From Neomelitea salexigens DSM 19753 (GTDB lineage Bacteria > Pseudomonadota > Gammaproteobacteria > Pseudomonadales > Spongiibacteraceae): a stretch of 64,000 nt of DNA. The translations under genes were made by a program, and so were the position numbers. Numbering within the stretch: position 1 is the stretch's first letter; every line of letters begins with the position of its first letter. Where the stretch lies: contig NZ_AULP01000007.1 in NCBI RefSeq assembly GCF_000422345.1, positions 120,154 to 184,153 of the forward strand, read 5' to 3'. The notes beneath the pieces were generated by a model. It saw only the letters and a list, made by a program, of their open reading frames with translations, did no database searches and was not told where the DNA came from. Below, one piece after another: positions 1 through 64,000 of the stretch.

Positions 1-30
1 CACTTCTGTAAGCCCGGAGACCGGCCTGAA
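1..30 (+). promoter_or_regulatory. Cobalamin riboswitch, 3' end (truncated by window start)
   Basis: Bases 10-28 read AAGCCCGGAGACCGGCCTG, the strongly conserved 3' block of cobalamin (AdoCbl) riboswitches, whose consensus is roughly AAGYCaGGAGACCTGCC. The rest of the aptamer lies before the window. About 200 nt of leader follow before the cobN-like start at 229. Pyrimidine tracts at 73-81 (TCCCTTCTA) and 85-94 could pair with the ribosome-binding site AGGAAGGGA at 214-222, which suggests control of translation initiation. The match is seen; the mechanism is inferred. Confidence 0.8.
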
Positions 31-228
31 CACAGTGCGTAGTTGCGGTGGGCGACGTAGCAGGGTCAGTTTTCCCTTCTAAATTCCTCCCTATTCGACA
101 ACCGCGTTTGATCAATCACATGCGGGTGGGCATGCGAGCGCCATAGCTGGTTTTACCAGTTGTCGAGACGTCCACTTGCACGCGATATCACGGCCTTACT
201 TTGGCTGCCGTATAGGAAGGGACTTCGG

Positions 229-3200
229 GTGAATCAGCATTTTAATGAGTGGCACCGGACTAAGGCGCTACTGGTATTTCTCCTGGCGCTGACAGCGAGC
301 GTGTTGTGCTCGGCGGCGCAGGCGAGCCTGGTGATTGTCTCCGATCGCTCTTCCTCGGTGCTGGTGGCGGGTGCTCACCGCTATCTCGATAAGAAGCCGC
401 AGGCCGATATAGCGATTCGCACTGTTAGCCAAGTAGAACGTCTGAACGACGCGGATTTACAACAGCTGCTGCTGAGTCATCATTCCTTACTTCTCGCCGG
501 GGTGTTCGGCGAATCCGTCGAACGCCTGCTGGCAATGGCGTATCCGCGCGGTCAACGCCGCTTTGTATTGCACAGTGACAACCGGCTTATGGCGCTGCAG
601 CGCGATGCCAATGGCCAGCCGTTTTCCAGCGCGGTTAGTCAGCAGTTTGTGGGCAGCGAGGGCTTGGCGCTGGATGCTGAGTCACTGGCGGCCAGTCAGC
701 AAAAATTTCCTGAGTACAGCGCGTGGTTGCAGGCACGGGCGTATTGGATTCACCGTTCGGCGGTGAATGCCGAGTCGTTGATTGCGCTGCTGAATGACGG
801 TGATGCCGCACCACTGCGCGAGCAAGCGCCGCTGCGTTTGGCCTTACACGGTAAACAAGGGGAGCGTTGGCTGACGAGTGACGAGTTGGATCAATCACTG
901 TCTGCCGATAAACCCATTGTTTGGGTGCTCGACCACAATACCGGCGACCTCAACGGTGAATGGGCGTTGCATCGCGCCATTTGCGCAAACCCGCAGTGGC
1001 AGTGCGTCTCGTTATTGGCGGCATGGGGTGAGCCCAGCGTCGACGCTGTAGATACCATCGCAACGCTAATGGCTGGCAAGCGCGCGGCGACGCCCTCGGT
1101 CATTATTTCCCTGCAGGACTTTGTCGTCGGCGGCGGTGAAGGTCGCCAAGCGGTTCTCGATGCACTGCAAGCGCTTAATCTGCCTGTGTTGAAAGGCCTG
1201 CGGGTGCTGGACTGGGGCTATAGTGACTGGCAGCTTTCCGCTCAGGGTTTGCCGGCAGATTCGGTGCACTACCGTTTGGCCATGCCCGAACTACAGGGCA
1301 TTGGACAGGCGCAAATTCTCTCGCTGGCGTCAGACTCCGGCATCGACCCGGCCACCGGTGCCAAGCTGCGTCGCAGCGAAGTGGTCGACGCTGAGTTGGC
1401 CCGGCAGCTGCGGCGGGTAGAGCGTTGGTTGGCGCTGCAAAACAAGCGCAACGCTGACAAGCGGATCGCCATTGTCTATTACAACCATCCTCCCGGTCGC
1501 CACAATATCGGTGCAGATAATCTAAACGTACCCGACAGTTTGCTGGAAATGCTGCGGGCATTGCAGTCTGCGGGCTATCACACCGGAAAGCTCCCAGAGA
1601 ATACCGAGGCCTTGCTGAGCTTGCTGCAGGAACGGGGCGTGAATTTACCTGAAGACCGACAGGCATTGGCGGAAATGTCTGGCAAGGTCGCCAGCCTGAG
1701 TGCAGACGATTATCGGCAGTGGTTTGCCACGCTGCCCAAGGTCGTACAGCAAGAAATGGTGGCTGGCCCACTGGGTGAGTTACACCAGCGTATGGTGAGT
1801 CAGCTTGAGCGGCTCAGCGCACTTCAGGATTTTCGACTGCGCCAGAAGCGTTTAACGCTACTCACCGAGAGTATGCACAATACCGTCACGAATCTTCACC
1901 ACGCCCTCGATGGTGTGCGTCAAAAAAGCCGCAATCGGGCGCTGGATTTGTTGGAGCAGCTAGAGCGCGAATACCAAGCGCAAATTGATGCCGTGGCCAG
2001 TGGTGGCCAAGCCTCATGGCGGGCCGCCGAGCAGCGTGTGGCAGCGCTGGTCGTACTGGGTATTGAAGGAATTCGCGGCTGGGGCGAGGCCCCCGGCAAG
2101 GTGATGGTCTGGGGTGAGCGTTTGCTGGTGCCAGGCGTTCGCTTTGGCAATGTCTTCGTCGGCCCGCAGCCACCGCGGGGCTGGGAACTGAATGAAGAGC
2201 TGTTGCACGCCAATTTGAGTTTTCCGCCGCCGCATCAGTACCTGGCGTTTTATCGCTACTTGCAGGATGACTTTGGCGCCGATGCGCTGGTGCATGTGGG
2301 CCGCCATTCCACCTATGAGTTTTTGCCGCGCCGGGGTGTGGGTCTGGGGGAAGACGACTACCCGAGCATTATCGCGGGTGATCTGCCGGGGGTGTATCCC
2401 TACATCGTCGATGGCGTTGGCGAGGGGATTCAAGCCAAACGCCGTGGCTTGGCGGTGATGGTGGATCACTTAACACCGCCTCTGGCAGTCACGGAGCTTT
2501 ACGATGAGCTATTAGAAGTGCGGCAGTTAGTGGAGAGCGCCGAGGCCGCGAGTGACCCGTTCACCCGCAGCGGCGCACTGGCGCAGCTCAGGGCGAAAAT
2601 CGATGAATATGGCCTGCGCGACGAGCTGGAAGCGTCGATGGATGAAGAGCTAAAAGTGCGAGGTATCGGCTTTGAAGAGATTGATGAAGAACTCTTTCTC
2701 CACGAAGTCGGTCACTATCTGACCCATGTTCAGGAAGACTTTATGCCGCTGGGCCTGCATGTATTGGGTCGCGACTGGAGCACGGCCGGCGTTGATACCA
2801 TGTTGGCATCGATGGCCGACAGCGGCGCGACTGAGGCAGAAAAAGCGGCGTGGCGCAGAGACCTGACGCGTTCGCCGCAAGCCGAGATGACCGCGCTACT
2901 CAATGGCTTGAATGGGCGCTTCGTTGCGCCGGGTAAAGGCAACGATCCTATCCGAACCCCCGAGGCCCTGCCCACCGGGCGTAACTTCCACGCCCTGGAC
3001 GGCAGTCTTATTCCCAGCAAACTCGGCTATCAGGTTGGGCGCCAGTTGGCTGATCAGGTACTTCGCGGCGAGCAGACCGACGAGGTTCTGCTGCGTGAAA
3101 ACGCCCAGCGCGTTGCCGCTAAATACGGCGAGGCAGTTCCTGCCGATAAACAGGGCGTGATTCTTTGGGCCTCGGATGCGGTGCGGGACGAGGGGGCAAT

Positions 3201-4674
3201 GGTGGCCTTCGGCCTCAAACTGCTGGGTATGCGGCCGGTGTGGAACAGCCGCGGTATTGTAAAAGGGTTGGAGCGCATCGAACTTGGCGAGGATCAGCCC
3301 CGGCGCATGGATGTACTGTTTACCGCCTCCGGGCTGTTTCGCGATTTATACGGTCGACACATGACCCTACTTGATCGCGCCGTGTTAATGGCACTGGATG
3401 CCAGCCGCGACACCATCGCAGAGCGATACCCCAATTTACGACCCGCACTCAACGCCGCGCTCGCGCTGATCGAAGACACCGCAGCCGGTGGTCGCGAGCC
3501 GCTGGAGAAAAACCAAGTAGCGACTAACTGGGTGACAGAGGCGCGCGCGATGCTCGCCGCGCAGCCGGGGATGCATGCCAGTGACGTGGGGCGGCATGCC
3601 AGCCTGCGGGTCTTTGGTATTGCGCCGGGCGGTTACGGCGCAGGTATTAACCGACTGGTTGAGCGTTCCGGTGCCTGGCAAGACCGGAAAGAGCTGGGTG
3701 AGGTCTACCTCAAGCGCATGGGGCATGCGTTTGGCGTGGGTTTACAGGGCGACGCGGCGCAGCAGGTGTTTCGCGACCAGCTGGCTGGCGTATCCAAAAC
3801 CTTTCTCGGGCGCGCCAGTAACCTTTATGGCTTGATCGATAATAACGACGCCTTCGATTACCTCGGCGGTTTTAACTTGGCCGTGGAAACCGTCACTGGT
3901 CGCCAGCCGGAAAGCGCCGTAATCAATCATGCCCGCAGCGATGTGCTGCGTATGGATAGCCTACAAAAAACCCTCGCCACCGAGTTGCGCGGTCGCTTCT
4001 TCAACCCACAGTGGATTAAACCGCTAATGGACGAGGGCTACGCCGGTGCGCGCACCATGGGCAGTGAATTCGTCGAGTACCTTTGGGGCTGGGAAGTCAC
4101 CAGCCCGGAGTTAATCAGCGACGCGGTGTGGAACGAACTAAAAGACGTTTACATCGACGACGGCCGCGACCTCGGGTTGGATACCTTCCTGAGTGAAGGC
4201 GACAAGCGCTATGTGCAAACCAATATTCTAGCGGTGATGCTGGTGGCCATCGACAAAGGCTTCTGGCAGGCCGGTGAGCAAACGACCGCCCAGCTCGCCC
4301 AGCAGTTTGCCAGCAATATTATTGAGCACGGCAACCCCGGCAGCGGTCACACCCATGCCAATCACCCTATGTATGAGCTAGTAAAAGCCCAGCTCAGCGC
4401 CGAACGCGCCGCTGAGCTTGAGGCCGTGTTGGCGCGCAGCCGCACGGTCGCCGAGCAACTGGCTGCCCAGCCCAGCACCATTCGTGAAGTGCACGTGGCG
4501 CCGAGTGAGCTAGCGCCCGAGCAGCGTGCCGAGGAGGCGTCGGCAGCGAAGGGTGGCGGTGAGCAGGCTGAGTCGGCGCGCAGTGGCATGTCGCCAACAT
4601 GGTACTGGCTGCTGGCAATTGTCGTCGTGATATTTGGTGTGGGTATGCGGCGCGGTTTGCGCGCTAATGCGTAA
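229..4674 (+). CDS. Exported, membrane-anchored CobN-like chelatase large subunit
   Basis: About 1481 residues of the CobN/BchH family, whose large subunits bind a tetrapyrrole and insert a metal (cobalt in CobN, with CobS/CobT ATPases). Family blocks are clear: VFVGPQPPRGWE, HxGxHSxxEFLP (H689 to E697), GDLPGVYPYIVDGVGEG, PTGRNFHALDG and RVFGIAPGGYGAG. The GTG at 229 is preferred because AGGAAGGGA lies 6 nt upstream; an in-frame TTG at 160 has no such site. That start gives a signal peptide with a likely cut after A32 (AQA). The C-terminus has a low-complexity linker, one membrane segment and an RR-containing tail, so the bulk should be periplasmic. Classical CobN is cytoplasmic, so this is not ordinary CobN. 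Two genes follow at 22 and 4 nt. No CobS/CobT is in the window. The substrate is unknown; the B12 riboswitch argues for a corrinoid or cobalt. Confidence 0.85.
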   Translation: MNQHFNEWHRTKALLVFLLALTASVLCSAAQASLVIVSDRSSSVLVAGAHRYLDKKPQADIAIRTVSQVERLNDADLQQLLLSHHSLLLAGVFGESVERLLAMAYPRGQRRFVLHSDNRLMALQRDANGQPFSSAVSQQFVGSEGLALDAESLAASQQKFPEYSAWLQARAYWIHRSAVNAESLIALLNDGDAAPLREQAPLRLALHGKQGERWLTSDELDQSLSADKPIVWVLDHNTGDLNGEWALHRAICANPQWQCVSLLAAWGEPSVDAVDTIATLMAGKRAATPSVIISLQDFVVGGGEGRQAVLDALQALNLPVLKGLRVLDWGYSDWQLSAQGLPADSVHYRLAMPELQGIGQAQILSLASDSGIDPATGAKLRRSEVVDAELARQLRRVERWLALQNKRNADKRIAIVYYNHPPGRHNIGADNLNVPDSLLEMLRALQSAGYHTGKLPENTEALLSLLQERGVNLPEDRQALAEMSGKVASLSADDYRQWFATLPKVVQQEMVAGPLGELHQRMVSQLERLSALQDFRLRQKRLTLLTESMHNTVTNLHHALDGVRQKSRNRALDLLEQLEREYQAQIDAVASGGQASWRAAEQRVAALVVLGIEGIRGWGEAPGKVMVWGERLLVPGVRFGNVFVGPQPPRGWELNEELLHANLSFPPPHQYLAFYRYLQDDFGADALVHVGRHSTYEFLPRRGVGLGEDDYPSIIAGDLPGVYPYIVDGVGEGIQAKRRGLAVMVDHLTPPLAVTELYDELLEVRQLVESAEAASDPFTRSGALAQLRAKIDEYGLRDELEASMDEELKVRGIGFEEIDEELFLHEVGHYLTHVQEDFMPLGLHVLGRDWSTAGVDTMLASMADSGATEAEKAAWRRDLTRSPQAEMTALLNGLNGRFVAPGKGNDPIRTPEALPTGRNFHALDGSLIPSKLGYQVGRQLADQVLRGEQTDEVLLRENAQRVAAKYGEAVPADKQGVILWASDAVRDEGAMVAFGLKLLGMRPVWNSRGIVKGLERIELGEDQPRRMDVLFTASGLFRDLYGRHMTLLDRAVLMALDASRDTIAERYPNLRPALNAALALIEDTAAGGREPLEKNQVATNWVTEARAMLAAQPGMHASDVGRHASLRVFGIAPGGYGAGINRLVERSGAWQDRKELGEVYLKRMGHAFGVGLQGDAAQQVFRDQLAGVSKTFLGRASNLYGLIDNNDAFDYLGGFNLAVETVTGRQPESAVINHARSDVLRMDSLQKTLATELRGRFFNPQWIKPLMDEGYAGARTMGSEFVEYLWGWEVTSPELISDAVWNELKDVYIDDGRDLGLDTFLSEGDKRYVQTNILAVMLVAIDKGFWQAGEQTTAQLAQQFASNIIEHGNPGSGHTHANHPMYELVKAQLSAERAAELEAVLARSRTVAEQLAAQPSTIREVHVAPSELAPEQRAEEASAAKGGGEQAESARSGMSPTWYWLLAIVVVIFGVGMRRGLRANA

Positions 4675-4696
4675 CCGTTAGAAAGGGAAGATCGCT

Positions 4697-5140
4697 GTGT
4701 TTTCGAGTTTATCGCTGGATGTTTTACATACGTTATCTGGCCTGCTGTTAGAGCCTGTGGTGTGGGCTCTGTTGGCTATGCTGGCAGTGGCCGTGTTTGA
4801 GTGTGGCCTGGCGCTGGGTGAGCGCTTTGGCGGCATTGCCCGCATGAGCCGCGCCGCGCTACTGGCAACGGGGCGGCGGCGCATCGAGCGAGCAGATTTT
4901 GTTACGCGACTCTCACCCATGCTCGGCCTCATGGGCACGCTGATTCCATTGGGGCCAGGGCTGGCCGCGTTGGGTGAGGGCGACTTGCAGGTGCTCACCA
5001 CGGCGATGATCACGGCCTTTGATACCACGGTCATTGGCTTGTTGGCAGGCATGATCGGCTTTGTACTTGGCCGCTTGCGCCGCCGATGGTACGACCGAGC
5101 GCTGCTGGCACTAACGCCGTCGACAGACGCAGGGGAATAG
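4697..5140 (+). CDS. MotA/TolQ/ExbB-type proton channel subunit
   Basis: A 147-residue inner-membrane protein. It has an N-terminal membrane segment (about 15-40), a basic cytoplasmic stretch, then the family core SPMLGLMGTLIPLGPGL with a second segment and AFDTTVIGLLAGMIGFVLG as the third. These match the ExbB/TolQ/MotA channel family, which couples proton flow to mechanical or energy-transducing work. It is short for ExbB. The start is GTG at 4697 with AGGGAAG upstream. It lies between the cobN-like gene and a DUF2149 gene with tight spacing, so they are one operon under the B12 riboswitch. The inferred role is to energise the exported chelatase or a B12 uptake receptor. Confidence 0.85.
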   Translation: MFSSLSLDVLHTLSGLLLEPVVWALLAMLAVAVFECGLALGERFGGIARMSRAALLATGRRRIERADFVTRLSPMLGLMGTLIPLGPGLAALGEGDLQVLTTAMITAFDTTVIGLLAGMIGFVLGRLRRRWYDRALLALTPSTDAGE

Positions 5141-5144
5141 TGCA

Positions 5145-5450
5145 ATGGATGATTGGCGGCGCAGTCACTTCTTCGAGCACGACGACGACCCACTGGGGCC
5201 CATGGCGAACCTGGTGGACATAATTCTGGTATTTGCCTGCGGCTTGATCGCCGCGCTTGTCGCCTATAGCCCCGAGCTTCAGCAGCACTTTGACAGCACA
5301 CGTCAGCAACGGGATTTATCACTGGGTGAAGAACTGCCGCAGGCGCCGGACAGTGTGCAATCACCGCTGCAAGACGGCAGCGGCTACGAATCGTTGGGCA
5401 CCGTATACCGCGACCCTGAAACCGGAAAACTGATTCTGATCGGCGAGTGA
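5145..5450 (+). CDS. DUF2149 family membrane protein (ExbD-like partner?)
   Basis: A 101-residue protein matching DUF2149 as I know it: an acidic N-terminus ending in DPLGPMANLVDIILVF, one membrane segment (about 22-42), a variable linker, and a C-terminal motif LGTVYRDPETGKLILIGE. The single N-terminal segment with a small extra-cytoplasmic domain is the ExbD/TolR layout. I therefore infer that it pairs with the upstream ExbB-like channel; no sequence identity to ExbD is claimed. It starts 4 nt after the channel gene stops. No function has been shown for the family to my knowledge. Confidence 0.75.
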   Translation: MDDWRRSHFFEHDDDPLGPMANLVDIILVFACGLIAALVAYSPELQQHFDSTRQQRDLSLGEELPQAPDSVQSPLQDGSGYESLGTVYRDPETGKLILIGE

Positions 5451-5466
5451 AGCGGCCTGCGAACGC

Positions 5467-5766
5467 TTATTTGTTGCCCCAGATCTTGGCAACCGCGTTG
5501 TCTGAGCCCAAGGCGCCGACAAGCAGCGAAACAAAGCCAATGCAGAAGAACACCACTACCGGAACCAGCGCGCCAAGTTGGTCACTGTTGAGTGCCACTG
5601 CAGCGGACCCCAGCGATAGCAATACAAACAGTGACCCGACAATATTCAAAATCACCCGGTGAGAGGGCTTATAGTTGGCGGGCGCCTCAGCCGTTTCAAA
5701 AATCCTAAGAATTGGCCAGAAAATTTTCTTTAATAGTGATTTCACGCTTGCCCGCTTCGAACCCAA
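5467..5766 (-). CDS. Small two-segment membrane protein, unknown
   Basis: About 99 residues. A basic amphipathic N-terminus (KSLLKKIFWPILRIFE) is followed by two hydrophobic segments (about 38-58 and 68-88) and a short charged tail. I do not recognise a family. The start is uncertain: TTG at 5766 has GGGG upstream, and an internal GTG at 5743 is an alternative. It converges on the DUF2149 gene 16 nt away and is probably transcribed alone. Confidence 0.55.
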   Translation of the reverse strand: MGSKRASVKSLLKKIFWPILRIFETAEAPANYKPSHRVILNIVGSLFVLLSLGSAAVALNSDQLGALVPVVVFFCIGFVSLLVGALGSDNAVAKIWGNK

Positions 5767-5904
5767 GAATGCCCCATGCTAGCAAATAAAGGTGGACTAA
5801 ACGTGCACGTAGGCGTGAATTTATGTCGACGTTAGCGTTACCACCCTGCAAAGACACAGTAGAACGTTTGGCTATACTGCGGCGAGAGGCGATAGCTTTG
5901 CATC

Positions 5905-7269
5905 CTACTCATCATACCCTTTGATAATGTCTTCGTAGTTTCTTATCCGCTGTACATAGCGCACAGGCTCCAGACCACGTGCATAGCCATATTTCAGATC
6001 TTTGTAATAGCGCTTATCTGATAGCAACGGCAGTACTTCTTTCATATCTGACCATCGCGCGGGGTCCTTGCCCAATTTGCGAGCCAGGGTTTGCGCATCA
6101 TGCATATGAGCACGACCGATATTGTAAGCAGCCAATGCCATGTAAGTGCGATCTGGCTCCGGGATAGCGTCGTCAAAGCGCTCTCGCATCTTATGCAGGT
6201 ATAGCGCGCCAGCGGGAATAGCCTCTTTGGGGTTCAGGCGATCTTTAACACCCAGTGACTTCGCGGTGTTTTGCGTCAACATCATAATGCCACGCACGCC
6301 GGTGGGGCTTTTGGCATGAGCGTCCCAGTGAGACTCTTGATAGGCCTGCGCGGCGATAAGGGTGTCATCGAGGTTGTGTTGTTTCGCCGCACTCGCAAAA
6401 ATCGATTCGTACTTGGGCAGACGGTCTTCGATGCGCCGCACTAACGTGCGTATATCGACGAAATCGAACTGTTCAATGTAGCTGTAATAACGGTCGTGGA
6501 CTAATTGGGCAGTGGCCTTGCCCACGCTGCTGTCTAACCAGGTATTCACTGCAGACTTTAGTGCCGTGCTACCGCTGGGCATCATCCAGGCCTGCGACTT
6601 CTGCTCGCTTACATCCAGCATCACCACTAATTCCGGCATAAAACGGCGGTTTACATCGACAATGTTGGAATCGGCGATGGTGCAGTCAATTTTGCCGTCC
6701 CACACTTTCTGTAATAAGGCTTCGGTGCCTGTCTGGGTATTACTTTTCCAGCTCAATTGAGGGTTGTTAATCTTTAGGGTTTGCAAGGTTTCTTCGTAGC
6801 TGCTGCCAGCAACCACTTCTAGCGAGACCTTATGAAGCTCGTCTAGCGACTTCGCCACGTTCCCGCCACGGCGGCATACCAGTTGCTCGGTAACACTCTC
6901 TATTTGCTTGGAGAAAATGAACCGGGCTTCCCGTTGGTCGGTGACCGTGAGTCCCGACGCCGCCATATCGGCTTTTCCCGCTTTCAGGGCATTCAGGGTG
7001 TCGGTAATGGTTTCCTCAAGCACAACCACCAGTTTTACCCCGAGGTGTTCCGCAAACGCCTCCGACATCTGATATTCCGGCCCAGCGGCGTGGCTATTTT
7101 TGTCCAAGTAGTAAATCGTAGGCGCATTGCGCATCAGTACCCGCAGCTCCCCCGAGGTTTTAATGTCACTGAGTGTTCGGGGCTCGCTAGTGGTGGTCGA
7201 CGTGCCGTCGTGACTGCATGCGATTAAGCCGAGGCACGCAAGGGCTGCGAAAATCAAACGTGTGCTCAT
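5905..7269 (-). CDS. mltF: Membrane-bound lytic murein transglycosylase F
   Basis: A 454-residue outer-membrane lipoprotein that cleaves peptidoglycan glycan strands non-hydrolytically. Residues 1-18 form a lipoprotein signal with lipobox LIAC (C18). Residues about 35-265 are a periplasmic solute-binding (SBP_bac_3) module. Residues about 285-445 are the SLT domain, with the catalytic glutamate in AYQESHW (E312), then GVRGIMMLTQNTA and ALAAYNIG. Length and domain order match MltF. Divergently transcribed from the esterase gene, with about 200 nt between. Confidence 0.93.
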   Translation of the reverse strand: MSTRLIFAALACLGLIACSHDGTSTTTSEPRTLSDIKTSGELRVLMRNAPTIYYLDKNSHAAGPEYQMSEAFAEHLGVKLVVVLEETITDTLNALKAGKADMAASGLTVTDQREARFIFSKQIESVTEQLVCRRGGNVAKSLDELHKVSLEVVAGSSYEETLQTLKINNPQLSWKSNTQTGTEALLQKVWDGKIDCTIADSNIVDVNRRFMPELVVMLDVSEQKSQAWMMPSGSTALKSAVNTWLDSSVGKATAQLVHDRYYSYIEQFDFVDIRTLVRRIEDRLPKYESIFASAAKQHNLDDTLIAAQAYQESHWDAHAKSPTGVRGIMMLTQNTAKSLGVKDRLNPKEAIPAGALYLHKMRERFDDAIPEPDRTYMALAAYNIGRAHMHDAQTLARKLGKDPARWSDMKEVLPLLSDKRYYKDLKYGYARGLEPVRYVQRIRNYEDIIKGYDE

Positions 7270-7471
7270 TAATAGGCCTTATGGAGTTATTTTCTAGCGC
7301 TACGAAAGATGACGCTGTTCCGATTCAGTGGGTTTTCTGGTGTGCATAGTGCCGCCTGCGGGTTCTCTCCTGCTCGTTCTCTATGTAGGGCCGTAAGCTA
7401 TTGTAGAACAGGCTGGACTAGTCTGGACGTGATATTCTCCCCGCAACGGACAAACCCTTAGGAGCCGCATT

Positions 7472-8131
7472 TTGCTCAAATGTGAAGTAATAGAACCGCA
7501 AACGACGGCAGATGCTGCTGTCATTTGGTTGCATGGTCTGGGTGCCAGCGGTCACGACTTTGTGCCGGTGGTGCCTCACCTTGGCTTACCGGAAAATCAC
7601 GGCGTGCGCTTTATCTTCCCCCATGCGCCGGAGATTCCCGTCACAATCAATGGCGGCATGGTCATGCCCGCCTGGTACGACATACTCGCCATGTCGCTGG
7701 AGCGCGAGATCGATACCGAGCAGATAGAAGCCTCCTCTGCGGCGGTACGCGAGCTAATTCAGCGTGAACTGGATGCCGGTATTCCCAGCGAGCGCATCGT
7801 ATTGGCAGGCTTTAGCCAGGGCGGGGCAGTGGTGTACCACACCGCGCTTTCCTACCCCAAACCGCTGGCAGGTTTGCTGACGATGTCTACCTACTTTGCC
7901 ACCGCCAAAGAAGTCACCCTCTCGGAGGCCAACAAGGCCCTGCCTATCCACATTTTCCACGGCAGCCAAGACTCAATGGTGCCCGAAGTGATGGGCCATA
8001 CCGCCGATCAAATCCTGCAAAGCATGGGTTTTAAACCCACCTACCGCAGCTACCCCATGCAGCATGAAGTCTGTTTGGAGGAAATAGTCGATATCGGCAA
8101 CAGTCTTAAAGCGTGCTTGGGGTTGGACTGA
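7472..8131 (+). CDS. Carboxylesterase / acyl-protein-thioesterase-like alpha/beta hydrolase
   Basis: 219 residues of the phospholipase/carboxylesterase family, as in Pseudomonas EstB-type esterases. Visible features are the oxyanion motif LHGLGASG, the nucleophile elbow GFSQGG with Ser115, an acid residue Asp167 in HGSQDSMV and His198 in PMQHEV. No signal peptide is seen, so it is cytoplasmic. The start is TTG at 7472, chosen for AGGAG at 7460-7464. It probably hydrolyses short acyl esters or thioesters; the natural substrate cannot be told. Confidence 0.85.
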   Translation: MLKCEVIEPQTTADAAVIWLHGLGASGHDFVPVVPHLGLPENHGVRFIFPHAPEIPVTINGGMVMPAWYDILAMSLEREIDTEQIEASSAAVRELIQRELDAGIPSERIVLAGFSQGGAVVYHTALSYPKPLAGLLTMSTYFATAKEVTLSEANKALPIHIFHGSQDSMVPEVMGHTADQILQSMGFKPTYRSYPMQHEVCLEEIVDIGNSLKACLGLD

Positions 8132-8270
8132 GAGGTTAGCCAGAGGGGATAGCCAGAAGGCGGCAATTAATCACGCCTGCTCCGTTGGTACCAAGTCTGG
8201 TGATTCAATCCGGCATTGGTACAATGCGTTTGGCCAACTGTGGCACAAACGCAACCCCCGAGAGAGAAGC

Positions 8271-8627
8271 ATGTCATACGAGCTCACCGGCAAAATTAAG
8301 CTGATTCAGGAAACACAAACCTTCAATAGCGGTTTTAGCAAGCGGGAAATGGTGGTCACCGTCGAAGACGGCAACTACCCGCAGGATATCAGCCTGGAAT
8401 TCCTGAAAGAAAAGATCAGCCTGCTGGACAGTCTCTGCGTTGGACAGAACGTCACCGTGAGCTTCGACATTCGCGGGCGCGAGTACAACGGGCGCTACTT
8501 CAATAATCTGGTGGGCTGGAAAATCCAGTCAGACGCCAGTGCCGCTGACAGTGAACCCTACCCCCCGGCAGACAACACGCCATATGATCAATCCTTTAGC
8601 AACACGGATGACGACATTCCGTTTTAA
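8271..8627 (+). CDS. DUF3127 OB-fold-like protein with SSB-type acidic tail
   Basis: 118 residues. The first 85 or so match DUF3127 (MSYELTGKIKLIQETQTF ... FSKREMVVTVE ... YFNNLVGWKI), a family predicted to adopt an OB fold like single-stranded-DNA-binding proteins. A Pro/Ser/Asp-rich linker then ends in DDDIPF, identical to the last six residues of bacterial SSB, the peptide that recruits repair and replication proteins. Single-stranded nucleic-acid binding and SSB-partner interaction are inferred. It stands alone; GAGAGAAGC precedes the ATG. Confidence 0.8.
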   Translation: MSYELTGKIKLIQETQTFNSGFSKREMVVTVEDGNYPQDISLEFLKEKISLLDSLCVGQNVTVSFDIRGREYNGRYFNNLVGWKIQSDASAADSEPYPPADNTPYDQSFSNTDDDIPF

Positions 8628-8691
8628 TTCAGTGAGTCGCCGGCCGTGCAGACGTTACCCGGGGACTATCGGGGCGCGGTAGTTATAGGTG

Positions 8692-8703
8692 GGTGGGCGT
8701 TAG
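8692..8703 (+). repeat. 12-bp integron-type core half-site, inverted relative to the site at 9430-9441
   Basis: GGTGGGCGTTAG here is the exact reverse complement of CTAACGCCCACC at 9430-9441, the outer R' box of the attC upstream of higBA. The two copies flank the toxin-antitoxin cassette in inverted orientation. No matching 5' arm is visible nearby, so this is a half-site or scar, marking the left edge of the cassette run or an old inversion. Confidence 0.5.
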
Positions 8704-8763
8704 AATCAGAATTAATGGCTTTGATCCTGTTGGTTCTCGTCACGGTGCCTGCTCCTGTTAGCG

Positions 8764-9051
8764 CTACGATGCCAGCGCACGAAGCACGACTTCAGGTTCT
8801 TTAGCGACGACATTCAATAGCACCAACGCTGGCCCTTGCGGGGTGCGATCTCCACGCTCCCAGTGACGTAGAGTGCTTACACTGATACCGAAAGCAGAAG
8901 CAAATTCGTTTTGTGACATGCCCACTTTTGCTCGAACTTTCTTAACATCCAGCGGGCCAAATTCATGGACAACAGCTTTGCCGGGCTTTCCTTTGGAAAA
9001 CTCTGTTGCTTCCGCCAACCCCTGTTTAATACTTGAAAATGCATCAGTCAT
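8764..9051 (-). CDS. higA: HigA/NadS-like antitoxin (HTH)
   Basis: About 95 residues with a C-terminal XRE-type helix-turn-helix (VRAKVGMSQNEFASAFGI then SVSTLRHWERGDRTP), typical of HigA antitoxins that neutralise HigB and repress their own promoter. The ATG at 9051 has GGTGG 5 nt upstream; an open frame continues upstream but lacks a site. The start lies upstream of the toxin stop (9044), so the two genes overlap and are translationally coupled, toxin first, as in higBA loci. It is the 3' gene of an integron-like cassette. Confidence 0.82.
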   Translation of the reverse strand: MTDAFSSIKQGLAEATEFSKGKPGKAVVHEFGPLDVKKVRAKVGMSQNEFASAFGISVSTLRHWERGDRTPQGPALVLLNVVAKEPEVVLRALAS

Positions 9052-9385
9052 CATTGCCACCATAATGTTTGCGTAAAAGGGCAGTGAGCTTCGCAAGTTC
9101 GTTTCTCTCTGACTTGCTCAGGTTCGCTTTCTCACCTTTCCCGAATACGGTTAATAAAAACAGCGGCATCGTGCCATTGTGGTAGTAGTAAACTACGCGA
9201 ACCCCACCACTTTTACCTTTTCCTTGGGCAGACCACCTCAGCTTCCGAATCCCACCCGTGCCCTGCATGAGGTCTCCAGATTGGGGATGAAAAGCCAAGT
9301 AATTGATAATGCTGGCTTTCTCTTCCTCGCTCAGAAGGCTCAGTGCTCGCTTGAGGAATTCAGGTAGCTCTACGATTGTCTGCAT
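9044..9385 (-). CDS. higB: HigB-like RelE-superfamily toxin
   Basis: 113 residues. The core GDLMQGTGGIRKLRWSAQGK with the following GKSGGVRVVYYY strongly resembles the HigB2 toxin of the Vibrio cholerae superintegron, a ribosome-dependent mRNase of the RelE fold. It is paired with the downstream HTH antitoxin. The start is ATG at 9385, only 4 nt after a perfect 29-bp palindrome. No ribosome-binding site is evident, so the message may be leaderless or nearly so. Such modules are common stabilisers of cassette arrays. Confidence 0.85.
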   Translation of the reverse strand: MQTIVELPEFLKRALSLLSEEEKASIINYLAFHPQSGDLMQGTGGIRKLRWSAQGKGKSGGVRVVYYYHNGTMPLFLLTVFGKGEKANLSKSERNELAKLTALLRKHYGGNDD

Positions 9386-9389
9386 AACA

Positions 9390-9418
9390 CCAAGAGTAAT
9401 CCATTGGATTACTCTTGG
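9390..9418 (-). promoter_or_regulatory. 29-bp perfect palindrome, higBA operator
   Basis: Two 14-bp arms (CCAAGAGTAATCCA and its exact complement) flank one central base, directly upstream of the toxin ATG. On the minus strand TTGACC at 9417-9422 could be a -35 box overlapping the palindrome. This is the expected layout of an autoregulatory operator for the HigA HTH protein. The palindrome is seen; the binding protein is inferred. Confidence 0.75.
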
Positions 9419-9429
9419 TCAAGATGGCG

Positions 9430-9516
9430 CTAACGCCCACCTTTGGGGCAGGCAAAATAAGCGCAGCGTTTTTGACTGTCCCAGCCCCGTAGGGGCGACA
9501 ACAGGTGCTTGTTAAC
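9430..9516 (-). other. Integron attC recombination site (after the TonB-C-like cassette)
   Basis: Read on the minus strand the ends are TTAAC-AAG-CACCT and AGGTG-GGC-GTTAG. The TAAC/GTTA boxes and the CACCT/AGGTG boxes pair, separated by a mismatched 3-nt spacer (AAG against GGC): the R/L box layout of attC sites. A central GCCCC-TAC-GGGGC hairpin lies inside. The R'' box overlaps the TAA stop of the upstream cassette gene (9512-9514), as is usual for cassettes. It resembles Vibrio VCR-type sites, whose outer ends are TAAC...GGGCGTTA. Confidence 0.8.
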
Positions 9517-10192
9517 CATTTACCCACTCGGGCCTTACGTAGATGACTTCTTCTACACCAGAAGTTTCTATCCGCACACCGTTTACTATTTTTGGAATGT
9601 AACGAAGCATAGCAGCAAGCTTTAATGCCTCAGCAACAGAACGCTTACTTGCATTACTTTTCTTCGCAACTATATTTATTGGTATTCCATCATCGTCAAT
9701 ATCAAACGTGACCGGGACAGAAATCGCGGTTTCACTTTTTTCGAGGTAGCTAAAATCGAGTATAAGTTTCGCTTCCCCATCCTTTTTATGCAACGCAACA
9801 GCATCAGGGAGTTCCTGATATGCCTCTCTTGCACATTCGTCCTTACGCATAGAAGCACATATCTTAATCAGAGTCGTTAAATCTCTAACTTCCAGGACGG
9901 CGTTGTCAGTTTTGATGTCTGACGCTTTACGATAGTAGATTATGGATTGTTCATAATCTTTGAGACCAGCAAGTATCGATCCTTTAAATCCATATATCAT
10001 TTTCTTATCTATCGGATCTGTATACTTGCTCCCTATTCCTTTCTCTACTTGGTCAATACGCAACTTTGCTAGTTTGTAATCTCCTGACTGATAAATCTCT
10101 TCGATGGGAAGCAAATCGCCATATAAATTTTTAGATATCGCTGCCGTACAAGCTGTGCAGAGCAGAAACACAAATAAAATAACACTTTTCAT
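9512..10192 (-). CDS. Cassette-borne secreted protein with TonB-C-like domain
   Basis: 226 residues. The N-terminus (MKSVILFVFLLCTAC) is an export signal, possibly of a lipoprotein with C15, although the -3 position is Cys. Residues about 30-130 look helical and TPR-like (GSILAGLKDYEQSIIYYRKA). Residues about 155-222 resemble the TonB C-terminal fold: VTFDIDDDGIPINIVAKKS, AEALKLAAMLRYIPK and NGVRIETSGVEEVIYV. Such solitary TonB-C domains occur in periplasmic proteins of unknown function. The stop codon sits inside an attC, marking it as an integron cassette gene. It is richer in A+T than the flanking housekeeping genes. Confidence 0.7.
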   Translation of the reverse strand: MKSVILFVFLLCTACTAAISKNLYGDLLPIEEIYQSGDYKLAKLRIDQVEKGIGSKYTDPIDKKMIYGFKGSILAGLKDYEQSIIYYRKASDIKTDNAVLEVRDLTTLIKICASMRKDECAREAYQELPDAVALHKKDGEAKLILDFSYLEKSETAISVPVTFDIDDDGIPINIVAKKSNASKRSVAEALKLAAMLRYIPKIVNGVRIETSGVEEVIYVRPEWVNG

Positions 10193-10302
10193 TTAGTCGG
10201 ACTCCGCCGGATTATGGTTAACGCCAACATCATTGGCATTTTTGGAGCGGGGAAAATTGGCGAAAAATGAGCGAAGCGAATACCAATTTTCGCAACGGAA
10301 AA

Positions 10303-10306
10303 AATG
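10303..10306. repeat. Target-site duplication AATG, left copy
   Basis: AATG precedes the left IS terminus and is repeated at 11583-11586 directly after the right terminus. A 3-5 bp duplication is normal for IS3-family insertion. Confidence 0.75.
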
Positions 10307-10333
10307 TGATCTTCCCCCGATAAAATGGATACC
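10307..10333. repeat. IS3-family left terminal inverted repeat
   Basis: 27 bp beginning TGATCTTCCCCCG and ending TGGATACC. It pairs imperfectly with the complement of 11556-11582, which begins TGTAGTTCCCCCG; mismatches cluster at bases 3-5 and 14-18. Confidence 0.85.
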
Positions 10334-10337
10334 CATT

Positions 10338-11225
10338 TCAAATTACTACGCTGCGCTCATATTCTATCGGGGACAAATAGCCAATTCCCGAGTGTAACCG
10401 ACATTCGTTATAAAACTTGTTGATGTAACGTGACAAGGCTTTACGTAATGTCTTCACACCATTGAACACGGTTCCCCGGATCAGCTCGGCCTTCAGACTG
10501 TGGAAGAACGACTCCATTCGAGCATTGTCAGTGCACTGCCCTGGCCGATTCACGCTATGCCGGATGCCTTTCGTTCTCAATAATATTTGGAACTCTCCAT
10601 TCATATACTCAATCCCTCGATCCGTATGGAATACAAGGCCACACACCGGCTCCCGCTTTCTTAGCGCATATCTCATCGCTGATAACGTGAGCTCTGACGT
10701 CCTGCTATCTGATAACGACCACCCCAATATTCGCCGCGAGTAGTAATCCATCACTGTGGCCAAATACTGCCACCGGCCATTTAACTTTAAGTACGTCACA
10801 TCACCCACCCACACCTGGTCAACACCGGTTGGCTCTGCCAAGGTACGCAACAGGTTCTTCCCCTGGGCTTTGAAGCGTTTCAAGCCCGGCTGACGCCGAG
10901 TAACGCGGACAACTCGACCTCGTAGACCTGCTTCCCGCATCAAGCGTTCAACGCGCTTCCGGCCTACAGCAACGCCTTGCGATCTCAGCACCTTATAGAC
11001 TCTAGGGCTGCCATAGCGCCCTTCACTTTGATGGAATATCTTAGTGATACGCTTCAATAGCAATTCGTCTTCGCAGCAGCGTTTAGAGGCCGATCGCTTT
11101 GCCCAAGCATAAAAACCGCTGGGCGACACTTCCAGCCAACGGCAAAGCTTCGCCACACCTAGCTCTCGGTATCTTTGGATGAATCCAAATCGCTCTGATG
11201 GCGTTCCGCAAGATACCGTTGCCAC
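10338..11225 (-). CDS. IS3-family transposase OrfB (DDE integrase)
   Basis: 295 residues in the -1 frame relative to OrfA. An HTH_21 region (about 50-110) precedes an rve integrase core. The catalytic triad is D142 (VGDVTYL), D202 (FHTDRG) and E238 (NARMESFF); D202 and E238 are separated by exactly 35 residues, the DD(35)E spacing of IS3. The frame opens with GTG at the slippery site, but the functional product is expected to be the OrfAB fusion made by -1 frameshifting. Confidence 0.93.
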   Translation of the reverse strand: MATVSCGTPSERFGFIQRYRELGVAKLCRWLEVSPSGFYAWAKRSASKRCCEDELLLKRITKIFHQSEGRYGSPRVYKVLRSQGVAVGRKRVERLMREAGLRGRVVRVTRRQPGLKRFKAQGKNLLRTLAEPTGVDQVWVGDVTYLKLNGRWQYLATVMDYYSRRILGWSLSDSRTSELTLSAMRYALRKREPVCGLVFHTDRGIEYMNGEFQILLRTKGIRHSVNRPGQCTDNARMESFFHSLKAELIRGTVFNGVKTLRKALSRYINKFYNECRLHSGIGYLSPIEYERSVVI

Positions 11226-11530
11226 TTTTTTAGCAGGTCATTCTCCTGACGCAGTCGTTCATTTTCTTTCTTGAGACGAGCATTTTCCGTCAGTGTCTTC
11301 GCACTCGGCGTTCGCTTTTCTTTTTCCACAGACACTCGCTTTCGGCCATCACCCTGAAGTTGCCCTTCACGATACTCTTTTCTCCAGCGAGACAACATGA
11401 AGGGATGAATATCCAGACCCTCGGCAACTTCTTTAACCTGAATACCTTCTTTTAAAGAGAGCCTGACAGCTTTAACTTTAAAGTCTTTTGAATACTCCCA
11501 CGTCTTCCGTGGCTTTGTATATTTCGGCAC
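11159..11530 (-). CDS. IS3-family transposase OrfA (HTH, leucine zipper)
   Basis: 123 residues. An N-terminal helix-turn-helix (FKVKAVRLSLKEG, then VKEVAEGLDIHPFMLSRWRKEY) recognises the IS ends. A heptad-rich coiled coil (ENARLKKENERLRQENDLLKKW) mediates multimerisation. The slippery A-AAA-AAG falls in the LLKKW codons, so part of the ribosomes can shift to orfB. GGAGG-like bases lie before the ATG at 11530. Confidence 0.92.
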   Translation of the reverse strand: MPKYTKPRKTWEYSKDFKVKAVRLSLKEGIQVKEVAEGLDIHPFMLSRWRKEYREGQLQGDGRKRVSVEKEKRTPSAKTLTENARLKKENERLRQENDLLKKWQRYLAERHQSDLDSSKDTES

Positions 11531-11555
11531 TTCACTACCTCCTGAGGTATCAGAA

Positions 11556-11582
11556 GGTATCCATCAAAACGGGGGAACTACA
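11556..11582. repeat. IS3-family right terminal inverted repeat
   Basis: 27 bp, complement beginning TGTAGTTCCCCCG and ending TGGATACC. The AATG target duplication (11583-11586) follows at once. Confidence 0.85.
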
Positions 11583-11638
11583 AATGTCCAATGCATGTTC
11601 TTGTTAGGCTATGTTTGCAAGGAAGCCGCATAAGTAAT

Positions 11639-12430
11639 TTATTTTCTGTACCCATTTAGTAAATCTACCATTACGCTTTGGTTTACCTGTATTAGCCCCC
11701 GCTTTGGTCGATCTAAATCAATAATTATAAAAACAATTAATGTAATTAATAATGACACCAATACTATTGGTGCAAATATACGTTTGCCACTAAGCCCAGC
11801 GGAATACCCCATTATTCCTCCAGACGAGATAAAAACAATAAATAAGAGTAGTAGTACAACCTCCGGTACTTGCATTTGAAGTAATGCGTTTCGTTTCCCT
11901 TGACTGTCTATAACATCATTAAGGGATTTGACATAGGTGCCTGTCGTAGCGGGGCGTGGATCAGCATCCGTTGCTGATATTGCTACCTCCCATAATTGAT
12001 TCTGCAAATCGGCTATCTTTTTATTGTATGTAGCTCTCTCTTCAATCTTCGTAAGATTGATTTGGCCAATCTCTACGCGAAGCTGTATGTATTGCTTGAA
12101 TAGTTTATTGGTTTCTTCTCTAAATTCTTCTGGCAGCAACTGGACCCTCAATACTGCAGTACCAATGGCATTAGCTTCATCTATTAAAGCCATACTGCGG
12201 TTATCATAGCGCTGCATGGACATACTGAAAGTAAAGCCAAGTAACAAGGCTAATAACCCAAGTATGCTAGCTTGAATGGATCCAGTTAGAGATTTTACTT
12301 CACTATCAGTGCGTGATTGGACAAATCGGCCCACCCTAAAGCCCATTTCATTAAATAGGATTATCATAGCGAAAAGTGCAACGACAATTGCAACACTGCT
12401 GTATCCGTAGAGAATTTCTTGTTGATTCAT
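11639..12430 (-). CDS. DUF4239 (bestrophin-like) membrane protein, cassette-borne
   Basis: 263 residues with four hydrophobic segments (about 10-30, 55-75, 185-205, 213-233). Recognisable DUF4239 blocks are LLGFTFSMSMQRYDNRS, LIDEANAIGTAVLRVQLLPEE and, near the C-terminus, IDLDRPKRGLIQVNQ. Function is unknown; some databases call it bestrophin-like. The start ATG lies 15 nt from a GTTAGGC core site (minus strand, 12446-12452) with AAGGAAC as ribosome-binding site, and the stop lies 30 nt from the split attC, so the gene fills one integron-type cassette. Confidence 0.8.
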   Translation of the reverse strand: MNQQEILYGYSSVAIVVALFAMIILFNEMGFRVGRFVQSRTDSEVKSLTGSIQASILGLLALLLGFTFSMSMQRYDNRSMALIDEANAIGTAVLRVQLLPEEFREETNKLFKQYIQLRVEIGQINLTKIEERATYNKKIADLQNQLWEVAISATDADPRPATTGTYVKSLNDVIDSQGKRNALLQMQVPEVVLLLLFIVFISSGGIMGYSAGLSGKRIFAPIVLVSLLITLIVFIIIDLDRPKRGLIQVNQSVMVDLLNGYRK

Positions 12431-12885
12431 GAATGTTCCTTATGAGCCTAACAGCCTATTTATGAGGCCAGTTTGGCCTCATAATAATTATTGTCGGGCG
12501 GCCATCTATCACGTTTTTGTTTCCGCCCGGCGAAGGTCTATCCCATTGTAGGGAAAAGACTATTCCTAAAATAAATCGCCTCAATATCCATTAACAGGGT
12601 CATTTATTGTGCAGTTAAGCCTGTTAAGTAGGTCGTGCCGTTTCTAAAGGGGAGGTGGCGAGAAAGTAATTGGATTTGCACACCGTTCCTTGGGCAGTGG
12701 GGCAGTACATCCTTAACTGCGTTAGACGTTTACCATAAATTCGTAGCGCGAATCCCGCAAGCTTTTTCCGCCCAGCTCGTTCTTGGCTGGGGGCGATATT
12801 GGTGCTATCTGCAAGAGGTGGGTTGTTAGAGGCCCAATAAAAAAGGCCCTCATTTGAGGGCCTTTGGGTGTTTACAGTGTTGGCT
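12431..12885. other. 455-bp non-coding stretch: cassette boundary and hairpins
   Basis: I see no supportable gene. GCCTAAC at 12446-12452 (GTTAGGC on the minus strand) is a perfect integron core site at the 5' edge of the DUF4239 cassette. A perfect hairpin follows at 12460-12484 (11-bp arms around GTT), then CGGGCGG/CCGCCCG arms at 12495-12501 and 12523-12529, and TTAACAGG/CCTGTTAA arms at 12591-12598 and 12620-12627. GCGTTAGAC at 12719-12727 is a plus-oriented core-like site without a convincing partner arm. The stretch looks like decayed cassette or attC remnants. The nrdB terminator lies at its right end. Confidence 0.5.
12838..12865 (-). terminator. Rho-independent terminator of nrdB
   Basis: On the minus strand AAAGGCCCTC, a short AAAT loop, GAGGGCCTTT, then a T-rich tail (TTTTTTATT). 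It lies about 20 nt after the nrdB stop. Confidence 0.85.
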
Positions 12886-14145
12886 TTACCAGCTCAACGC
12901 CCCACCTGTTTGATACTCAATCACGCGCGTTTCAAAGAAGTTTTTCTCTTTGCGCAGGTCCATGATTTCGCTCATCCAGGGGAAGGGGTTTTGCGCATTG
13001 GGGAACTGCTCTTTCAGGCCAAGCTGCGACAGGCGGCGGTTGGCGATGAATTGCAGGTATTCTTCCATCATGGCTGAGTTCATGCCGAGTACGCCGCGGG
13101 GCATGGAGTCTTTGGCGTATTCGATTTCCAGCTGCATGCCTTCCACGATCATTTGGGTGACTTCAGCCTGGAATTGCTCGCTCCACAGGTGTGGGTTTTC
13201 CAGTTTGATCTGGTTGATCATGTCGATGCCGAAGTTCAGGTGCATGGACTCGTCGCGCAGGATGTACTGGAACTGTTCGGCAACGCCGGTCATTTTGTTG
13301 CGGCGGCCCATAGACAGAATCTGGGTGAAGCCACAGTAGAAGAAGATGCCTTCGGTAACGGCGTAGAAACCAATCAGGTTACGCAGCAGTTCCTGGTCGT
13401 CTTCCGGGGTGCCGGTTTTGAAGTTGGGGTCGCCCAGTGCTTGGGTGTGTTTCAGGCTCCAGGCCGCTTTCTTGGCGATGGAGGGCAGCTCGCGGTACAT
13501 GTTGAAGACTTCGCCTTCGTCCATGCCCAGTGACTCTACACAGTATTGGTAGGCGTGGGTGTGGATGGCTTCTTCAAAAGCCTGGCGCAGCAGGTATTGG
13601 CGGCACTCAGGGTTGGTGATGTGGCGGTAAACAGCCAGTACCAGGTTGTTGGCAACCAGTGAGTCGGCGGTAGAGAAGTAGCCCAGTGAGCGCATAACAA
13701 TGCGGCGCTCGTCGTCCGTCAGGCCTTCAGGGTTTTTCCAGCAGGCGATGTCGGCGGTCATGTTAACTTCTTGCGGCATCCAGTGGTTGGCGCAGCCGTC
13801 CAGGTATTTCTGCCATGCCCAGTCGTACTTGAAGGGCACCAGTTGGTTGAGGTCCAGGTGGCAGTTGATAATGCGCTTGTCTTCAACGCGCAGGCGGGCA
13901 GCGCCCATTTCCAGGTCTTCCAGGCCGGCGGCAACGTCGAGGTTGTCGAGCGAGGCGCTGGCTTTTTCCATTACCGCTTGTGCGCTGGCGGCTGGCTGCT
14001 CGGGAGCCGCTTGGCTGGCTACAGCAGGCTTGGGCGCTTCAGGTGCAGGAGCCTGTGGGGCGGCGGCCTGCTGTGGTGCTTCTTTAGTTTGAGGTTTAGC
14101 CGCTTCTTGTGCGTCGTCTTTATCGAAATCGTCCCAGCTAAGCAT
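12886..14145 (-). CDS. nrdB: Class Ia ribonucleotide reductase, beta subunit
   Basis: 419 residues. The diiron/tyrosyl-radical subunit supplies the radical for NrdA to reduce ribonucleoside diphosphates. Iron ligands D161, E192, H195, E265, E299 and H302 and the radical tyrosine Y199 (EAIHTHAY) are all present. Residues about 15-60 form an Ala/Pro/Gln-rich linker, after the [11 protein letters not shown] start also known from Pseudomonas NrdB. The C-terminal peptide that docks NrdA is present (YQTGGALSW). It follows nrdA by 85 nt, so they are co-transcribed. Confidence 0.95.
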
Positions 14146-14230
14146 TAGTGAGTTACCTCGGTATTAAGTGTGTGTTCGTTCGCTGCTATTTGGGTGGGGC
14201 GCCGTAACGCCCCGGGTGCTGCTAGTTCTA

Positions 14231-17104
<2,874 letters not shown>

Positions 17105-17273
17105 GGTATTTAGGGCCCTTGCTATGCTGGTCGCGTGTTGTTGGTGTTGATGCCGCAAAAAAACGGATGTTTGCGGGGCGCTGCTTGGTTTATTTACCCG
17201 TATTCGGGCGAGTTTTTTTGTCTACAGCTTGATCTCAGGCGTTATTCAATGATAGGTGAATGTTGACGCCGCC

Positions 17274-17288
17274 ACCCATATATGGGGT
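17274..17288 (-). promoter_or_regulatory. NrdR-box-like palindrome upstream of nrdA
   Basis: CCCATATATGGG (17275-17286) is a perfect 12-bp palindrome with the C-ATATAT-G core of NrdR boxes (consensus near acaCwATATAwGtgt). The outer bases deviate. It sits about 170 nt before the nrdA start, where it could overlap a -10 element. NrdR represses reductase genes in most bacteria; the assignment is inferred. Confidence 0.45.
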
Positions 17289-17358
17289 TTTTTGGAAATC
17301 GGGATACAAGATAATGCGGTTTTCGGGTGGGTGCAAGCACCATATGATGTGAATGAGC

Positions 17359-17378
17359 TGTGGATAAAGTGTGGGTAA
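17359..17378 (-). promoter_or_regulatory. Two tandem DnaA boxes upstream of nrdA
   Basis: On the minus strand TTATCCACA (17359-17367) is a perfect DnaA box. TTACCCACA (17370-17378) is a one-mismatch box 11 bp away in the same orientation. E. coli nrdAB is known to be controlled by DnaA through a pair of boxes upstream of its promoter, so reductase expression here may be tied to replication initiation. Confidence 0.65.
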
Positions 17379-17496
17379 GCAGGGGGTGAAATTTGCCTTG
17401 CTCGCAAGTGCCCGCCGGGCGGGCTTTAGCGCCGAGTGGCCACTAAAATTGCTGCGGCCACAGTCGCTAGACGGAATGTTTATAACAAAAAATTTT

Positions 17497-18582
17497 TTAT
17501 GCAGCGCCGCTATGAGGCCGGGGGGCGTGCTCAAAATTTGCACCTTCCTGGGCGAAGGCGATGAGGTGTTCCAGCTCGGTGCTGATCTGTACCGTTTCGC
17601 CGAGTTGGAAGTCGCGGTGGCTGGGCAGTAAGGCTTCTACCACGCTACCGGTGGGTAAACGCAGGGTGTAGACCGTGGCGCTGCCCGAAAAGACTTTGCG
17701 CTCTACCGTTGCCCGTAGGCCGCCGAAGTCACTCAGCACGATATCGTCAGGACGTAGCAACACATCTACCGGCGTGCCGGTGGGCCAGGGATAGGCACGG
17801 TTGCCAATGAGGGCGCCGAGCTCGGTATTCACGGTGTTGGACTCGGTGCCGATCAGGCCGGGCAGGAAACAGCCTTCACCGATAAAATCGGCAACGATGC
17901 GGTTGGTTGGCTCGTGATAGAGATTAAAGGGCGTATCCCACTGCTGCAGATGACCGCCGTGCAACAGGCCAACCTGATCACTAAACGCAAAGGCTTCTTG
18001 CTGGTCGTGGGTGACCAAAATAGCGCTGATGCCCAGCTCTTTGAGAATATCCCGCACTTCCAAACTCAGTTTCTTGCGCAGTTCGGCGTCGAGGTTGGAA
18101 AAGGGCTCGTCCATTAACAACAGCTGAGGGTTGGGGGCGAGTGCGCGGGCCAGTGCAATACGCTGTTGCTGGCCACCGGATAACTCGTGTGGATAGCGTT
18201 TTTCCACGCCGTCCAGGCGAACGAGGGAGAGCAGTCGGCGGACGCGCTGCTGTTGCTCTTTATGCGACAGTTTTTTTAAGCCAAAACGAATGTTGTCGAT
18301 AACATTCAGGTGGGGGAATAGGGCGTAGTCCTGAAACACCATGCCGATGTGGCGCTGTTCGGGTGGCAGCTGCATGCCGGGTTGGCTGAGGGTTTGCTCG
18401 TTGAGCAGGATCTGCCCTTTGTGAAGAGGCTGGAAACCGGCAATCGCGCGCAGGATAGTGGTTTTACCGCAGCCGCTGGGGCCCAGCAGGCTGCAAATAT
18501 CACCGTTGTGGACGTGAAAACTGACGCCATTGACCACATTGTTGGTGTCGTAGCGGCAGTGAATGTCCTGAATTTTTAGCAA
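17497..18582 (-). CDS. ABC transporter ATPase, FbpC/PotA type (orphan)
   Basis: About 361 residues. Walker A is GPSGCGKTT, the Q-loop is FQDYALFP, the signature is LSGGQQQRIALARAL, Walker B is LLLMDEPFSNLD and the H-loop is VTHDQ. A C-terminal TOBE-type domain (about 240-350) places it with the iron(III)/polyamine/sulfate importer ATPases, closest in feel to FbpC. The start is TTG at 18582, chosen because AAGGAG lies 5 nt upstream; the frame extends further without a site. No permease or binding protein gene is adjacent, so partners are elsewhere. From memory a similar ATPase sits near argF in Pseudomonas. Confidence 0.85.
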   Translation of the reverse strand: MLKIQDIHCRYDTNNVVNGVSFHVHNGDICSLLGPSGCGKTTILRAIAGFQPLHKGQILLNEQTLSQPGMQLPPEQRHIGMVFQDYALFPHLNVIDNIRFGLKKLSHKEQQQRVRRLLSLVRLDGVEKRYPHELSGGQQQRIALARALAPNPQLLLMDEPFSNLDAELRKKLSLEVRDILKELGISAILVTHDQQEAFAFSDQVGLLHGGHLQQWDTPFNLYHEPTNRIVADFIGEGCFLPGLIGTESNTVNTELGALIGNRAYPWPTGTPVDVLLRPDDIVLSDFGGLRATVERKVFSGSATVYTLRLPTGSVVEALLPSHRDFQLGETVQISTELEHLIAFAQEGANFEHAPRPHSGAA

Positions 18583-18638
18583 GGCTGCTCCTTCGCTTGC
18601 TATGCGGCGGGCCGATACGCCTCGCCGCAAGCAACAAT

Positions 18639-19544
18639 CTACTGGGTGAGCAAAAATTCCATCAGTGCTTTCTGGGCGTGCAGACGGTTTTCTGCCTCGT
18701 CCCAGATCACGGTATCGGGGCTGTCCATCAGCTCGGCGCTAATTTCCTCGCCGCGCTTGGCGGGAAGGCAGTGCATATACAGCGCGTCAGGGTTGGCATG
18801 GGACATCAGTTCGGCATTGATCTGGTATCCCGCCAGTTTGCGACGGCGCTCGGCCTTTTCTTCTTCCTGGCCCATGGATGCCCAGACATCGGTAACCAGC
18901 AGGTCGGAGCCTTTTGCCGCTTCGGCGGGGTCGCGGATAATTTCCACGCGATCGCCAGCGGCCTCGACCAGGTCCGCGCGTGGGTCAAAGCCCTCGGGGC
19001 AGGCGATCTTCAATTTGAAGTCGAACTGGATTGCGGCATTGATATAGGACTGGCACATATTGTTGCCATCGCCAACCCAGGTGACTTGTTTGCCTTTAAT
19101 GCTGCCGCGGTGCTCGACAAAGGTTTGAATGTCGGCGAGGAGCTGGCAGGGGTGGTAGTCATCGGTCAGGGCATTGATGACCGGCACTGACGAGTACTCG
19201 GCAAATTTTTCAATAATGCTGTGTTCGAAGGTGCGGATCATTACGATGTCGCACATTGACGAGATCACGCGCGCGCTGTCTTCAGTCGGCTCGCCGCGTC
19301 CCAATTGTGTATCGCGGGGTGACAGGAAGATGGCGTGGCCGCCAAATTGGGCAATGCCCGCCTCGAAAGAAATGCGCGTGCGGGTAGACGCTTTTTCAAA
19401 GATCATGCCCAGCACGTAGTTGGGAAATTGAACGCCCTGGCGGCGCTCGCGGTGCTCGGCTTTCAGCTCAATCGCCCGCGCAATAATGTGGTCGAGTTCC
19501 GCGGGGCTGAGGTCGTTAAGGGTTAAAAAGTGTCTCAAGGCCAT
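18639..19544 (-). CDS. argF: Ornithine carbamoyltransferase
   Basis: 301 residues. It joins carbamoyl phosphate and ornithine to give citrulline in arginine synthesis. The carbamoyl-phosphate site STRTR (53-57), HPCQ (131-134), the loop [12 protein letters not shown] and the ornithine-binding HCLP (258-261) are all intact. The length is typical of anabolic OTCase. It lies 32 nt after argD on the same strand, so the two form an operon. Confidence 0.96.
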
Positions 19545-19576
19545 AAGTGGCTACCTTTGCTGCATCGATTGCTGCC

Positions 19577-20767
19577 TTACGCGGCATCGGACTGGGCGGG
19601 CCACTGAAGGATCAGTGGACAGAGGATGTCGAGCAGCGCGTCGACTTCCTGCCGGCTAATAATAAGAGGGGGAAGCAGGCGCACGACCCGCTCTGCTGTA
19701 ACGTTAATCAACAGGCCCTGATCAAGCGCCTGCTTTACCAAGCCTGCGCAAGGGGTGCTCAGTTCAATGCCGACCATCAGGCCGCGGCCGCGCACTTCGA
19801 CAACATGCTGGGCATCGGCTAAACGCTCGCGCAGGCCATTCTGCAAGTAGTTGCCCACCTCGCTAACCTGGTTGCGCATTTGCTCGGTGTTAAGGGTATC
19901 TACAACCACTTGCCCGGCCGCGCAGGCCAGTGGGTTACCGCCGAAGGTCGAGCCGTGGTTGCCAGGGTGAAACAGTGACGCCGCTTTACCGTGGGCCAGA
20001 CAGGCGCCAATAGGCAGGCCGTTGCCCAGGCCTTTGGCCGTAACCAGTACATCGGGCAGCACGCCATCGTGTTGGTAGGCGAAATATTTGCCGGTCCGGC
20101 CATTGCCTGTTTGTACTTCGTCGAGCATTAACAGCCAGTTGTTGCGGTCACAAAGTTCGCGCAGTTGTTTCAGGAAGCCTTCCGGTAATACGTGCAGGCC
20201 GCCTTCACCTTGGATCGGCTCCAGTAACACGGCGGCTACGCTGTCATTGTTGTTGGCAATGCTTTCCAGCGCGTCGATGTCACCGAAGGGCGCGCGAATA
20301 AAGCCGCGCACCAGCGGCTCGAAGCCCGCCTGGATTTTGCGGTTGCCGGAGGCGGTAAGCGTGGCCAGAGTCCGGCCGTGGAAGGCCTGTTCCATCACCA
20401 CAACATGAGGGATGTCGATACCGCGCTGGTGGCCGTGCATACGAGCCAGTTTGATAGCCGCTTCGTTGGCTTCTGCCCCCGAGTTGGCAAAGAATACGTT
20501 GTCCATGCCGCTGGCATCGCGCAGGGATTCGGCCAGTTGCTGTTGGCGCTGCACATTGTACAAGTTGGAGGTGTGCAGCAGCTTGCCCGCTTGTTCGGTA
20601 ATGGCTTGCGTAACGCCGGGGTGGGCATGGCCGAGTGCATTCACGCCAATGCCGCTGATGCCATCGATATAGCCCTTGCCCTGCTCGTCGAACAGGCGAA
20701 CACCTTCACCGCGCACAAAGCTGACAGGCAGGCGGCCGTAAGTATTCATCAGTGCGGGCAATGTCAT
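19577..20767 (-). CDS. argD: Acetylornithine aminotransferase
   Basis: 396 residues of the class-III PLP aminotransferases, converting N-acetylglutamate semialdehyde to N-acetylornithine; it may also act in lysine synthesis. Seen: SGAEANEAAIKLAR, FHGRTLATL, the PLP-binding D216 (LMLDEVQTG) and Schiff-base lysine K245 (VTAKGLGNGLPIGA). First gene of the argD-argF operon. A hairpin followed by T residues stands in its leader (20811-20836). Confidence 0.95.
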   Translation of the reverse strand: MTLPALMNTYGRLPVSFVRGEGVRLFDEQGKGYIDGISGIGVNALGHAHPGVTQAITEQAGKLLHTSNLYNVQRQQQLAESLRDASGMDNVFFANSGAEANEAAIKLARMHGHQRGIDIPHVVVMEQAFHGRTLATLTASGNRKIQAGFEPLVRGFIRAPFGDIDALESIANNNDSVAAVLLEPIQGEGGLHVLPEGFLKQLRELCDRNNWLLMLDEVQTGNGRTGKYFAYQHDGVLPDVLVTAKGLGNGLPIGACLAHGKAASLFHPGNHGSTFGGNPLACAAGQVVVDTLNTEQMRNQVSEVGNYLQNGLRERLADAQHVVEVRGRGLMVGIELSTPCAGLVKQALDQGLLINVTAERVVRLLPPLIISRQEVDALLDILCPLILQWPAQSDAA

Positions 20768-21115
20768 TGCAGCGTATCTCCTCTATTGGGGCCGTTGAGC
20801 GAACCCCAAAACGCAAAAGGGCAGCGCCTGCTGCCCGAGAATTAAGGGAGTAATCATATAAGGAAGCTTTTGTAAATTCCATAGCTCGGGGTAATTTGTC
20901 AATGGCGCTGGGCGATTGGTCAGCCGTGGTTTTGGGCGAAGCGGGTGCGGCTTGGATGGGGGGGAATTTATTGTTAATGTTTTACCTGAAAACATGGAGG
21001 CCGTAAAAGTGCAATACGGCAATCTCCGAGATGTTTGCTATAAGTAGATTGACTCAAAATGCTGCGCCAGTGTTTTTGGTGCCAATAATAATTGTAGTCG
21101 GGGAGACTTCTACAG
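20768..21115. other. 348-bp divergent intergenic region argD / TonB receptor
   Basis: No gene supported. Apart from the leader hairpin at 20811-20836, I see only AT-rich promoter-like sequence and GGGGAG at 21100-21105, which may serve as ribosome-binding site for the receptor. Confidence 0.5.
20811..20836 (-). terminator. Hairpin plus T-tract in the argD leader (attenuator-like)
   Basis: On the minus strand GGGCAGC-AGGC-GCTGCCC is followed by TTTTGCGTTTT. It lies about 45-70 nt upstream of the argD ATG with no gene upstream on that strand. It could be an attenuator for argDF or end an unseen short transcript. I found no arginine-rich leader peptide. Confidence 0.45.
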
Positions 21116-23497
21116 ATGACACACAAGTGTATGTTCAAACGATCAAAGCTTGCCCTTGCCATGTTGGCGTTGCCAGTGGCCGTTTCGGCCCAGGACAACG
21201 GCAATGTTCTGGAAGAGGTGCTGGTAACCGCGCGGAAGCAGTCGGAAACCTTGCAAGATGTGCCGTTTTCTATTGCGGCGATGACTGAAGGCAAGTTAAA
21301 GAAAAGTGGCGCGACAGATTTAGAATCGATGGCAACAAACGTGGCCGGTATATCGATTCAAAACCTGGGGCCGGGTCAGAGCCAGGTTGCCATCCGCGGG
21401 ATTGCTGCCGGTAAAATTGAGCGGGACCAGCCTGGTGTTAAAGAGCAGGTTGGGGTCTACTTTGACGAGTCAGTGATCTCGATGTCGCTATTCACGCCCG
21501 ACTTGGATTTCTACGACATCAATCGTGTGGAGGTGCTTAGAGGCCCCCAAGGAACCCTTTTTGGCTCAGGTTCTCTTTCAGGTACCGTGCGTTATATCAG
21601 TAACGCAGCGAATACCGATGCACTGAGCGGCTCGCTCCAGTTGGGTGGCGAAACCATCGATGAAGGCAGTGAAGGTGGCAATATTAAGGGGCATGTCAAT
21701 ATTCCGCTCAGTGACACCGTCGCGTTGCGCGCTGTTGGTTATGCCCAGCAATTTGGTGGCTACATCGATGCTCGACAGCCTGATGGCAGTGTCAATGAGG
21801 ACGTGAATGAAGGAACGCGCAGTGGCGGCCGGCTTGCACTGAGTATTCAGCCGAGTGAGGCTTTGAATATTACGCCGAGGGTAGTTTTCCAGTCTATTGA
21901 TATGGATGGCTTCAACCGCGAAGATGATTACAATATTTTGGCGAACCCTTATACCACCAGCCGGACGCCGGTACGTTTAGGCGACTACGAGCAATTCACT
22001 CAGTTGGAAGAATCCTTCGAGGACGACTTCTTGTTGGTCGACCTAACGGTTAACTACGATATCAATGACAATTTAAGTTTGACCTCTGTCAGCTCCTACA
22101 CTGATCGAGATGTGCTGGTTATTCGTGATGCAACCGCGTTGAATGCCAGTGTGGTCGGGGGGAGCTTTGGTGAAGCCGAAGCTATCTACACTATTGATGC
22201 GCCGTTGTATGACGAAACAGAGGCCGAAGTTGTTACCCAAGAGCTTAGGCTTTCCGGCTTTGATGGGCCGCTACAGTGGGTTGCAGGTGTTTTTTACAGC
22301 GAAATTGAACGTCATTATGCCCAGTCGTTGCAGGTCAATGGCTTAAAGGCGAGTAATCCAAATAACGCGACCTTGCAGCAGAATACTGCGCAAAAATATG
22401 CGGCGACCGATGAACTGTATTATTCAGACATACCCTATGAACTTGAACAATATGCCGTGTTTGGTGAAATCTCTTATGACTTGAGCGATAAGACAATGCT
22501 GGTCGTTGGCGCCCGGTACTTCGACTACGAAGAGACGCGCGACCTGACCTTTGACGGCATTTATACGGCTCTGGTCGAAAATGAGGCGACTGTGTCTTCT
22601 GATGGTTGGTCGCCCCGGGTTATGTTAAGGCATGACCTGAGTGATGATGTGTCTTTAAATGCTCAGGTATCAAAAGGCTTTAGGTTGGGTGGGAATAATG
22701 ACCCCCTAAATACGCCCTTGTGCAGCGCTGCGAGCAATGATGAGCAGATTTACGGTGGTAACCCAGATTTCGATGACGAGACGGTTACCAACTATGAGGT
22801 TGGTGCTAAAACACGCTTCTTAGCCGGTGCGGGTACGTTTAATATTTCAGCCTTCCATTCTGAAATAAAAGACCTCCAAGTTACCGTTGATGCTGGGAGC
22901 TGCTCGTCTCGCTTGGTGTATAACGCGCCAGAAGCCCACAGTACGGGCCTTGAGATGGAAATGTCGGTGCGCCCGAGCAGTAACTTTGAACTGGGCTTTT
23001 CTGCGAGTTATGTTCATGCGGAACTGGACTCCGATGTGGAATCTGAAGGCAGCATCAAAACAGTTGTAGGCGGGAATGACGGTGACAAGTTGCCGACTGC
23101 CCCAGGGTACGAGCTGGCGCTTTCAGCGACTTACTATTTCCCCGTATTTGAAACGTGGGAGGGCTACTTCAATGCGACCTATCAAAATGTCGGGGCGCGC
23201 TATACGAAAATTTCTGATCAATCTAACGGCTCTAAAGGAGTTGTGCAGTTGGATGCCGTGGGCGGTCCGTTGACACAGTCGACGTATGAATATGATCGCG
23301 AGCAGGGTGGTTATCAGCGCGTGAACTTGCGGTTGGGAGCTCAGAATGACCAGTGGGATACGGCGTTGTTCGTGAATAACGCGACGAATGAAAAAGCCGA
23401 GCTATCGCTGGATACGGAGCGCGGCGGTCGTGGTCGCGTGGGTCACCACGTCAATCAACCACGCACCATAGGCGTAAGCGCGCGCTATAACTTCTAG
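21116..23497 (+). CDS. TonB-dependent outer-membrane receptor
   Basis: 793 residues. A signal peptide (about 1-25, ALPVAVSAQ) is followed by a TonB-box-like EEVLVTARKQSETLQDVP. The plug domain contains VAIRGI and INRVEVLRGPQGTLFGSGSLSG. The 22-stranded barrel ends in ...GVSARYNF with a terminal Phe. The RxxETLQDVPF...VEVLRGPQGTLFG pattern is the large subfamily seen in marine gammaproteobacteria and sphingomonads. No partner gene is adjacent, so the ligand cannot be told. A terminator follows. Confidence 0.9.
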   Translation: MTHKCMFKRSKLALAMLALPVAVSAQDNGNVLEEVLVTARKQSETLQDVPFSIAAMTEGKLKKSGATDLESMATNVAGISIQNLGPGQSQVAIRGIAAGKIERDQPGVKEQVGVYFDESVISMSLFTPDLDFYDINRVEVLRGPQGTLFGSGSLSGTVRYISNAANTDALSGSLQLGGETIDEGSEGGNIKGHVNIPLSDTVALRAVGYAQQFGGYIDARQPDGSVNEDVNEGTRSGGRLALSIQPSEALNITPRVVFQSIDMDGFNREDDYNILANPYTTSRTPVRLGDYEQFTQLEESFEDDFLLVDLTVNYDINDNLSLTSVSSYTDRDVLVIRDATALNASVVGGSFGEAEAIYTIDAPLYDETEAEVVTQELRLSGFDGPLQWVAGVFYSEIERHYAQSLQVNGLKASNPNNATLQQNTAQKYAATDELYYSDIPYELEQYAVFGEISYDLSDKTMLVVGARYFDYEETRDLTFDGIYTALVENEATVSSDGWSPRVMLRHDLSDDVSLNAQVSKGFRLGGNNDPLNTPLCSAASNDEQIYGGNPDFDDETVTNYEVGAKTRFLAGAGTFNISAFHSEIKDLQVTVDAGSCSSRLVYNAPEAHSTGLEMEMSVRPSSNFELGFSASYVHAELDSDVESEGSIKTVVGGNDGDKLPTAPGYELALSATYYFPVFETWEGYFNATYQNVGARYTKISDQSNGSKGVVQLDAVGGPLTQSTYEYDREQGGYQRVNLRLGAQNDQWDTALFVNNATNEKAELSLDTERGGRGRVGHHVNQPRTIGVSARYNF

Positions 23498-23526
23498 GTA
23501 GTCATCGACTGACGCATAATCCACTC

Positions 23527-23551
23527 AACGGCCCTTCGGGGCCGTTTTTGT
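23527..23551 (+). terminator. Rho-independent terminator after the TonB receptor
   Basis: ACGGCCC-TTC-GGGGCCGT followed by TTTTG, 30 nt after the receptor stop. Confidence 0.8.
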
Positions 23552-23661
23552 TTGTCAGTTATCTAACGTGGTGTCTTAGCGGTTGGCGGGTGGTGTTTAC
23601 TTGGCCTATTGCATAACCATTGGGGATAATAGTGTTTTGCTAGCCCTAACAGGATGATGGT

Positions 23662-25194
23662 ATGACTCAAACCGCCCAGCTCGACCCCGTGAAACTCGGG
23701 CTCTTTGTAAGCCGCTTAGAAGCGGTGTGCGAGGAAATGGGGGCGGTACTGCAGCGGGCGGCTTTTTCGCCCAATATCAAAGACCGGCTCGATTTTTCCT
23801 GCGCCATTTTTGATGCCGGCGGTGCGCTGTGTGCACAAGCTGCGCATATTCCCGTTCACCTCGGCAGTATGGCCTATGCGATGGCAGATATTGTCGGCGC
23901 CTGCGACTGGTCAGAAGGCGATATGTTGGTGCTGAATGACCCGTTTCTTGGCGGTACTCACCTGCCCGATGTCACGGTAATTGCGCCGTATTTTTTGCAC
24001 GGCGAGTTGCTGGCATTTGTTGTGAACCGGGCCCACCACGCGGATATTGGCGGCGCAACGCCGGGCTCGATGCCCTTGTCAAAAAGCCTGGATGAAGAGG
24101 GGGTAGTGATCCCACCGACGCTGTTGCAGCGCAATGGTGTTGTTCAGCGACACCTGCTGGACGAATGGTTTGGCGAGGGTGAGCACGGCGACTTTGTCGC
24201 CCAGCTTAGTGCGAATCGCTGTGGCCTGACGCGCTTAGCCGAGGTTGTCGAAGCGTTGCCGCTGCCGTTTCCTGCGGCCGTCGCCCAGTTGCAGGCGTAT
24301 GCCGAGCAGTTGGCTACATCCCGCTTGAACGAATTACCGGCCGGGGAGTACCGTTTTCAAGACCTTATGGACGATGATGGCTTTGGTCAGAAAAACTTAC
24401 CGATTGAGGTGTTGTTGTCCCTGGGTGGCGGTCAGGCGACGGTGGACTTCACCGGCACCGCTGAACAAGTGCCGGGCAATATTAACTGTCCGCGGTCGGT
24501 GGCTGCGGCGGCGGTGTATTACGCGTTTCGATGTCTGATGCCCAATGAGGCGCCGGTATGCGCGGGCTTGTTCCGTCCCATTCGTCTTCGTGTTCCCGAA
24601 GGTTGCCTGCTGAATGCACGGCGGCCGGCGGCTGTGGCGGCGGGCAATGTGGAAACCTCTATGCGCGCGTGCGACGCGGTATTGGGCGCGCTCGCGCAGG
24701 CTCTGCCGGAGCGTATTCCCGCCGCGGCGCACGGCAGCATGAACAATGTGGCGATGGGCTCGTTAGAGGGCGAGCCCTGGCACTACTATGAAACCCTGGC
24801 GGGGGGGAGCGGCGGTCATGCCGAGGGAGCTGGACTGAGTGGTGTGCAGTGCCATATGACCAATACGCTGAACACCCCGGTGGAGAGCCTGGAAATGCAC
24901 TACCCGTTGCGCATTCGCCAATACAGCGTGCGCCGCGGCAGCGGTGGCGGCGGGCGGCATTGCGGAGGCGACGGCCTGGTGCGCGAGTTTGAATTCCTGG
25001 CGACCGCGCGCTTTACCTTGCTTACCGAGCGCCGCTATGTCGCGCCCTGGGGCTTGCAAGGGGGGGACGCGGGTCGCTGCGGGGAAAACAGCCTGAATGG
25101 CGAGCGCTTACCAGCAAAAGTAAGTGCGCTGGCAAAGCCCGGTGACCGCTTGCGCATTGCCACGCCCGGCGGGGGTGGCTGGGGGCAGGCATGA
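23662..25194 (+). CDS. HyuB-like hydantoinase/oxoprolinase subunit (no HyuA beside it)
   Basis: 510 residues matching the hydantoinase B/oxoprolinase family: NDPFLGGTHLPDVTVIAPYF, NRAHHADIGGATPGSMP, DFTGTAEQVPGNINCP, GSGGHAEGAGLSGVQCHMTNTLNTP in outline, and the GGGGWG tail. HyuB normally works with an ATP-binding HyuA in ATP-driven opening of hydantoin or oxoproline-like rings, or in acetone/acetophenone carboxylases. Here no HyuA gene lies next to it. Cytoplasmic. The substrate is unknown. Confidence 0.85.
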   Translation: MTQTAQLDPVKLGLFVSRLEAVCEEMGAVLQRAAFSPNIKDRLDFSCAIFDAGGALCAQAAHIPVHLGSMAYAMADIVGACDWSEGDMLVLNDPFLGGTHLPDVTVIAPYFLHGELLAFVVNRAHHADIGGATPGSMPLSKSLDEEGVVIPPTLLQRNGVVQRHLLDEWFGEGEHGDFVAQLSANRCGLTRLAEVVEALPLPFPAAVAQLQAYAEQLATSRLNELPAGEYRFQDLMDDDGFGQKNLPIEVLLSLGGGQATVDFTGTAEQVPGNINCPRSVAAAAVYYAFRCLMPNEAPVCAGLFRPIRLRVPEGCLLNARRPAAVAAGNVETSMRACDAVLGALAQALPERIPAAAHGSMNNVAMGSLEGEPWHYYETLAGGSGGHAEGAGLSGVQCHMTNTLNTPVESLEMHYPLRIRQYSVRRGSGGGGRHCGGDGLVREFEFLATARFTLLTERRYVAPWGLQGGDAGRCGENSLNGERLPAKVSALAKPGDRLRIATPGGGGWGQA

Positions 25195-25285
25195 CTTTTC
25201 GCGCCGGGAATTGTTAGAATAGCGCTCTGAAATGGTCCGGGCTTTTACTCATCGGTTTGCCGGACGCCGATACGGCAGGTACTCA

Positions 25286-25618
25286 ATGGATACGATCGAC
25301 GCAATTAAACAGCAAATCGAAAACAACCCCATCATTATCTATATGAAGGGTTCCCCCAATCAGCCTCAGTGTGGCTTCTCTGCACGCGCCTCTCAGGCAC
25401 TGATGGGTTGTGGCGAGCGATTCGCCTTTGTGGATATTTTGTCTAACCCCGATATTCGCGCAAAACTGCCTGAGTACGCTAACTGGCCGACCTTCCCTCA
25501 GCTGTGGGTTAAGGGCGAGCTGATTGGCGGCTGCGACATCATTTGTGAAATGTATGAGAGCGGTGAGCTGAAAACGTTGCTGACAGAAACCTCAGCTGGC
25601 GAGGCCGCCGAAGGTTAA
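25286..25618 (+). CDS. grxD: Monothiol glutaredoxin (CGFS type)
   Basis: 110 residues from the ATG at 25286; the frame opens upstream at 25232 but the family starts at MDTIDAIKQQI. The active site is PQCGFS, followed by WPTFPQLWVKGELIGGCDI, typical of Grx4/GrxD, which binds a [2Fe-2S] cluster with glutathione and delivers Fe-S clusters. A TTGTTAGAATAG sequence upstream may be its -10 region. From memory grxD lies near bfr/bfd in Pseudomonas; here a FecA-like receptor has come between. Confidence 0.93.
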   Translation: MDTIDAIKQQIENNPIIIYMKGSPNQPQCGFSARASQALMGCGERFAFVDILSNPDIRAKLPEYANWPTFPQLWVKGELIGGCDIICEMYESGELKTLLTETSAGEAAEG

Positions 25619-25654
25619 TACCTTTTCCTTTTGGCTTGCAAGCACGCCTCTTGA

Positions 25655-25682
25655 AAACCCGGCCTCAGCGCCGGGTTTTTTT
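25655..25682 (+). terminator. Rho-independent terminator of grxD
   Basis: AACCCGGC-CTCA-GCGCCGGG followed by seven T residues, about 40 nt after the stop. Confidence 0.85.
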
Positions 25683-25730
25683 ATGGGTATTTGCAGGCCC
25701 GCCAGACTCGGGGAATAAGTTTTTGATACT

Positions 25731-25749
25731 GGTAATGAGAATGCTTTTT
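25731..25749 (+). promoter_or_regulatory. Fur-box-like site upstream of the FecA-like receptor
   Basis: GGTAATGAGAATGCTTTTT matches 13 of 19 positions of the classical Fur box GATAATGATAATCATTATC. It shares the exact 13-mer AATGAGAATGCTT with the site upstream of bfd (29699-29717). Iron repression is inferred. Confidence 0.6.
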
Positions 25750-25850
25750 ATTTGAGTTATTGCTTGCTATTATCCATCGCGAATTAGAGTCTGCTAGGCC
25801 CACAGAGAGGGGCGGGCAGCATTGCCTATCGAGATTGGAGATACACCGAA

Positions 25851-28058
25851 ATGAAAAAAACGGCGCTAGCAATAGCAATAACGACCGTACCGATGATGGC
25901 AGTTGGTGAGGTTATTGACACTAAGGTCAACAGTAATGATCAAAGTGTGGCACGCGAAAACCTCAAAATAGAGCATGTGTCTATTATCGGTGAGCGCGTC
26001 GAAAAAGTAGCGGGCTCGGCATATGTGGTGGATGAGCTAGAGCTAGAAAAGTTTGAGTACTCCGATATACACCGCATGGTGAAACAGGTTCCAGGTGTCT
26101 ATTTCCAGGAAGAAGATGGTTACGGTCTGCGCGCCAACATCGGTATTCGCGGCTCAGGTAGTGGTCGCAGTGGAAAAGTCACTCTCATGGAAGACGGCGT
26201 TTTGATCGCTCCCGCTCCCTATGCGGCTCCCGAAGCCTATTACTTTCCTACCAGCGGCAGAATGTCGGCTATCGAGGTTCTCAAGGGCCCAGAACTGCTC
26301 AGGTATGGTCCTTTCACTGTGGGTGGGGCGATCAATCTAATTTCAACACCGATTCCTGAAGAAGCTGAAGGCTTTGTTAACGTTGAAATTGGTGAAAACA
26401 GTGCGCAGAAGTCCCATGTCCATTACGGGGCGACGCAGGGCCAGTGGGGCTTCCTTCTCGAAAGCTATCAAGAAGAAACACTCGGTTTCAAAGACATCGA
26501 TCGTTCCAATCGTGACACGGGCTACGATAAAGAAGATTATGTCGCCAAACTGCGTTGGCGCAGTGCTGAAGGGGCCGAGCACCCGCAGCAGCTTGATCTA
26601 AAGCTGAACTATACGGAAGAGCAGTCGAACGCGACATATTTAGGGGTGACTGACCAACAGTTTAAGCGAGACCCTTTCCGTCGCTACGGGCTTACCGAAC
26701 AGGATCAAATGAATACCCGCCAATCGGGTATATCTATCAACTACAACATTGCGTTGAGTGACTCTGTAGCACTGAACAGCATTGTATACCGCAATAATTT
26801 CGAGCGAAGCTGGTTCAAGTTAGATAGCGTTGGGGGGGACAGCATATCCTCGCTGATAAGCAAGGCGAATGCTGGTGATGCTGCAGCCATTGGTATTTTG
26901 GAAGGTAGCCTGGACGCGGCCGACGTGCGCGTAAAAGATAATGCACGAGAGTACTTTGGGCGCGGTATTCAGATCGAGCTGACCGGTCAATCTGAGGCAA
27001 TGGGTGTTAGTCATGACTGGGTGATGGGCATTCGTCGTCACGAGGACGAGGTTGACCGTTTCCAACCGACGACGGTCTTTAATCAAGTCAATGGTAGCTT
27101 GCAGTTTGACTCTATTATCCAGCCAAGCTCTAGCAACAACCGGGTAGGTGAGGCGGAAACGCTGTCTCTGTGGTTCGTTGATCGCATTACAATGGGTGAT
27201 TTTGATGTGACGGCGTCAATTAGACGTGAGGATATTGATACTAAACAAACGCGTTACGGCGATATCCAGCGCGCAACCGTTGCCAGCCGCCGTGACAATT
27301 CTGTCGATGAGATCATGGCGGGCGTGGGTGTGACCTATAACTTGGCTGGCGATTGGCAGATTTTGGCGGGTGTTCACGAAGGCTTTGCCCCTCCGGGAGG
27401 TGGCGCAAGCCGAGGCACTGGCGCAGAGGAAAGTGTGAACTACGAGTTTGGTGCCCGCTACCGCTCAGACCGTTTTTCTGCGGATGTGATTGCATTTTTC
27501 AGCGACTATGAAAATACCGTTAATAATTGTTCGGTTGCTAACCCATGCAGCAACGGCGCTAATTCAGGAACCGAGAGCTTTGGTGAGTCAGAAATTCAGG
27601 GCTTAGAGGTTAGTTTGCGCAGCGTGCTTGCGGAAGTGCGAGGCATTCAAGTTCCTCTGACGATGGCATATACCTACACTGATGCAGAAGTTACTCAGGA
27701 TTCTGATACAGGCAGTGTTCTGAAGGGGGATAACCTTCCCTACCTACCTGAAAATGTATTGAACATCAGCGTGGGTGTCGAGGCAGAGGATGGCAAGAAA
27801 GCTTACCTGTCGGCAAGCTATGTTGATGAGATGTGTGTCGATAACCAATGTAATCGAAATGTCGATCAGCGATATCGCAGCACTGAGGACTATGTAACGG
27901 TTGATTTGGCTGCCAGTATGCCCATCGCGCAGGGTGTTGAGGTTTACACTCGGATCGACAACCTGCTCGACGAGCAAGCCATCGTCGCGCGCAGCCCAGC
28001 TGGAGCTAGAGTCAACTTGCCACGCACTGCTTATGCGGGTATCCGCGTAAACTTCTGA
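25851..28058 (+). CDS. FecA-like TonB-dependent siderophore receptor
   Basis: 735 residues. A signal peptide (about 1-19) is followed by a plug with IHRMVKQVPGVYFQEEDGYG, LRANIGIRGSG and EVLKGPELLRYGPFTVGGAINLIS, the pattern of the FecA-like ferric-dicarboxylate receptors. The barrel ends in AGIRVNF. There is no N-terminal STN signalling domain, so it should transport without sigma/anti-sigma signalling. A Fur-like site lies about 100 nt upstream and a strong terminator follows. It is inserted between grxD and the bfr/bfd genes, which fits an iron locus. Confidence 0.88.
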   Translation: MKKTALAIAITTVPMMAVGEVIDTKVNSNDQSVARENLKIEHVSIIGERVEKVAGSAYVVDELELEKFEYSDIHRMVKQVPGVYFQEEDGYGLRANIGIRGSGSGRSGKVTLMEDGVLIAPAPYAAPEAYYFPTSGRMSAIEVLKGPELLRYGPFTVGGAINLISTPIPEEAEGFVNVEIGENSAQKSHVHYGATQGQWGFLLESYQEETLGFKDIDRSNRDTGYDKEDYVAKLRWRSAEGAEHPQQLDLKLNYTEEQSNATYLGVTDQQFKRDPFRRYGLTEQDQMNTRQSGISINYNIALSDSVALNSIVYRNNFERSWFKLDSVGGDSISSLISKANAGDAAAIGILEGSLDAADVRVKDNAREYFGRGIQIELTGQSEAMGVSHDWVMGIRRHEDEVDRFQPTTVFNQVNGSLQFDSIIQPSSSNNRVGEAETLSLWFVDRITMGDFDVTASIRREDIDTKQTRYGDIQRATVASRRDNSVDEIMAGVGVTYNLAGDWQILAGVHEGFAPPGGGASRGTGAEESVNYEFGARYRSDRFSADVIAFFSDYENTVNNCSVANPCSNGANSGTESFGESEIQGLEVSLRSVLAEVRGIQVPLTMAYTYTDAEVTQDSDTGSVLKGDNLPYLPENVLNISVGVEAEDGKKAYLSASYVDEMCVDNQCNRNVDQRYRSTEDYVTVDLAASMPIAQGVEVYTRIDNLLDEQAIVARSPAGARVNLPRTAYAGIRVNF

Positions 28059-28082
28059 TCGCTCAAAGAGTGTGGATAAGTT

Positions 28083-28117
28083 TGCCGCGACAAGGAGAGC
28101 CTTGTCGCGGCATTTTT
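28083..28117 (+). terminator. Strong rho-independent terminator of the FecA-like gene
   Basis: TGCCGCGACAAGG-AGAG-CCTTGTCGCGGCA, 13-bp perfect stem, then TTTTT. Confidence 0.93.
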
Positions 28118-28300
28118 ATTTGTGCGTTGAATTTGGGAGAGGGCGGATTCATCTTCGATATTGCGTTGGCTTCATCGCGGGAGTTTGTAGGTTCGTGTCA
28201 GAAAAACCTTGGCTTTAAATACAAAGCGGATAGGCGCCTAAGTCAATGGTTTGCAATAGCCGCGGTGCTAGTCTGATGGCCTTGTTTTGGAGGCAGTATT

Positions 28301-28768
28301 ATGAATTCTGTATTGAAAATGTGGCGTAAGTTGTCAGCGTATCCCGGTGGCAAGCTGGCTTTTTCTAAAGCGATTTGCCTAAAAGCGCCTTACTTCTCTA
28401 CGATCTCTCCGCGTTTTGAAGAGCTGGGCGTTGGGTTTGGCGTTGTGCGTATTCGTGAGCGTCGCTCTATTCACAATCACATTGGTACGGTTCATGCGAT
28501 CGCGCTTTGTAACCTGGCAGAGGTCGTTGGTGGCATCACCGCAGAGGTCTCCATGCCTAAGGGCATGCGTTGGATCCCCGCCGGAATGACGGTGCGTTAT
28601 TTAAAGCCTGCAAAAGGCGTGTTGCGCGGCTATGCGAGTATGCGAGAAATAAAAGTGGGTGAAAAAGGCGAAGTACCTGTGCAGGTCGAGGTAAAAGAAG
28701 AAGATGGTACGGTCGTATTCACCGCTGAGATCGGCATGCATGTGTCGCCGGTGAAGCCGAAGAGTTAA
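28301..28768 (+). CDS. DUF4442 hotdog-fold thioesterase-like protein
   Basis: 155 residues. The DUF4442 pattern is seen: FNRMLGF-like start, VVRIRERRSIHNHIGTVHAIALCNLAEV, then MRWIPAGMTVRYLKPAKG. The central helix with NHIGTVHA..N.AE is the hotdog thioesterase core (PaaI/YiiD relatives), acting on acyl-CoA or similar thioesters in the cytoplasm. GGAGG stands before the ATG. No clear operon partner. Confidence 0.8.
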   Translation: MNSVLKMWRKLSAYPGGKLAFSKAICLKAPYFSTISPRFEELGVGFGVVRIRERRSIHNHIGTVHAIALCNLAEVVGGITAEVSMPKGMRWIPAGMTVRYLKPAKGVLRGYASMREIKVGEKGEVPVQVEVKEEDGTVVFTAEIGMHVSPVKPKS

Positions 28769-28773
28769 CGCGC

Positions 28774-28803
28774 AAAAAAAACCCACTCCAATAAGGAGCG
28801 GGC
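28774..28803 (-). terminator. Rho-independent terminator of bfr
   Basis: On the minus strand CCCGCTCC-TTATT-GGAGTGGG followed by TTTTTTTT, about 30 nt past the bfr stop; it also faces the DUF4442 gene end. Confidence 0.82.
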
Positions 28804-28833
28804 CCTTCTTTCTGTGCGGTGTGAGTTGGCGGC

Positions 28834-29316
28834 TTATGAGTCGCCAAGACCGCCCATAACGGACTGCTGGTAGTTTTGGATGCCCACTTTTTCGATAAGG
28901 CCCAGTTGCGTTTCCAGCCAGTCGATATGCTCTTCCTCAGACTCCAAAATTTCCTCAAGCAGCTCCCGGCTGCCGAAGTCACCCACTGATTCGCAGTATT
29001 TAATACCTTCTTTCAGGTCCGGTACGGCTTTCAGCTCCAGGCTGAGGTCGCACTCGAGCATTTCCTTGGTATTTTCGCCGATCATCAGCTTGCCGAGGTC
29101 TTGCAGGTTGGGAATGCCTTCCAAAAATAAAATACGCTTGATTAGCTTGTCAGCGTGTTTCATTTCGTCGATAGATTCATGGTATTCGTGCTCGCCGAGC
29201 TCTTTCAGGCCCCAGTCTTCGTACATGCGCGCATGCAGAAAGTACTGGTTGATGGCGACCAGTTCGTTGCCAAGTGCCTTATTAAGATGGGCGATAACCT
29301 GAGCGTCACCTTTCAT
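28834..29316 (-). CDS. bfr: Bacterioferritin
   Basis: 160 residues. It forms a 24-mer iron-storage shell with haem between dimers. Ferroxidase ligands E18, E51, H54, E94, E127 and H130 are in place, and the haem ligand M52 (IDEMKHADK) is present. It lies downstream of bfd on the same strand, separated by 135 nt. That gap holds AATTGAGAACGATT, a weak Fur-like element. With bfd it forms the iron storage and release pair. Confidence 0.95.
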
Positions 29317-29451
29317 TGCTATGTCCTTAATTAACGTGGCGTATGAATAGCCAATAGTGTGGACGCGCTATGGGGGTGAGTCAAGCTAAGTTGTTGATTT
29401 TAAATGGTATGTTAGAAGGGTAAAGCCAATCGTTCTCAATTACTTTTCGCC

Positions 29452-29649
29452 TTAGGCAACGGCGTAACAGAGGGATTCGTCATAGTTGCTGAGATGGGCG
29501 TCAAAGACGCTGCGAGCCAGGGAACCACATTTTCCGCACTGGCTGGCGAGGTCAAGTTCACGGCGCAATTCACGGAAGCTGCTGGTGCCATTGTCCATCG
29601 CTTCTCGAATTTGTGTATCGGTAATGCCTTTGCAGAGACAAACGTACAT
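29452..29649 (-). CDS. bfd: Bacterioferritin-associated ferredoxin
   Basis: 65 residues. The [2Fe-2S] cluster is held by C4, C6, C38 and C41 (CLC ... CGKC). Bfd docks on Bfr and reduces stored iron for release when iron is scarce. A Fur-like site about 50-70 nt upstream fits induction on iron starvation. Divergent from the peroxiredoxin gene. Confidence 0.93.
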   Translation of the reverse strand: MYVCLCKGITDTQIREAMDNGTSSFRELRRELDLASQCGKCGSLARSVFDAHLSNYDESLCYAVA

Positions 29650-29698
29650 GTTGCTGGAACCTGTGTGGTGTCGTTGTGTTCAGGATTCTAAAGTTAAT

Positions 29699-29717
29699 GA
29701 AAATGAGAATGCTTGTC
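29699..29717 (-). promoter_or_regulatory. Fur-box-like site upstream of bfd
   Basis: GAAAATGAGAATGCTTGTC matches 14 of 19 positions of the Fur consensus and shares AATGAGAATGCTT exactly with the site before the FecA-like gene at 25731. It lies in the bfd/peroxiredoxin divergent region. Confidence 0.6.
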
Positions 29718-29892
29718 AATTGTCTTTTTGAGCATTCGGTATTTTTTGTCGGTATTGTCATAGTTGCAGGCTATGGGGGCGATTAGAATTTTCAATGGGA
29801 TTGGTTTGTGACGGCGTGTATGATTGCCGGTCTACTCCTTTTTAAGAGTGCGTGATTGCACTGTCTAATGAAAACAACCGGAGGTAAACATC

Positions 29893-30495
29893 ATGGGTGT
29901 ACTCGTAGGTAAACCAGCTCCTGACTTCACATGTGCGGCAGTACTTGGCAACGGCGAGATCGTTGATGAGTTCACGCTTAGCGAAGCGGCTAAAGGCAAA
30001 TATGCGGTTCTGTTCTTCTACCCGCTGGATTTCACCTTTGTCTGCCCTTCAGAGCTGATCGCTCTGGATCACCGCATGGACAAATTCCGCGAGCTGGGTG
30101 TTGAGGTGATCAGTGTATCGATCGACTCTCAATTCACTCACAACGCTTGGCGCAACACTGCCATCAAAGATGGCGGCATCGGTCCTGTAACCTACACCAT
30201 GGCTGCTGACGTGCGTCACGACATTTGCCGTGCATATGACGTCGAAGCTGAAGGTGGCGTGGCATTCCGCGGCGCGTTCCTGATCGACAAAGAAGGCATG
30301 GTTCGCTCTCAGCTGGTTAACGACCTTCCTCTCGGCCGTAACGTCGATGAGCTGGTGCGTTTGGTTGAGGCACTGCAATTCCACGAAGAGCACGGTGAAG
30401 TTTGCCCTGCTGGCTGGAATAAAGGCGACAAAGGTATGGACGCATCACCGACTGGTGTAGCGGCTTACCTGTCAGAGAACTCTGACAAGCTGTAA
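29893..30495 (+). CDS. Typical 2-Cys peroxiredoxin (AhpC/Prx1 type)
   Basis: 200 residues. The peroxidatic cysteine C51 (PLDFTFVCPSE) and resolving C171 (GEVCPAGW) reduce hydrogen and organic peroxides, recycled by thioredoxin. The long C-terminal tail after C171 places it with the Prx1/AhpC group. GGAGG precedes the ATG by 8 nt. The order bfr-bfd-peroxiredoxin-(sodB)-rnt-pyrC recalls Pseudomonas. Confidence 0.94.
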   Translation: MGVLVGKPAPDFTCAAVLGNGEIVDEFTLSEAAKGKYAVLFFYPLDFTFVCPSELIALDHRMDKFRELGVEVISVSIDSQFTHNAWRNTAIKDGGIGPVTYTMAADVRHDICRAYDVEAEGGVAFRGAFLIDKEGMVRSQLVNDLPLGRNVDELVRLVEALQFHEEHGEVCPAGWNKGDKGMDASPTGVAAYLSENSDKL

Positions 30496-30529
30496 TACGG
30501 CGACTCTGCGGCGCGAGCCGCAAGCTCCT

Positions 30530-30568
30530 AAAAAAGCCCGATGACCGCAAGGTGATCGGGCTTTTTTG
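30530..30568. terminator. Bidirectional-looking terminator after the peroxiredoxin gene
   Basis: GCCCGAT-G-ACC, GCAA loop, GGT-G-ATCGGGC, with A residues before and TTTTTT after, about 40 nt past the stop. Confidence 0.88.
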
Positions 30569-30676
30569 TGGGTGACTGTCCTGGTGACGAGGGTGTAAGC
30601 GCGTATACAGAACCCCCGCGCTAAACGCGGTTGTGGCGACGTAGTCGTGAGGTGAGGGGGCGCGGGAGGCAGATAC

Positions 30677-30701
30677 AAAAAACCCCACCGAAGTGGGGTT
30701 T
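30677..30701 (-). terminator. Rho-independent terminator of sodB
   Basis: On the minus strand AACCCCAC-TTCG-GTGGGGTT followed by TTTT, 25 nt after the sodB stop. Confidence 0.88.
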
Positions 30702-30724
30702 CGCAACACGCTGTGTCGCGGGGA

Positions 30725-31309
30725 TTAGGCTGCGAAGTTAGCGGCAGCAAATTCCCAGTTCACCAAGTTCCAGAAGCCTTCAAGGTACTTGGGACGCGCA
30801 TTGCGGTAGTCGATGTAGTAGGCGTGCTCCCAAACATCGGCGGTGAACAATGGCGTTTGACCGTCGCGAGCGATAGGTGTGTCAGCGTCGTCGGTGTTAA
30901 CGATTTCGAGGCTGCCATCGCTGTTTTTTACCAGCCAGGTCCAGCCAGAGCCGAAGTTGCCGACCGCGCTGGCGTTGAAAGCGGCTTTGAACTCGTCGAA
31001 GGAGCCAAACTTAGCGTCGATGGCTGCTGCCAGCTCGCCAGTTGGTGCGCCGCCGCCGTTGGGGCTCAGGCTGTTCCAGTAGAAAGTGTGGTTCCAAACC
31101 TGGGCTGCTTGGTTGAACAGGCCGCCACTTGCCGATTTGATGATTTCTTCCAGTGACTTGCCTTCGTTGTCGGTACCGGCCGTCAGTTCGTTCAGCTTGG
31201 TCACGTAGGCGTTGTGGTGTTTGCCGTGGTGAAAGTCCAGGGTCTCCGCTGAAATGTGGGGCTCAAGTGCGTTTTTGTCGTAAGGCAGTGCAGGTAATTC
31301 AAAAGCCAT
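30725..31309 (-). CDS. sodB: Iron superoxide dismutase
   Basis: 194 residues. Metal ligands H27, H74, D158 and H162 ([13 protein letters not shown]) are present. Features of the Fe form are seen, including [14 protein letters not shown] and FGSGWTWLV. Cytoplasmic, detoxifies superoxide. GGAGA precedes the ATG. It stands between the peroxiredoxin and rnt genes, so three oxidative-stress or iron proteins are neighbours. Confidence 0.95.
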
Positions 31310-31421
31310 GTGGGTCTCTCCTGACGTTTAGTGGGTGTTTACGGTGTCGAGGGCGTATTTTCGCCCGCGTTATCTCTACGGTGTTGGACGCCGATCTGTG
31401 CCGGAGTTCCAATAACTTAAT

Positions 31422-32048
31422 TTATGTCCAGCGCCAGCCGCCAAGGTCTTGCCAGCGGTTAACGATCTGGCAAAACAATTCTGCGGTCTTTTCCGCATCG
31501 TACGCGGCGCTGTGCGCTTCATTGTTGTCAAACTCAATATCGGCCAGTTGGCAGGCCCGGGCCAGTACTGTGTGTCCGTATGCCAGGCCTGACAAGCTAG
31601 CCGTATCCATCACCGAAAACGGGTGGAAGGGGTTGCGTTTTATGCCGCAGCGGTTAATCGCGGCCATTACAAACCCCAGGTCAAAGTGGGCATTGTGTCC
31701 TACCAGTACTGCGCGTGTGCAGTCGTGGGCTTTGACTTGCTGACGGATTTTCTTCAGCAGCTCGCCCATCACGGTGACTTCTTTCTCGGCTTGTCGGTCA
31801 GGGTGATGGGGGTCGATACCGGTAAATTCAAGGGCTGCGGCTTCTAAATTCGCGCCCTCGAAGGGTTCGATGTTGTAGCTGAGTGTCTCATCGGGTTCGA
31901 GGTTGCCGGCGTCATCCATTCTCAATAGGGTGGCAGCAATTTCCAAAATACCGTCGGTGTGACAATTGAAACCGCCGGTTTCAACGTCAATGACCACTGG
32001 CAGGAATCCCCGAAATCGCTGTGCAATCAAGCTTTTATCGCCATTCAT
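31422..32048 (-). CDS. rnt: Ribonuclease T
   Basis: 208 residues of the DEDDh exonucleases: D21 and E23 (VIDVETGGF), D123 (GHNAHFDLGF), H179 and D184 (NEAHSAAYDAEKT). RNase T trims the 3' ends of tRNA and other stable RNAs and acts as a DNA exonuclease. Its start is 3 nt past the pyrC stop, so pyrC-rnt are one unit. Confidence 0.95.
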   Translation of the reverse strand: MNGDKSLIAQRFRGFLPVVIDVETGGFNCHTDGILEIAATLLRMDDAGNLEPDETLSYNIEPFEGANLEAAALEFTGIDPHHPDRQAEKEVTVMGELLKKIRQQVKAHDCTRAVLVGHNAHFDLGFVMAAINRCGIKRNPFHPFSVMDTASLSGLAYGHTVLARACQLADIEFDNNEAHSAAYDAEKTAELFCQIVNRWQDLGGWRWT

Positions 32049-32051
32049 TGC

Positions 32052-33086
32052 TTAAGCTACCTGCCAGCGCAGGGTTTCTCCGGCGCGGAGCGGACGTACC
32101 GTGTCTTCCCCCAATGGCAGCGCCTCAGGGGCTTGCCAGTCGGCTTTTTGTAAGGTGATTTGATCCTGGTTGCGGGGTAGACCATAGAAGTCCGGGCCGT
32201 GGAAGCTTGCGAAGGCCTCTAGTTTGTCCAGTGCACCGGCTGCCTCGAACGCTTCCGCGTACATCTCTATGGCCGCGTAGGCGGTATAGCAACCGGCACA
32301 GCCGCAATCGGCCTCTTTGCGATGGCGGCCGTGGGGGGCGGAGTCGGTGCCAAGGAAAAATTTCGGGCTGCCCGAGGTTGCCGCCGCAATAAGCGCCTGT
32401 TGGTGGCGGTTGCGCTTCAAAATGGGCAAGCAGTAATAGTGCGGGCGAATGCCGCCGGCAAGCATGTCGTTGCGATTGTAAAGCAAGTGGTGGGCAGTGA
32501 TTGTTGCGGCGACGTTCTCGCCGGCATTGGCGACGAATTCGGCGGCATCTGCAGTGGTAATGTGCTCCAGAACGACTTTCAGCGAGGGAAAGGCGGCGAC
32601 AATACGTTTGAGGTGGCGCTCTATAAATTCTGCTTCGCGGTCGAAGATGTCGATATCGGCATCGGTGACTTCGCCATGGACCAGCAGTGGCATACCCTGC
32701 TTCGCCATTTCATCCAGCACCGGCCACAGGCCATCGACGTCGGTGACGCCAGCGTCGGAGTTGGTTGTGGCGCCCGCGGGATATAGCTTCGCCGCATAAA
32801 CCAGACCAGATGCCTTGGCTTCGGCAATATCGGCCGGCTGGGTGCGGTCTGTAAGGTAGAGCACCATTAGCGGGGTGAAGCTCGCTCGCTCGGCCGGTAT
32901 CGCTGCGAGAATGCGCTCGTGATAGGCGCGTGCTTCATCGAGCTTGCGAACCGGCGGGGTAAGATTCGGCATCACAATGGCGCGGCCAAAATAGCGGCTC
33001 GCGTCACTTACTGTCTGTGTCAGGGCATCGCCATCGCGCAGGTGGATATGCCAATCATCGGGGCGGGTAATTTGCAGGGTTTGCAT
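32052..33086 (-). CDS. pyrC: Dihydroorotase
   Basis: 344 residues from the ATG at 33086 ([19 protein letters not shown]). Metal ligands H13, H15, K101 (the lysine to be carbamylated, [10 protein letters not shown]), H138 and H176 and the catalytic D249 (FLGTDSAPH) are all present. Converts carbamoyl-aspartate to dihydroorotate in pyrimidine synthesis. The reading frame stays open far upstream to 33752, but that part is antisense to the kinase gene and has no coding character; the family start is clear. Confidence 0.96.
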
Positions 33087-33231
33087 GCTTGAGCCTGTGC
33101 TGTGTAGAGCCGAAATGCTACAGGATTCAGGGGCTTGATTAAAGTCACGGTGGGGTAACAGCGCTTTGTTTTGCGTGTACTTCGCGCTCTGTGGCACTCT
33201 AGATAGCAGATTAGTAGCGGTAGCGAGTTCA

Positions 33232-33762
33232 GTGATCAATTCCCTTAGTCTTATTGGTATGCCTGCCTGTGGTAAGTCCACGCTCGGGCGGCATCTAGCC
33301 CGGCGTACGGGATTGAGGTTTGTTGATGGTGATCGGCTTATTGAGGAGCGCGAAGGCAAGACACTGGCGCAGCTGCTAGCGCAAAGAGGGTATCTAGGAC
33401 TGCGTGAAGCCGAGGAGCGTGCATTATTAGCGGAGGATTTTTCCGGGGTGGTGCTCGCAACCGGCGGAAGTGCCGTATACAGCCAGCCAGTGATGGACAA
33501 ACTGCACCGCCTGGGGCCCGTAGTGTTTATTGACGTGACGGAGAGCGAGCTGGCCAAGCGGCTGGGTAATTTTGCCGAGCGCGGCGTTGCCTGTGCACCC
33601 GGAACGGATTTATCGGCCCTGTACGCCGAGCGCCAGCCTTTATACGAGCGCGAGGCCGATGTGCGGGTGGCGGCGCTGGGCCGGGGCGAGCAGCAGTTGA
33701 TGGAAGAAATTTTGCTGGCAGTGGCCGAATGGCAACAACGCCAGAGCGACACCGAAGAATAA
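33232..33762 (+). CDS. Shikimate-kinase-like P-loop kinase
   Basis: About 177 residues from GTG at 33232; the frame is open from 33166, but this start puts the usual beta strand [14 protein letters not shown] at the N-terminus. Walker A is GMPACGKST, the substrate-binding DGD follows, then [10 protein letters not shown] and the GG(S)AVY motif. These match AroK-like kinases. Because it sits with PTPS-like and SDR genes rather than aroB, it may be a paralogue with another substrate. The next gene starts 10 nt after its stop. Confidence 0.8.
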
Positions 33763-33772
33763 GGAGGGGCTG

Positions 33773-34270
33773 ATGCCCATCAAGCGACATACCTGTATTG
33801 AAATATGCAAGGAAGATCTGAAATTTTCCGGCGCCCATTTTACTATTTTTTCGGCGACGGACCGCGAGCGGCTACACGGTCATAATTTTCGGGTTAGTCT
33901 CGACCTGACCGCGGAGGTGGGCGAGGACGGTATGTGCTTTAGCTACGTGGAGATTAAAAAACGTCTGCGCAAGCTGTGCGCAGAGTTGGACGAGTACACA
34001 CTGCTGCCCGCGCAGTCCCCGTATATGCGGGTCGAGGAACAGGGTAAGTACTACCGCGCCGAGTTTAACGGCGAGGAATTGTTGTTTTTAAAGGCCGACA
34101 CCTTGCTACTGCCGCTGCGCAACACCACGGTTGAAGAGTTTGCTCGCTACGTACTGGAGCGCCTGCTCGACGATGCACCGTTCATTGATGGCAACGAAAT
34201 CAGTGAGTTGGTGATGAAGGTTTCCTCAGGCCCCGGTCAGTGGGGCTCCGCAAGCTGGACTCGCGATTGA
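33773..34270 (+). CDS. PTPS/QueD-family protein with altered active site
   Basis: 165 residues of the 6-pyruvoyl-tetrahydropterin synthase fold. The zinc histidines H22, H35 and H37 (AHF ... LHGHNF) are kept. Aligned by eye with QueD, the catalytic Cys position is R31, the Asp-His pair reads D73-E74 (ELDEYTLL), and the pterin-anchoring Glu motif near the C-terminus reads [11 protein letters not shown], with Ser in place of Glu. It is therefore unlikely to be ordinary QueD or PTPS. It is the second gene of a kinase-PTPS-SDR operon, with 10 and 27 nt spacings. Its reaction is unknown. Confidence 0.8.
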
Positions 34271-34297
34271 TTCGACGACTGTTAATGGAAAAGTATT

Positions 34298-35005
34298 GTG
34301 AATAAATTAGTAGTAATCAGTGGTGGAAGCCAGGGCATAGGTCGCGCGACAGTGGAGCGCTTTTTGGCGGAGGGTTACCGGGTAATCAACCTGTCACGGC
34401 GGTCGCTGGACATTGAGGGTGTTCTCCAGTTGTCGGTGGACATGGGGCGCATCGATTGGCTAGAGGGTATGGCCGCGGAGGCGCTGAGTATTGCTGCAGA
34501 AAGTGCCGATGAAATCGTGCTGATCCACAATGCGGCGCGGCAGGATAGTGATACCGTTGCCACGCTTGCAGCCGAGGATTTTGCCGCCGTACTGCAGATC
34601 AATTTGGTCGCCCCGCAGCAGCTTAATGCCGTGCTGATTCCCTACATGAAACCGGGGTCCTCGATTTTGTATGTGGGGTCAACCCTCGCTGAAAAAGCCG
34701 TGCGTGGCTGTGCTTCCTACGTAGCCAGTAAACATGGTCTAGTGGGACTGATGCGAGCAACGGTGCAGGACTTGGCTGGCACCGGTATCCACAGTGCCTG
34801 TGTTTGCCCCGGCTTTACCGATACCGCCATGCTGCGCGGGCACATCAACAACGACCCAGAGGTGATCGCCGCAATCACCGCGAATGTGTCGGCTGGGCGT
34901 CTGATAGAACCGCAAGAAATCGCCGATACCTTGTATTTTTGTGCGCGCTCTCCAGTGATTAGTGGCGCGGTAATCCATGCCAATCTCGGCCAAATAGAGC
35001 ACTAG
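34298..35005 (+). CDS. SDR oxidoreductase (sepiapterin/benzil-reductase-like)
   Basis: 235 residues, classical short-chain dehydrogenase. The cofactor loop is SGGSQGIG, NAA is in IHNAARQDS, the active-site Ser is in ILYVGSTLAEKA and YxxxK is in ASYVASKHG. The C-terminal PGFTDTAML is usual. Sequence feel is near the sepiapterin reductase / benzil reductase branch, which fits its place after a PTPS-family gene. Together they may make or modify a reduced pterin; that is inference. A hairpin follows the stop at 35015-35037. Confidence 0.82.
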   Translation: MNKLVVISGGSQGIGRATVERFLAEGYRVINLSRRSLDIEGVLQLSVDMGRIDWLEGMAAEALSIAAESADEIVLIHNAARQDSDTVATLAAEDFAAVLQINLVAPQQLNAVLIPYMKPGSSILYVGSTLAEKAVRGCASYVASKHGLVGLMRATVQDLAGTGIHSACVCPGFTDTAMLRGHINNDPEVIAAITANVSAGRLIEPQEIADTLYFCARSPVISGAVIHANLGQIEH

Positions 35006-35014
35006 CATCCTCCG

Positions 35015-35037
35015 CCCGCAGTAAATTTTACTGCGGC
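35015..35037 (+). terminator. Hairpin after the SDR gene (weak terminator)
   Basis: CCGCAGTAAA and TTTTACTGCGG form a near-perfect stem with almost no loop, followed by CACTTTCCCC rather than a clean T run. Confidence 0.45.
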
Positions 35038-35275
35038 ACTTTCCCCCCGTTTTTACGGTCTACACTAGTTGTAGGCCGAATGTTTTCCTCAGCACTCTAT
35101 TGGCATATGCACTAGCCACACTTCGGTAATCGCGTAGTCTTTTTTTGTGGATCGAAGTAGATGATCGTTGCGTAGCAGAGTAGAGTGAAGACGCATACAC
35201 ATGAAACTGTCGTCGCGCTACATCGCGAGTGGAATGTCAGCGACGTGGCGTTAACGCAGAAAGGAGATTGCACCG

Positions 35276-37198
35276 ATGGGTATCCTTGATAACGTCCGTG
35301 AGCAATACCTGAAGGCGAAGGACGAGGAGATGTCATTGACTGACTACCTCGAGCTTTGCCGCAGCGACCCGCTTGCTTACGCCACCCCGGCTGAGCGTAT
35401 GCTGGCTGCCATTGGCGAGCCGGAACTTGTAGATACCCGCAGTGACCCCCGACTTTCACGAATTTTTTCCAATCGGTTGATCGCCCGCTATCCAGCCTTT
35501 GAAGAGTTTTATGGCATGGAAGATGTGATCGCGCAGATCGTCGCATTTTTCAAACATGCCGCGCAGGGCCTGGAAGAGCGCAAGCAGGTACTGTATCTGC
35601 TTGGCCCGGTAGGCGGTGGTAAATCGTCGATCGCCGAGCGGCTGAAAAAATTAATGGAAGCCTATCCGATCTATGCCCTGAAAGGCTCTCCCATTAACGA
35701 GTCGCCGTTGTCGTTGTTTGACCCCCAGCGCGACGGTAAACAGCTCGAAGAAGAGTACGGTATTCCCGAACGCTATCTCAGTGGCCTGGCGTCACCGTGG
35801 GCGATTAAGCGCTTGGACGAGTATGAAGGGGATCTTAGCCAGTTCCGCGTGGTGCGCATTCAGCCTTCAGTACTCAAACAAGTGGCGATTACCAAAACTG
35901 AGCCAGGCGACGAAAACAATCAGGACATATCCACCCTGGTCGGCAAGGTGGACATTCGCAAGCTCGAGAACTACGCGCAAGACGATCCCGATGCCTATTC
36001 CTACTCCGGTGGCCTGTGCCTGGCGAATCAGGGCATGCTCGAGTTTGTTGAGATGTTCAAGGCGCCCATTAAAATGCTGCACCCCCTGCTGACGGCAACG
36101 CAAGAGGGGAACTACAAGGGCACCGAGGGCTTCTCCGCGATTCCCTTCCAGGGCGTAATACTTGCCCACTCCAACGAATCAGAGTGGCAGAGTTTTCGCA
36201 ACAACAAGCACAACGAGGCATTTCTCGACCGGGTATACATCGTCAAAGTGCCCTACTGTTTGCAGGTGTCAGAAGAGGTAAAAATTTACCAGAAGCTGCT
36301 GCGTCACAGCTCCTTGGCCGATGCGCCATGTGCGCCGGGAACGCTGGAAATGCTCGCGCAGTTCTCAGTATTGACGCGTCTTGGCGAGCCGGAGAACTCC
36401 AGCATTTATTCCAAAATGCGTGTTTATGATGGTGAGTCACTGAAAGACACCGATCCGGCGGCGAAGTCCTTTCAGGAATACCGCGATTATGCCGGTATCG
36501 ATGAGGGCATGACGGGTATGTCAACGCGCTTTGCTTTCAAGGTGTTATCGGCGGTATTTAACTACGACAACGCCGAGATAGCGGCTAACCCCGTACACCT
36601 CATGTATGTGCTTGAGCAGCGCATTATGCGCGAGCAGCTGCCTGAGGACGTGCAGCGTACATATCTAGAGTTTATTAAGGGCTGGCTGGCGGTTCGCTAC
36701 GCCGAATATGTGGGTAAAGAAATTCAAACGGCCTACCTGGAGTCATACTCAGAGTACGGTCAGAACATTTTTGATCGCTACGTGACCTTTGCGGATTACT
36801 GGATTCAGGATGAGGATTATAGAGACCCTGAAACGGGCGCGATCTTCGACCGTGCCACCTTGAACGGCGAACTGGAGAAAATTGAAAAACCCGCCGGGAT
36901 CGCCAACCCCAAAGATTTCCGCAATGAAATCGTTAACTTCGTGCTGCGTGCTCGCGCTCAAAATGAGGGCCGCAACCCGAACTGGACGAGCTATGAAAAA
37001 CTGCGCGAAGTGATAGAGAAGAAAATGTTCTCCAGCACTGAAGAGCTGCTGCCAGTCATTTCCTTTAATGCCAAAGCCTCCGATGAGGACCAGAAAAAGC
37101 ACGAAAACTTTGTTACCCGCATGGTCGAGAAGGGCTACACACCCAAGCAAGTACGCCTGTTGTCAGAGTGGTATCTGCGCGTACGCAAAGCTGGCTAG
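35276..37198 (+). CDS. prkA: PrkA/YeaG serine protein kinase
   Basis: 640 residues. An AAA-like N-terminal domain carries Walker A GPVGGGKSS (110-118, K116) and the strand FQGVILAHSNESEW, and a PrkA C-terminal kinase-like domain follows. The E. coli homologue YeaG is induced by nitrogen and other stresses and works with YeaH. AAAGGAG precedes the ATG by 8 nt. First gene of the prkA-yeaH-spoVR operon; the 270-nt leader suggests separate regulation. Confidence 0.95.
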   Translation: MGILDNVREQYLKAKDEEMSLTDYLELCRSDPLAYATPAERMLAAIGEPELVDTRSDPRLSRIFSNRLIARYPAFEEFYGMEDVIAQIVAFFKHAAQGLEERKQVLYLLGPVGGGKSSIAERLKKLMEAYPIYALKGSPINESPLSLFDPQRDGKQLEEEYGIPERYLSGLASPWAIKRLDEYEGDLSQFRVVRIQPSVLKQVAITKTEPGDENNQDISTLVGKVDIRKLENYAQDDPDAYSYSGGLCLANQGMLEFVEMFKAPIKMLHPLLTATQEGNYKGTEGFSAIPFQGVILAHSNESEWQSFRNNKHNEAFLDRVYIVKVPYCLQVSEEVKIYQKLLRHSSLADAPCAPGTLEMLAQFSVLTRLGEPENSSIYSKMRVYDGESLKDTDPAAKSFQEYRDYAGIDEGMTGMSTRFAFKVLSAVFNYDNAEIAANPVHLMYVLEQRIMREQLPEDVQRTYLEFIKGWLAVRYAEYVGKEIQTAYLESYSEYGQNIFDRYVTFADYWIQDEDYRDPETGAIFDRATLNGELEKIEKPAGIANPKDFRNEIVNFVLRARAQNEGRNPNWTSYEKLREVIEKKMFSSTEELLPVISFNAKASDEDQKKHENFVTRMVEKGYTPKQVRLLSEWYLRVRKAG

Positions 37199-37231
37199 TT
37201 AACGCTGCCACGTCGAAAGCAAGGTGCGAAT

Positions 37232-38455
37232 ATGTCGATGATTATTGACCGCCGCCTGAACGACCGCAACAAAAATGCGACGAACCGCGCGCGGTTCATC
37301 AGGCGATATAAATCCCAGCTAAAGCGCTCTGTGGCAGACGTTGTCGCTGAGCGCTCCATCACCGATATGGGGCGCGGTGGCGAGGTGGGAATCCCGGTAA
37401 AAGATATTTCCGAACCGAAGTTCCGTATTGGCCAGGGTGGCGACCGGGAAATGGTTCACCCCGGCAACCACAGTTTTTCCCCCGGAGATCGCATTGCTAA
37501 ACCCCAAGGGGGCGGCGGCGAAGGCGAGGGCGGTGACGGCCAGGGTGAAGGCGGTGAGGGGCAGGATAACTTTATGTTTACCCTGTCAAAAGAGGAGTTT
37601 ATGAACCTCTTTTTCGACGACCTGGAACTGCCACGTTTAGCGCGGAATGTGTTGGGTGACGCTAAACAGTTCACTTTTCGACGCGCGGGCTATACCCCAT
37701 CGGGGGTGCCGTCAAACCTGTCGGTGCGGCGCAGCCTGCAAAATGCCATGGCCAGGAAGATCGCACTGGCTGCCCCGCTAAAGCGAGAACTGCGCGAGCT
37801 TGAGGAAAGTGGCGCTGATCCACAAGAGATTCAAGACTTAAAAGACCGCATCGATCGCATTCCCTTTTTGGATGAGTACGACCTCCGGTTCAGGCATAAG
37901 GTTAAGGAGCCCAAACCAATTAGTCGCGCGGTTATGTTTTGTTTGATGGACGTATCGGCGTCGATGTCGGAACAAAAAAAGGACCTGGCCAAGCGCTTTT
38001 TCACCTTGCTGTATTTGTTCCTCAATCGAAAATATGAACATGTCGAGCTGGTATTTATTCGGCATACGTCAAACGCCGAAGAAGTTGATGAACACGCGTT
38101 TTTTCACGACCCGCAAACCGGCGGTACCGTGGTGATGTCGGCGCTTAATTTGGCGGAAGACATCATTAAAGATCGCTATGCGCCAGACCAGTGGAATATA
38201 TACGGTGCGCAGGTGTCAGATGGCGACGCCTTTGGCAGCGATCCGCAACGCAGCGCGGCTAAATTGCGCGATGATATTTTGCCGCACTGCCGCTACTACG
38301 CCTACGTAGAGGTGCCTGACAATGCCAGCAGCATCACCCCGTTAGGCGCCGCCTATAGCCAAATCCACAGCGAAAACTTTGCGGTCGCCAAGGTAATGGG
38401 GCGGCGCGATGTATATCCGGTGCTGCGAGAATTATTTCAGCGGGAGGCGGCGTGA
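37232..38455 (+). CDS. yeaH: YeaH/UPF0229 family VWA-domain protein
   Basis: 407 residues. The N-terminal half has a Gly/Glu-rich loop (about 89-111, GGGGEGEGGDGQGEGGEGQD) and a basic region. The C-terminal half is a von Willebrand A domain with MIDAS motif DVSASMS, the conserved TGGT and SDGD. It is the usual partner of PrkA/YeaG. A molecular function is not established, but MIDAS domains bind partner proteins through metal. The stop overlaps the spoVR start (GTGA). Confidence 0.92.
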   Translation: MSMIIDRRLNDRNKNATNRARFIRRYKSQLKRSVADVVAERSITDMGRGGEVGIPVKDISEPKFRIGQGGDREMVHPGNHSFSPGDRIAKPQGGGGEGEGGDGQGEGGEGQDNFMFTLSKEEFMNLFFDDLELPRLARNVLGDAKQFTFRRAGYTPSGVPSNLSVRRSLQNAMARKIALAAPLKRELRELEESGADPQEIQDLKDRIDRIPFLDEYDLRFRHKVKEPKPISRAVMFCLMDVSASMSEQKKDLAKRFFTLLYLFLNRKYEHVELVFIRHTSNAEEVDEHAFFHDPQTGGTVVMSALNLAEDIIKDRYAPDQWNIYGAQVSDGDAFGSDPQRSAAKLRDDILPHCRYYAYVEVPDNASSITPLGAAYSQIHSENFAVAKVMGRRDVYPVLRELFQREAA

Positions 38456-39972
38456 GCGAAACGGTGAAAGACCGCGTATTATCCCGTGGCGGCGACTGGG
38501 ATTTTGATCTGTTGCGCAGCTACGACCGCGAGATAGCGAGCATTGCCAAAGAGTTCGGCTTGGACACTTACCCTAATCAAATTGAGGTGATTGCCTCTGA
38601 GCAAATGCTCGATGCCTACGCGTCTGTGGGTTTGCCGATCAGCTATACCCACTGGAGTTACGGCAAGGAATTTATTCGTAACGAAGAAGCCTATCGCCGT
38701 GGAATGCGTGGCTTGGCTTATGAGCTGGTGATTAATTCTGACCCCTGCATTGCCTATTTGATGGAAGACAATAGTATGCCGATGCAGGCCTTAGTCATTG
38801 CCCACGCTTGCTATGGACACAATTCCTTTTTTAAAGGGAATTATCTGTTTAAGCAGTGGACAAGCGCCGATGCGATTGTCGATTACATGGTATTTGCTCG
38901 GAAGTATATTTTTGAGTGCGAGCAAAAATATGGCATTGATCGCGTGGAGGAAACCCTCGATGCCTGCCATGCCTTGATGGATCATGGTGTGGACCGCTAC
39001 CACCGACCCTCACCACTGTCGGCGCAAGACGAGTTGCGCCGACAGCACGAGCGCGCGGAGCACGCGCGCAAGCAGTTCGATGATATTTGGCGAACATTGC
39101 CGCGCAAAGAAAAGCAGGGCGATGACGATGCCCCGGCTGAGGCAGCAAATTTTCCCCCTGAGCCCCAGGAAAACTTGCTGTACTTTATCGAAAAGTATTC
39201 ACCCACCCTGGAAACGTGGCAGCGTGAGATCGTTCGAATCGTGCGCAAGCTGGCGCAGTATTTCTACCCGCAGGGTATGACTAAGGTGATGAACGAAGGG
39301 TGGGCGACATTTTGGCACTATACCTTGCTCAACACCCTGTACGACCGCGGTTTGGTTGATGACGGTTTTATGTTCGAGATTCTTCAGTCTCATACCAATG
39401 TGGTCATGCAGCCTGGCTTTGATCACCCCGCTTACAGCGGCATAAACCCCTACGCTCTGGGTTTTGCCATGTTCCGCGACTTGCGCCGTATCTGCGAGTC
39501 ACCGGATGCTGAGGACCGCGCCTGGTTTCCCGATATTGCGGGGCGAGATTGGCGCGAGGTGCTTGATTTTGCGATGCGTAACTACAAAGACGAGTCGTTC
39601 ATCGCGCAGTATTTGTCGCCAAAATTAATCCGCGAGTTCCACCTTTTTGCCATAGCGGATCAAGCGAAAAACGATTTTGTCGAGGTGGCGGCAATTCATA
39701 ATGACGAGGGCTACCGTGACGTCCGGCGCCTACTGTCACGGCAATACAATCGCGATATTTTGGTGCCTGACATCCAGGTGCTTCGCTATGAGCACATGGG
39801 CGACCGCTCGCTGCTGCTGCGATACACTCGGCTGCGCGACAGACCGCTCACCGACGATGCCAAAGAGGTGCTGAAGCATTTGTCTAAGCTGTGGGGTTTT
39901 ACGGTCAGCATGGAAGTGTTTGACGAGCGCGAGGGCGTTGTCGATCGCATCGATGTCAGCCCAGCGCGCTAG
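38452..39972 (+). CDS. spoVR: SpoVR/YcgB family protein
   Basis: 506 residues. The long conserved family signature is seen: YPNQIEVIASEQMLDAY, ALVIAHACYGHNSFFKGNYL, EKYSPTLETWQREIVRIVRK and MNEGWATFWHYTLLNTLYD. The many conserved His/Glu (HACYGHNSFF, NEGWATFWH) look like a metal site, but the role is not established. In E. coli ycgB is separate from yeaGH; here all three are one operon with overlapping coding ends. Confidence 0.94.
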   Translation: MSETVKDRVLSRGGDWDFDLLRSYDREIASIAKEFGLDTYPNQIEVIASEQMLDAYASVGLPISYTHWSYGKEFIRNEEAYRRGMRGLAYELVINSDPCIAYLMEDNSMPMQALVIAHACYGHNSFFKGNYLFKQWTSADAIVDYMVFARKYIFECEQKYGIDRVEETLDACHALMDHGVDRYHRPSPLSAQDELRRQHERAEHARKQFDDIWRTLPRKEKQGDDDAPAEAANFPPEPQENLLYFIEKYSPTLETWQREIVRIVRKLAQYFYPQGMTKVMNEGWATFWHYTLLNTLYDRGLVDDGFMFEILQSHTNVVMQPGFDHPAYSGINPYALGFAMFRDLRRICESPDAEDRAWFPDIAGRDWREVLDFAMRNYKDESFIAQYLSPKLIREFHLFAIADQAKNDFVEVAAIHNDEGYRDVRRLLSRQYNRDILVPDIQVLRYEHMGDRSLLLRYTRLRDRPLTDDAKEVLKHLSKLWGFTVSMEVFDEREGVVDRIDVSPAR

Positions 39973-39992
39973 GGCCTAACAGCAAGTGCTAA

Positions 39993-40805
39993 TTAGCGGC
40001 CGCTGAACTCGGGCGTGGTTTTATCAAAAAATGCATTTACCGCCACCATGTGATCCTCTGTTTGGTGGCACTGGGCCTGAACATCGGCGCAAACGCTCAG
40101 GAAATCGTCCAGCTCCTGGCGTTGTGCAAGCTTCATTAGACGTTTGGTTTGCCTAAGTGCTTGTGGTGGCTTGCTGGCATAGGTGTTTGCATAGCCTTGG
40201 GCGCAGGACAAAAGTGTGTCGTCTGAGACCTTTTCCAATAACAGGCCCAAAGCGAGGGCTTCGTCTGCCTCAATAATACGTCCGCTAAAGCTCAACTCGG
40301 CGGCACGTTGGTAGCCGACTAAACGCTGCAGAAACCAGGCCCCACCGTCACCGGGAATGATTCCCAAATTGATGAAGGTTTCACCAAAGCGGGTGCTGTC
40401 ACAGCCAATACGCAGATCGCACATACATGCGAGGTCAAAGCCAGCGCCGACCGCAGCGCCATTTACCGCAGCGATGGTAACCACCTCGGCATTGTGCATT
40501 GCTCTTGAGATGCGTTGAATGCCATTGCGATAGTTGGCGCTGATTTCAGCAGGGTTGCCGCCAAACATACCTTGCTTGTCGCGCATTTCCTTTACATTGC
40601 CGCCAGCACTAAAGGCGCGGCCCTCACCAGTGAGAATTAAGCAGGAGATAGCGGGGTTTTGGTTTGCCCAGGTGACGGTATCGCAGATGTCGTCGATGAG
40701 CGCGCTGCCCGTTAGGGCGTTGCGGATGTCGTCGCGCTGGAAACACAGTAGTGCGACTCGTCCATCCACGTTCAAGGTTGCATCGCGCAGAGTTGGCATG
40801 GCCAT
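39993..40805 (-). CDS. Enoyl-CoA hydratase/isomerase (crotonase) family protein
   Basis: 270 residues. The CoA-binding oxyanion region AFSAGGNVKEM and second oxyanion block VNGAAVGAGFDLACMCD are present. Of the two catalytic glutamates of classical hydratases, the first is D124 and the second is F144 (FGETFINLG). A D153 in PGDGG could act as base, as in isomerase-like members. Hydratase activity is therefore doubtful; an isomerase or another crotonase reaction is likelier. GGGAGAAG precedes the ATG. Converges with spoVR. Confidence 0.85.
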   Translation of the reverse strand: MAMPTLRDATLNVDGRVALLCFQRDDIRNALTGSALIDDICDTVTWANQNPAISCLILTGEGRAFSAGGNVKEMRDKQGMFGGNPAEISANYRNGIQRISRAMHNAEVVTIAAVNGAAVGAGFDLACMCDLRIGCDSTRFGETFINLGIIPGDGGAWFLQRLVGYQRAAELSFSGRIIEADEALALGLLLEKVSDDTLLSCAQGYANTYASKPPQALRQTKRLMKLAQRQELDDFLSVCADVQAQCHQTEDHMVAVNAFFDKTTPEFSGR

Positions 40806-40930
40806 TTGATCTTCTCCCTCGTTTACGTCGCGGCAATTATGCCATAGCGGCCGCCATCGATAACGGTGTGTTCACACGGATCGCAAAACGCCTTTTACCT
40901 TGCCTGCGTATACCTAGTCGGAGGTTACCT

Positions 40931-41242
40931 ATGACGAAATGTGAATTTGACGACCTGAATCATTACCCTGTATCCGAGATCGAGGTGCATTCTCTCGATG
41001 GCGGCATGTATGTCCTTTCGGCCATTATTGGCGGCGTTAGTTTTCCGGTCTATGAGCGCGGCAAGAGAATGTTAACGCGAGACATAACAAGCTTGCGGAG
41101 ACGTTTGGCCACCTGTCGTTGCCAAACATTTTTTCTGATTCAGCGCAGCGCCTATGACGAGATGTTGGGCCAACCAACGAAAAGCGAAGAGGTCGAAATG
41201 CGCATCTCAGTAGCGCCGCTGCGCGATGAGCACTTAATTTAG
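40931..41242 (+). CDS. DUF6482 family small protein
   Basis: 103 residues from ATG 40931 with GGAGG 6 nt upstream; the frame is open further upstream but that part overlaps the crotonase promoter. Pattern: EIEVHSLDGGMYVLSAIIGG, then LTRDITSLRRRLA and QRSAYDEMLG, as in the DUF6482 proteins common in Pseudomonas relatives. Cytoplasmic, no known function. Confidence 0.7.
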   Translation: MTKCEFDDLNHYPVSEIEVHSLDGGMYVLSAIIGGVSFPVYERGKRMLTRDITSLRRRLATCRCQTFFLIQRSAYDEMLGQPTKSEEVEMRISVAPLRDEHLI

Positions 41243-41264
41243 GCGGGGGAAGGCGACTGCCGCG

Positions 41265-41918
41265 TTAGCGGCAGCTCTGGCTTAGAAACTCATTTCGCGT
41301 GCTGGGGTCACTTTTAAAACTTCCACCCAGGGCAGTGGTTTGTGTACGTGAGTTAGTGTCCATTACGCCGCGACTTTTCACGCAGTAGTGAATCGCATCG
41401 ATGGTTACTGCAACGTCTTCGGTTTCCAGCAATGTTTGCAGGGCGACCAACACTTGTTGGGTTAGGCGTTCCTGAACCTGTGGCCGTTGCGCAAAGAAAC
41501 GCACGATCCGGTTAATCTTTGATAATCCAATCACTTTCTCGCCGGGAATATAGGCCACCGTGGCCTCACCATCGATGGTAACGAAGTGGTGCTCGCAGGT
41601 ACTTGTTACGCTAACGCCACTGACTTTAACCATTTCTTCGACGCGCATTTTGTTGTCGATATTGGTGATTTTCGGGAAGTTGTTGTAATCCAAGCCACAA
41701 AAAATTTCATCTACATACATTTTTGCAATCCGCGATGGCGTTTCTTCAAGGCTGTCATCACTGAGATCGAGGCCGAGGGTTTCCATAACACCCAGCATCA
41801 AATCGGCGATCCGCTGCTTTTTTTGGTCGTCATTCAATGAGCTTCGGGGGCGCATCGGTGTTTCTAGGCCCGCTTCCAGTAATGCGCTGTGTACGGCATT
41901 GGCTTCCTTGGAAATCAT
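41265..41918 (-). CDS. folE: GTP cyclohydrolase I
   Basis: 217 residues from ATG 41918, where alignment with E. coli FolE begins ([23 protein letters not shown]). Zinc ligands are in STCEHHF and HYCVKSRG, and the substrate motif is [22 protein letters not shown]. It makes dihydroneopterin triphosphate for folate and other pterins. A few start codons upstream to 41954 lack support. Divergent from the ARH gene. Confidence 0.95.
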
Positions 41919-42083
41919 GTTGTCGTCTCGTGTTGTTTTTAATCGTTTACGCAATTTACAGATATTTGGTTTCCTGTTCGGTAAATCAAGCTAGTACTCG
42001 CACTGGCTGGTTTGTGTCTCAGCCGCAAGCCGCAGTATTTGGGCCTACACTGGTAAGAGGATGGTGAAAGGTGAGGCGAAAAA

Positions 42084-43163
42084 ATGGCCGAACAGAGCGA
42101 GCACTGGGCAGCGAACAGTGCCGATTACCAAAGAGCATGCTTGCTGGGCGGAGCGGTGGGTGATGCGCTCGGCGCCCCGGTACAGTTCTTTAGTCTCGAC
42201 GATATTGTCCAGCAATACGGAGAGCAGGGCGTACTCGACTATATGCCAGCCTACGGCAGGAAGGGGGCGGTCACTGACGACACGCAACGCCTTATGTTCA
42301 CCGCCGAAGGGATACTTCGCTACCGCGTGGCGAGCGCGCGAGGCGAGCAGCCTGATTTGCGAAGTTTTATTCATCGCGCGGACTTACGTTGGCTATCCAC
42401 GCAGACCACAACCACCACAGGGCAGCAGGGCAGTTTCCTGTTGGCAGAGCGCGAGCTTTACAGTCAGCGTGCGGCGCGCGATAGCTTTCTGGCGGTGTTA
42501 ACTAAAGGTCAGCAGGCCGGTGTAACGGCTGACAACCAATATCAGTTTGGTGCCGGTTTGAGTCGAATTGCGCCCCTTGCCGTGCACTTTGTTAGTGACA
42601 CGCGCAAATTCTGGGGAGATGCACTGCGCGCTGAGATGTTCTCGCTCAGTGCTGATATTAGCGCCCTTAGCGATGGCCACATTAATGGTCGTTTAACCGG
42701 TGGTGCACTGGGTATACTGTTGCTCGGCTTGTTGTATGGTCACCCGCCTGAGGCGTGCTTGGCGCGGATTGACGAACAATTGCGGTCTAATAAAGATAGC
42801 CATCCCTTGCGCCGAGCCATTGATCACGCCGTTGAGTTGGCCAATGCCCAGCCAAACTCGGCCAGTGCCGCAGAATCCCTCTGTGGCGACTCTATGGCCC
42901 TGGACGTGTTTTCCGTTGCCTTGTACTCACTGCTGTGCGCCGAGGACTTTGCCTCTGGTCTGGTGCTGTCGGTTAATCACAGTGGTTTAAGTGACAGCTG
43001 CGGCGCGTTGGCGGGGCAGCTATTGGGTGCCTGGCGCGGCCTCGATGATATTCCACAGCATTGGCTACAAGACCTTGAGCATAAAGCGCTGCTAGACTGC
43101 TTGGCAGCGGACTTTTTGAAGTCCCCCGAAGACCCGCTAATGAAGCAACGTTATGGTGGTTAA
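42084..43163 (+). CDS. ADP-ribosylglycohydrolase family protein
   Basis: 359 residues of the ARH/DraG family, which hydrolyse ADP-ribose from proteins, nucleic acids or small molecules using two Mg ions. Metal motifs are GGAVGDALGAP with TDDTQ near residue 66, and C-terminally NHSGLSDSCGALAGQLLGAWRG, where the usual GDxD(T/S)xG reads SGLSDSCG, so one ligand is changed. The middle GRLTGGALGILLLGLLYG fits. GTGAGGCG precedes the ATG. 18 nt upstream of the polyphosphate kinase gene. Confidence 0.82.
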   Translation: MAEQSEHWAANSADYQRACLLGGAVGDALGAPVQFFSLDDIVQQYGEQGVLDYMPAYGRKGAVTDDTQRLMFTAEGILRYRVASARGEQPDLRSFIHRADLRWLSTQTTTTTGQQGSFLLAERELYSQRAARDSFLAVLTKGQQAGVTADNQYQFGAGLSRIAPLAVHFVSDTRKFWGDALRAEMFSLSADISALSDGHINGRLTGGALGILLLGLLYGHPPEACLARIDEQLRSNKDSHPLRRAIDHAVELANAQPNSASAAESLCGDSMALDVFSVALYSLLCAEDFASGLVLSVNHSGLSDSCGALAGQLLGAWRGLDDIPQHWLQDLEHKALLDCLAADFLKSPEDPLMKQRYGG

Positions 43164-43181
43164 TTAAGGGAAGGGCGCTCT

Positions 43182-43973
43182 TTGACTCAAATTGACTTAT
43201 CGTCGTTACAACACCCTGTTTTAGAAAAGAAACTCTACCGTCAGCGGCGCGACCAACTCCAGCTCGATCTAATGGCTTTGCAGCTGCAATTATACCGAAG
43301 CCGACGCCGTGCAATACTCGTGGTGGAGGGCCCGGATGCGGCGGGGAAAGGGGGCTTTTTGCGACGTGCCCTGCGGTATATGGACCCCCGAGGGGTGCGG
43401 GTCCATGCCATTGGGCCCCCGGATGCCATAGAGGCGGGGCAGCACTACCTGCAGCGATTTTGGCGGCGCCTGCCTACCTCCGGGCAATTGTGTGTATTCG
43501 ACCGCTCTTGGTACGGGCGTATTCTGGTGGAACATGTCGAGCACGGATACAACGAGCGGGAGCGTGCGTGTCGCGAGATAGCCGAATTTGAAAGGATGTT
43601 AGTTGACGACCAGATTATGGTGGTTAAGGTGCTGTTTTACATCGATAAAGAAACGCAGCGCAATCGTCTGTTGACCCGTTTGGAAAGCCCGGAGAAGCAT
43701 TGGAAGATCACCGATGCTGACCTGAATAGCTTTCCGTTTCATCATCAGTATTGCCAGGCCTATGAGTACATGTTGAAGCAGTGCTCCCAGCCGGTACCGT
43801 GGCAGCTTGTTGCGGCGAACGACAAGTACCATGCCCGGGTTGTCGGTATGGAGGCCCTGAGTGAGCAGTGGCGTCAGCACCTCGGAGAGCCGGCACACCC
43901 GCAGGCCAACGCGGCCTTTGTCGCAAGGGCTCGGCGCGTACTGGAGCGACGACGGGAAGACAGCGCCGATTGA
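43182..43973 (+). CDS. PPK2-family polyphosphate:nucleotide phosphotransferase
   Basis: 263 residues. Walker A is EGPDAAGKGG (49-58), Walker B is CVFDRSWYGR with D107, and the lid region is RLESPEKHWKITDADL. These define the single-domain PPK2 kinases that phosphorylate nucleoside mono- or diphosphates with polyphosphate. The start is TTG at 43182 with AAGGGAAGGG upstream. Next to the ARH gene, so both may act in nucleotide turnover. The class (I, II, III) cannot be fixed by eye. Confidence 0.9.
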   Translation: MTQIDLSSLQHPVLEKKLYRQRRDQLQLDLMALQLQLYRSRRRAILVVEGPDAAGKGGFLRRALRYMDPRGVRVHAIGPPDAIEAGQHYLQRFWRRLPTSGQLCVFDRSWYGRILVEHVEHGYNERERACREIAEFERMLVDDQIMVVKVLFYIDKETQRNRLLTRLESPEKHWKITDADLNSFPFHHQYCQAYEYMLKQCSQPVPWQLVAANDKYHARVVGMEALSEQWRQHLGEPAHPQANAAFVARARRVLERRREDSAD

Positions 43974-44151
43974 ATTCAAGGCGTTGTTATTGTGAGCGTT
44001 ATCGCGCTGATTCTTACCAATATCGGTAGAAGGCTAGGGGCCAATACGAATACAGCTCTGCTGTGCGGCGGTGCACTATGTTTTAAAGGAGGGTGTGCGA
44101 GAATGACGGTAACATCCCGTTGTGACCCCTCCGGATGAAACAAAAGGATGC

Positions 44152-47100
44152 ATGTTGATTTTTAAGCGCTTGAAGGACATCTACAACACGCTTGGCCCGC
44201 GATTACTCGCCGGTGTGCTGCTGGTCTTCCTCTGTGTATTTATTGTGATGTTTCCGCTGGCGGAGCGCCGTGCCTATCAACAGGAAGTGTCGGCGGTTGG
44301 TGAGGTGTTGAGCAGCCTTCTCGATGGCCGCGCGCGAGCGCTGGATAACCACATAGGCCAGTACGAAAGCGACACGCTTTTCCTGGCGAACACGCCGCCC
44401 ATCTCTGGCATTATGCGCGCCTCGGAAAATTCCGGGGAAGACCCCGATACCCGCAGCAACCTGCAAGACTGGCAGCAGCGCTTACAAGAGATTTTTAGTG
44501 CCTACATGTACAGCCGCGGTGAGGTGCGTCAGCTGCGCTTTATCGGAATGGATGATGGTGGGCGGGAATTAGTGCGCGTCGACAGTGATGGCGAGTCCGT
44601 TCAAATTATTCACCAGTCTCAGTTGCAGCAAAAAGGCCACAGTGACTACGTTAAAGAATCGAGCAAGCTCAATGAAGGCGAGGTGTATTTTTCGCGGGTT
44701 AATTTTAACCGCGAGCGCGGGAAGATTGAGCGCCCGTTGTGGCCCACGCTGCGAATAGCGACGCCGGTTTTCGACGCGCAACAGCGTTTGTTTGGCGTGG
44801 TCGTGATGAATCTGGATTTTAGCTATAGCCAGCGATTGATCCGGGAAGACCTGCCGCAGGGCTACCGAGTTTACCTCCTCGATGAAGAGCAGCATTTTTT
44901 GTTGCATCCCTACAGTGAAAAAACCCTGGCCTACGAACTTGGGCCGTCCTATCAGTGGGGGCAGGCCTTCGATGCGCCGATGGCCGATGGCCTCAGGCCC
45001 TATCGTGAGCGCGGTGGGGAAGCCACTTGGTACTCACTGAAACAGCGATTGACCTACGATGACCGCCATTGGGTCACGTTGGTTGTCGCCGCCGATCAAG
45101 CGCTGGTTGATGATGCCGTATTTCGCATGCTGCGTTTTAATGCGGCGGTTTTTGTGTGCTTTACGCTGATCACCTTCATATTACTTCTTCAGTTCGTTGT
45201 GAATATGCGCCGACGCGACGAAGCCATTGAGCGAAATGCGGAGCGAGTCGCGATTATTGATGGCAGTAACGATGCCGTGATCGCGGTCAGTCTGGATGGC
45301 GTGGTGATTAGCTGGAACGCAGCGGCAGAGTTGCTGTTCGGCTATCGCGAAGACGAGGTGGTAGGGAAGACGACGGCGTCACTGATTTTGCCGGATGACT
45401 GCAGAGATGAAGAGCAGCTTTTTCTAAAGCAGATGCGCGCGGGTGTGCCTGTGCCGCATGTGGAAACGCACCGGAAAGATAAATCGGGTAACCGTATTGA
45501 GGTCGCTATTAATGTCTCGCCTGTGAAGGTCGCGGGCAAAATAACCAGCGCGGCGATGATCGTCCGGGATATCAGCCAGGAGAAGGAATCGCGCAGCAAA
45601 TTGCGCCAGCTCAATGAGTCCCTTGAAGAGGTGGTGGCCCAGCGTACCAAGGACCTGAGTGAGACCTTGGCAACTCAGCGGGCAATTCTTGAAAAGGCCG
45701 GCTACGGAATTATCGCCAGCGACCCCAGGGGCAAAATCACCCTGTTTAATTCCGCTGCGGAAAAAATGCTCGGCTATCGCCAAGAAGAGGTGGTAGGCCA
45801 GCGCTATATCAACAGCTTCTTTGTCGGCGACGAATTTAACCAGGCCCTGCGTGAAAAGGCGATTGAGCAGGGCGGTGAGCTCGATACCTATTCGCTTTTA
45901 AAGGCGGGTTTCAGCGATGAACGAGAGTGGGTATTTCGTCGACGGGATGGGCAAGAGTTCCCAGTGTTATTAAAAACCGTATCGATGCTCAGCGACGAGG
46001 GGGATGTACTGGGCTTCCTCAGCGTGGCCGTGGACTTAACCACCCGCAAGCAAGAACAGCGCGAGCTGGAGCACGCCAGGGCGGTGGCGGAGGACGCCAG
46101 CAAAGCAAAGAGCGAATTCCTCGCCAATATGAGCCATGAAATTCGCACACCGATGAATGCGGTGCTGGGGATGCTAAACCTATTGGATCATACCGGCCTC
46201 AATGCAAGGCAGCGCGATTATGTGCAAAAAGCCAGTGGCGCCGCCGAGGCCTTGCTGGGGATCATCAACGATATTCTGGATTTCTCCAAAATCGAGGCCG
46301 GTAAGCTGTTGCTGGACCCTCACCCCTTTAGCGTGGACGAGGTCTTGCGCGATATCGCCAATATTCTGAGTATGAATGTTGACGAAAAACAACTGGAAAT
46401 ACTCTTCAATGTGGACCCGGCCATTCCCAGTCAGGTGTGTGGTGATGCCCTGCGTATCAAGCAGGTGCTTATCAATCTCGCCGGGAATGCCGTGAAGTTC
46501 ACCGATAGCGGCGAAGTGATGATCAGTGTGGTGGTGCAGCACCAGCAGCGCCAGCGCATTGTTTTGGGTTTCAGCGTTCGCGACACCGGTATTGGCATGT
46601 CGCTTGAACAGCAGCAGCGCATTTTTCAGTCTTTTTCTCAGGCCGAGGCGGGAACGACTCGTCGATATGGCGGCACGGGGCTCGGCCTGGTGATCTGTCA
46701 GCGCTTGATCCGCATGATGGGTGGTGAACTCGAAGTCGACAGTGAGGAAGGCCGCGGCAGTACGTTTTCATTTAGCCTGTTGTTAGAAAATGTCGAAGGG
46801 GCAGAGCGCTCGGCACCGCGTGCGCGTGAACTCTCTCAGGGTTTACAGGGTCTTCGTATACTGTGTATTGATGACAACGCCAACGCGCGACAGATCATCT
46901 CTACCAGTTGCGAGTCGATGGGCTGGCACTGCGACGAAGCGGCGGATGGCGAGTCCGGCGTGGAAAAAATCCGCGCTGCCTCGGCGCCATACGACGTCGT
47001 GTTTATCGATTGGATGATGCCGGGCATGAACGGCTGGCAAACCGCTGAGGCGATCCGCCGCGAGCAGGGTGAGCGCTGTCCAAAACTGGTGATGGTGACC

Positions 47101-48381
47101 GCCCACGCGAAAGATGTATACGCGCAGGAAGAGCGCGAGGGCGGCAGCCCGATGGATGGTTTTTTGATGAAGCCGGTAACCGCCTCAGATATTCTCAATG
47201 CTGTTAGCGAAGCGCTGACACATGCTGTGGCACCGAGCTCGCCGGCGAGGGCCGAGCCGATAGGCGCAGTCTCCGAGGTGGGTGACAGCCACACGAACGA
47301 GGTTGTCAGCCCCGTGGCGAAGGGCTCGCTGGCAGGCATGCGTCTGTTATTAGTGGAGGACAACCTCACCAACCAACAAGTGGCACGGGAGCTGCTGGCA
47401 TTGGAGGGCGCTGAGATCGAGTTGGCTGAAAACGGTTTAGAGGCATTGGAGCAAATACGCACGAGTGCAGCGCCCTTTGATGCCGTATTGATGGATTTGC
47501 AAATGCCGGAGATGGATGGCCTGACAGCGACCAGGAAGATTCGCCAGGAAATGGGCCTGGTAGACCTGCCCATCATCGCGATGACCGCCAACGCCCTGCC
47601 ATCTGATCGCAAGGCCTGCTTAGACGTCGGAATGAATGATCATGTAGGTAAGCCATTTGAGCTGTCTGAATTGGTTGATGCCGTGTTAAAGGCTGCCGGG
47701 CGTGACGCAGTGGTTGATGAAGCGGTTGTCGTTGAGCGTGACGAGCCCGATTTGCCAGCGTCACCAGAGGGCTTCAATTTTAAGGAAGCCTTGCTGCGCA
47801 TGGGGAATAATCGCGGCCTGCTGGCCACGCAGGCGCGACGATTTGCCGACAGGCATTGCGGCGATATCAAGCTGGTTGAGAAAAGTCTGCGTGGTAATAA
47901 CGCGCCGCTGGCCACTCGTGAACTGCATACTGTGCGCGGCGTTGCCGCCACGCTGGGGGCTTCGACGCTGGCGCAGATGTTGGGTGACCTTGAAGATGCT
48001 TGTAAACAGGGGGCAAGTGCCGAGGCCCTTGCCGAGGATCTCCAGCGTGCAGACGCTGAATTAAAACGCGCGTGTGCCGTTTTTAGTGAGTTGGCGAACC
48101 AGTTGACGCCCGCGCCCAGTGCTGGCGATGAAGGGCGCACCAAGGTGGATGCCGCGCAGCTACTCAGCGGTTGTGAGGAGCTAGAAGCCCTCCTTCGGGA
48201 CAGCAATATGCGCGCGATGGCCGTGCACGATACGCTCCGCGCGGAAGGGGGCTTGGCAGCGGTCGCCGGAGCCGAGATACTGGCAGAATCTATAGCGAGT
48301 CTCGATTTTGCCGGCGCCCTTGCTGCGTTGGAGCGTGTTAAGGCAGAGCTCGACGCGCAAAACAGGAATACGGAGCGGTAA
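44152..48381 (+). CDS. Tripartite hybrid sensor histidine kinase
   Basis: About 1409 residues. Membrane segment (about 12-35); periplasmic dCache-like sensor (about 40-330); second membrane segment (about 333-355); two PAS domains (GSNDAVIAVSLDG; AGYGIIASDPRG); HisKA with H662 (NMSHEIRTPMNAVLG); HATPase (INLAGNAVKFTDSGEV, DTGIGM, GGTGLGLVICQRL); receiver 1 with D953 (FIDWMMPG); receiver 2 with D1115 (LMDLQMPEMDG); HPt with H1259 (ELHTVRGVAATLGA). A BarA/LuxQ-like phosphorelay. The ATG has AAGGA close upstream; a GTG at 44122 is the alternative. The next gene starts 3 nt after its stop. Confidence 0.93.
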   Translation: MLIFKRLKDIYNTLGPRLLAGVLLVFLCVFIVMFPLAERRAYQQEVSAVGEVLSSLLDGRARALDNHIGQYESDTLFLANTPPISGIMRASENSGEDPDTRSNLQDWQQRLQEIFSAYMYSRGEVRQLRFIGMDDGGRELVRVDSDGESVQIIHQSQLQQKGHSDYVKESSKLNEGEVYFSRVNFNRERGKIERPLWPTLRIATPVFDAQQRLFGVVVMNLDFSYSQRLIREDLPQGYRVYLLDEEQHFLLHPYSEKTLAYELGPSYQWGQAFDAPMADGLRPYRERGGEATWYSLKQRLTYDDRHWVTLVVAADQALVDDAVFRMLRFNAAVFVCFTLITFILLLQFVVNMRRRDEAIERNAERVAIIDGSNDAVIAVSLDGVVISWNAAAELLFGYREDEVVGKTTASLILPDDCRDEEQLFLKQMRAGVPVPHVETHRKDKSGNRIEVAINVSPVKVAGKITSAAMIVRDISQEKESRSKLRQLNESLEEVVAQRTKDLSETLATQRAILEKAGYGIIASDPRGKITLFNSAAEKMLGYRQEEVVGQRYINSFFVGDEFNQALREKAIEQGGELDTYSLLKAGFSDEREWVFRRRDGQEFPVLLKTVSMLSDEGDVLGFLSVAVDLTTRKQEQRELEHARAVAEDASKAKSEFLANMSHEIRTPMNAVLGMLNLLDHTGLNARQRDYVQKASGAAEALLGIINDILDFSKIEAGKLLLDPHPFSVDEVLRDIANILSMNVDEKQLEILFNVDPAIPSQVCGDALRIKQVLINLAGNAVKFTDSGEVMISVVVQHQQRQRIVLGFSVRDTGIGMSLEQQQRIFQSFSQAEAGTTRRYGGTGLGLVICQRLIRMMGGELEVDSEEGRGSTFSFSLLLENVEGAERSAPRARELSQGLQGLRILCIDDNANARQIISTSCESMGWHCDEAADGESGVEKIRAASAPYDVVFIDWMMPGMNGWQTAEAIRREQGERCPKLVMVTAHAKDVYAQEEREGGSPMDGFLMKPVTASDILNAVSEALTHAVAPSSPARAEPIGAVSEVGDSHTNEVVSPVAKGSLAGMRLLLVEDNLTNQQVARELLALEGAEIELAENGLEALEQIRTSAAPFDAVLMDLQMPEMDGLTATRKIRQEMGLVDLPIIAMTANALPSDRKACLDVGMNDHVGKPFELSELVDAVLKAAGRDAVVDEAVVVERDEPDLPASPEGFNFKEALLRMGNNRGLLATQARRFADRHCGDIKLVEKSLRGNNAPLATRELHTVRGVAATLGASTLAQMLGDLEDACKQGASAEALAEDLQRADAELKRACAVFSELANQLTPAPSAGDEGRTKVDAAQLLSGCEELEALLRDSNMRAMAVHDTLRAEGGLAAVAGAEILAESIASLDFAGALAALERVKAELDAQNRNTER

Positions 48382-48384
48382 ACA

Positions 48385-49350
48385 ATGACGGAAAAGGCAC
48401 TCGACTGGGTGAAGCCGATGTTGCGGTCGCTGCCAAAGCTACTGCTCGTCGACGACCAGCCGGTGAATATCCAGACCCTCTATCAGATTTTCGCTGACGA
48501 TCACGAAGTGTTCATGGCGACGAGTGGCGAGCAAGCTCTGGCGCTGTGTCGAGACAAACAGCCCGATCTGGTATTGCTGGACGTGATCATGCCGGGTATG
48601 GATGGCCTGGAAACCTGCCAACGCTTGAAAGAGGATGCCGATACCGCCCACATTCCTGTGATTTTTGTGACCTCGCAAAATAGCCCCGAAGAGGAGACCC
48701 ACGGCCTGGAGGTGGGCGCTGTCGATTTTATTAGCAAGCCAGTAAACCCCGCAGTGGTTAGGGCTCGGGTAAAAACGCAGCTCACACTGAAAGCGCAAAC
48801 CGATGCGCTGCGCATGCTTGCTTCCCTGGATGGTTTGACCGGCGTGCCCAATCGACGCATTTTCGATGAGCGGCTGAATGCCGAATGGCGGGCATGTCAC
48901 CGTTCGGGTTCTGCCCTCTCTTTGCTGATGGTTGATGTTGATCACTTCAAACTCTACAACGACCACTATGGTCACTTGGATGGTGATCAATGTTTAAAGT
49001 CGATAGCGTCGGCGCTGGCCTCTAGTGTTGAGCGCGGACGCGATATGCTCGCCCGTTTCGGCGGTGAGGAATTTGTCTGCCTGTTACCGGATACCGACTT
49101 GGAGGGCGCCAAACATATTGCCGAGAAATTGCGTCAGGCCGTTGAAGAGCTGGCGATCCCCCACGTTGAATCGAAAACGGCGGCAACGGTAACGGTGAGT
49201 CTTGGGGTTGCTACCACCGCCCGGTGCGATGTACTAGAGCCGCCGGACCTGCTTAAAGTTGCCGATGAGCAGTTGTATCTTGCCAAGCAATCTGGCCGCA
49301 ACCGCGTTTGTGGCGTGCAATTTCCGCAAGCCCAGCAAGCCGAGTCGTGA
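48385..49350 (+). CDS. Response regulator with GGDEF diguanylate cyclase
   Basis: 321 residues. The receiver domain (about 17-130) has phosphoacceptor D66 (LLLDVIMPGMDG). The GGDEF domain has an active site GGEEF at 226-230, competent for making cyclic-di-GMP, and an inhibitory I-site RGRD at 217-220, five residues before it, so product feedback is likely. It is translationally close to the hybrid kinase (3-nt gap), whose HPt domain is the obvious phosphodonor. Confidence 0.94.
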   Translation: MTEKALDWVKPMLRSLPKLLLVDDQPVNIQTLYQIFADDHEVFMATSGEQALALCRDKQPDLVLLDVIMPGMDGLETCQRLKEDADTAHIPVIFVTSQNSPEEETHGLEVGAVDFISKPVNPAVVRARVKTQLTLKAQTDALRMLASLDGLTGVPNRRIFDERLNAEWRACHRSGSALSLLMVDVDHFKLYNDHYGHLDGDQCLKSIASALASSVERGRDMLARFGGEEFVCLLPDTDLEGAKHIAEKLRQAVEELAIPHVESKTAATVTVSLGVATTARCDVLEPPDLLKVADEQLYLAKQSGRNRVCGVQFPQAQQAES

Positions 49351-49351
49351 T

Positions 49352-50644
49352 ATGAACCCGCTAATGCCGCACCTTGCCCGGGTGCTTTCAAGTAAGTCCT
49401 TACTTTCCCTTAGGCGCGTCTACCACAGCGCGAAGCGGCGTTTGGCCGGTAGGCCGCATACGCTCGATGTGTTCATTCGCGTTGATGACCCCTACAGCTA
49501 TTTGCTTTTGCAAGTGATGGACGATGTCTGCTCGCGTTTTAATGTCGAGGTAAAGTGGTGGGTGATCGTCGAGTCGCCCGAGGACATGTACCCGGAAAAA
49601 ACCATGTGGCGGGAGTATGCCTGTCGCGACGCTGAACATCTTGCCAGGCTATACAACTTAGACTTTCCCTCACAATTGCCCGCGTTAGAGCAGGCCGCTA
49701 TCGACCATACGGCGGTATCCCTGCTGTCGTTACCCGTAGACGATTTCCCGCGGCAGGCGCGCGCCTTGCTGGCGGCGCTCTGGCGGGGGCGGATGCCGAC
49801 GCAATTACTCGCGTTGGATTCCTGGGCCCGTCAGTGCCTGGCGGAAAATTCTCAACGCTTACAAATGCTGGGGCATTACGCTGGGGCGATGATTTACTGT
49901 GCGCCGGAATGGTATTGGGGCGTGGACCGGCTGGATCACCTTGAACGGCGGCTTATTGCCGAAGGCGGTGCAAAGCGGCCGGACGAAAAGGCGGTGTATA
50001 CGCGTAGCTACACCGGTTTTTGTCGCGGTGAGCGCTCCGATGTTGTCGATCCCGATCTGCCCTTAGTGCTCTATTGGTCTGCGCGCAGCCCCTATTCATA
50101 CTTGGCGCTAGAGCAGGCGGCGCAGCTGAGTGAGCACTACGGCATCGCGCTTGAGGTGAAGCCGGTGCTGCCGATGATGATGCGCGGGATGCCTGTACCT
50201 CCTGACAAGAAAATGTATATTTTTCATGACACGGTTCGGGAGGCGGAAAAGCAGGGCCTGGAGTACGGTTTTGTTGCCGATCCGCTGGGCGATGCCGTGG
50301 AGCGTTGCTATGCACTTTGTGACTACGCGGAGTCTAGCGGGCGCTTGCTACCGTTTTTACTCAGTTTTGCCCGCGGCGTAAATGCCCAAGGTATTGATGC
50401 CGCCAGCGATCGTGGGCTCAAGCGCATTATTCAGCGCTGCGGTTTGGATTGGGAGGCGGCGCGACAGCAACTCGGCAATGAACACTGGCGGGGCACGGTG
50501 CAAAAAAACCTGGAAGAGATGTATGCCATGGGTTGCTGGGGCGTGCCGAGTTTTCGCTATGGCGAGTTAGTGCTATGGGGGCAGGACCGCATTGGCATTG
50601 TGGAAAATGCCATGATAGGTAGCGCGGCCCTGCACCGCTGCTAA
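49352..50644 (+). CDS. Tandem DsbA-like / HCCA-isomerase-family protein
   Basis: About 430 residues from ATG 49352, one base after the upstream TGA. Two DsbA-like thioredoxin-fold domains are visible: LDVFIRVDDPYSYLLLQVMDD (about 45-240) and LVLYWSARSPYSYLALEQAAQ (about 245-425). The second ends in YAMGCWGVPSFRYGELVLWGQDRI, typical of 2-hydroxychromene-2-carboxylate isomerases and relatives that use glutathione. There is no CxxC, so it is no disulfide oxidase. Its link to the signalling pair upstream is unclear; it may just share the transcript. Confidence 0.8.
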   Translation: MNPLMPHLARVLSSKSLLSLRRVYHSAKRRLAGRPHTLDVFIRVDDPYSYLLLQVMDDVCSRFNVEVKWWVIVESPEDMYPEKTMWREYACRDAEHLARLYNLDFPSQLPALEQAAIDHTAVSLLSLPVDDFPRQARALLAALWRGRMPTQLLALDSWARQCLAENSQRLQMLGHYAGAMIYCAPEWYWGVDRLDHLERRLIAEGGAKRPDEKAVYTRSYTGFCRGERSDVVDPDLPLVLYWSARSPYSYLALEQAAQLSEHYGIALEVKPVLPMMMRGMPVPPDKKMYIFHDTVREAEKQGLEYGFVADPLGDAVERCYALCDYAESSGRLLPFLLSFARGVNAQGIDAASDRGLKRIIQRCGLDWEAARQQLGNEHWRGTVQKNLEEMYAMGCWGVPSFRYGELVLWGQDRIGIVENAMIGSAALHRC

Positions 50645-50656
50645 GCGACCTGTCGC

Positions 50657-51469
50657 TTAGCTCAGGCGAGCAAATGTTTTTGCCAGCAGCTGTGATAACA
50701 GGCCGGGAAATGCGCCGCTGACAATTTTAAATACCCTCGCGTCGACGCCAATACAAATACTGCGCTTATTGCGTTCTATGGCGCGTACAATGCGCTGAGC
50801 GGCATAGTCCGCACTCACACCAACGCGCTGCGCCAGTCGCATATTTTTCTCTGCCTGCTGTACATCGTCCGATTCTTTGAGTGTAGCCAGAATCATATTG
50901 GTCTTAATGGCACCCGGGTGAATACAGCTGACGCCGATTCCCTCGCCACTCAGTTCCGCGCGTAACGAGTCACTGAATTTTTGCAGGGCCGCTTTGCTAC
51001 TGCTATACGAACACTGGCTGGGAAGGCCGAAGAATGCTGCCATGCTCGAAAGATTGACGATGTGTCCTTGCCCGCTGTTTCTGAGCAGCGGCAGCAATTC
51101 TCGACTGAGAAACACAGCGCTAAAAAAATTCAGTTGGAAGACCTTTTCCCAATCCGCTTGGCGGTGATTTTCAGTACTTTTCTGCAGAGTGATCCCTGCG
51201 TTGTTTATCAGAATATCAATCGATGTGTACTGCTCTTTCAGTGCATCGACTAGATCAATCAGCTGATGGCGGTCGCAGAGGTCGGCGGTGTGACAAGAAA
51301 TCGTGACACCTTGTCCCTCCAGTGAATCCGCTAATTGTTTGAGTGTATCGCCGTTGATATCAACCAGTGCGAGGTGGCAGCCTTTACTGGCCAGAAGCGT
51401 CGCCAGCGCACTGCCGAGGCCACCGGCGGCGCCAGTGATCAAGGCCGTTTTAGCTGTAACAGGATTCAT
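50657..51469 (-). CDS. SDR oxidoreductase
   Basis: About 270 residues. TGAAGGLG cofactor loop, NNAG, active-site Ser in VNLSSMAAFFG, YxxxK in CSYSSSKAAL, and a hydrophobic C-terminal stretch (VSGAFPGLLSQLLAKTF) that may touch membrane or bind lipid. Start at ATG 51469 (TTG 51472 is in frame). Last gene of a minus-strand run with the TonB receptor and the epimerase-like gene, but a terminator lies between. Substrate unknown; steroid- or lipid-like by context. Confidence 0.82.
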   Translation of the reverse strand: MNPVTAKTALITGAAGGLGSALATLLASKGCHLALVDINGDTLKQLADSLEGQGVTISCHTADLCDRHQLIDLVDALKEQYTSIDILINNAGITLQKSTENHRQADWEKVFQLNFFSAVFLSRELLPLLRNSGQGHIVNLSSMAAFFGLPSQCSYSSSKAALQKFSDSLRAELSGEGIGVSCIHPGAIKTNMILATLKESDDVQQAEKNMRLAQRVGVSADYAAQRIVRAIERNKRSICIGVDARVFKIVSGAFPGLLSQLLAKTFARLS

Positions 51470-51480
51470 CAATTCGCTCG

Positions 51481-51532
51481 TAAAAAAAAGGGCAGTGGCC
51501 GGAGGGTGGGCCGAACACTGCCGAATGACAGG
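51481..51532 (-). terminator. Rho-independent terminator after the third TonB receptor
   Basis: On the minus strand GGCAGTG ... CACTGCC with inner pairing bases, followed by eight T residues. It directly follows the receptor stop and lies upstream of the SDR gene, which must use read-through or its own promoter. Confidence 0.8.
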
Positions 51533-51536
51533 AAGG

Positions 51537-54134
51537 TTAGAAGGTTTTACGAAGTTCTATGCCGTAGGTGCGCGGGTCGCCGAGCACGGTAGTGAGCGTG
51601 CCGATACTGTCTCCGGCGGCTACTGCACCAATGTCGTAGCGCTCGTCGGTCAGGTTTTTCACATAAGCGGCAATGCTTAAGTCATCGCGGTCGTTCGTCC
51701 AGCTGAAGCGTGCATCAAATAACACGTACGCGTCGGCGTAGCTGAGAGCCTCTTTGCGTTTTGATGCCTCCCAAGCGCCGCGGTCAAGGCCAAGGTAGAC
51801 GTCACTTTTATAGCTGGCATCCAGGCGTGGTACAAAGCGGCCATAGTCAGTGTTGAAGGTGTATTGAATGCCGAGTGCGGCGGTCTCTTCTGGCGAAACA
51901 GCAAACTCTTCATCTGAGCGGTCGATGGGAACAAACTCACCACGAAGCGCCAGGGATTTCAGGTCGTTATCCATGAATTCTTCATAGCGATAATTGTTGT
52001 TGCTGTAAGTGAAGTTGACCATGGTGTTCATTGACGGGAACCACATTACCTCCAGTTCGGCACCTTCGATTACTGATTCACCCGCATTTTGCGAGCCAAC
52101 TACCAAGGTGTTGTTCGAATCAACATTTACAGTGATTAGATGCATGTTCTCAAACGTCATGGAGTAGGCCGCAAGATTGATCCGCAGAGAGCGTTCTAGC
52201 GCATCGATCTTGATACCGATTTCGCGGTTTTCGAGCTCTTCGGGTTCAACTACGCTCAGGCCGTCTAAGCCAAATGGCTCCTGGAAGCCTGACTTAAAAC
52301 CGTTGCTCCATGTTGCGTAAACCATCGCCGAGTTGATGATGCTGCCGTCAAGCAGTTCCTCGGGGAAGATATAGGCGGCAGAAGCCATCGGTGTGAATTG
52401 ACGGAAGGTGTCTTCTCGCTGGTCGATTTTCGCATCGCCTAAGGGCGCTCGAATATCGCCAGTGAAACGTTCGCGCAAGATGTTGTTGGCAATGGTGAGT
52501 GGGTCTTGTGACCAACGCCCCAAAAATGCCATGGCCCCCATATCTGGCAATACCGGAACAAAGCGTGGGTCTGCACTAGAAATGATGGAGGTCACTTCAG
52601 CGAGGTCGGCGCTGCGGGTAACCAAGTAGGAGTCGCGCGTCTCTTCGGTGTAGCGCCCGCCCAGCGTAACCTCTAGGTTGTCGGTGATGTGCCATGTGGC
52701 TTGAGTAAACGCAGCAAAGGTTTCACCGTCGATTTCAAAGTCCTGAACGGTTGCCAATGGCAGTGCGCCCGCGACCAAAGGTAGTGTGCCACCGGGAACA
52801 AGACCAGTCAGTGTGTTGAGCAAGTCACCGACAACGCCAATGTCTACACCTTGCTGGCCAGCTGCCAAACCAAGAAATTTGGTGGGCTCGGCACCGACTA
52901 GTGGGTTGGCAGTGTTAAAGCGCTCGGACTTGTATTCGTCTTGCCAGAAGATACCCGCCGCGTAGTCGACACTGTCGAACAAAACGCCGTTGAATTGCAG
53001 TTCAAAGGTAAGCGATTCTTGCAGGCTGTCGTCGAGTAGGTCTGCTCGCAAAAACTCAGCTGGCCCGCCTTCGTCTGCGGTCGTTTGCGGGTTGAATTTC
53101 GTTGCGTCGCGGTAGCCCAGAATAGACTTCATGCTGTGGTCTGCACTGAACTGGTAGTCAAAGGTCAGGCCGAGCATAAGCTCGTCTTGGTCTTTTTTCT
53201 GACGCTGACTATCGCCTTGATTGGTGTGCAGGTCTGCCTGTGACTCGCGGGAGTTTGCCTCACAATTGTCTTTGTAGGCCGAGGGGTTGTTTGGGTCTGT
53301 GTCACCGGGCCAAAGTATGCCGAGGCCGTTCACAAAGAGGGCATCTTCGTTGACAATCCGACAGTGGTACGAGGGGAAATTTTCCCGCGTGCGGCCGACA
53401 AAGGCAAAACCGTCGATGGTTAAATCATCGCTTGCCAGCCAGCGCGTTTGGAAAATGGCAGACAGCCGATCGATCGACTGATTTTCCCGGCCGGTGGCGT
53501 CCTTCAGGAAGCCGTCGCGGCGGCGGGTGTTTACCGATATGCGGGTCAGCAATTCATCATTGATGGGTAAGTCGACCGCGGCCTGCAGGCGCTGCTCATT
53601 GTAGTTACCGAGACTGCCCTCAATATAGCCGCCGAATTCTTCTCCCGGTTTTGTCAGGGTGAAGACCAGGGCACCCCCGGTATTGTTCTTACCGAACAGC
53701 GTTCCCTGCGGCCCACGCAGAACCTGAACGCTGTCTACATCGATGGTATCCAAAAGCTGGCCATCCGGACGTGGGATGAAAATACCGTCTAAATACACGC
53801 TCACTGACGGGTCGAAGCGCGCAAAGGGCGCTCGCTGGCCGATGCCGCGAATAAAAATTTGTGGCGATGTGCTGTTATTGATTTGCAGGCTGGGCACCGA
53901 CTTACTCAACTCCTGAGCGCCGAGTATGCCCTGCTCACGTAGCGAGTCCCCGGTGATCGCGGTGACGGCGACCGGCGTTTCCTGAATGCTCTCAGCGCGT
54001 TTTCGCGCGGTGACGATCACTTCTTCAATCACGCCCGCGGAGCTGCCTTGGTTCGCCGCCACGGCGGGGGGCAGGGTTGCCGCCATGAGTCCTGCCAGTG
54101 TGAGAGGAAGGCGGTGGTTTTTCTGCGTTTTCAT
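51537..54134 (-). CDS. TonB-dependent outer-membrane receptor
   Basis: 865 residues from ATG 54134 (AAAGGTG 8 nt upstream); the open frame begins at 54338, inside the upstream gene. Signal peptide to about residue 27 (PPAVAANQ), then IEEVIVTARKRAESIQETPVAVTAI, a plug with PQIFIRGIGQRAP and DVDSVQVLRGPQGTLFGKNNTGGA, and a barrel ending in YGIELRKTF. The subfamily is common in marine bacteria that take up hydrophobic or polycyclic compounds. It follows an epimerase-like gene by 38 nt and precedes an SDR, so a lipophilic substrate such as a steroid or terpene is a fair inference. Confidence 0.9.
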   Translation of the reverse strand: MKTQKNHRLPLTLAGLMAATLPPAVAANQGSSAGVIEEVIVTARKRAESIQETPVAVTAITGDSLREQGILGAQELSKSVPSLQINNSTSPQIFIRGIGQRAPFARFDPSVSVYLDGIFIPRPDGQLLDTIDVDSVQVLRGPQGTLFGKNNTGGALVFTLTKPGEEFGGYIEGSLGNYNEQRLQAAVDLPINDELLTRISVNTRRRDGFLKDATGRENQSIDRLSAIFQTRWLASDDLTIDGFAFVGRTRENFPSYHCRIVNEDALFVNGLGILWPGDTDPNNPSAYKDNCEANSRESQADLHTNQGDSQRQKKDQDELMLGLTFDYQFSADHSMKSILGYRDATKFNPQTTADEGGPAEFLRADLLDDSLQESLTFELQFNGVLFDSVDYAAGIFWQDEYKSERFNTANPLVGAEPTKFLGLAAGQQGVDIGVVGDLLNTLTGLVPGGTLPLVAGALPLATVQDFEIDGETFAAFTQATWHITDNLEVTLGGRYTEETRDSYLVTRSADLAEVTSIISSADPRFVPVLPDMGAMAFLGRWSQDPLTIANNILRERFTGDIRAPLGDAKIDQREDTFRQFTPMASAAYIFPEELLDGSIINSAMVYATWSNGFKSGFQEPFGLDGLSVVEPEELENREIGIKIDALERSLRINLAAYSMTFENMHLITVNVDSNNTLVVGSQNAGESVIEGAELEVMWFPSMNTMVNFTYSNNNYRYEEFMDNDLKSLALRGEFVPIDRSDEEFAVSPEETAALGIQYTFNTDYGRFVPRLDASYKSDVYLGLDRGAWEASKRKEALSYADAYVLFDARFSWTNDRDDLSIAAYVKNLTDERYDIGAVAAGDSIGTLTTVLGDPRTYGIELRKTF

Positions 54135-54172
54135 AGAACACACCTTTATCATTATCTGCATAAGTTTAAGGG

Positions 54173-55120
54173 TTAAAGTTGCTTGAGCACCGTTGGCAGA
54201 AGCGGCCGCAATATCGGCCGAAGTGGCCAGAGTAGACGCCTGACGCTGGCAAAGAGCGTGTGTATTTCCTGCTGGTAGTCTTCGAAGCTGTGCCGTTGAT
54301 AATTCAGCAGTGCCTGGGACTCGCGCGTATCCATCCAATGGGTGTAGAAATTTGCCTGTCCGTGAATACCCTCTGGTAGTGGCAATCCCACCGCTTGAAA
54401 CGCGGTATTGATGAATTGCCGTTGATTGATTTGGCAGCGTTCCCCGCCACCGAGTAAAAGTGTTTTGGCTTGCGCGGCGGGGCAGCTCAGAGCTCGACTA
54501 ATCGCTAGCGCGACATCGCGGGGGTGAATGTATTCCAGCGGCGTGTCAGGGTGAATCTCCAGCAGCTGTCGAAGCACCTCGCGATCAGTTCGCGTGGTGC
54601 GAGCGTCTACCGAAACCCCCACTCGCATAATCACCCAGGGAATAGTCGATTGCTGAAGGTACTGCTCAACCGCAAGCTTGTGCTCGGTGTAGTGGTCAGT
54701 GGCGATCACCGGGTCTGCACAACGGCGCAGTGGCGCCTCGCGCTGTGAGTGTCCGAACACGGTTACCGACGATGGAAAGATAAACAGCGGGGCCCGCGCC
54801 TGCGCTTGCGACTGGTCGATAAGTGAACGGCTAGCGTCGACGTTTACCTGATGAGCGACAGCGGGTGCACGCTCGGTTAAAGGGGGCAGCATTGAGGCGA
54901 GGTGGACGATGGCATCCATGTCGTCGACCAGCGCTGCGTGCTGGGCGCTATCAGTAATATCGCCCAGCAGGATTTCGCAGCGTGCTTGATAGGGTTTGGC
55001 TAATCGCCGCTGTTGTGGCGCATCTAGGTCGCAGCAGCGCAGCTGATGGCCGTCGGCCAATAGCTGTTCCACCACCAATTGCCCCAGGTTACCAAACGCC
55101 CCTGTTACCAGTACTTTCAT
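54173..55120 (-). CDS. NAD-dependent epimerase / 3beta-HSD-like extended SDR
   Basis: 315 residues. Extended-SDR Rossmann start VTGAFGNLGQLV, catalytic YxxxK in HYTEHKLAVEQYL, SSVTVFG serine. The C-terminus is basic and hydrophobic (RRLLWPLRPILRPLLPTVL), suggesting membrane association, as in 3beta-hydroxysteroid dehydrogenase relatives. First gene before the TonB receptor on the minus strand; two TTACATAAGT repeats lie upstream. Confidence 0.82.
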   Translation of the reverse strand: MKVLVTGAFGNLGQLVVEQLLADGHQLRCCDLDAPQQRRLAKPYQARCEILLGDITDSAQHAALVDDMDAIVHLASMLPPLTERAPAVAHQVNVDASRSLIDQSQAQARAPLFIFPSSVTVFGHSQREAPLRRCADPVIATDHYTEHKLAVEQYLQQSTIPWVIMRVGVSVDARTTRTDREVLRQLLEIHPDTPLEYIHPRDVALAISRALSCPAAQAKTLLLGGGERCQINQRQFINTAFQAVGLPLPEGIHGQANFYTHWMDTRESQALLNYQRHSFEDYQQEIHTLFASVRRLLWPLRPILRPLLPTVLKQL

Positions 55121-55196
55121 CGGGCGAGGCCTTTGCCTTTACGGCGGTCTTGCGAACAGTGTAGCTGCATCATGTCTCGTTATTTTTGTAATTGGT

Positions 55197-55240
55197 TTAC
55201 ATAAGTTGCTCGGCAAGATATATAATTGCGTTACATAAGT
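55197..55240 (-). promoter_or_regulatory. Two direct repeats of TTACATAAGT upstream of the epimerase operon
   Basis: TTACATAAGT occurs at 55197-55206 and 55231-55240. Each contains the palindrome TTACATAA-like/TTATGTAA. On the minus strand TTGACT overlaps the distal copy and AT-rich TATATA follows, so a promoter is likely. A TetR-type or similar operator is inferred; no such regulator gene is adjacent. Confidence 0.5.
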
Positions 55241-55313
55241 CAACGTCGCGGCGTCGACGCCACGCTCGCCATACAAGGCGCGCATAGGAAGAAATAGGCT
55301 GGGTTAGACGAGA

Positions 55314-55904
55314 TTAGGCGGGATAGTTTTTGCGAAAGGTGGCGGCGCCCATGGCGGCAATTTGGTAATCGATCATCTGATCGAAGGCGGCGAGGATGTC
55401 GGTATAGTTGCTGCTGTGGTCAAGCGCATTCAGCGCGGCCACGGCGGCTTCGATGGTTGACAGGCCGTCGCTGCGGGGTGACTTTCGGATGCGGTATTGG
55501 CTGGGTGCTGAAGGGGTAATAGCGAGGCAGGGCAGCTCTGTAAGCCAGGGGTTCAAGTGCAGCAGTCGCCGGACTTTTCGCCAGCTGCCATCCAGCAGCA
55601 GTATCTGAGAGAACTGACGCTGCTGCGCTTGCGCCGCGCTGAGCGGGTTTTCGCCGGGAAAGATTAGCAGGCACCGCTTGCGCCAGTCTGGGCCCAACAA
55701 GGCCTCGGGCTGAAAATACTCGCCGACGACTAATCGACTATCTTGTATGGAGCGCTGCAGTAATGGGGCCGAGGAGAGGGCGTGCCGTGCCTCTTTCGGG
55801 TCTTGTAGAATAATCAGCTCATATGCACAGCGGCGCGTGACAATAACGTCGCACAGGCAGGTTTTTGTTGGGCGGTTGCATGCGTCGCAGTGTGAGCGTG
55901 CCAA
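55314..55904 (-). CDS. DTW-domain protein (TapT-like tRNA aminocarboxypropyltransferase)
   Basis: 196 residues. N-terminal zinc cysteines CDACNRPTKTCLC, then LIFPGENPLSAAQA, the family's DxW motif as LLDGSWRKVRRL, and RIRKSPRSDGLSTIEA. E. coli YfiP (TapT) uses SAM to add aminocarboxypropyl to uridine in tRNA. Divergent from the SDR gene at 55967. Confidence 0.85.
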   Translation of the reverse strand: MARSHCDACNRPTKTCLCDVIVTRRCAYELIILQDPKEARHALSSAPLLQRSIQDSRLVVGEYFQPEALLGPDWRKRCLLIFPGENPLSAAQAQQRQFSQILLLDGSWRKVRRLLHLNPWLTELPCLAITPSAPSQYRIRKSPRSDGLSTIEAAVAALNALDHSSNYTDILAAFDQMIDYQIAAMGAATFRKNYPA

Positions 55905-55966
55905 GGGAGCCTCCGGGTAAGATGTCGCGCGTCGTTGAGGCTACCACTATAGAGGAAAAGGAATTC

Positions 55967-56899
55967 ATGGCGCACTGGACTCCGAATGAAATTGCCGACT
56001 TGTCGGGCAAAACTGTGCTGATCACTGGCGCGAATAGCGGCATCGGCTTTGAAACGGCGGTGCAGCTGGCGGCGCGCTCAGCACAGGTCGTGGTCAGTTG
56101 CCGCAGCCAGGAAAAGGCCAACCAAACGCTGCAGCGCATTCAGCAGCTTGTGCCTGGTGCGCAGCTGTCGGCCATAACCATGGAACTGTCAGACTTAGAT
56201 TCAGTTGCCCGTGCGGCTGACGCGTTTTTGTCCACACATGGGCAGCTCGACTGCTTGGTAAACAATGCGGGGGTGATGGGCCTGCCACTGTTGCGCAATG
56301 CGCGCGGCCACGAAATGGTGTTTGCTGTCAGCCACCTTGGCCATTTTGCACTTACTGCGCAGCTGCTGCCGGCACTGCGTGCGGCGACACAGGCGAGGGT
56401 GGTAACGGTTTCCAGCCTCGCTGCGCGCAAAGGGCAGTTGCTAATGAATGATCTGAATTGGCAGCACACGCCTTACTCCAAAGTCGCGGCATACGGGCGC
56501 GCCAAATTAGCGAATCTGAGTTTTGCACTGGAGTTACAGCGGCGCTTTGACGCCGCGGGCATGGAGGCCCTCAGTGTTGCGGCCCACCCGGGCTATGCGG
56601 CAACCAACGTCGCCTATGCCAGCGATGCGCCGGCGGGGTTCCGGCGCCGCCTGTGGGAGTGGATTGCGTATTTGGGTAATCGAATCTTGGCGCAGCCAGC
56701 AGAGCAGGGCGCCTGGCCAACGCTGTACGCGGCGACGTCGTCAGCGGTGAGCGGTGGTGACTATATCGGCCCAGCCGGCCCCTTTGAATTTCGCGGCCCG
56801 CCCACCAAGGTGGCGGCGGTGGCGGCAGCGCAGGATCAGGTTTTGGCAGCGGAGCTATGGCGCCAGTCTGAAGACTTATGTGGTGTGAGGTTGTTATGA
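55967..56899 (+). CDS. SDR oxidoreductase (retinol-dehydrogenase-like)
   Basis: 310 residues from ATG 55967 with AGGAAAAGGA upstream; the frame is open from 55865 without a site. TGANSGIG, NNAGVMG, SSLAARKG and AAYGRAKLAN mark an SDR of the retinol dehydrogenase/protochlorophyllide-reductase-like group, usually acting on lipophilic alcohols and ketones. Its TGA overlaps the ATG of the next gene (ATGA), so the two are translationally coupled. Confidence 0.87.
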   Translation: MAHWTPNEIADLSGKTVLITGANSGIGFETAVQLAARSAQVVVSCRSQEKANQTLQRIQQLVPGAQLSAITMELSDLDSVARAADAFLSTHGQLDCLVNNAGVMGLPLLRNARGHEMVFAVSHLGHFALTAQLLPALRAATQARVVTVSSLAARKGQLLMNDLNWQHTPYSKVAAYGRAKLANLSFALELQRRFDAAGMEALSVAAHPGYAATNVAYASDAPAGFRRRLWEWIAYLGNRILAQPAEQGAWPTLYAATSSAVSGGDYIGPAGPFEFRGPPTKVAAVAAAQDQVLAAELWRQSEDLCGVRLL

Positions 56900-57681
56900 C
56901 GGTTATACAGTGGCACGACGGCCTGCTAATGGCCTACGCGGCAATGTCGGTGTTGGTGTTTGTGGTACTACAGTTTTTTATTAAGGCATCGTATGGCCGC
57001 CACGATACCGAGGATCGCGCTTGGTGGTGGGGGCCGGGAGTACCGACGCGCGTGGCATGGGTCATCATGGAGGCGCCGTCGTCAATCGGCTTTGCGGTGA
57101 TCTATTTTATGGGTGACAACGCCTGGCAGCCCGTGCCGTTATTACTGTTTGCGCTGTGGCAGGTGCATTACTTCCAGCGCAGTTTTATCTACCCGTTTAA
57201 GCGCAGCGTTAAGCCGGGCGATAAAACTCCCTTGTTACTGCCGCTGATCGCGCTGTTCACCAACTTTGGCATTTCGTTTCTCAACGCCAGCATACTGTCC
57301 TGGTCGTCGCTGGCGATGGATTACACCGCGGCATGGCTCACTGACCCGCGCTTGATCTTCGGCGTCGCGCTGTTTTTCGTCGGCTATTACGTCAATCGTC
57401 GCAGCGATGCCATGTTAGCCGCGCTGCGCAAGCCGGGAGAGAGCGGTTACAAAATACCGCGTGGCTGGTTGTATGAGTGGGTATCGTGTCCCAATTATCT
57501 GGGAGAAATCATGGTGTGGTGTGGCTGGGCGCTCGCAACGTGGTCATGGGCGGGGGCTGTCTTCCTGTTGTGGACCTTGGCGAATTTGCTTCCCCGCGCT
57601 CTCAGTAACCACCAGTGGTATCGGCAGACCTTTGACAATTACCCGGCACACCGCAAAGCGGTATTGCCGGGTATTTTGTAG
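56896..57681 (+). CDS. Steroid 5-alpha-reductase-like membrane protein
   Basis: 261 residues with about six membrane segments. The C-terminal half has the 3-oxo-5-alpha-steroid 4-dehydrogenase signature: YKIPRGWLYEWVSCPNYLGEI, then NLLPRALSNHQWYRQTFDNYP and RKAVLPG. Family members reduce a conjugated double bond with NADPH. The start at 56896 overlaps the SDR stop. An SDR coupled to a 5-alpha-reductase-like enzyme suggests redox work on a sterol-, steroid- or fatty-type enone. Confidence 0.87.
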   Translation: MTVIQWHDGLLMAYAAMSVLVFVVLQFFIKASYGRHDTEDRAWWWGPGVPTRVAWVIMEAPSSIGFAVIYFMGDNAWQPVPLLLFALWQVHYFQRSFIYPFKRSVKPGDKTPLLLPLIALFTNFGISFLNASILSWSSLAMDYTAAWLTDPRLIFGVALFFVGYYVNRRSDAMLAALRKPGESGYKIPRGWLYEWVSCPNYLGEIMVWCGWALATWSWAGAVFLLWTLANLLPRALSNHQWYRQTFDNYPAHRKAVLPGIL

Positions 57682-57695
57682 AGGACGGTTCTGCC

Positions 57696-59645
57696 TTACT
57701 GGAGTTCCGGCAAGTCTTTGAAGAGGGCCAGCGCATCGGGGTTGGCCAAGGCATCGACGTTTTTCACGGTTTTTCCGTGAACCACATCGCGCACCGCCAG
57801 CTCGACAATCTTGCCGCTGATCGTGCGTGGAATTTCTGCCACCGCGATAATTTTTGCCGGTACATGGCGCGGCGTGGTTTCCTGACGAATGGTGTTGCGG
57901 ATGGTATTGCGCAGGGTGTCGTCCAGTGTGCAGCCTTCACGCAGCACCACAAATAGGACAACTCGCACATCGCCTTGATACTGCTGCCCGATGCAGATGC
58001 TGTCGACAACGTCGGCAACCTTTTCAACCTGGCGGTAAATTTCCGCGGTGCCAATGCGCACGCCGCCGGGGTTGAGCACGGCGTCGGAGCGGCCGTGAAT
58101 AATCATGCCGCCGTGTTCGGTGATCTCGCCGTAGTCTCCGTGGGCCCAGACATTGGGGTAGGTGTCGAAATAGGCCGCGCGGTATTTGGCATTGTCGGGG
58201 TCATTCCAAAACCCGATGGGGGCGCTGGGGAAGGGGCGAGTGCAGACCATTTCGCCTTTTTCACCGACAACGGCGTTGCCATCATCGTCCCAAACCTCTA
58301 CTGCCATACCCAGGCCGAGACACTGAATCTCACCCTCATAGACGGGAAGGCAGGGGTTGCCGAGAACAAAGCACGACAGGATGTCCGTGCCGCCGGAAAT
58401 CGATGACAGGCAAATATCCTGTTTAATGTGCCGGTACACATAGCGAAAGCTCTCGTCGGACAATGGCGAACCCGTTGATAACACGGCTTTTAAGGCGCTG
58501 AGTTGATGGCTTTCAGCGGGCTTTACCCCGGCTTTTTGCAGGGCTTCTATGTACTTGGCGCTGGTGCCAAAAATAGAAATGCCTTCATCGTCGGCCATGT
58601 CCATCAACGATTGCGGCTGTGGGTAAAAGGGAGAGCCGTCGTATAGAACAAGGGTCGCTTCACAGGCGAGGCCGCTTACCAGCCAGTTCCACATCATCCA
58701 GCCACAGGTGGAAAAGTAAAACAGCGTGTCCTCACTGCCTAGATCGGTGTGTAAGCGGTGCTCCTTCATGTGCTGAATCAGGCTGCCGCCGGCACTGTGG
58801 ACGATGCACTTCGGTACCCCCGTGGTGCCCGATGAGTACATGATGTACAGCGGGTGGTCGAAGGGCAGCTGCTCGAACGCAATATCGTTTGGCGAATAGG
58901 CGGCGAGTGTCTCCGCCCACAATGTCGCCCCTTCTGGCAGCGGTATTTCCTCGGCGGTGCGGCTGACGGGGACAATGATCAGCGTCTCTATGCTGCTGAT
59001 CTGCGCTTTAATCTGCGACACGCGCGGCAAGCTGTCGAGGGTTTTTCCGCCGTAGAAATAGCCGTCGCAGGCAAATAGTACTTTGGGTTGGATTTGGCCA
59101 AAGCGATCCATCACGCCATTAATGCCGAAGTCAGGGGAACACGATGACCAGACTGCGCCAATACTGGCGCTGGCCAGCATGGCGATGACGGTTTCGCTGG
59201 TGTTGGGCATAAAGCCGGCAACGCGGTCGCCGCGACCAACGCCAGCACTGCGCAGCGCCTGGGCTAACTGGCTGACTTGTTGGTACAGATTGGCATAGCT
59301 GATCGTCTCGCGCCGGCCGTTCTCCAGCCGTGAAACCAACGCGGTTTTATCACTGCGGTTACGCAGTAAGTTTTCAGCGAAATTCAGACGAGCATCGGGA
59401 AACCATCGCGCACCGGGAAATTGGTTCCCGTCCACCAGAACCTGGTCGCTCGTTTGTGAGGCGCGAATATCGCAAAAGTCCCACACCGATTGCCAAAAGG
59501 CCTCGGGAGATTCCACCGACCAGCGGTGTAGGTCGGCGTAGTTGTCGAACTGGCGTTGCTGGTCTCGGTCGAGCTGCTGCAAGAATTGGCTCAGTTGGCT
59601 GCGCTGAATGCGGGCCGCTGAGGGTTCCCAAAGACAGTTTTTCAT
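57696..59645 (-). CDS. Acetoacetyl-CoA synthetase
   Basis: 649 residues of the acyl-adenylating family. AMP-binding motif [19 protein letters not shown], then [13 protein letters not shown] and the C-terminal [19 protein letters not shown]. The N-terminal WxPS...F and length match acetoacetate-CoA ligases, activating acetoacetate with ATP and CoA for lipid synthesis or ketone-body use. Divergent from a LysR regulator across a 109-nt region with an inverted repeat. Confidence 0.92.
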
Positions 59646-59713
59646 TATTCGATGTCTCTATAGCTGGAGCGAATGATAGGGTAATTGACGTAGACTGCCT
59701 TGCTGAGATATTT

Positions 59714-59745
59714 TTATCAAATTGATAATAATTATTAATTGATAA
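59714..59745. promoter_or_regulatory. LysR-type operator between the CoA ligase and lysR genes
   Basis: TTATCAA-A-TTGATAA at 59714-59728 is a perfect 15-bp palindrome, and a further TTGATAA half-site lies at 59739-59745. This multiple half-site layout in a divergent region is typical of LysR-family autoregulation and target activation. Confidence 0.7.
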
Positions 59746-59754
59746 GTTTAAATT

Positions 59755-60636
59755 ATGAATGTCAGTGTTAAACAGTTGCGCGCCTTCGTTGCTGTGGCCG
59801 AGACAGGCAGCTTCGCGCAGGCATGTGAGCAATTGAATATATCGCAACCGGCGCTGAGCATGGCGGTGAAGAACCTCGAAGATGAAGTGGGTGGAAGCCT
59901 GTTTTTGCGCTCGACCCGGTCGTTGAGTTTAAGTCCCGAGGGCAGTGCGTTTCTGCCCACCGCTCAGCGCCTGCTGCGGGACTGGTCCGATGCCTTTACC
60001 GACTTGCAGCGTTTGTATAGCTTACAGCAGGGCAAGCTAACCATTGCGGCAATGCCCTCGTTTGCCAGCACACGCCTGCCTGCGGTATTGGCGACCTACC
60101 GGCAGCAGTTCCCCAATATTGATATCGCGGTGCGCGATATCGTCATGGAGGAGCTTATTGATGCCGTGCGCGCTGGCCGTGTTGAACTTGGCGTGGCCTT
60201 TGAGCCAGACGATAGCGAGGGGCTGGAATTTGAAGCGCTTTTCACCGACCGCTTCGTGGCGGTATTGCCAGAGGCACACCCCTTACTGGCGCGCAATCGC
60301 CTGCGGATAAAAGACCTGCTCGGCGATACGGTGATTACCCTGAACAGGGGCTCCAGCACCCGCCGCTGGACGGAAGCGGCCTTCGCCATTGAGTCACTTT
60401 CGCCCCCGGCGATCTTCGAGGCGTTTCAACTGACTACCGTGGGGGCAATGGTGGCCGCTGGCCTGGGTGTGGCGCTGGTGCCAGCGCTGTGTGAGGAGCA
60501 GATGCATCAATTGGGCGCCCGCTGTAAGCCGATAAGCGGACGATGTATCGAACGGCGAGTGGGGATTATCAGGCGCCGACGACAGCAGCTGTCATCTGCA
60601 GCAGTGGCCATGCGCGCCTTATTGATGGAAAACTAG
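59755..60636 (+). CDS. LysR-family transcriptional regulator
   Basis: 293 residues. Winged helix-turn-helix at the N-terminus (VKQLRAFVAVAETGSFAQACEQLNISQPALS), then a periplasmic-binding-like effector domain from about 90. Divergent from the acetoacetyl-CoA synthetase gene, which it probably controls in response to a short acid such as acetoacetate. That target is inferred from position and the shared operator. Confidence 0.92.
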   Translation: MNVSVKQLRAFVAVAETGSFAQACEQLNISQPALSMAVKNLEDEVGGSLFLRSTRSLSLSPEGSAFLPTAQRLLRDWSDAFTDLQRLYSLQQGKLTIAAMPSFASTRLPAVLATYRQQFPNIDIAVRDIVMEELIDAVRAGRVELGVAFEPDDSEGLEFEALFTDRFVAVLPEAHPLLARNRLRIKDLLGDTVITLNRGSSTRRWTEAAFAIESLSPPAIFEAFQLTTVGAMVAAGLGVALVPALCEEQMHQLGARCKPISGRCIERRVGIIRRRRQQLSSAAVAMRALLMEN

Positions 60637-60765
60637 GGGACTTGCCGAGGTGAGTGATGGTGGCAGCGCTACCTTCCCCAGCGGGGATACCCTAAAATAC
60701 GGCCGCTGCTCAGTGATAACTGCGGTGATAACTGGGGTGATGACAACAATAGAGAGGAAGGACGG

Positions 60766-61659
60766 ATGCTCGGTTTTTTACCGCCTGTGGTAAAGGGATT
60801 TCTCGCTGCGTGCCTGTTGGCCATGAATACCGTTGTGCTGGCGCCGTTTTTGATGGTGGTATCGCTACTGCGTTTTCTTGTGCCGCTAGCAAGCTTTCAA
60901 CGCCGCTGCACGGCGGCGGCAGTGTGGATTGCCGAATTATGGATCGCGATCAACTCTCAGTGGATGCGCTTAACCCAGCCCATGCAGTGGGACGTAGAGG
61001 GTATTGAGCAGCTCGATAAGGACCAGTGGTATCTGGTGACCTCTAATCATCAGTCCTGGGCCGATATATTTATTCTTCAGAATTTACTGAATCGGAAAAT
61101 TCCGATGCTCAAGTTCTTTCTAAAACAGGAACTCATCTGGGTGCCGGTAATCGGCTTGTGCTGGTGGGCGTTGGATTTCCCGTTTATGAAACGCTACAGC
61201 AAGGAATACTTGGAAAAGCACCCAGAAAAGCGTGGCCAAGACTTTGAGAGCACCCGCCGTGCCTGCGAGAAGTTTGAACATTTACCCGTGTCGGTCTTCA
61301 ATTTCCTAGAAGGTACGCGCTACACCCCTGCCAAACACGACGCGCAGCAGTCACCTTATAAATGGCTGCTAAAACCCAAGGCAGGTGGCATCGGCTTTGT
61401 TGTGGGAGCGATGGGCTCAAGTGTCAAAACCTTAGTCGATATTACTATTGCTTATCCCGGCCACACACAGCCGTCCTTCGGCGACTTCCTTTGCGGACGG
61501 GTGGATAACGTTAAGGTTCGTGTGCAGAAACGAGAGATCCCCAGCGAATTTTTGGGTCGTAGCTACAGCGACGATGAGGACTTCCGCTATGAGTTCCAGC
61601 AATGGGTTAGCGCACTGTGGAAGGAAAAAGACCAATTGATGGAAGAGCTGCACCGATGA
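60766..61659 (+). CDS. 1-acyl-glycerol-3-phosphate acyltransferase family (YihG-like)
   Basis: 297 residues. One or two N-terminal membrane segments, the HX4D motif as NHQSWAD (H95, D100), FFLKQELIWVPVIG, and the substrate motif FLEGTRYTP. The length and the PKAGGIGFVVGAMG block fit the YihG group of PlsC-type lysophospholipid acyltransferases at the inner membrane. GAGAGGAAGGA precedes the ATG. Confidence 0.88.
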   Translation: MLGFLPPVVKGFLAACLLAMNTVVLAPFLMVVSLLRFLVPLASFQRRCTAAAVWIAELWIAINSQWMRLTQPMQWDVEGIEQLDKDQWYLVTSNHQSWADIFILQNLLNRKIPMLKFFLKQELIWVPVIGLCWWALDFPFMKRYSKEYLEKHPEKRGQDFESTRRACEKFEHLPVSVFNFLEGTRYTPAKHDAQQSPYKWLLKPKAGGIGFVVGAMGSSVKTLVDITIAYPGHTQPSFGDFLCGRVDNVKVRVQKREIPSEFLGRSYSDDEDFRYEFQQWVSALWKEKDQLMEELHR

Positions 61660-61715
61660 CTCTCTGAGGTGAAAAGACCCATGGCCAATAACAATAAAAT
61701 AGGGGTAGGCAGAAT

Positions 61716-62210
61716 ATGAAATTCGACTATGTAAAAACACGGCGTGAGGATGTGGCCAGTATTCCAGAGAGCTGGTCCGGCGCAATAAAGACCGTTATGC
61801 GTCACTACACCCGTTTCAATGTCTGGGTGTATAAGAAAAGTGGCGGGAGGTTGATGAAAAGCTTTCCCGGCGGTTATCCCATTTGTATTGTTGGTATGAC
61901 GGGCAAAAAAACGGGTAAAGCCAGAGAGATCGCACTGATTCATCTGCCGCTGGGTGACAAGAAGCTACTGGTCGCTTCCCAAGGAGGCATGCCATCGCAC
62001 CCTTTGTGGTATCACAATATCAAGGCGAACCCTGCGATTACGATTCAAGTTGGGCGCGAGCGTCTCGCCTACACGGCGCGAGAAGTGGACGCTGATACCA
62101 AACGGGAACTCTGGCCTCACTTAGTTAGCCTGTACCCCGATTTCGATGAATACCAAGCGCGTACCGACCGAGATATCCCCGTGTTTTGTTGCGAGCCGAC
62201 AGCGCCATAA
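61716..62210 (+). CDS. Deazaflavin-type (DDN-like) nitroreductase-family protein
   Basis: 164 residues. GGRLMKSFPGGYPICIVGMTGKKTGKAREIALI, LLVASQGGMPSHPLWYHNI and ANPAITIQVG follow the pattern of the nitroreductase-family deazaflavin-dependent oxidoreductases known from actinobacteria, which use F420H2. I see no F420 synthesis gene here, and many relatives in other phyla use flavins or are uncharacterised. AGGGGTAGGCAG precedes the ATG. 56 nt after the acyltransferase gene, possibly co-transcribed. Confidence 0.82.
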   Translation: MKFDYVKTRREDVASIPESWSGAIKTVMRHYTRFNVWVYKKSGGRLMKSFPGGYPICIVGMTGKKTGKAREIALIHLPLGDKKLLVASQGGMPSHPLWYHNIKANPAITIQVGRERLAYTAREVDADTKRELWPHLVSLYPDFDEYQARTDRDIPVFCCEPTAP

Positions 62211-62255
62211 ACGGCGCAATGGTAGGGGCTGCTTTACGCCCCTGATCCGTCGCTG

Positions 62256-62381
62256 CTAAGCCGCCTTCTTCAGCTTTTTCTTGAGTTTGGCGAGCTTGCC
62301 TTCGTGCTTGGCTATTTTCGATTTACGCTGTTTGATGGCTTTTTTCAGACTGGCGATTTTCTTTTTTGCTTTCTTGGACAT
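62256..62381 (-). CDS. 41-residue lysine-rich coiled-coil protein
   Basis: From ATG 62381, with GAGGAAGAC 3 nt upstream. Nearly all Lys/Ala/Leu/Ile in a regular heptad-like pattern (KKIASLKKAIKQRKSKIAKHE, within the limits of one helix), so a very basic helix, perhaps binding nucleic acid or membrane. The open frame extends to 62438 but only this start has a site. Histone-H1-like or alginate-regulator-like Lys/Ala tails are possible relatives; function unknown. Confidence 0.6.
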   Translation of the reverse strand: MSKKAKKKIASLKKAIKQRKSKIAKHEGKLAKLKKKLKKAA

Positions 62382-62515
62382 GATGTCTTCCTCTGCAGAA
62401 ACGTTACCGGGGAATGGCGGGAATAATCGCCTGCCCACCGATGCAAACGAGTAGCCGTATAGTCTAGGACATTCAGGCCGCTAGGTAGTGCGCGCATAAG
62501 CTAGATGCGCAGGGT

Positions 62516-62932
62516 TTAGTGGGGCAGTTTTATGCCGTGGCTGAGCAGCCACTCCTCGTCTAGCTTCCAGATAACGCGACTGATGCCCTCCTGAGCCATA
62601 GCGCGCTCTCTGGCGTAGGCCTGTAAGTCGGCCAAGGCTTGCTGAGCCTCAAAAAACCGCTCTTCGCTGACAGAGACGTTCTGCAAAGAAGGGTCAATAA
62701 CCTTAATGATGACGGGCACCGGCACATCTGCTGAGCGCGGTGACGTCATTACCGCGACACCGTTTTTTACTGCCAGAACGCGAAAGTGGTAGGGGTAGCT
62801 ATTGAGTTTGTCGTCCTGCTTCAACACCGCATTCAATGCGCGAACCTCTGAGGGCTCGTAAAAGATATTTACCATTACGGTAAGGGCGAGCGCGGCGATA
62901 AAAAATCCGTAAACCTTCATGCCTCGTGACAT
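62516..62932 (-). CDS. Membrane-anchored hypothetical protein
   Basis: 138 residues from ATG 62932 (AAGAGA 6 nt upstream; TTG 62938 also in frame). One N-terminal membrane segment (KVYGFFIAALALTVMVNIFY), then a soluble, probably periplasmic domain of about 110 residues with a beta-rich middle (YHFRVLAVKNGVAVMTSP) and a helical C-terminus. I do not recognise a family. It stands alone. Confidence 0.6.
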   Translation of the reverse strand: MSRGMKVYGFFIAALALTVMVNIFYEPSEVRALNAVLKQDDKLNSYPYHFRVLAVKNGVAVMTSPRSADVPVPVIIKVIDPSLQNVSVSEERFFEAQQALADLQAYARERAMAQEGISRVIWKLDEEWLLSHGIKLPH

Positions 62933-63020
62933 AGACAATCTCTTCAGCGGGGAGTGAGTAAACGCGCACTTTACCGCGTTTTCGCCGGAAGCATGTTGAT
63001 ACGGCTCAATGCAGAGAGGG

Positions 63021-63995
63021 TTAAAGGCTTTTACGCTTGCGAAAGAGGGACTTCAGTAAACCTTGCAGCGCCCGCCACCGGGTAATCATCAGTGCGAGAA
63101 ATATCAGCAGGCAGCCTAGCAGTTGCGTTGCACTAAGGCGCTCGGTAAACCATGCCGCCGCGATCAGTGCCGTCCACACTGGTTCAAGCACCATGATAAT
63201 CACGCCGTTGCTATACGGTGACAGGCTCTGTGCGTAGGTTTGTAGGTAAAAACGCAGCGCCGTGCCAACGGTTGCAGAGAGCGTGACCCACAGCCAGACC
63301 ATCGGTTGACCGGCCAATTCGCCAATGTGCCAGGTCTCAAGGAATGTTGATAGCAGCCCGGTAACCGCCGCGACGGTGGTCAATACCAAGGTGGTTAGGG
63401 CTAATACCGGTACCTGTGGAACGTGTTGAGCGTGTCCGTTTTTATCGGCGCGTGACATGGGGTTGGCCGCGCGTGTGTTCAAATTGAAATACAGCGCAAA
63501 TAGCGCTGCGGCGCAGAGCAATAGCAGTTGCGATAACTCCAGACGCAATTGCTGATTCAGAGAGAGGAGGGCGAGCCCAAAACAGGCGACTGGCAGTGCC
63601 ACCCAGGTACTGCGCGGAACAGACTCCTTGAACAGCAGCGCAGCAATTACCGGTACTAGAATGACCCCCAAACTGACGATGAACGCCGCCTCTCCGACAT
63701 GGTGGGAGGCCGCGAGCCCCTTGACCCATAGGCTCATGGCGATACCAAAGACCACCCCAACTTTTACGCATCGAATAAAGTGCACGCGGCTGAGAACCCG
63801 TAACTCCGTTTTTGCCACCATCGCCAGAATGACTGCGGCGATAAAGAAGCGTGCCGACATGAACAACAGCGGGGGCATGATGGCGACCGCTTCTTTGGAG
63901 AAAATCCAGCTAATGGCCGCCAGCAGGGTTACGATTACGAAAATGGCATCTGCAGGGAGGTGCCTAGATGCCGCGCGGGGACCTTGATTCTTCAT
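63021..63995 (-). CDS. EamA/DMT-family transporter
   Basis: 324 residues with ten predicted membrane segments in two EamA repeats: AISWIFSKEAVAIMPPLLFMSARF in the first and FYLQTYAQSLSPYSNGVIIMVLEPVWTALIAAAWFTERLS in the second (quoted in outline). A central hydrophilic loop (about 185-200) is unusually charged. Metabolite exporter of unknown substrate. The ATG at 63995 lies 5 nt from the window end, so its promoter is not seen. Confidence 0.88.
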   Translation of the reverse strand: MKNQGPRAASRHLPADAIFVIVTLLAAISWIFSKEAVAIMPPLLFMSARFFIAAVILAMVAKTELRVLSRVHFIRCVKVGVVFGIAMSLWVKGLAASHHVGEAAFIVSLGVILVPVIAALLFKESVPRSTWVALPVACFGLALLSLNQQLRLELSQLLLLCAAALFALYFNLNTRAANPMSRADKNGHAQHVPQVPVLALTTLVLTTVAAVTGLLSTFLETWHIGELAGQPMVWLWVTLSATVGTALRFYLQTYAQSLSPYSNGVIIMVLEPVWTALIAAAWFTERLSATQLLGCLLIFLALMITRWRALQGLLKSLFRKRKSL

Positions 63996-64000
63996 GAAAT

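What the first reader, a model, noticed from the sequence alone, without database searches (positions are those of the whole stretch)
1..5450. B12-riboswitch operon: exported CobN-like chelatase + ExbB-like channel + DUF2149
Seen: a cobalamin riboswitch 3' block, then a CobN-family protein with both a signal peptide (cut near A32) and a C-terminal membrane anchor, then an ExbB/TolQ-like channel and a one-segment DUF2149 protein, all tightly spaced. Known: CobN is normally a cytoplasmic subunit driven by CobS/CobT ATPases. Inference: here a periplasmic chelatase-fold protein is coupled to the proton motive force through an ExbB/ExbD-like pair. It could remove or insert cobalt in imported corrinoids, or hand them from a receptor to the inner membrane.
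Basis: partly seen in the sequence, partly recalled or inferred. Interest (0 to 1): 0.8.

Follow-up and report, generated by a model that had tools for sequence, protein, structure and literature searches.

The report
B12-switched exported chelatase-like gene trio
A marine bacterium carries three genes under a vitamin B12 RNA switch that seem to build a machine on the outer face of the inner membrane, probably powered by the proton gradient, for handling scavenged B12-type molecules; a heme-handling cousin is known, and I found no test of this B12 branch.

Summary
Window 1-44 is the 3' end of a complete cobalamin riboswitch (95 bits, beginning 184 bases before the window). [quoted passage not shown] The genome has no other CobN and no CobS match.

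The trio recurs. Of the 80 closest named relatives, 79 keep the gene order (one contig ends inside exbB) and 66 have a riboswitch upstream. They form one clade, apart from CobN without anchors and from a second trio type without riboswitches. Of 46 carriers, 41 lack a key corrin-ring gene, which points to salvage; 32 of those keep CbiA.

The kind is known: heme de-chelatase HmuS has the same partners, 'BtuS' is a published name, and B12-riboswitch hmu-like operons were noted in Bacteroides. This clade lacks HmuS's His254, His1209 and Met-rich insertion but keeps the catalytic His538.

Best reading: a periplasmic corrinoid-processing chelatase driven by the proton motive force. Chemistry, direction and coupling are unproven. 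New variant of a known kind.

The parts
1..44 (+). 3' end of a cobalamin riboswitch (RF00174); the element begins 184 bases before the window
   Evidence: truncated, 14 bits; complete, 95 bits, E 2.9e-24
45..228 (+). leader between riboswitch and start codon; AGGAAGG Shine-Dalgarno-like sequence at 214-220
   Evidence: the same sequence and GTG stand in Spongiibacter marinus L069
229..4674 (+). CobN-family protein, 1481 aa (B12-type trio subunit; BtuS/HmuS-like)
   Evidence: PF02514 801 bits; best PDB match HmuS 9d26 E 7.9e-101; 96% identical to S. marinus L069
229..324 (+). signal peptide, residues 1-32
   Evidence: hydropathy; cut site by eye
4594..4650 (+). C-terminal membrane anchor, about residues 1456-1474 (ends by eye)
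   Evidence: C-terminal hydropathy peak over my threshold in 84 of 88 B12-type proteins
2293..2307 (+). chelatase-family motif, residues 689-693 (HVGRH; His693 aligns with HmuS catalytic His538)
   Evidence: alignment; His693 in 88 of 88
4697..5140 (+). MotA/TolQ/ExbB-family protein, 147 aa; Thr81, Asp109, Thr111 invariant in the clade
   Evidence: PF01618 E 7e-8, 87 of 87
5145..5450 (+). DUF2149 protein, 101 aa, one membrane segment with invariant Asp25
   Evidence: PF09919 E 3e-10, Asp25 invariant in 77 rows

Best explanation
A B12-repressed corrinoid-salvage machine. When cobalamin is scarce the riboswitch lets the operon run. The CobN-like protein is exported, stays tied to the inner membrane by its C-terminal helix, and binds a corrinoid (or precursor) that an outer-membrane receptor such as BtuB has brought into the periplasm. 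The ExbB-like/DUF2149 pair conducts protons and drives the conformational cycle of the CobN-like body, in place of the ATP-driven CobST or ChlID motors, which would find no ATP in the periplasm. The output is a corrinoid that BtuFCD-like importers can take in and that CobO, CbiA and CobQ can finish. Shown here: riboswitch, conserved operon, clade, conserved chelatase histidine, no CobS match, missing CbiC, associated salvage genes. Inferred: periplasmic location, proton conduction, coupling to the CobN-like protein itself, and metal-centre chemistry (insertion, exchange or axial-ligand work rather than cobalt removal).
For: Complete riboswitch upstream. Of the 80 closest of 271 named relatives, 66 have one upstream on the same strand, 52 of them within 700 bases. 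All 8 B12-type loci of the class survey, not chosen by riboswitch or CobN motif, have one, in L034 only below threshold. Gene order cobN-exbB-DUF2149 in 79 of 80. Among 30 CobN-family loci of Pseudomonadota, the 4 with a C-terminal hydrophobic helix are the 4 with the ExbB/DUF2149 pair; none of the other 26 has it within the 1.5 kb held. His693 (HmuS His538) in 88 of 88. ExbB-like Thr81, Asp109, Thr111 in 87 of 87; DUF2149 Asp25 in 77 of 77. G000 has four ExbD matches elsewhere, so the pair need not serve TonB. CbiC/CobH absent in 41 of 46 carriers, own genome included; 32 of those 41 keep CbiA, against 10 of 199 CbiC-less class genomes without this trio. Own genome has riboswitch, btuB-like, cobO, btuF-, btuC- and btuD-like genes, bluB and cobQ in a row (the btu names are below curated cut-offs). 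A protein similar to PDB 8c7p ('Cobalamin ABC transporter') is encoded between riboswitch or btuB-like gene and cobN in 9 loci.
Against: No experiment on this clade was found. Nine of 80 named loci have no riboswitch on my criteria, four of them with at least 3.8 kb of upstream sequence, and five more have one only elsewhere in the stretch; the 191 relatives beyond the best 80 were not seen. Five of 46 carriers, one a Spongiibacter (S. thalassae, L048), do have CbiC, and 9 of the 41 without it lack CbiA too. Proton coupling to the CobN-like protein is inferred from gene linkage; published work on the heme relatives assigns the pair to TonB and the outer-membrane receptor (PMC10100974). DUF2149 is not detectably related to ExbD. 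Nothing computed here shows that the substrate is a corrinoid. Purified HmuS works without its partners, if only for one or two turnovers (PMC12583661), and in B. fragilis a btuS1 btuS2 double mutant still made protoporphyrin from heme, about twice as much as the parent (PMC6460266), so the chemistry of BtuS proteins is disputed. The lead of HmuS over CobN in the PDB search is small (341.7 against 323.9 bits).
Confidence: 0.5

Rival explanations
1. Corrinoid carrier without metal chemistry: the head and neck act like a large periplasmic binding protein that receives corrinoids from BtuB, and the proton-driven pair makes it release them to an inner-membrane importer. The chelatase pocket is kept for binding only.
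For: The head/neck model (residues 31-640, pLDDT 87.7) matches HmuS best and solute-binding proteins weakly, E above 0.001; btuB-like, 8c7p-like and btuFCD-like genes lie near the trio in part of the loci; a B12 riboswitch fits uptake.
Against: The catalytic His of the superfamily (His693) and several clade-specific His are invariant, more than a carrier seems to need; a BtuF-like protein is already encoded in the own genome (below cut-off).
Confidence: 0.27
2. Metal acquisition: the trio frees cobalt or zinc from a metal-tetrapyrrole or metallophore in the periplasm, as the Zur-regulated PA1922-PA1925 cluster may in Pseudomonas aeruginosa.
For: That cobN-like cluster rises 45- to 147-fold in a znuA mutant (PMC4542158, passages with table); B12 riboswitches also control cobalt transporters (PMC3766115, passages).
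Against: 41 of 46 carriers lack CbiC/CobH and so have little need of free cobalt for ring synthesis; no Zur- or Fur-like box by a simple scan upstream of seven B12-type genes.
Confidence: 0.1
3. The ExbB-like/DUF2149 pair is an extra TonB motor for a cobalamin receptor, and the CobN-like protein is a separate enzyme that happens to share the operon.
For: Published view for HmuU/HmuV (PMC10100974); in some loci a btuB-like gene lies in the same run of genes.
Against: A btuB-like gene was found in the fetched stretch of only 29 of 80 named loci (distant receptors could be missed), while the CobN gene accompanies DUF2149 in 16 of 16 survey genomes (own included); the pair goes with the C-terminal anchor of CobN; the archaeon Methanosarcina acetivorans, without an outer membrane (recalled), matches PF02514, PF09919 and PF01618 (controls; linkage not checked).
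Confidence: 0.13
4. A heme de-chelatase like HmuS, only regulated differently.
For: Closest solved structure by sequence and by fold is HmuS; same partners.
Against: HmuS His254 is Glu or Asp in 78 of 88, His1209 is Asp in 88 of 88, the Met-rich insertion is missing; B12 riboswitch and B12 salvage genes in the neighbourhood.
Confidence: 0.05

Closest known systems
HmuS heme de-chelatase and the hmuYRSTUV operon of Bacteroidota (PDB 9d26; PMC12583661)
   Same: CobN fold, membrane-bound, His538 kept, MotA/TolQ/ExbB and DUF2149 partners in the operon (PMC10434189)
   Different: Iron-responsive, HmuY/HmuR/HmuT present, heme ligand His254, His1209 and Met-rich insertion; here a B12 riboswitch, three genes only, and none of these three protein features (Met79 could not be aligned)
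BtuS family (Rocha et al., PMC6460266, citing Rodionov 2003, which was not held)
   Same: [quoted passage not shown] a B12-riboswitch hmu-like operon is noted in Bacteroides fragilis (PMC10100974)
   Different: Published prediction for BtuS is metalloporphyrin salvage, and BtuS1/BtuS2 were tested for heme iron; the present clade is mainly gammaproteobacterial. Whether Bacteroides BtuS1 falls in it was not tested
CobN of cobaltochelatase CobNST
   Same: Domain family; Asp at the HmuS-His1209 position in 18 of 24 rows without anchor, as here
   Different: CobN is cytoplasmic and works with CobS/CobT on hydrogenobyrinic acid a,c-diamide (recalled); here exported, no CobS match, CbiC absent
Zur-regulated PA1922-PA1925 of Pseudomonas aeruginosa (PMC4542158, passages)
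   Same: cobN-like gene with a gene annotated ExbD and a small hypothetical gene
   Different: Zinc control, TonB receptor in the operon; its sequences were not compared here

Membership tests
HmuS heme de-chelatase | Catalytic His538 in HFG(T/A)HG | tested here: met
   His693 in 88 of 88; the following Gly539 is Ser in 88 of 88
HmuS heme de-chelatase | His1209 in LSLDHxxEFMGG | tested here: not met
   Asp1207 in 88 of 88 (alignment)
HmuS heme de-chelatase | Heme ligand His254 at head/neck site | tested here: not met
   Glu in 64, Asp in 14 of 88
HmuS heme de-chelatase | Heme ligand Met79 | tested here: inconclusive
   The aligned stretches begin at HmuS residue 247
HmuS heme de-chelatase | Methionine-rich insertion in domain IV | tested here: not met
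   Between aligned stretches 87 residues in the window protein, 287 in HmuS
HmuS heme de-chelatase | Six-gene hmu operon with HmuY, HmuR, HmuT | tested here: not met
   Three genes only
CobN subunit of CobNST | Score above NCBIfam equivalog cut-offs for CobN | tested here: not met
   Best 616.8 bits against cut-off 1619; TIGR02257 482 against 822
CobN subunit of CobNST | CobS partner in the genome | tested here: not met
   No match in G000; 0 of 16 genomes above cut-off, one strong sub-cut-off match in G143
CobN subunit of CobNST | CobT partner in the genome | not tested
   No CobT search made
CobN subunit of CobNST | Cytoplasmic, no membrane segment | tested here: not met
   N- and C-terminal hydrophobic segments
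MotA/TolQ/ExbB family | PF01618 above gathering score | tested here: met
   32.7 bits against 22.9; all 16 members of A2 match at E up to 1
MotA/TolQ/ExbB family | Proton conduction | not testable with these tools
   Only residue conservation seen
ExbD/TolR family | Profile similarity to ExbD (PF02472) | tested here: not met
   No PF02472 match in 14 members; hhalign 0.1-0.2% against 5 of 8 fetched ExbD sequences
ExbD/TolR family | Single N-terminal membrane helix with an Asp near its start, encoded next to an ExbB-like gene | tested here: met
   Asp25 in 77 of 77; helix 18-41 in a low-confidence model
Cobalamin riboswitch RF00174 | Full-length match above gathering score | tested here: met
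   95 bits, positions 1-189
BtuS family | CobN-related protein distinct from CobN and ChlH, exported and membrane-anchored | tested here: met
   definition second-hand from PMC6460266 passages, and no BtuS sequence was compared
BtuS family | Metalloporphyrin salvage function | not testable with these tools
   Published prediction only (PMC6460266)

The most novel reading that the evidence does not exclude
A periplasmic cobaltochelatase driven by the proton motive force: the trio inserts cobalt into (or corrects the metal of) cobalt-free or mis-metallated corrins scavenged from other microbes, before import and completion by CbiA, CobO and CobQ. This would be a chelatase whose ATP motor has been exchanged for an ExbB-type motor, and a route for salvage of metal-free corrin precursors.
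Probability: 0.15. Interest if true: 0.9.

Novelty: new variant of a known kind. Interest (0 to 1): 0.58.

Why it matters
One paper holds that HmuV (the DUF2149 protein) appears diagnostic of heme transport, while noting a few B12-riboswitch exceptions (PMC10100974, section 13). Here DUF2149 sits behind a cobalamin riboswitch in dozens of genomes from at least four phyla. That points to a general module, an exported chelatase-fold protein with a membrane pair, specialised separately for heme, perhaps zinc, and B12. If the pair really drives the chelatase body, it would show how a CobN/ChlH-type enzyme can work without ATP, and might help explain why purified HmuS stops after one or two turnovers. 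It also warns that 'cobN' is a poor marker of B12 synthesis: 41 of 46 carriers of this gene lack CbiC/CobH.

Tried and rejected
Rejected: cytoplasmic CobNST subunit (no CobS match, membrane segments, no CbiC). Rejected as a family claim: DUF2149 as an ExbD homologue. Set low: heme de-chelatase. A simple scan for Zur- and Fur-like boxes upstream of seven B12-type genes gave nothing. PDB searches with the ExbB-like protein and its alignment gave no match. The DUF2149 model was too weak for a fold search (pLDDT 67.9). No archaeal locus was fetched; only family-level controls are known. The tree was the quick kind. My script had taken wrong frames for L130 and L144; one search shows it, and the right frames have no C-terminal helix, so the 0 of 26 stands; the tree and the 26 'cyto' rows still hold the two wrong rows, which do not lie in the B12 clade. 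Among the 88 B12-type rows L038 and L120 are the same locus and other near-duplicates exist. The stretches YYNHPPGR and HNIGADNL were used to find the 80 named loci, so His420, His425 and Asp430 there are partly conserved by construction; the 8 class-survey sequences have them without such selection. R1, the riboswitch model, was trained on 11 elements of the own genome and class-survey loci, so L069 (near-copy of the own locus) and L120 (same as L038) are not independent, and its E-values are rough.
Full report
What is there. The first 44 bases of the window are the 3' end of a cobalamin riboswitch. Alone they score 14 bits; the complete element in the same contig scores 95 bits, E 2.9e-24. 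Upstream of it are a LysR-type gene (by eye) and a PhoX-domain gene ending 456 bases before the riboswitch; I saw no cob or btu gene by eye in that 15 kb. The CobN-like frame starts best at GTG 229, 8 bases after AGGAAGG, and encodes 1481 residues with an N-terminal hydrophobic segment ending in an AQA|S site and a C-terminal hydrophobic segment. PF02514, PF01618 and PF09919 are all above their cut-offs. NCBIfam models for CobN and BchH match far below their cut-offs. The genome has three riboswitches. One of the others precedes a TonB siderophore-type receptor and a PepSY_TM gene; the other precedes a run that reads btuB-like, cobO, btuF-like, btuC-like, btuD-like, bluB, cobQ. CobO, BluB and CobQ pass their curated cut-offs; the btuB, btuF, btuC and btuD names rest on sub-cut-off matches and context, and the permease and ATPase score better against F420-0 transporter models, also below cut-off.

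Which organism. The closest named relative is Spongiibacter marinus DSM 17750, 96% identical over the whole CobN-like protein. The window organism is probably a Spongiibacter; that search may leave out records of the window's own genome.

How general the trio is. DUF2149 occurs in 16 of 229 gammaproteobacterial genomes drawn evenly from the class, own genome included. All 15 others carry an ExbB-like and a CobN gene within 4 kb (L028 and L029 only a piece of CobN; in L031 and L032 the CobN gene lies 2-4 kb from the pair). They fall in two types. Eight (own, L034-L040) have CobN-like proteins of 1433-1495 residues, the others 47-51% identical to the window's. Eight (L026-L033) have shorter (where complete) and distant ones. 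RF00174 above gathering score lies upstream of cobN or of the run that holds it in 6 of the 7 fetched B12-type loci and in the own locus; L034 has a weak one, 22.4 bits, E 0.0011, about 110 bases before cobN. It lies in 0 of the 8 other-type stretches, 6 to 20 kb each.

Named relatives. A scan with the B12-type alignment found 271 relatives and kept the best 80; the other 191 were not seen. The 80 come from Pseudomonadota, Campylobacterota, Nitrospirota, Nitrospinota and Myxococcota, many as metagenome bins. Script 50 counted the full trio in 77; L055 and L079 also have all three genes but a broken cobN frame, and in L071 the contig ends inside exbB. With a covariance model built from 11 elements, 66 of 80 have a riboswitch upstream on the same strand at E up to 1e-5: 52 within 700 bases, 14 farther. 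Of the 14, seven precede an 8c7p-like gene and cbiA, four precede btuB-like genes (L081, L085, L118, L120), and in three (L090, L107, L110) about 1.7 kb of other sequence intervenes, in L107 a PepSY_TM gene. Five have one only elsewhere in the stretch. Nine have none; five of these nine have less than 1.9 kb of upstream sequence, and of the other four L104 and L108 show weak partial matches.

Family position. In a quick tree of 57 rows the 33 B12-type rows form one clade (SH-aLRT 94), the 9 other-type trio rows cluster (81), and proteins without a C-terminal helix lie elsewhere (arbitrary root; two rows, L130 and L144, were wrong frames). PF02514 matches 60 of 200 Pseudomonadota genomes; of the 30 best loci the four with a C-terminal hydrophobic helix (L147-L150) are exactly those with ExbB-like and DUF2149 genes next door, and the 26 without have neither within the 1.5 kb held. 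Across 88 B12-type proteins, 77 pass my N-terminal and 84 my C-terminal hydropathy threshold; at least some misses are overlong or broken frames.

Active site. The nearest solved structure by sequence is HmuS 9d26, E 7.9e-101, 341.7 bits, a little ahead of CobN (323.9) and ChlH (310). A model of residues 31-640 (pLDDT 87.7) matches HmuS best, E 5.0e-11, TM-score 0.42, then ChlH, E 1.6e-9. The HmuS His538 position is His in 88 of 88, but His1209 is Asp in 88 of 88 and His254 is Glu or Asp in 78 of 88. The region that holds the Met-rich insertion is 200 residues shorter. Residues invariant in the clade and rare outside include His420, His425, His660, His825, His829 and Arg1008 (His420 and His425 partly by selection). 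Hence the protein is not an HmuS by three of its published marks, and not a CobN by cut-off, predicted location or partner.

Energy pair. The ExbB-like protein keeps Thr81, Asp109 and Thr111 in 87 of 87 sequences. DUF2149 keeps Asp25 in 77 of 77, in a stretch (NLVDI) that resembles the start of the ExbD membrane helix (PLIDV and PLIDI). Profile comparison shows no relationship, though the ExbD profile had only 5 sequences; so this is a resemblance in build. The own genome has four ExbD matches and six further MotA/ExbB-family matches, so other such motors exist. The control genome Methanosarcina acetivorans matches all three Pfam families, HmuV-like proteins are reported in Methanomicrobia (PMC10100974, section 13), and Methanosarcina barkeri is said to have two BtuS but not the whole operon (PMC10846266, passages). 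Archaea have no TonB receptors (recalled), so there the pair should have another client; linkage was not tested.

What it is for. CbiC/CobH, needed for corrin-ring synthesis, is absent in 41 of 46 trio genomes, the own one included (named genomes are drafts of untold completeness; G140 and the genome of L120 look the same, G000 is close to S. marinus). The five that have it include Spongiibacter thalassae (L048), so ring synthesis varies even near the window organism. CbiA, which acts on cobyrinic or hydrogenobyrinic acid, is present in 4 of the 6 CbiC-less class-survey carriers, own genome included, and in 28 of the 35 CbiC-less named carriers: 32 of 41 together. In the class sample, 10 of 199 CbiC-less genomes without this trio have it; Fisher p for 4 of 6 against 10 of 199 is 1.9e-4. 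This count takes only full-length TIGR00379 matches of about 230-320 bits as CbiA. Matches of about 364-453 bits look like another paralogue (DsrN, recalled); in support, 21 of the 24 CbiC genomes have a lower-band match, in 10 of them within 6 kb of cbiC (my reading). The split is mine and the contrast depends on it: with all matches counted it would be much weaker, since 94 of 229 class genomes have a match over the cut-off. The named set is not a random draw. I conclude that the trio belongs mostly to corrinoid salvagers, many of which can finish early corrin precursors. CobS is missing in G000 and below the cut-off in all 16 survey genomes, with one strong sub-cut-off match in G143. CobT was not searched.

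Literature. HmuS as a membrane-bound heme de-chelatase, its structure, His538 and limited turnover: PMC12583661 (abstract, introduction, two of four parts of Results, first of two parts of Discussion, passages). The hmu order with MotA/TolQ/ExbB and DUF2149: PMC10434189 (passages). BtuS1 and BtuS2 of Bacteroides fragilis, the citation of Rodionov 2003 and the double mutant that still releases protoporphyrin: PMC6460266 (passages). B12-riboswitch hmu-like operons and the view that HmuV appears heme-specific: PMC10100974 (passages, section 13). PA1922-PA1925: PMC4542158 and PMC8531726 (passages). PMC13227078 (passages) says other Hmu components might affect HmuS activity. PMC8620254 (passages) describes a cobN beside B12 transport genes in Chlorobium with BchH, BchI and BchD; PMC3766115 (passages) adds no such trio. 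Paper searches gave, in the listings and passages I saw, no paper that describes this gammaproteobacterial B12 trio or a proton-driven chelatase. The library lacks most subscription journals, Rodionov 2003 among them, so priority is not settled.

Verdict. I file it as a new, B12-dedicated variant of the HmuS/BtuS kind.

Noticed in passing
L005 (G000:C5:56000-72000), riboswitch at C5:66450-66605: A second cobalamin riboswitch precedes a TonB siderophore-type receptor (TIGR01783, above cut-off) and a PepSY_TM gene: a possible second corrinoid or metal receptor under B12 control. A PepSY_TM gene also lies between riboswitch and cobN in L107.
   Followed up: partly
L038:3613-4185, L057:7726-8343 and similar frames in L060, L062, L063, L065, L067, L086, L102, L120: A roughly 200-aa membrane protein similar to PDB 8c7p ('Cobalamin ABC transporter'; BtuM-like, recalled) near the trio; no Pfam or NCBIfam model named the two that were scanned.
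   Followed up: partly
L026-L033: A second trio type in gammaproteobacteria, with shorter CobN-like proteins, receptor-like genes in 6 of 8 stretches and no cobalamin riboswitch; probably heme or metal versions.
   Followed up: partly
L034:15185-15318: A weak cobalamin riboswitch (22.4 bits) upstream of cobN; variant or decaying.
   Followed up: no
G143:C29:7297-8247: A CobS-like protein at 491.6 bits, below the cut-off of 558.55, in a genome whose only CobN match is the exported type.
   Followed up: no
L055, L079: The cobN frame is broken into two overlapping or adjacent frames; sequencing error or decay.
   Followed up: no
window 8764-9385 (-): Two small overlapping frames that look like a RelE/HigB-type toxin and a helix-turn-helix antitoxin (by eye).
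   Followed up: no
window 10338-11530 (-): Two frames that look like an IS3-type transposase pair (by eye).
   Followed up: no
TIGR00379 matches in gammaproteobacteria fall in two score bands; the higher band occurs mostly in genomes without CbiC and is probably a different amidase that carries the name cobyrinic acid a,c-diamide synthase.
   Followed up: partly
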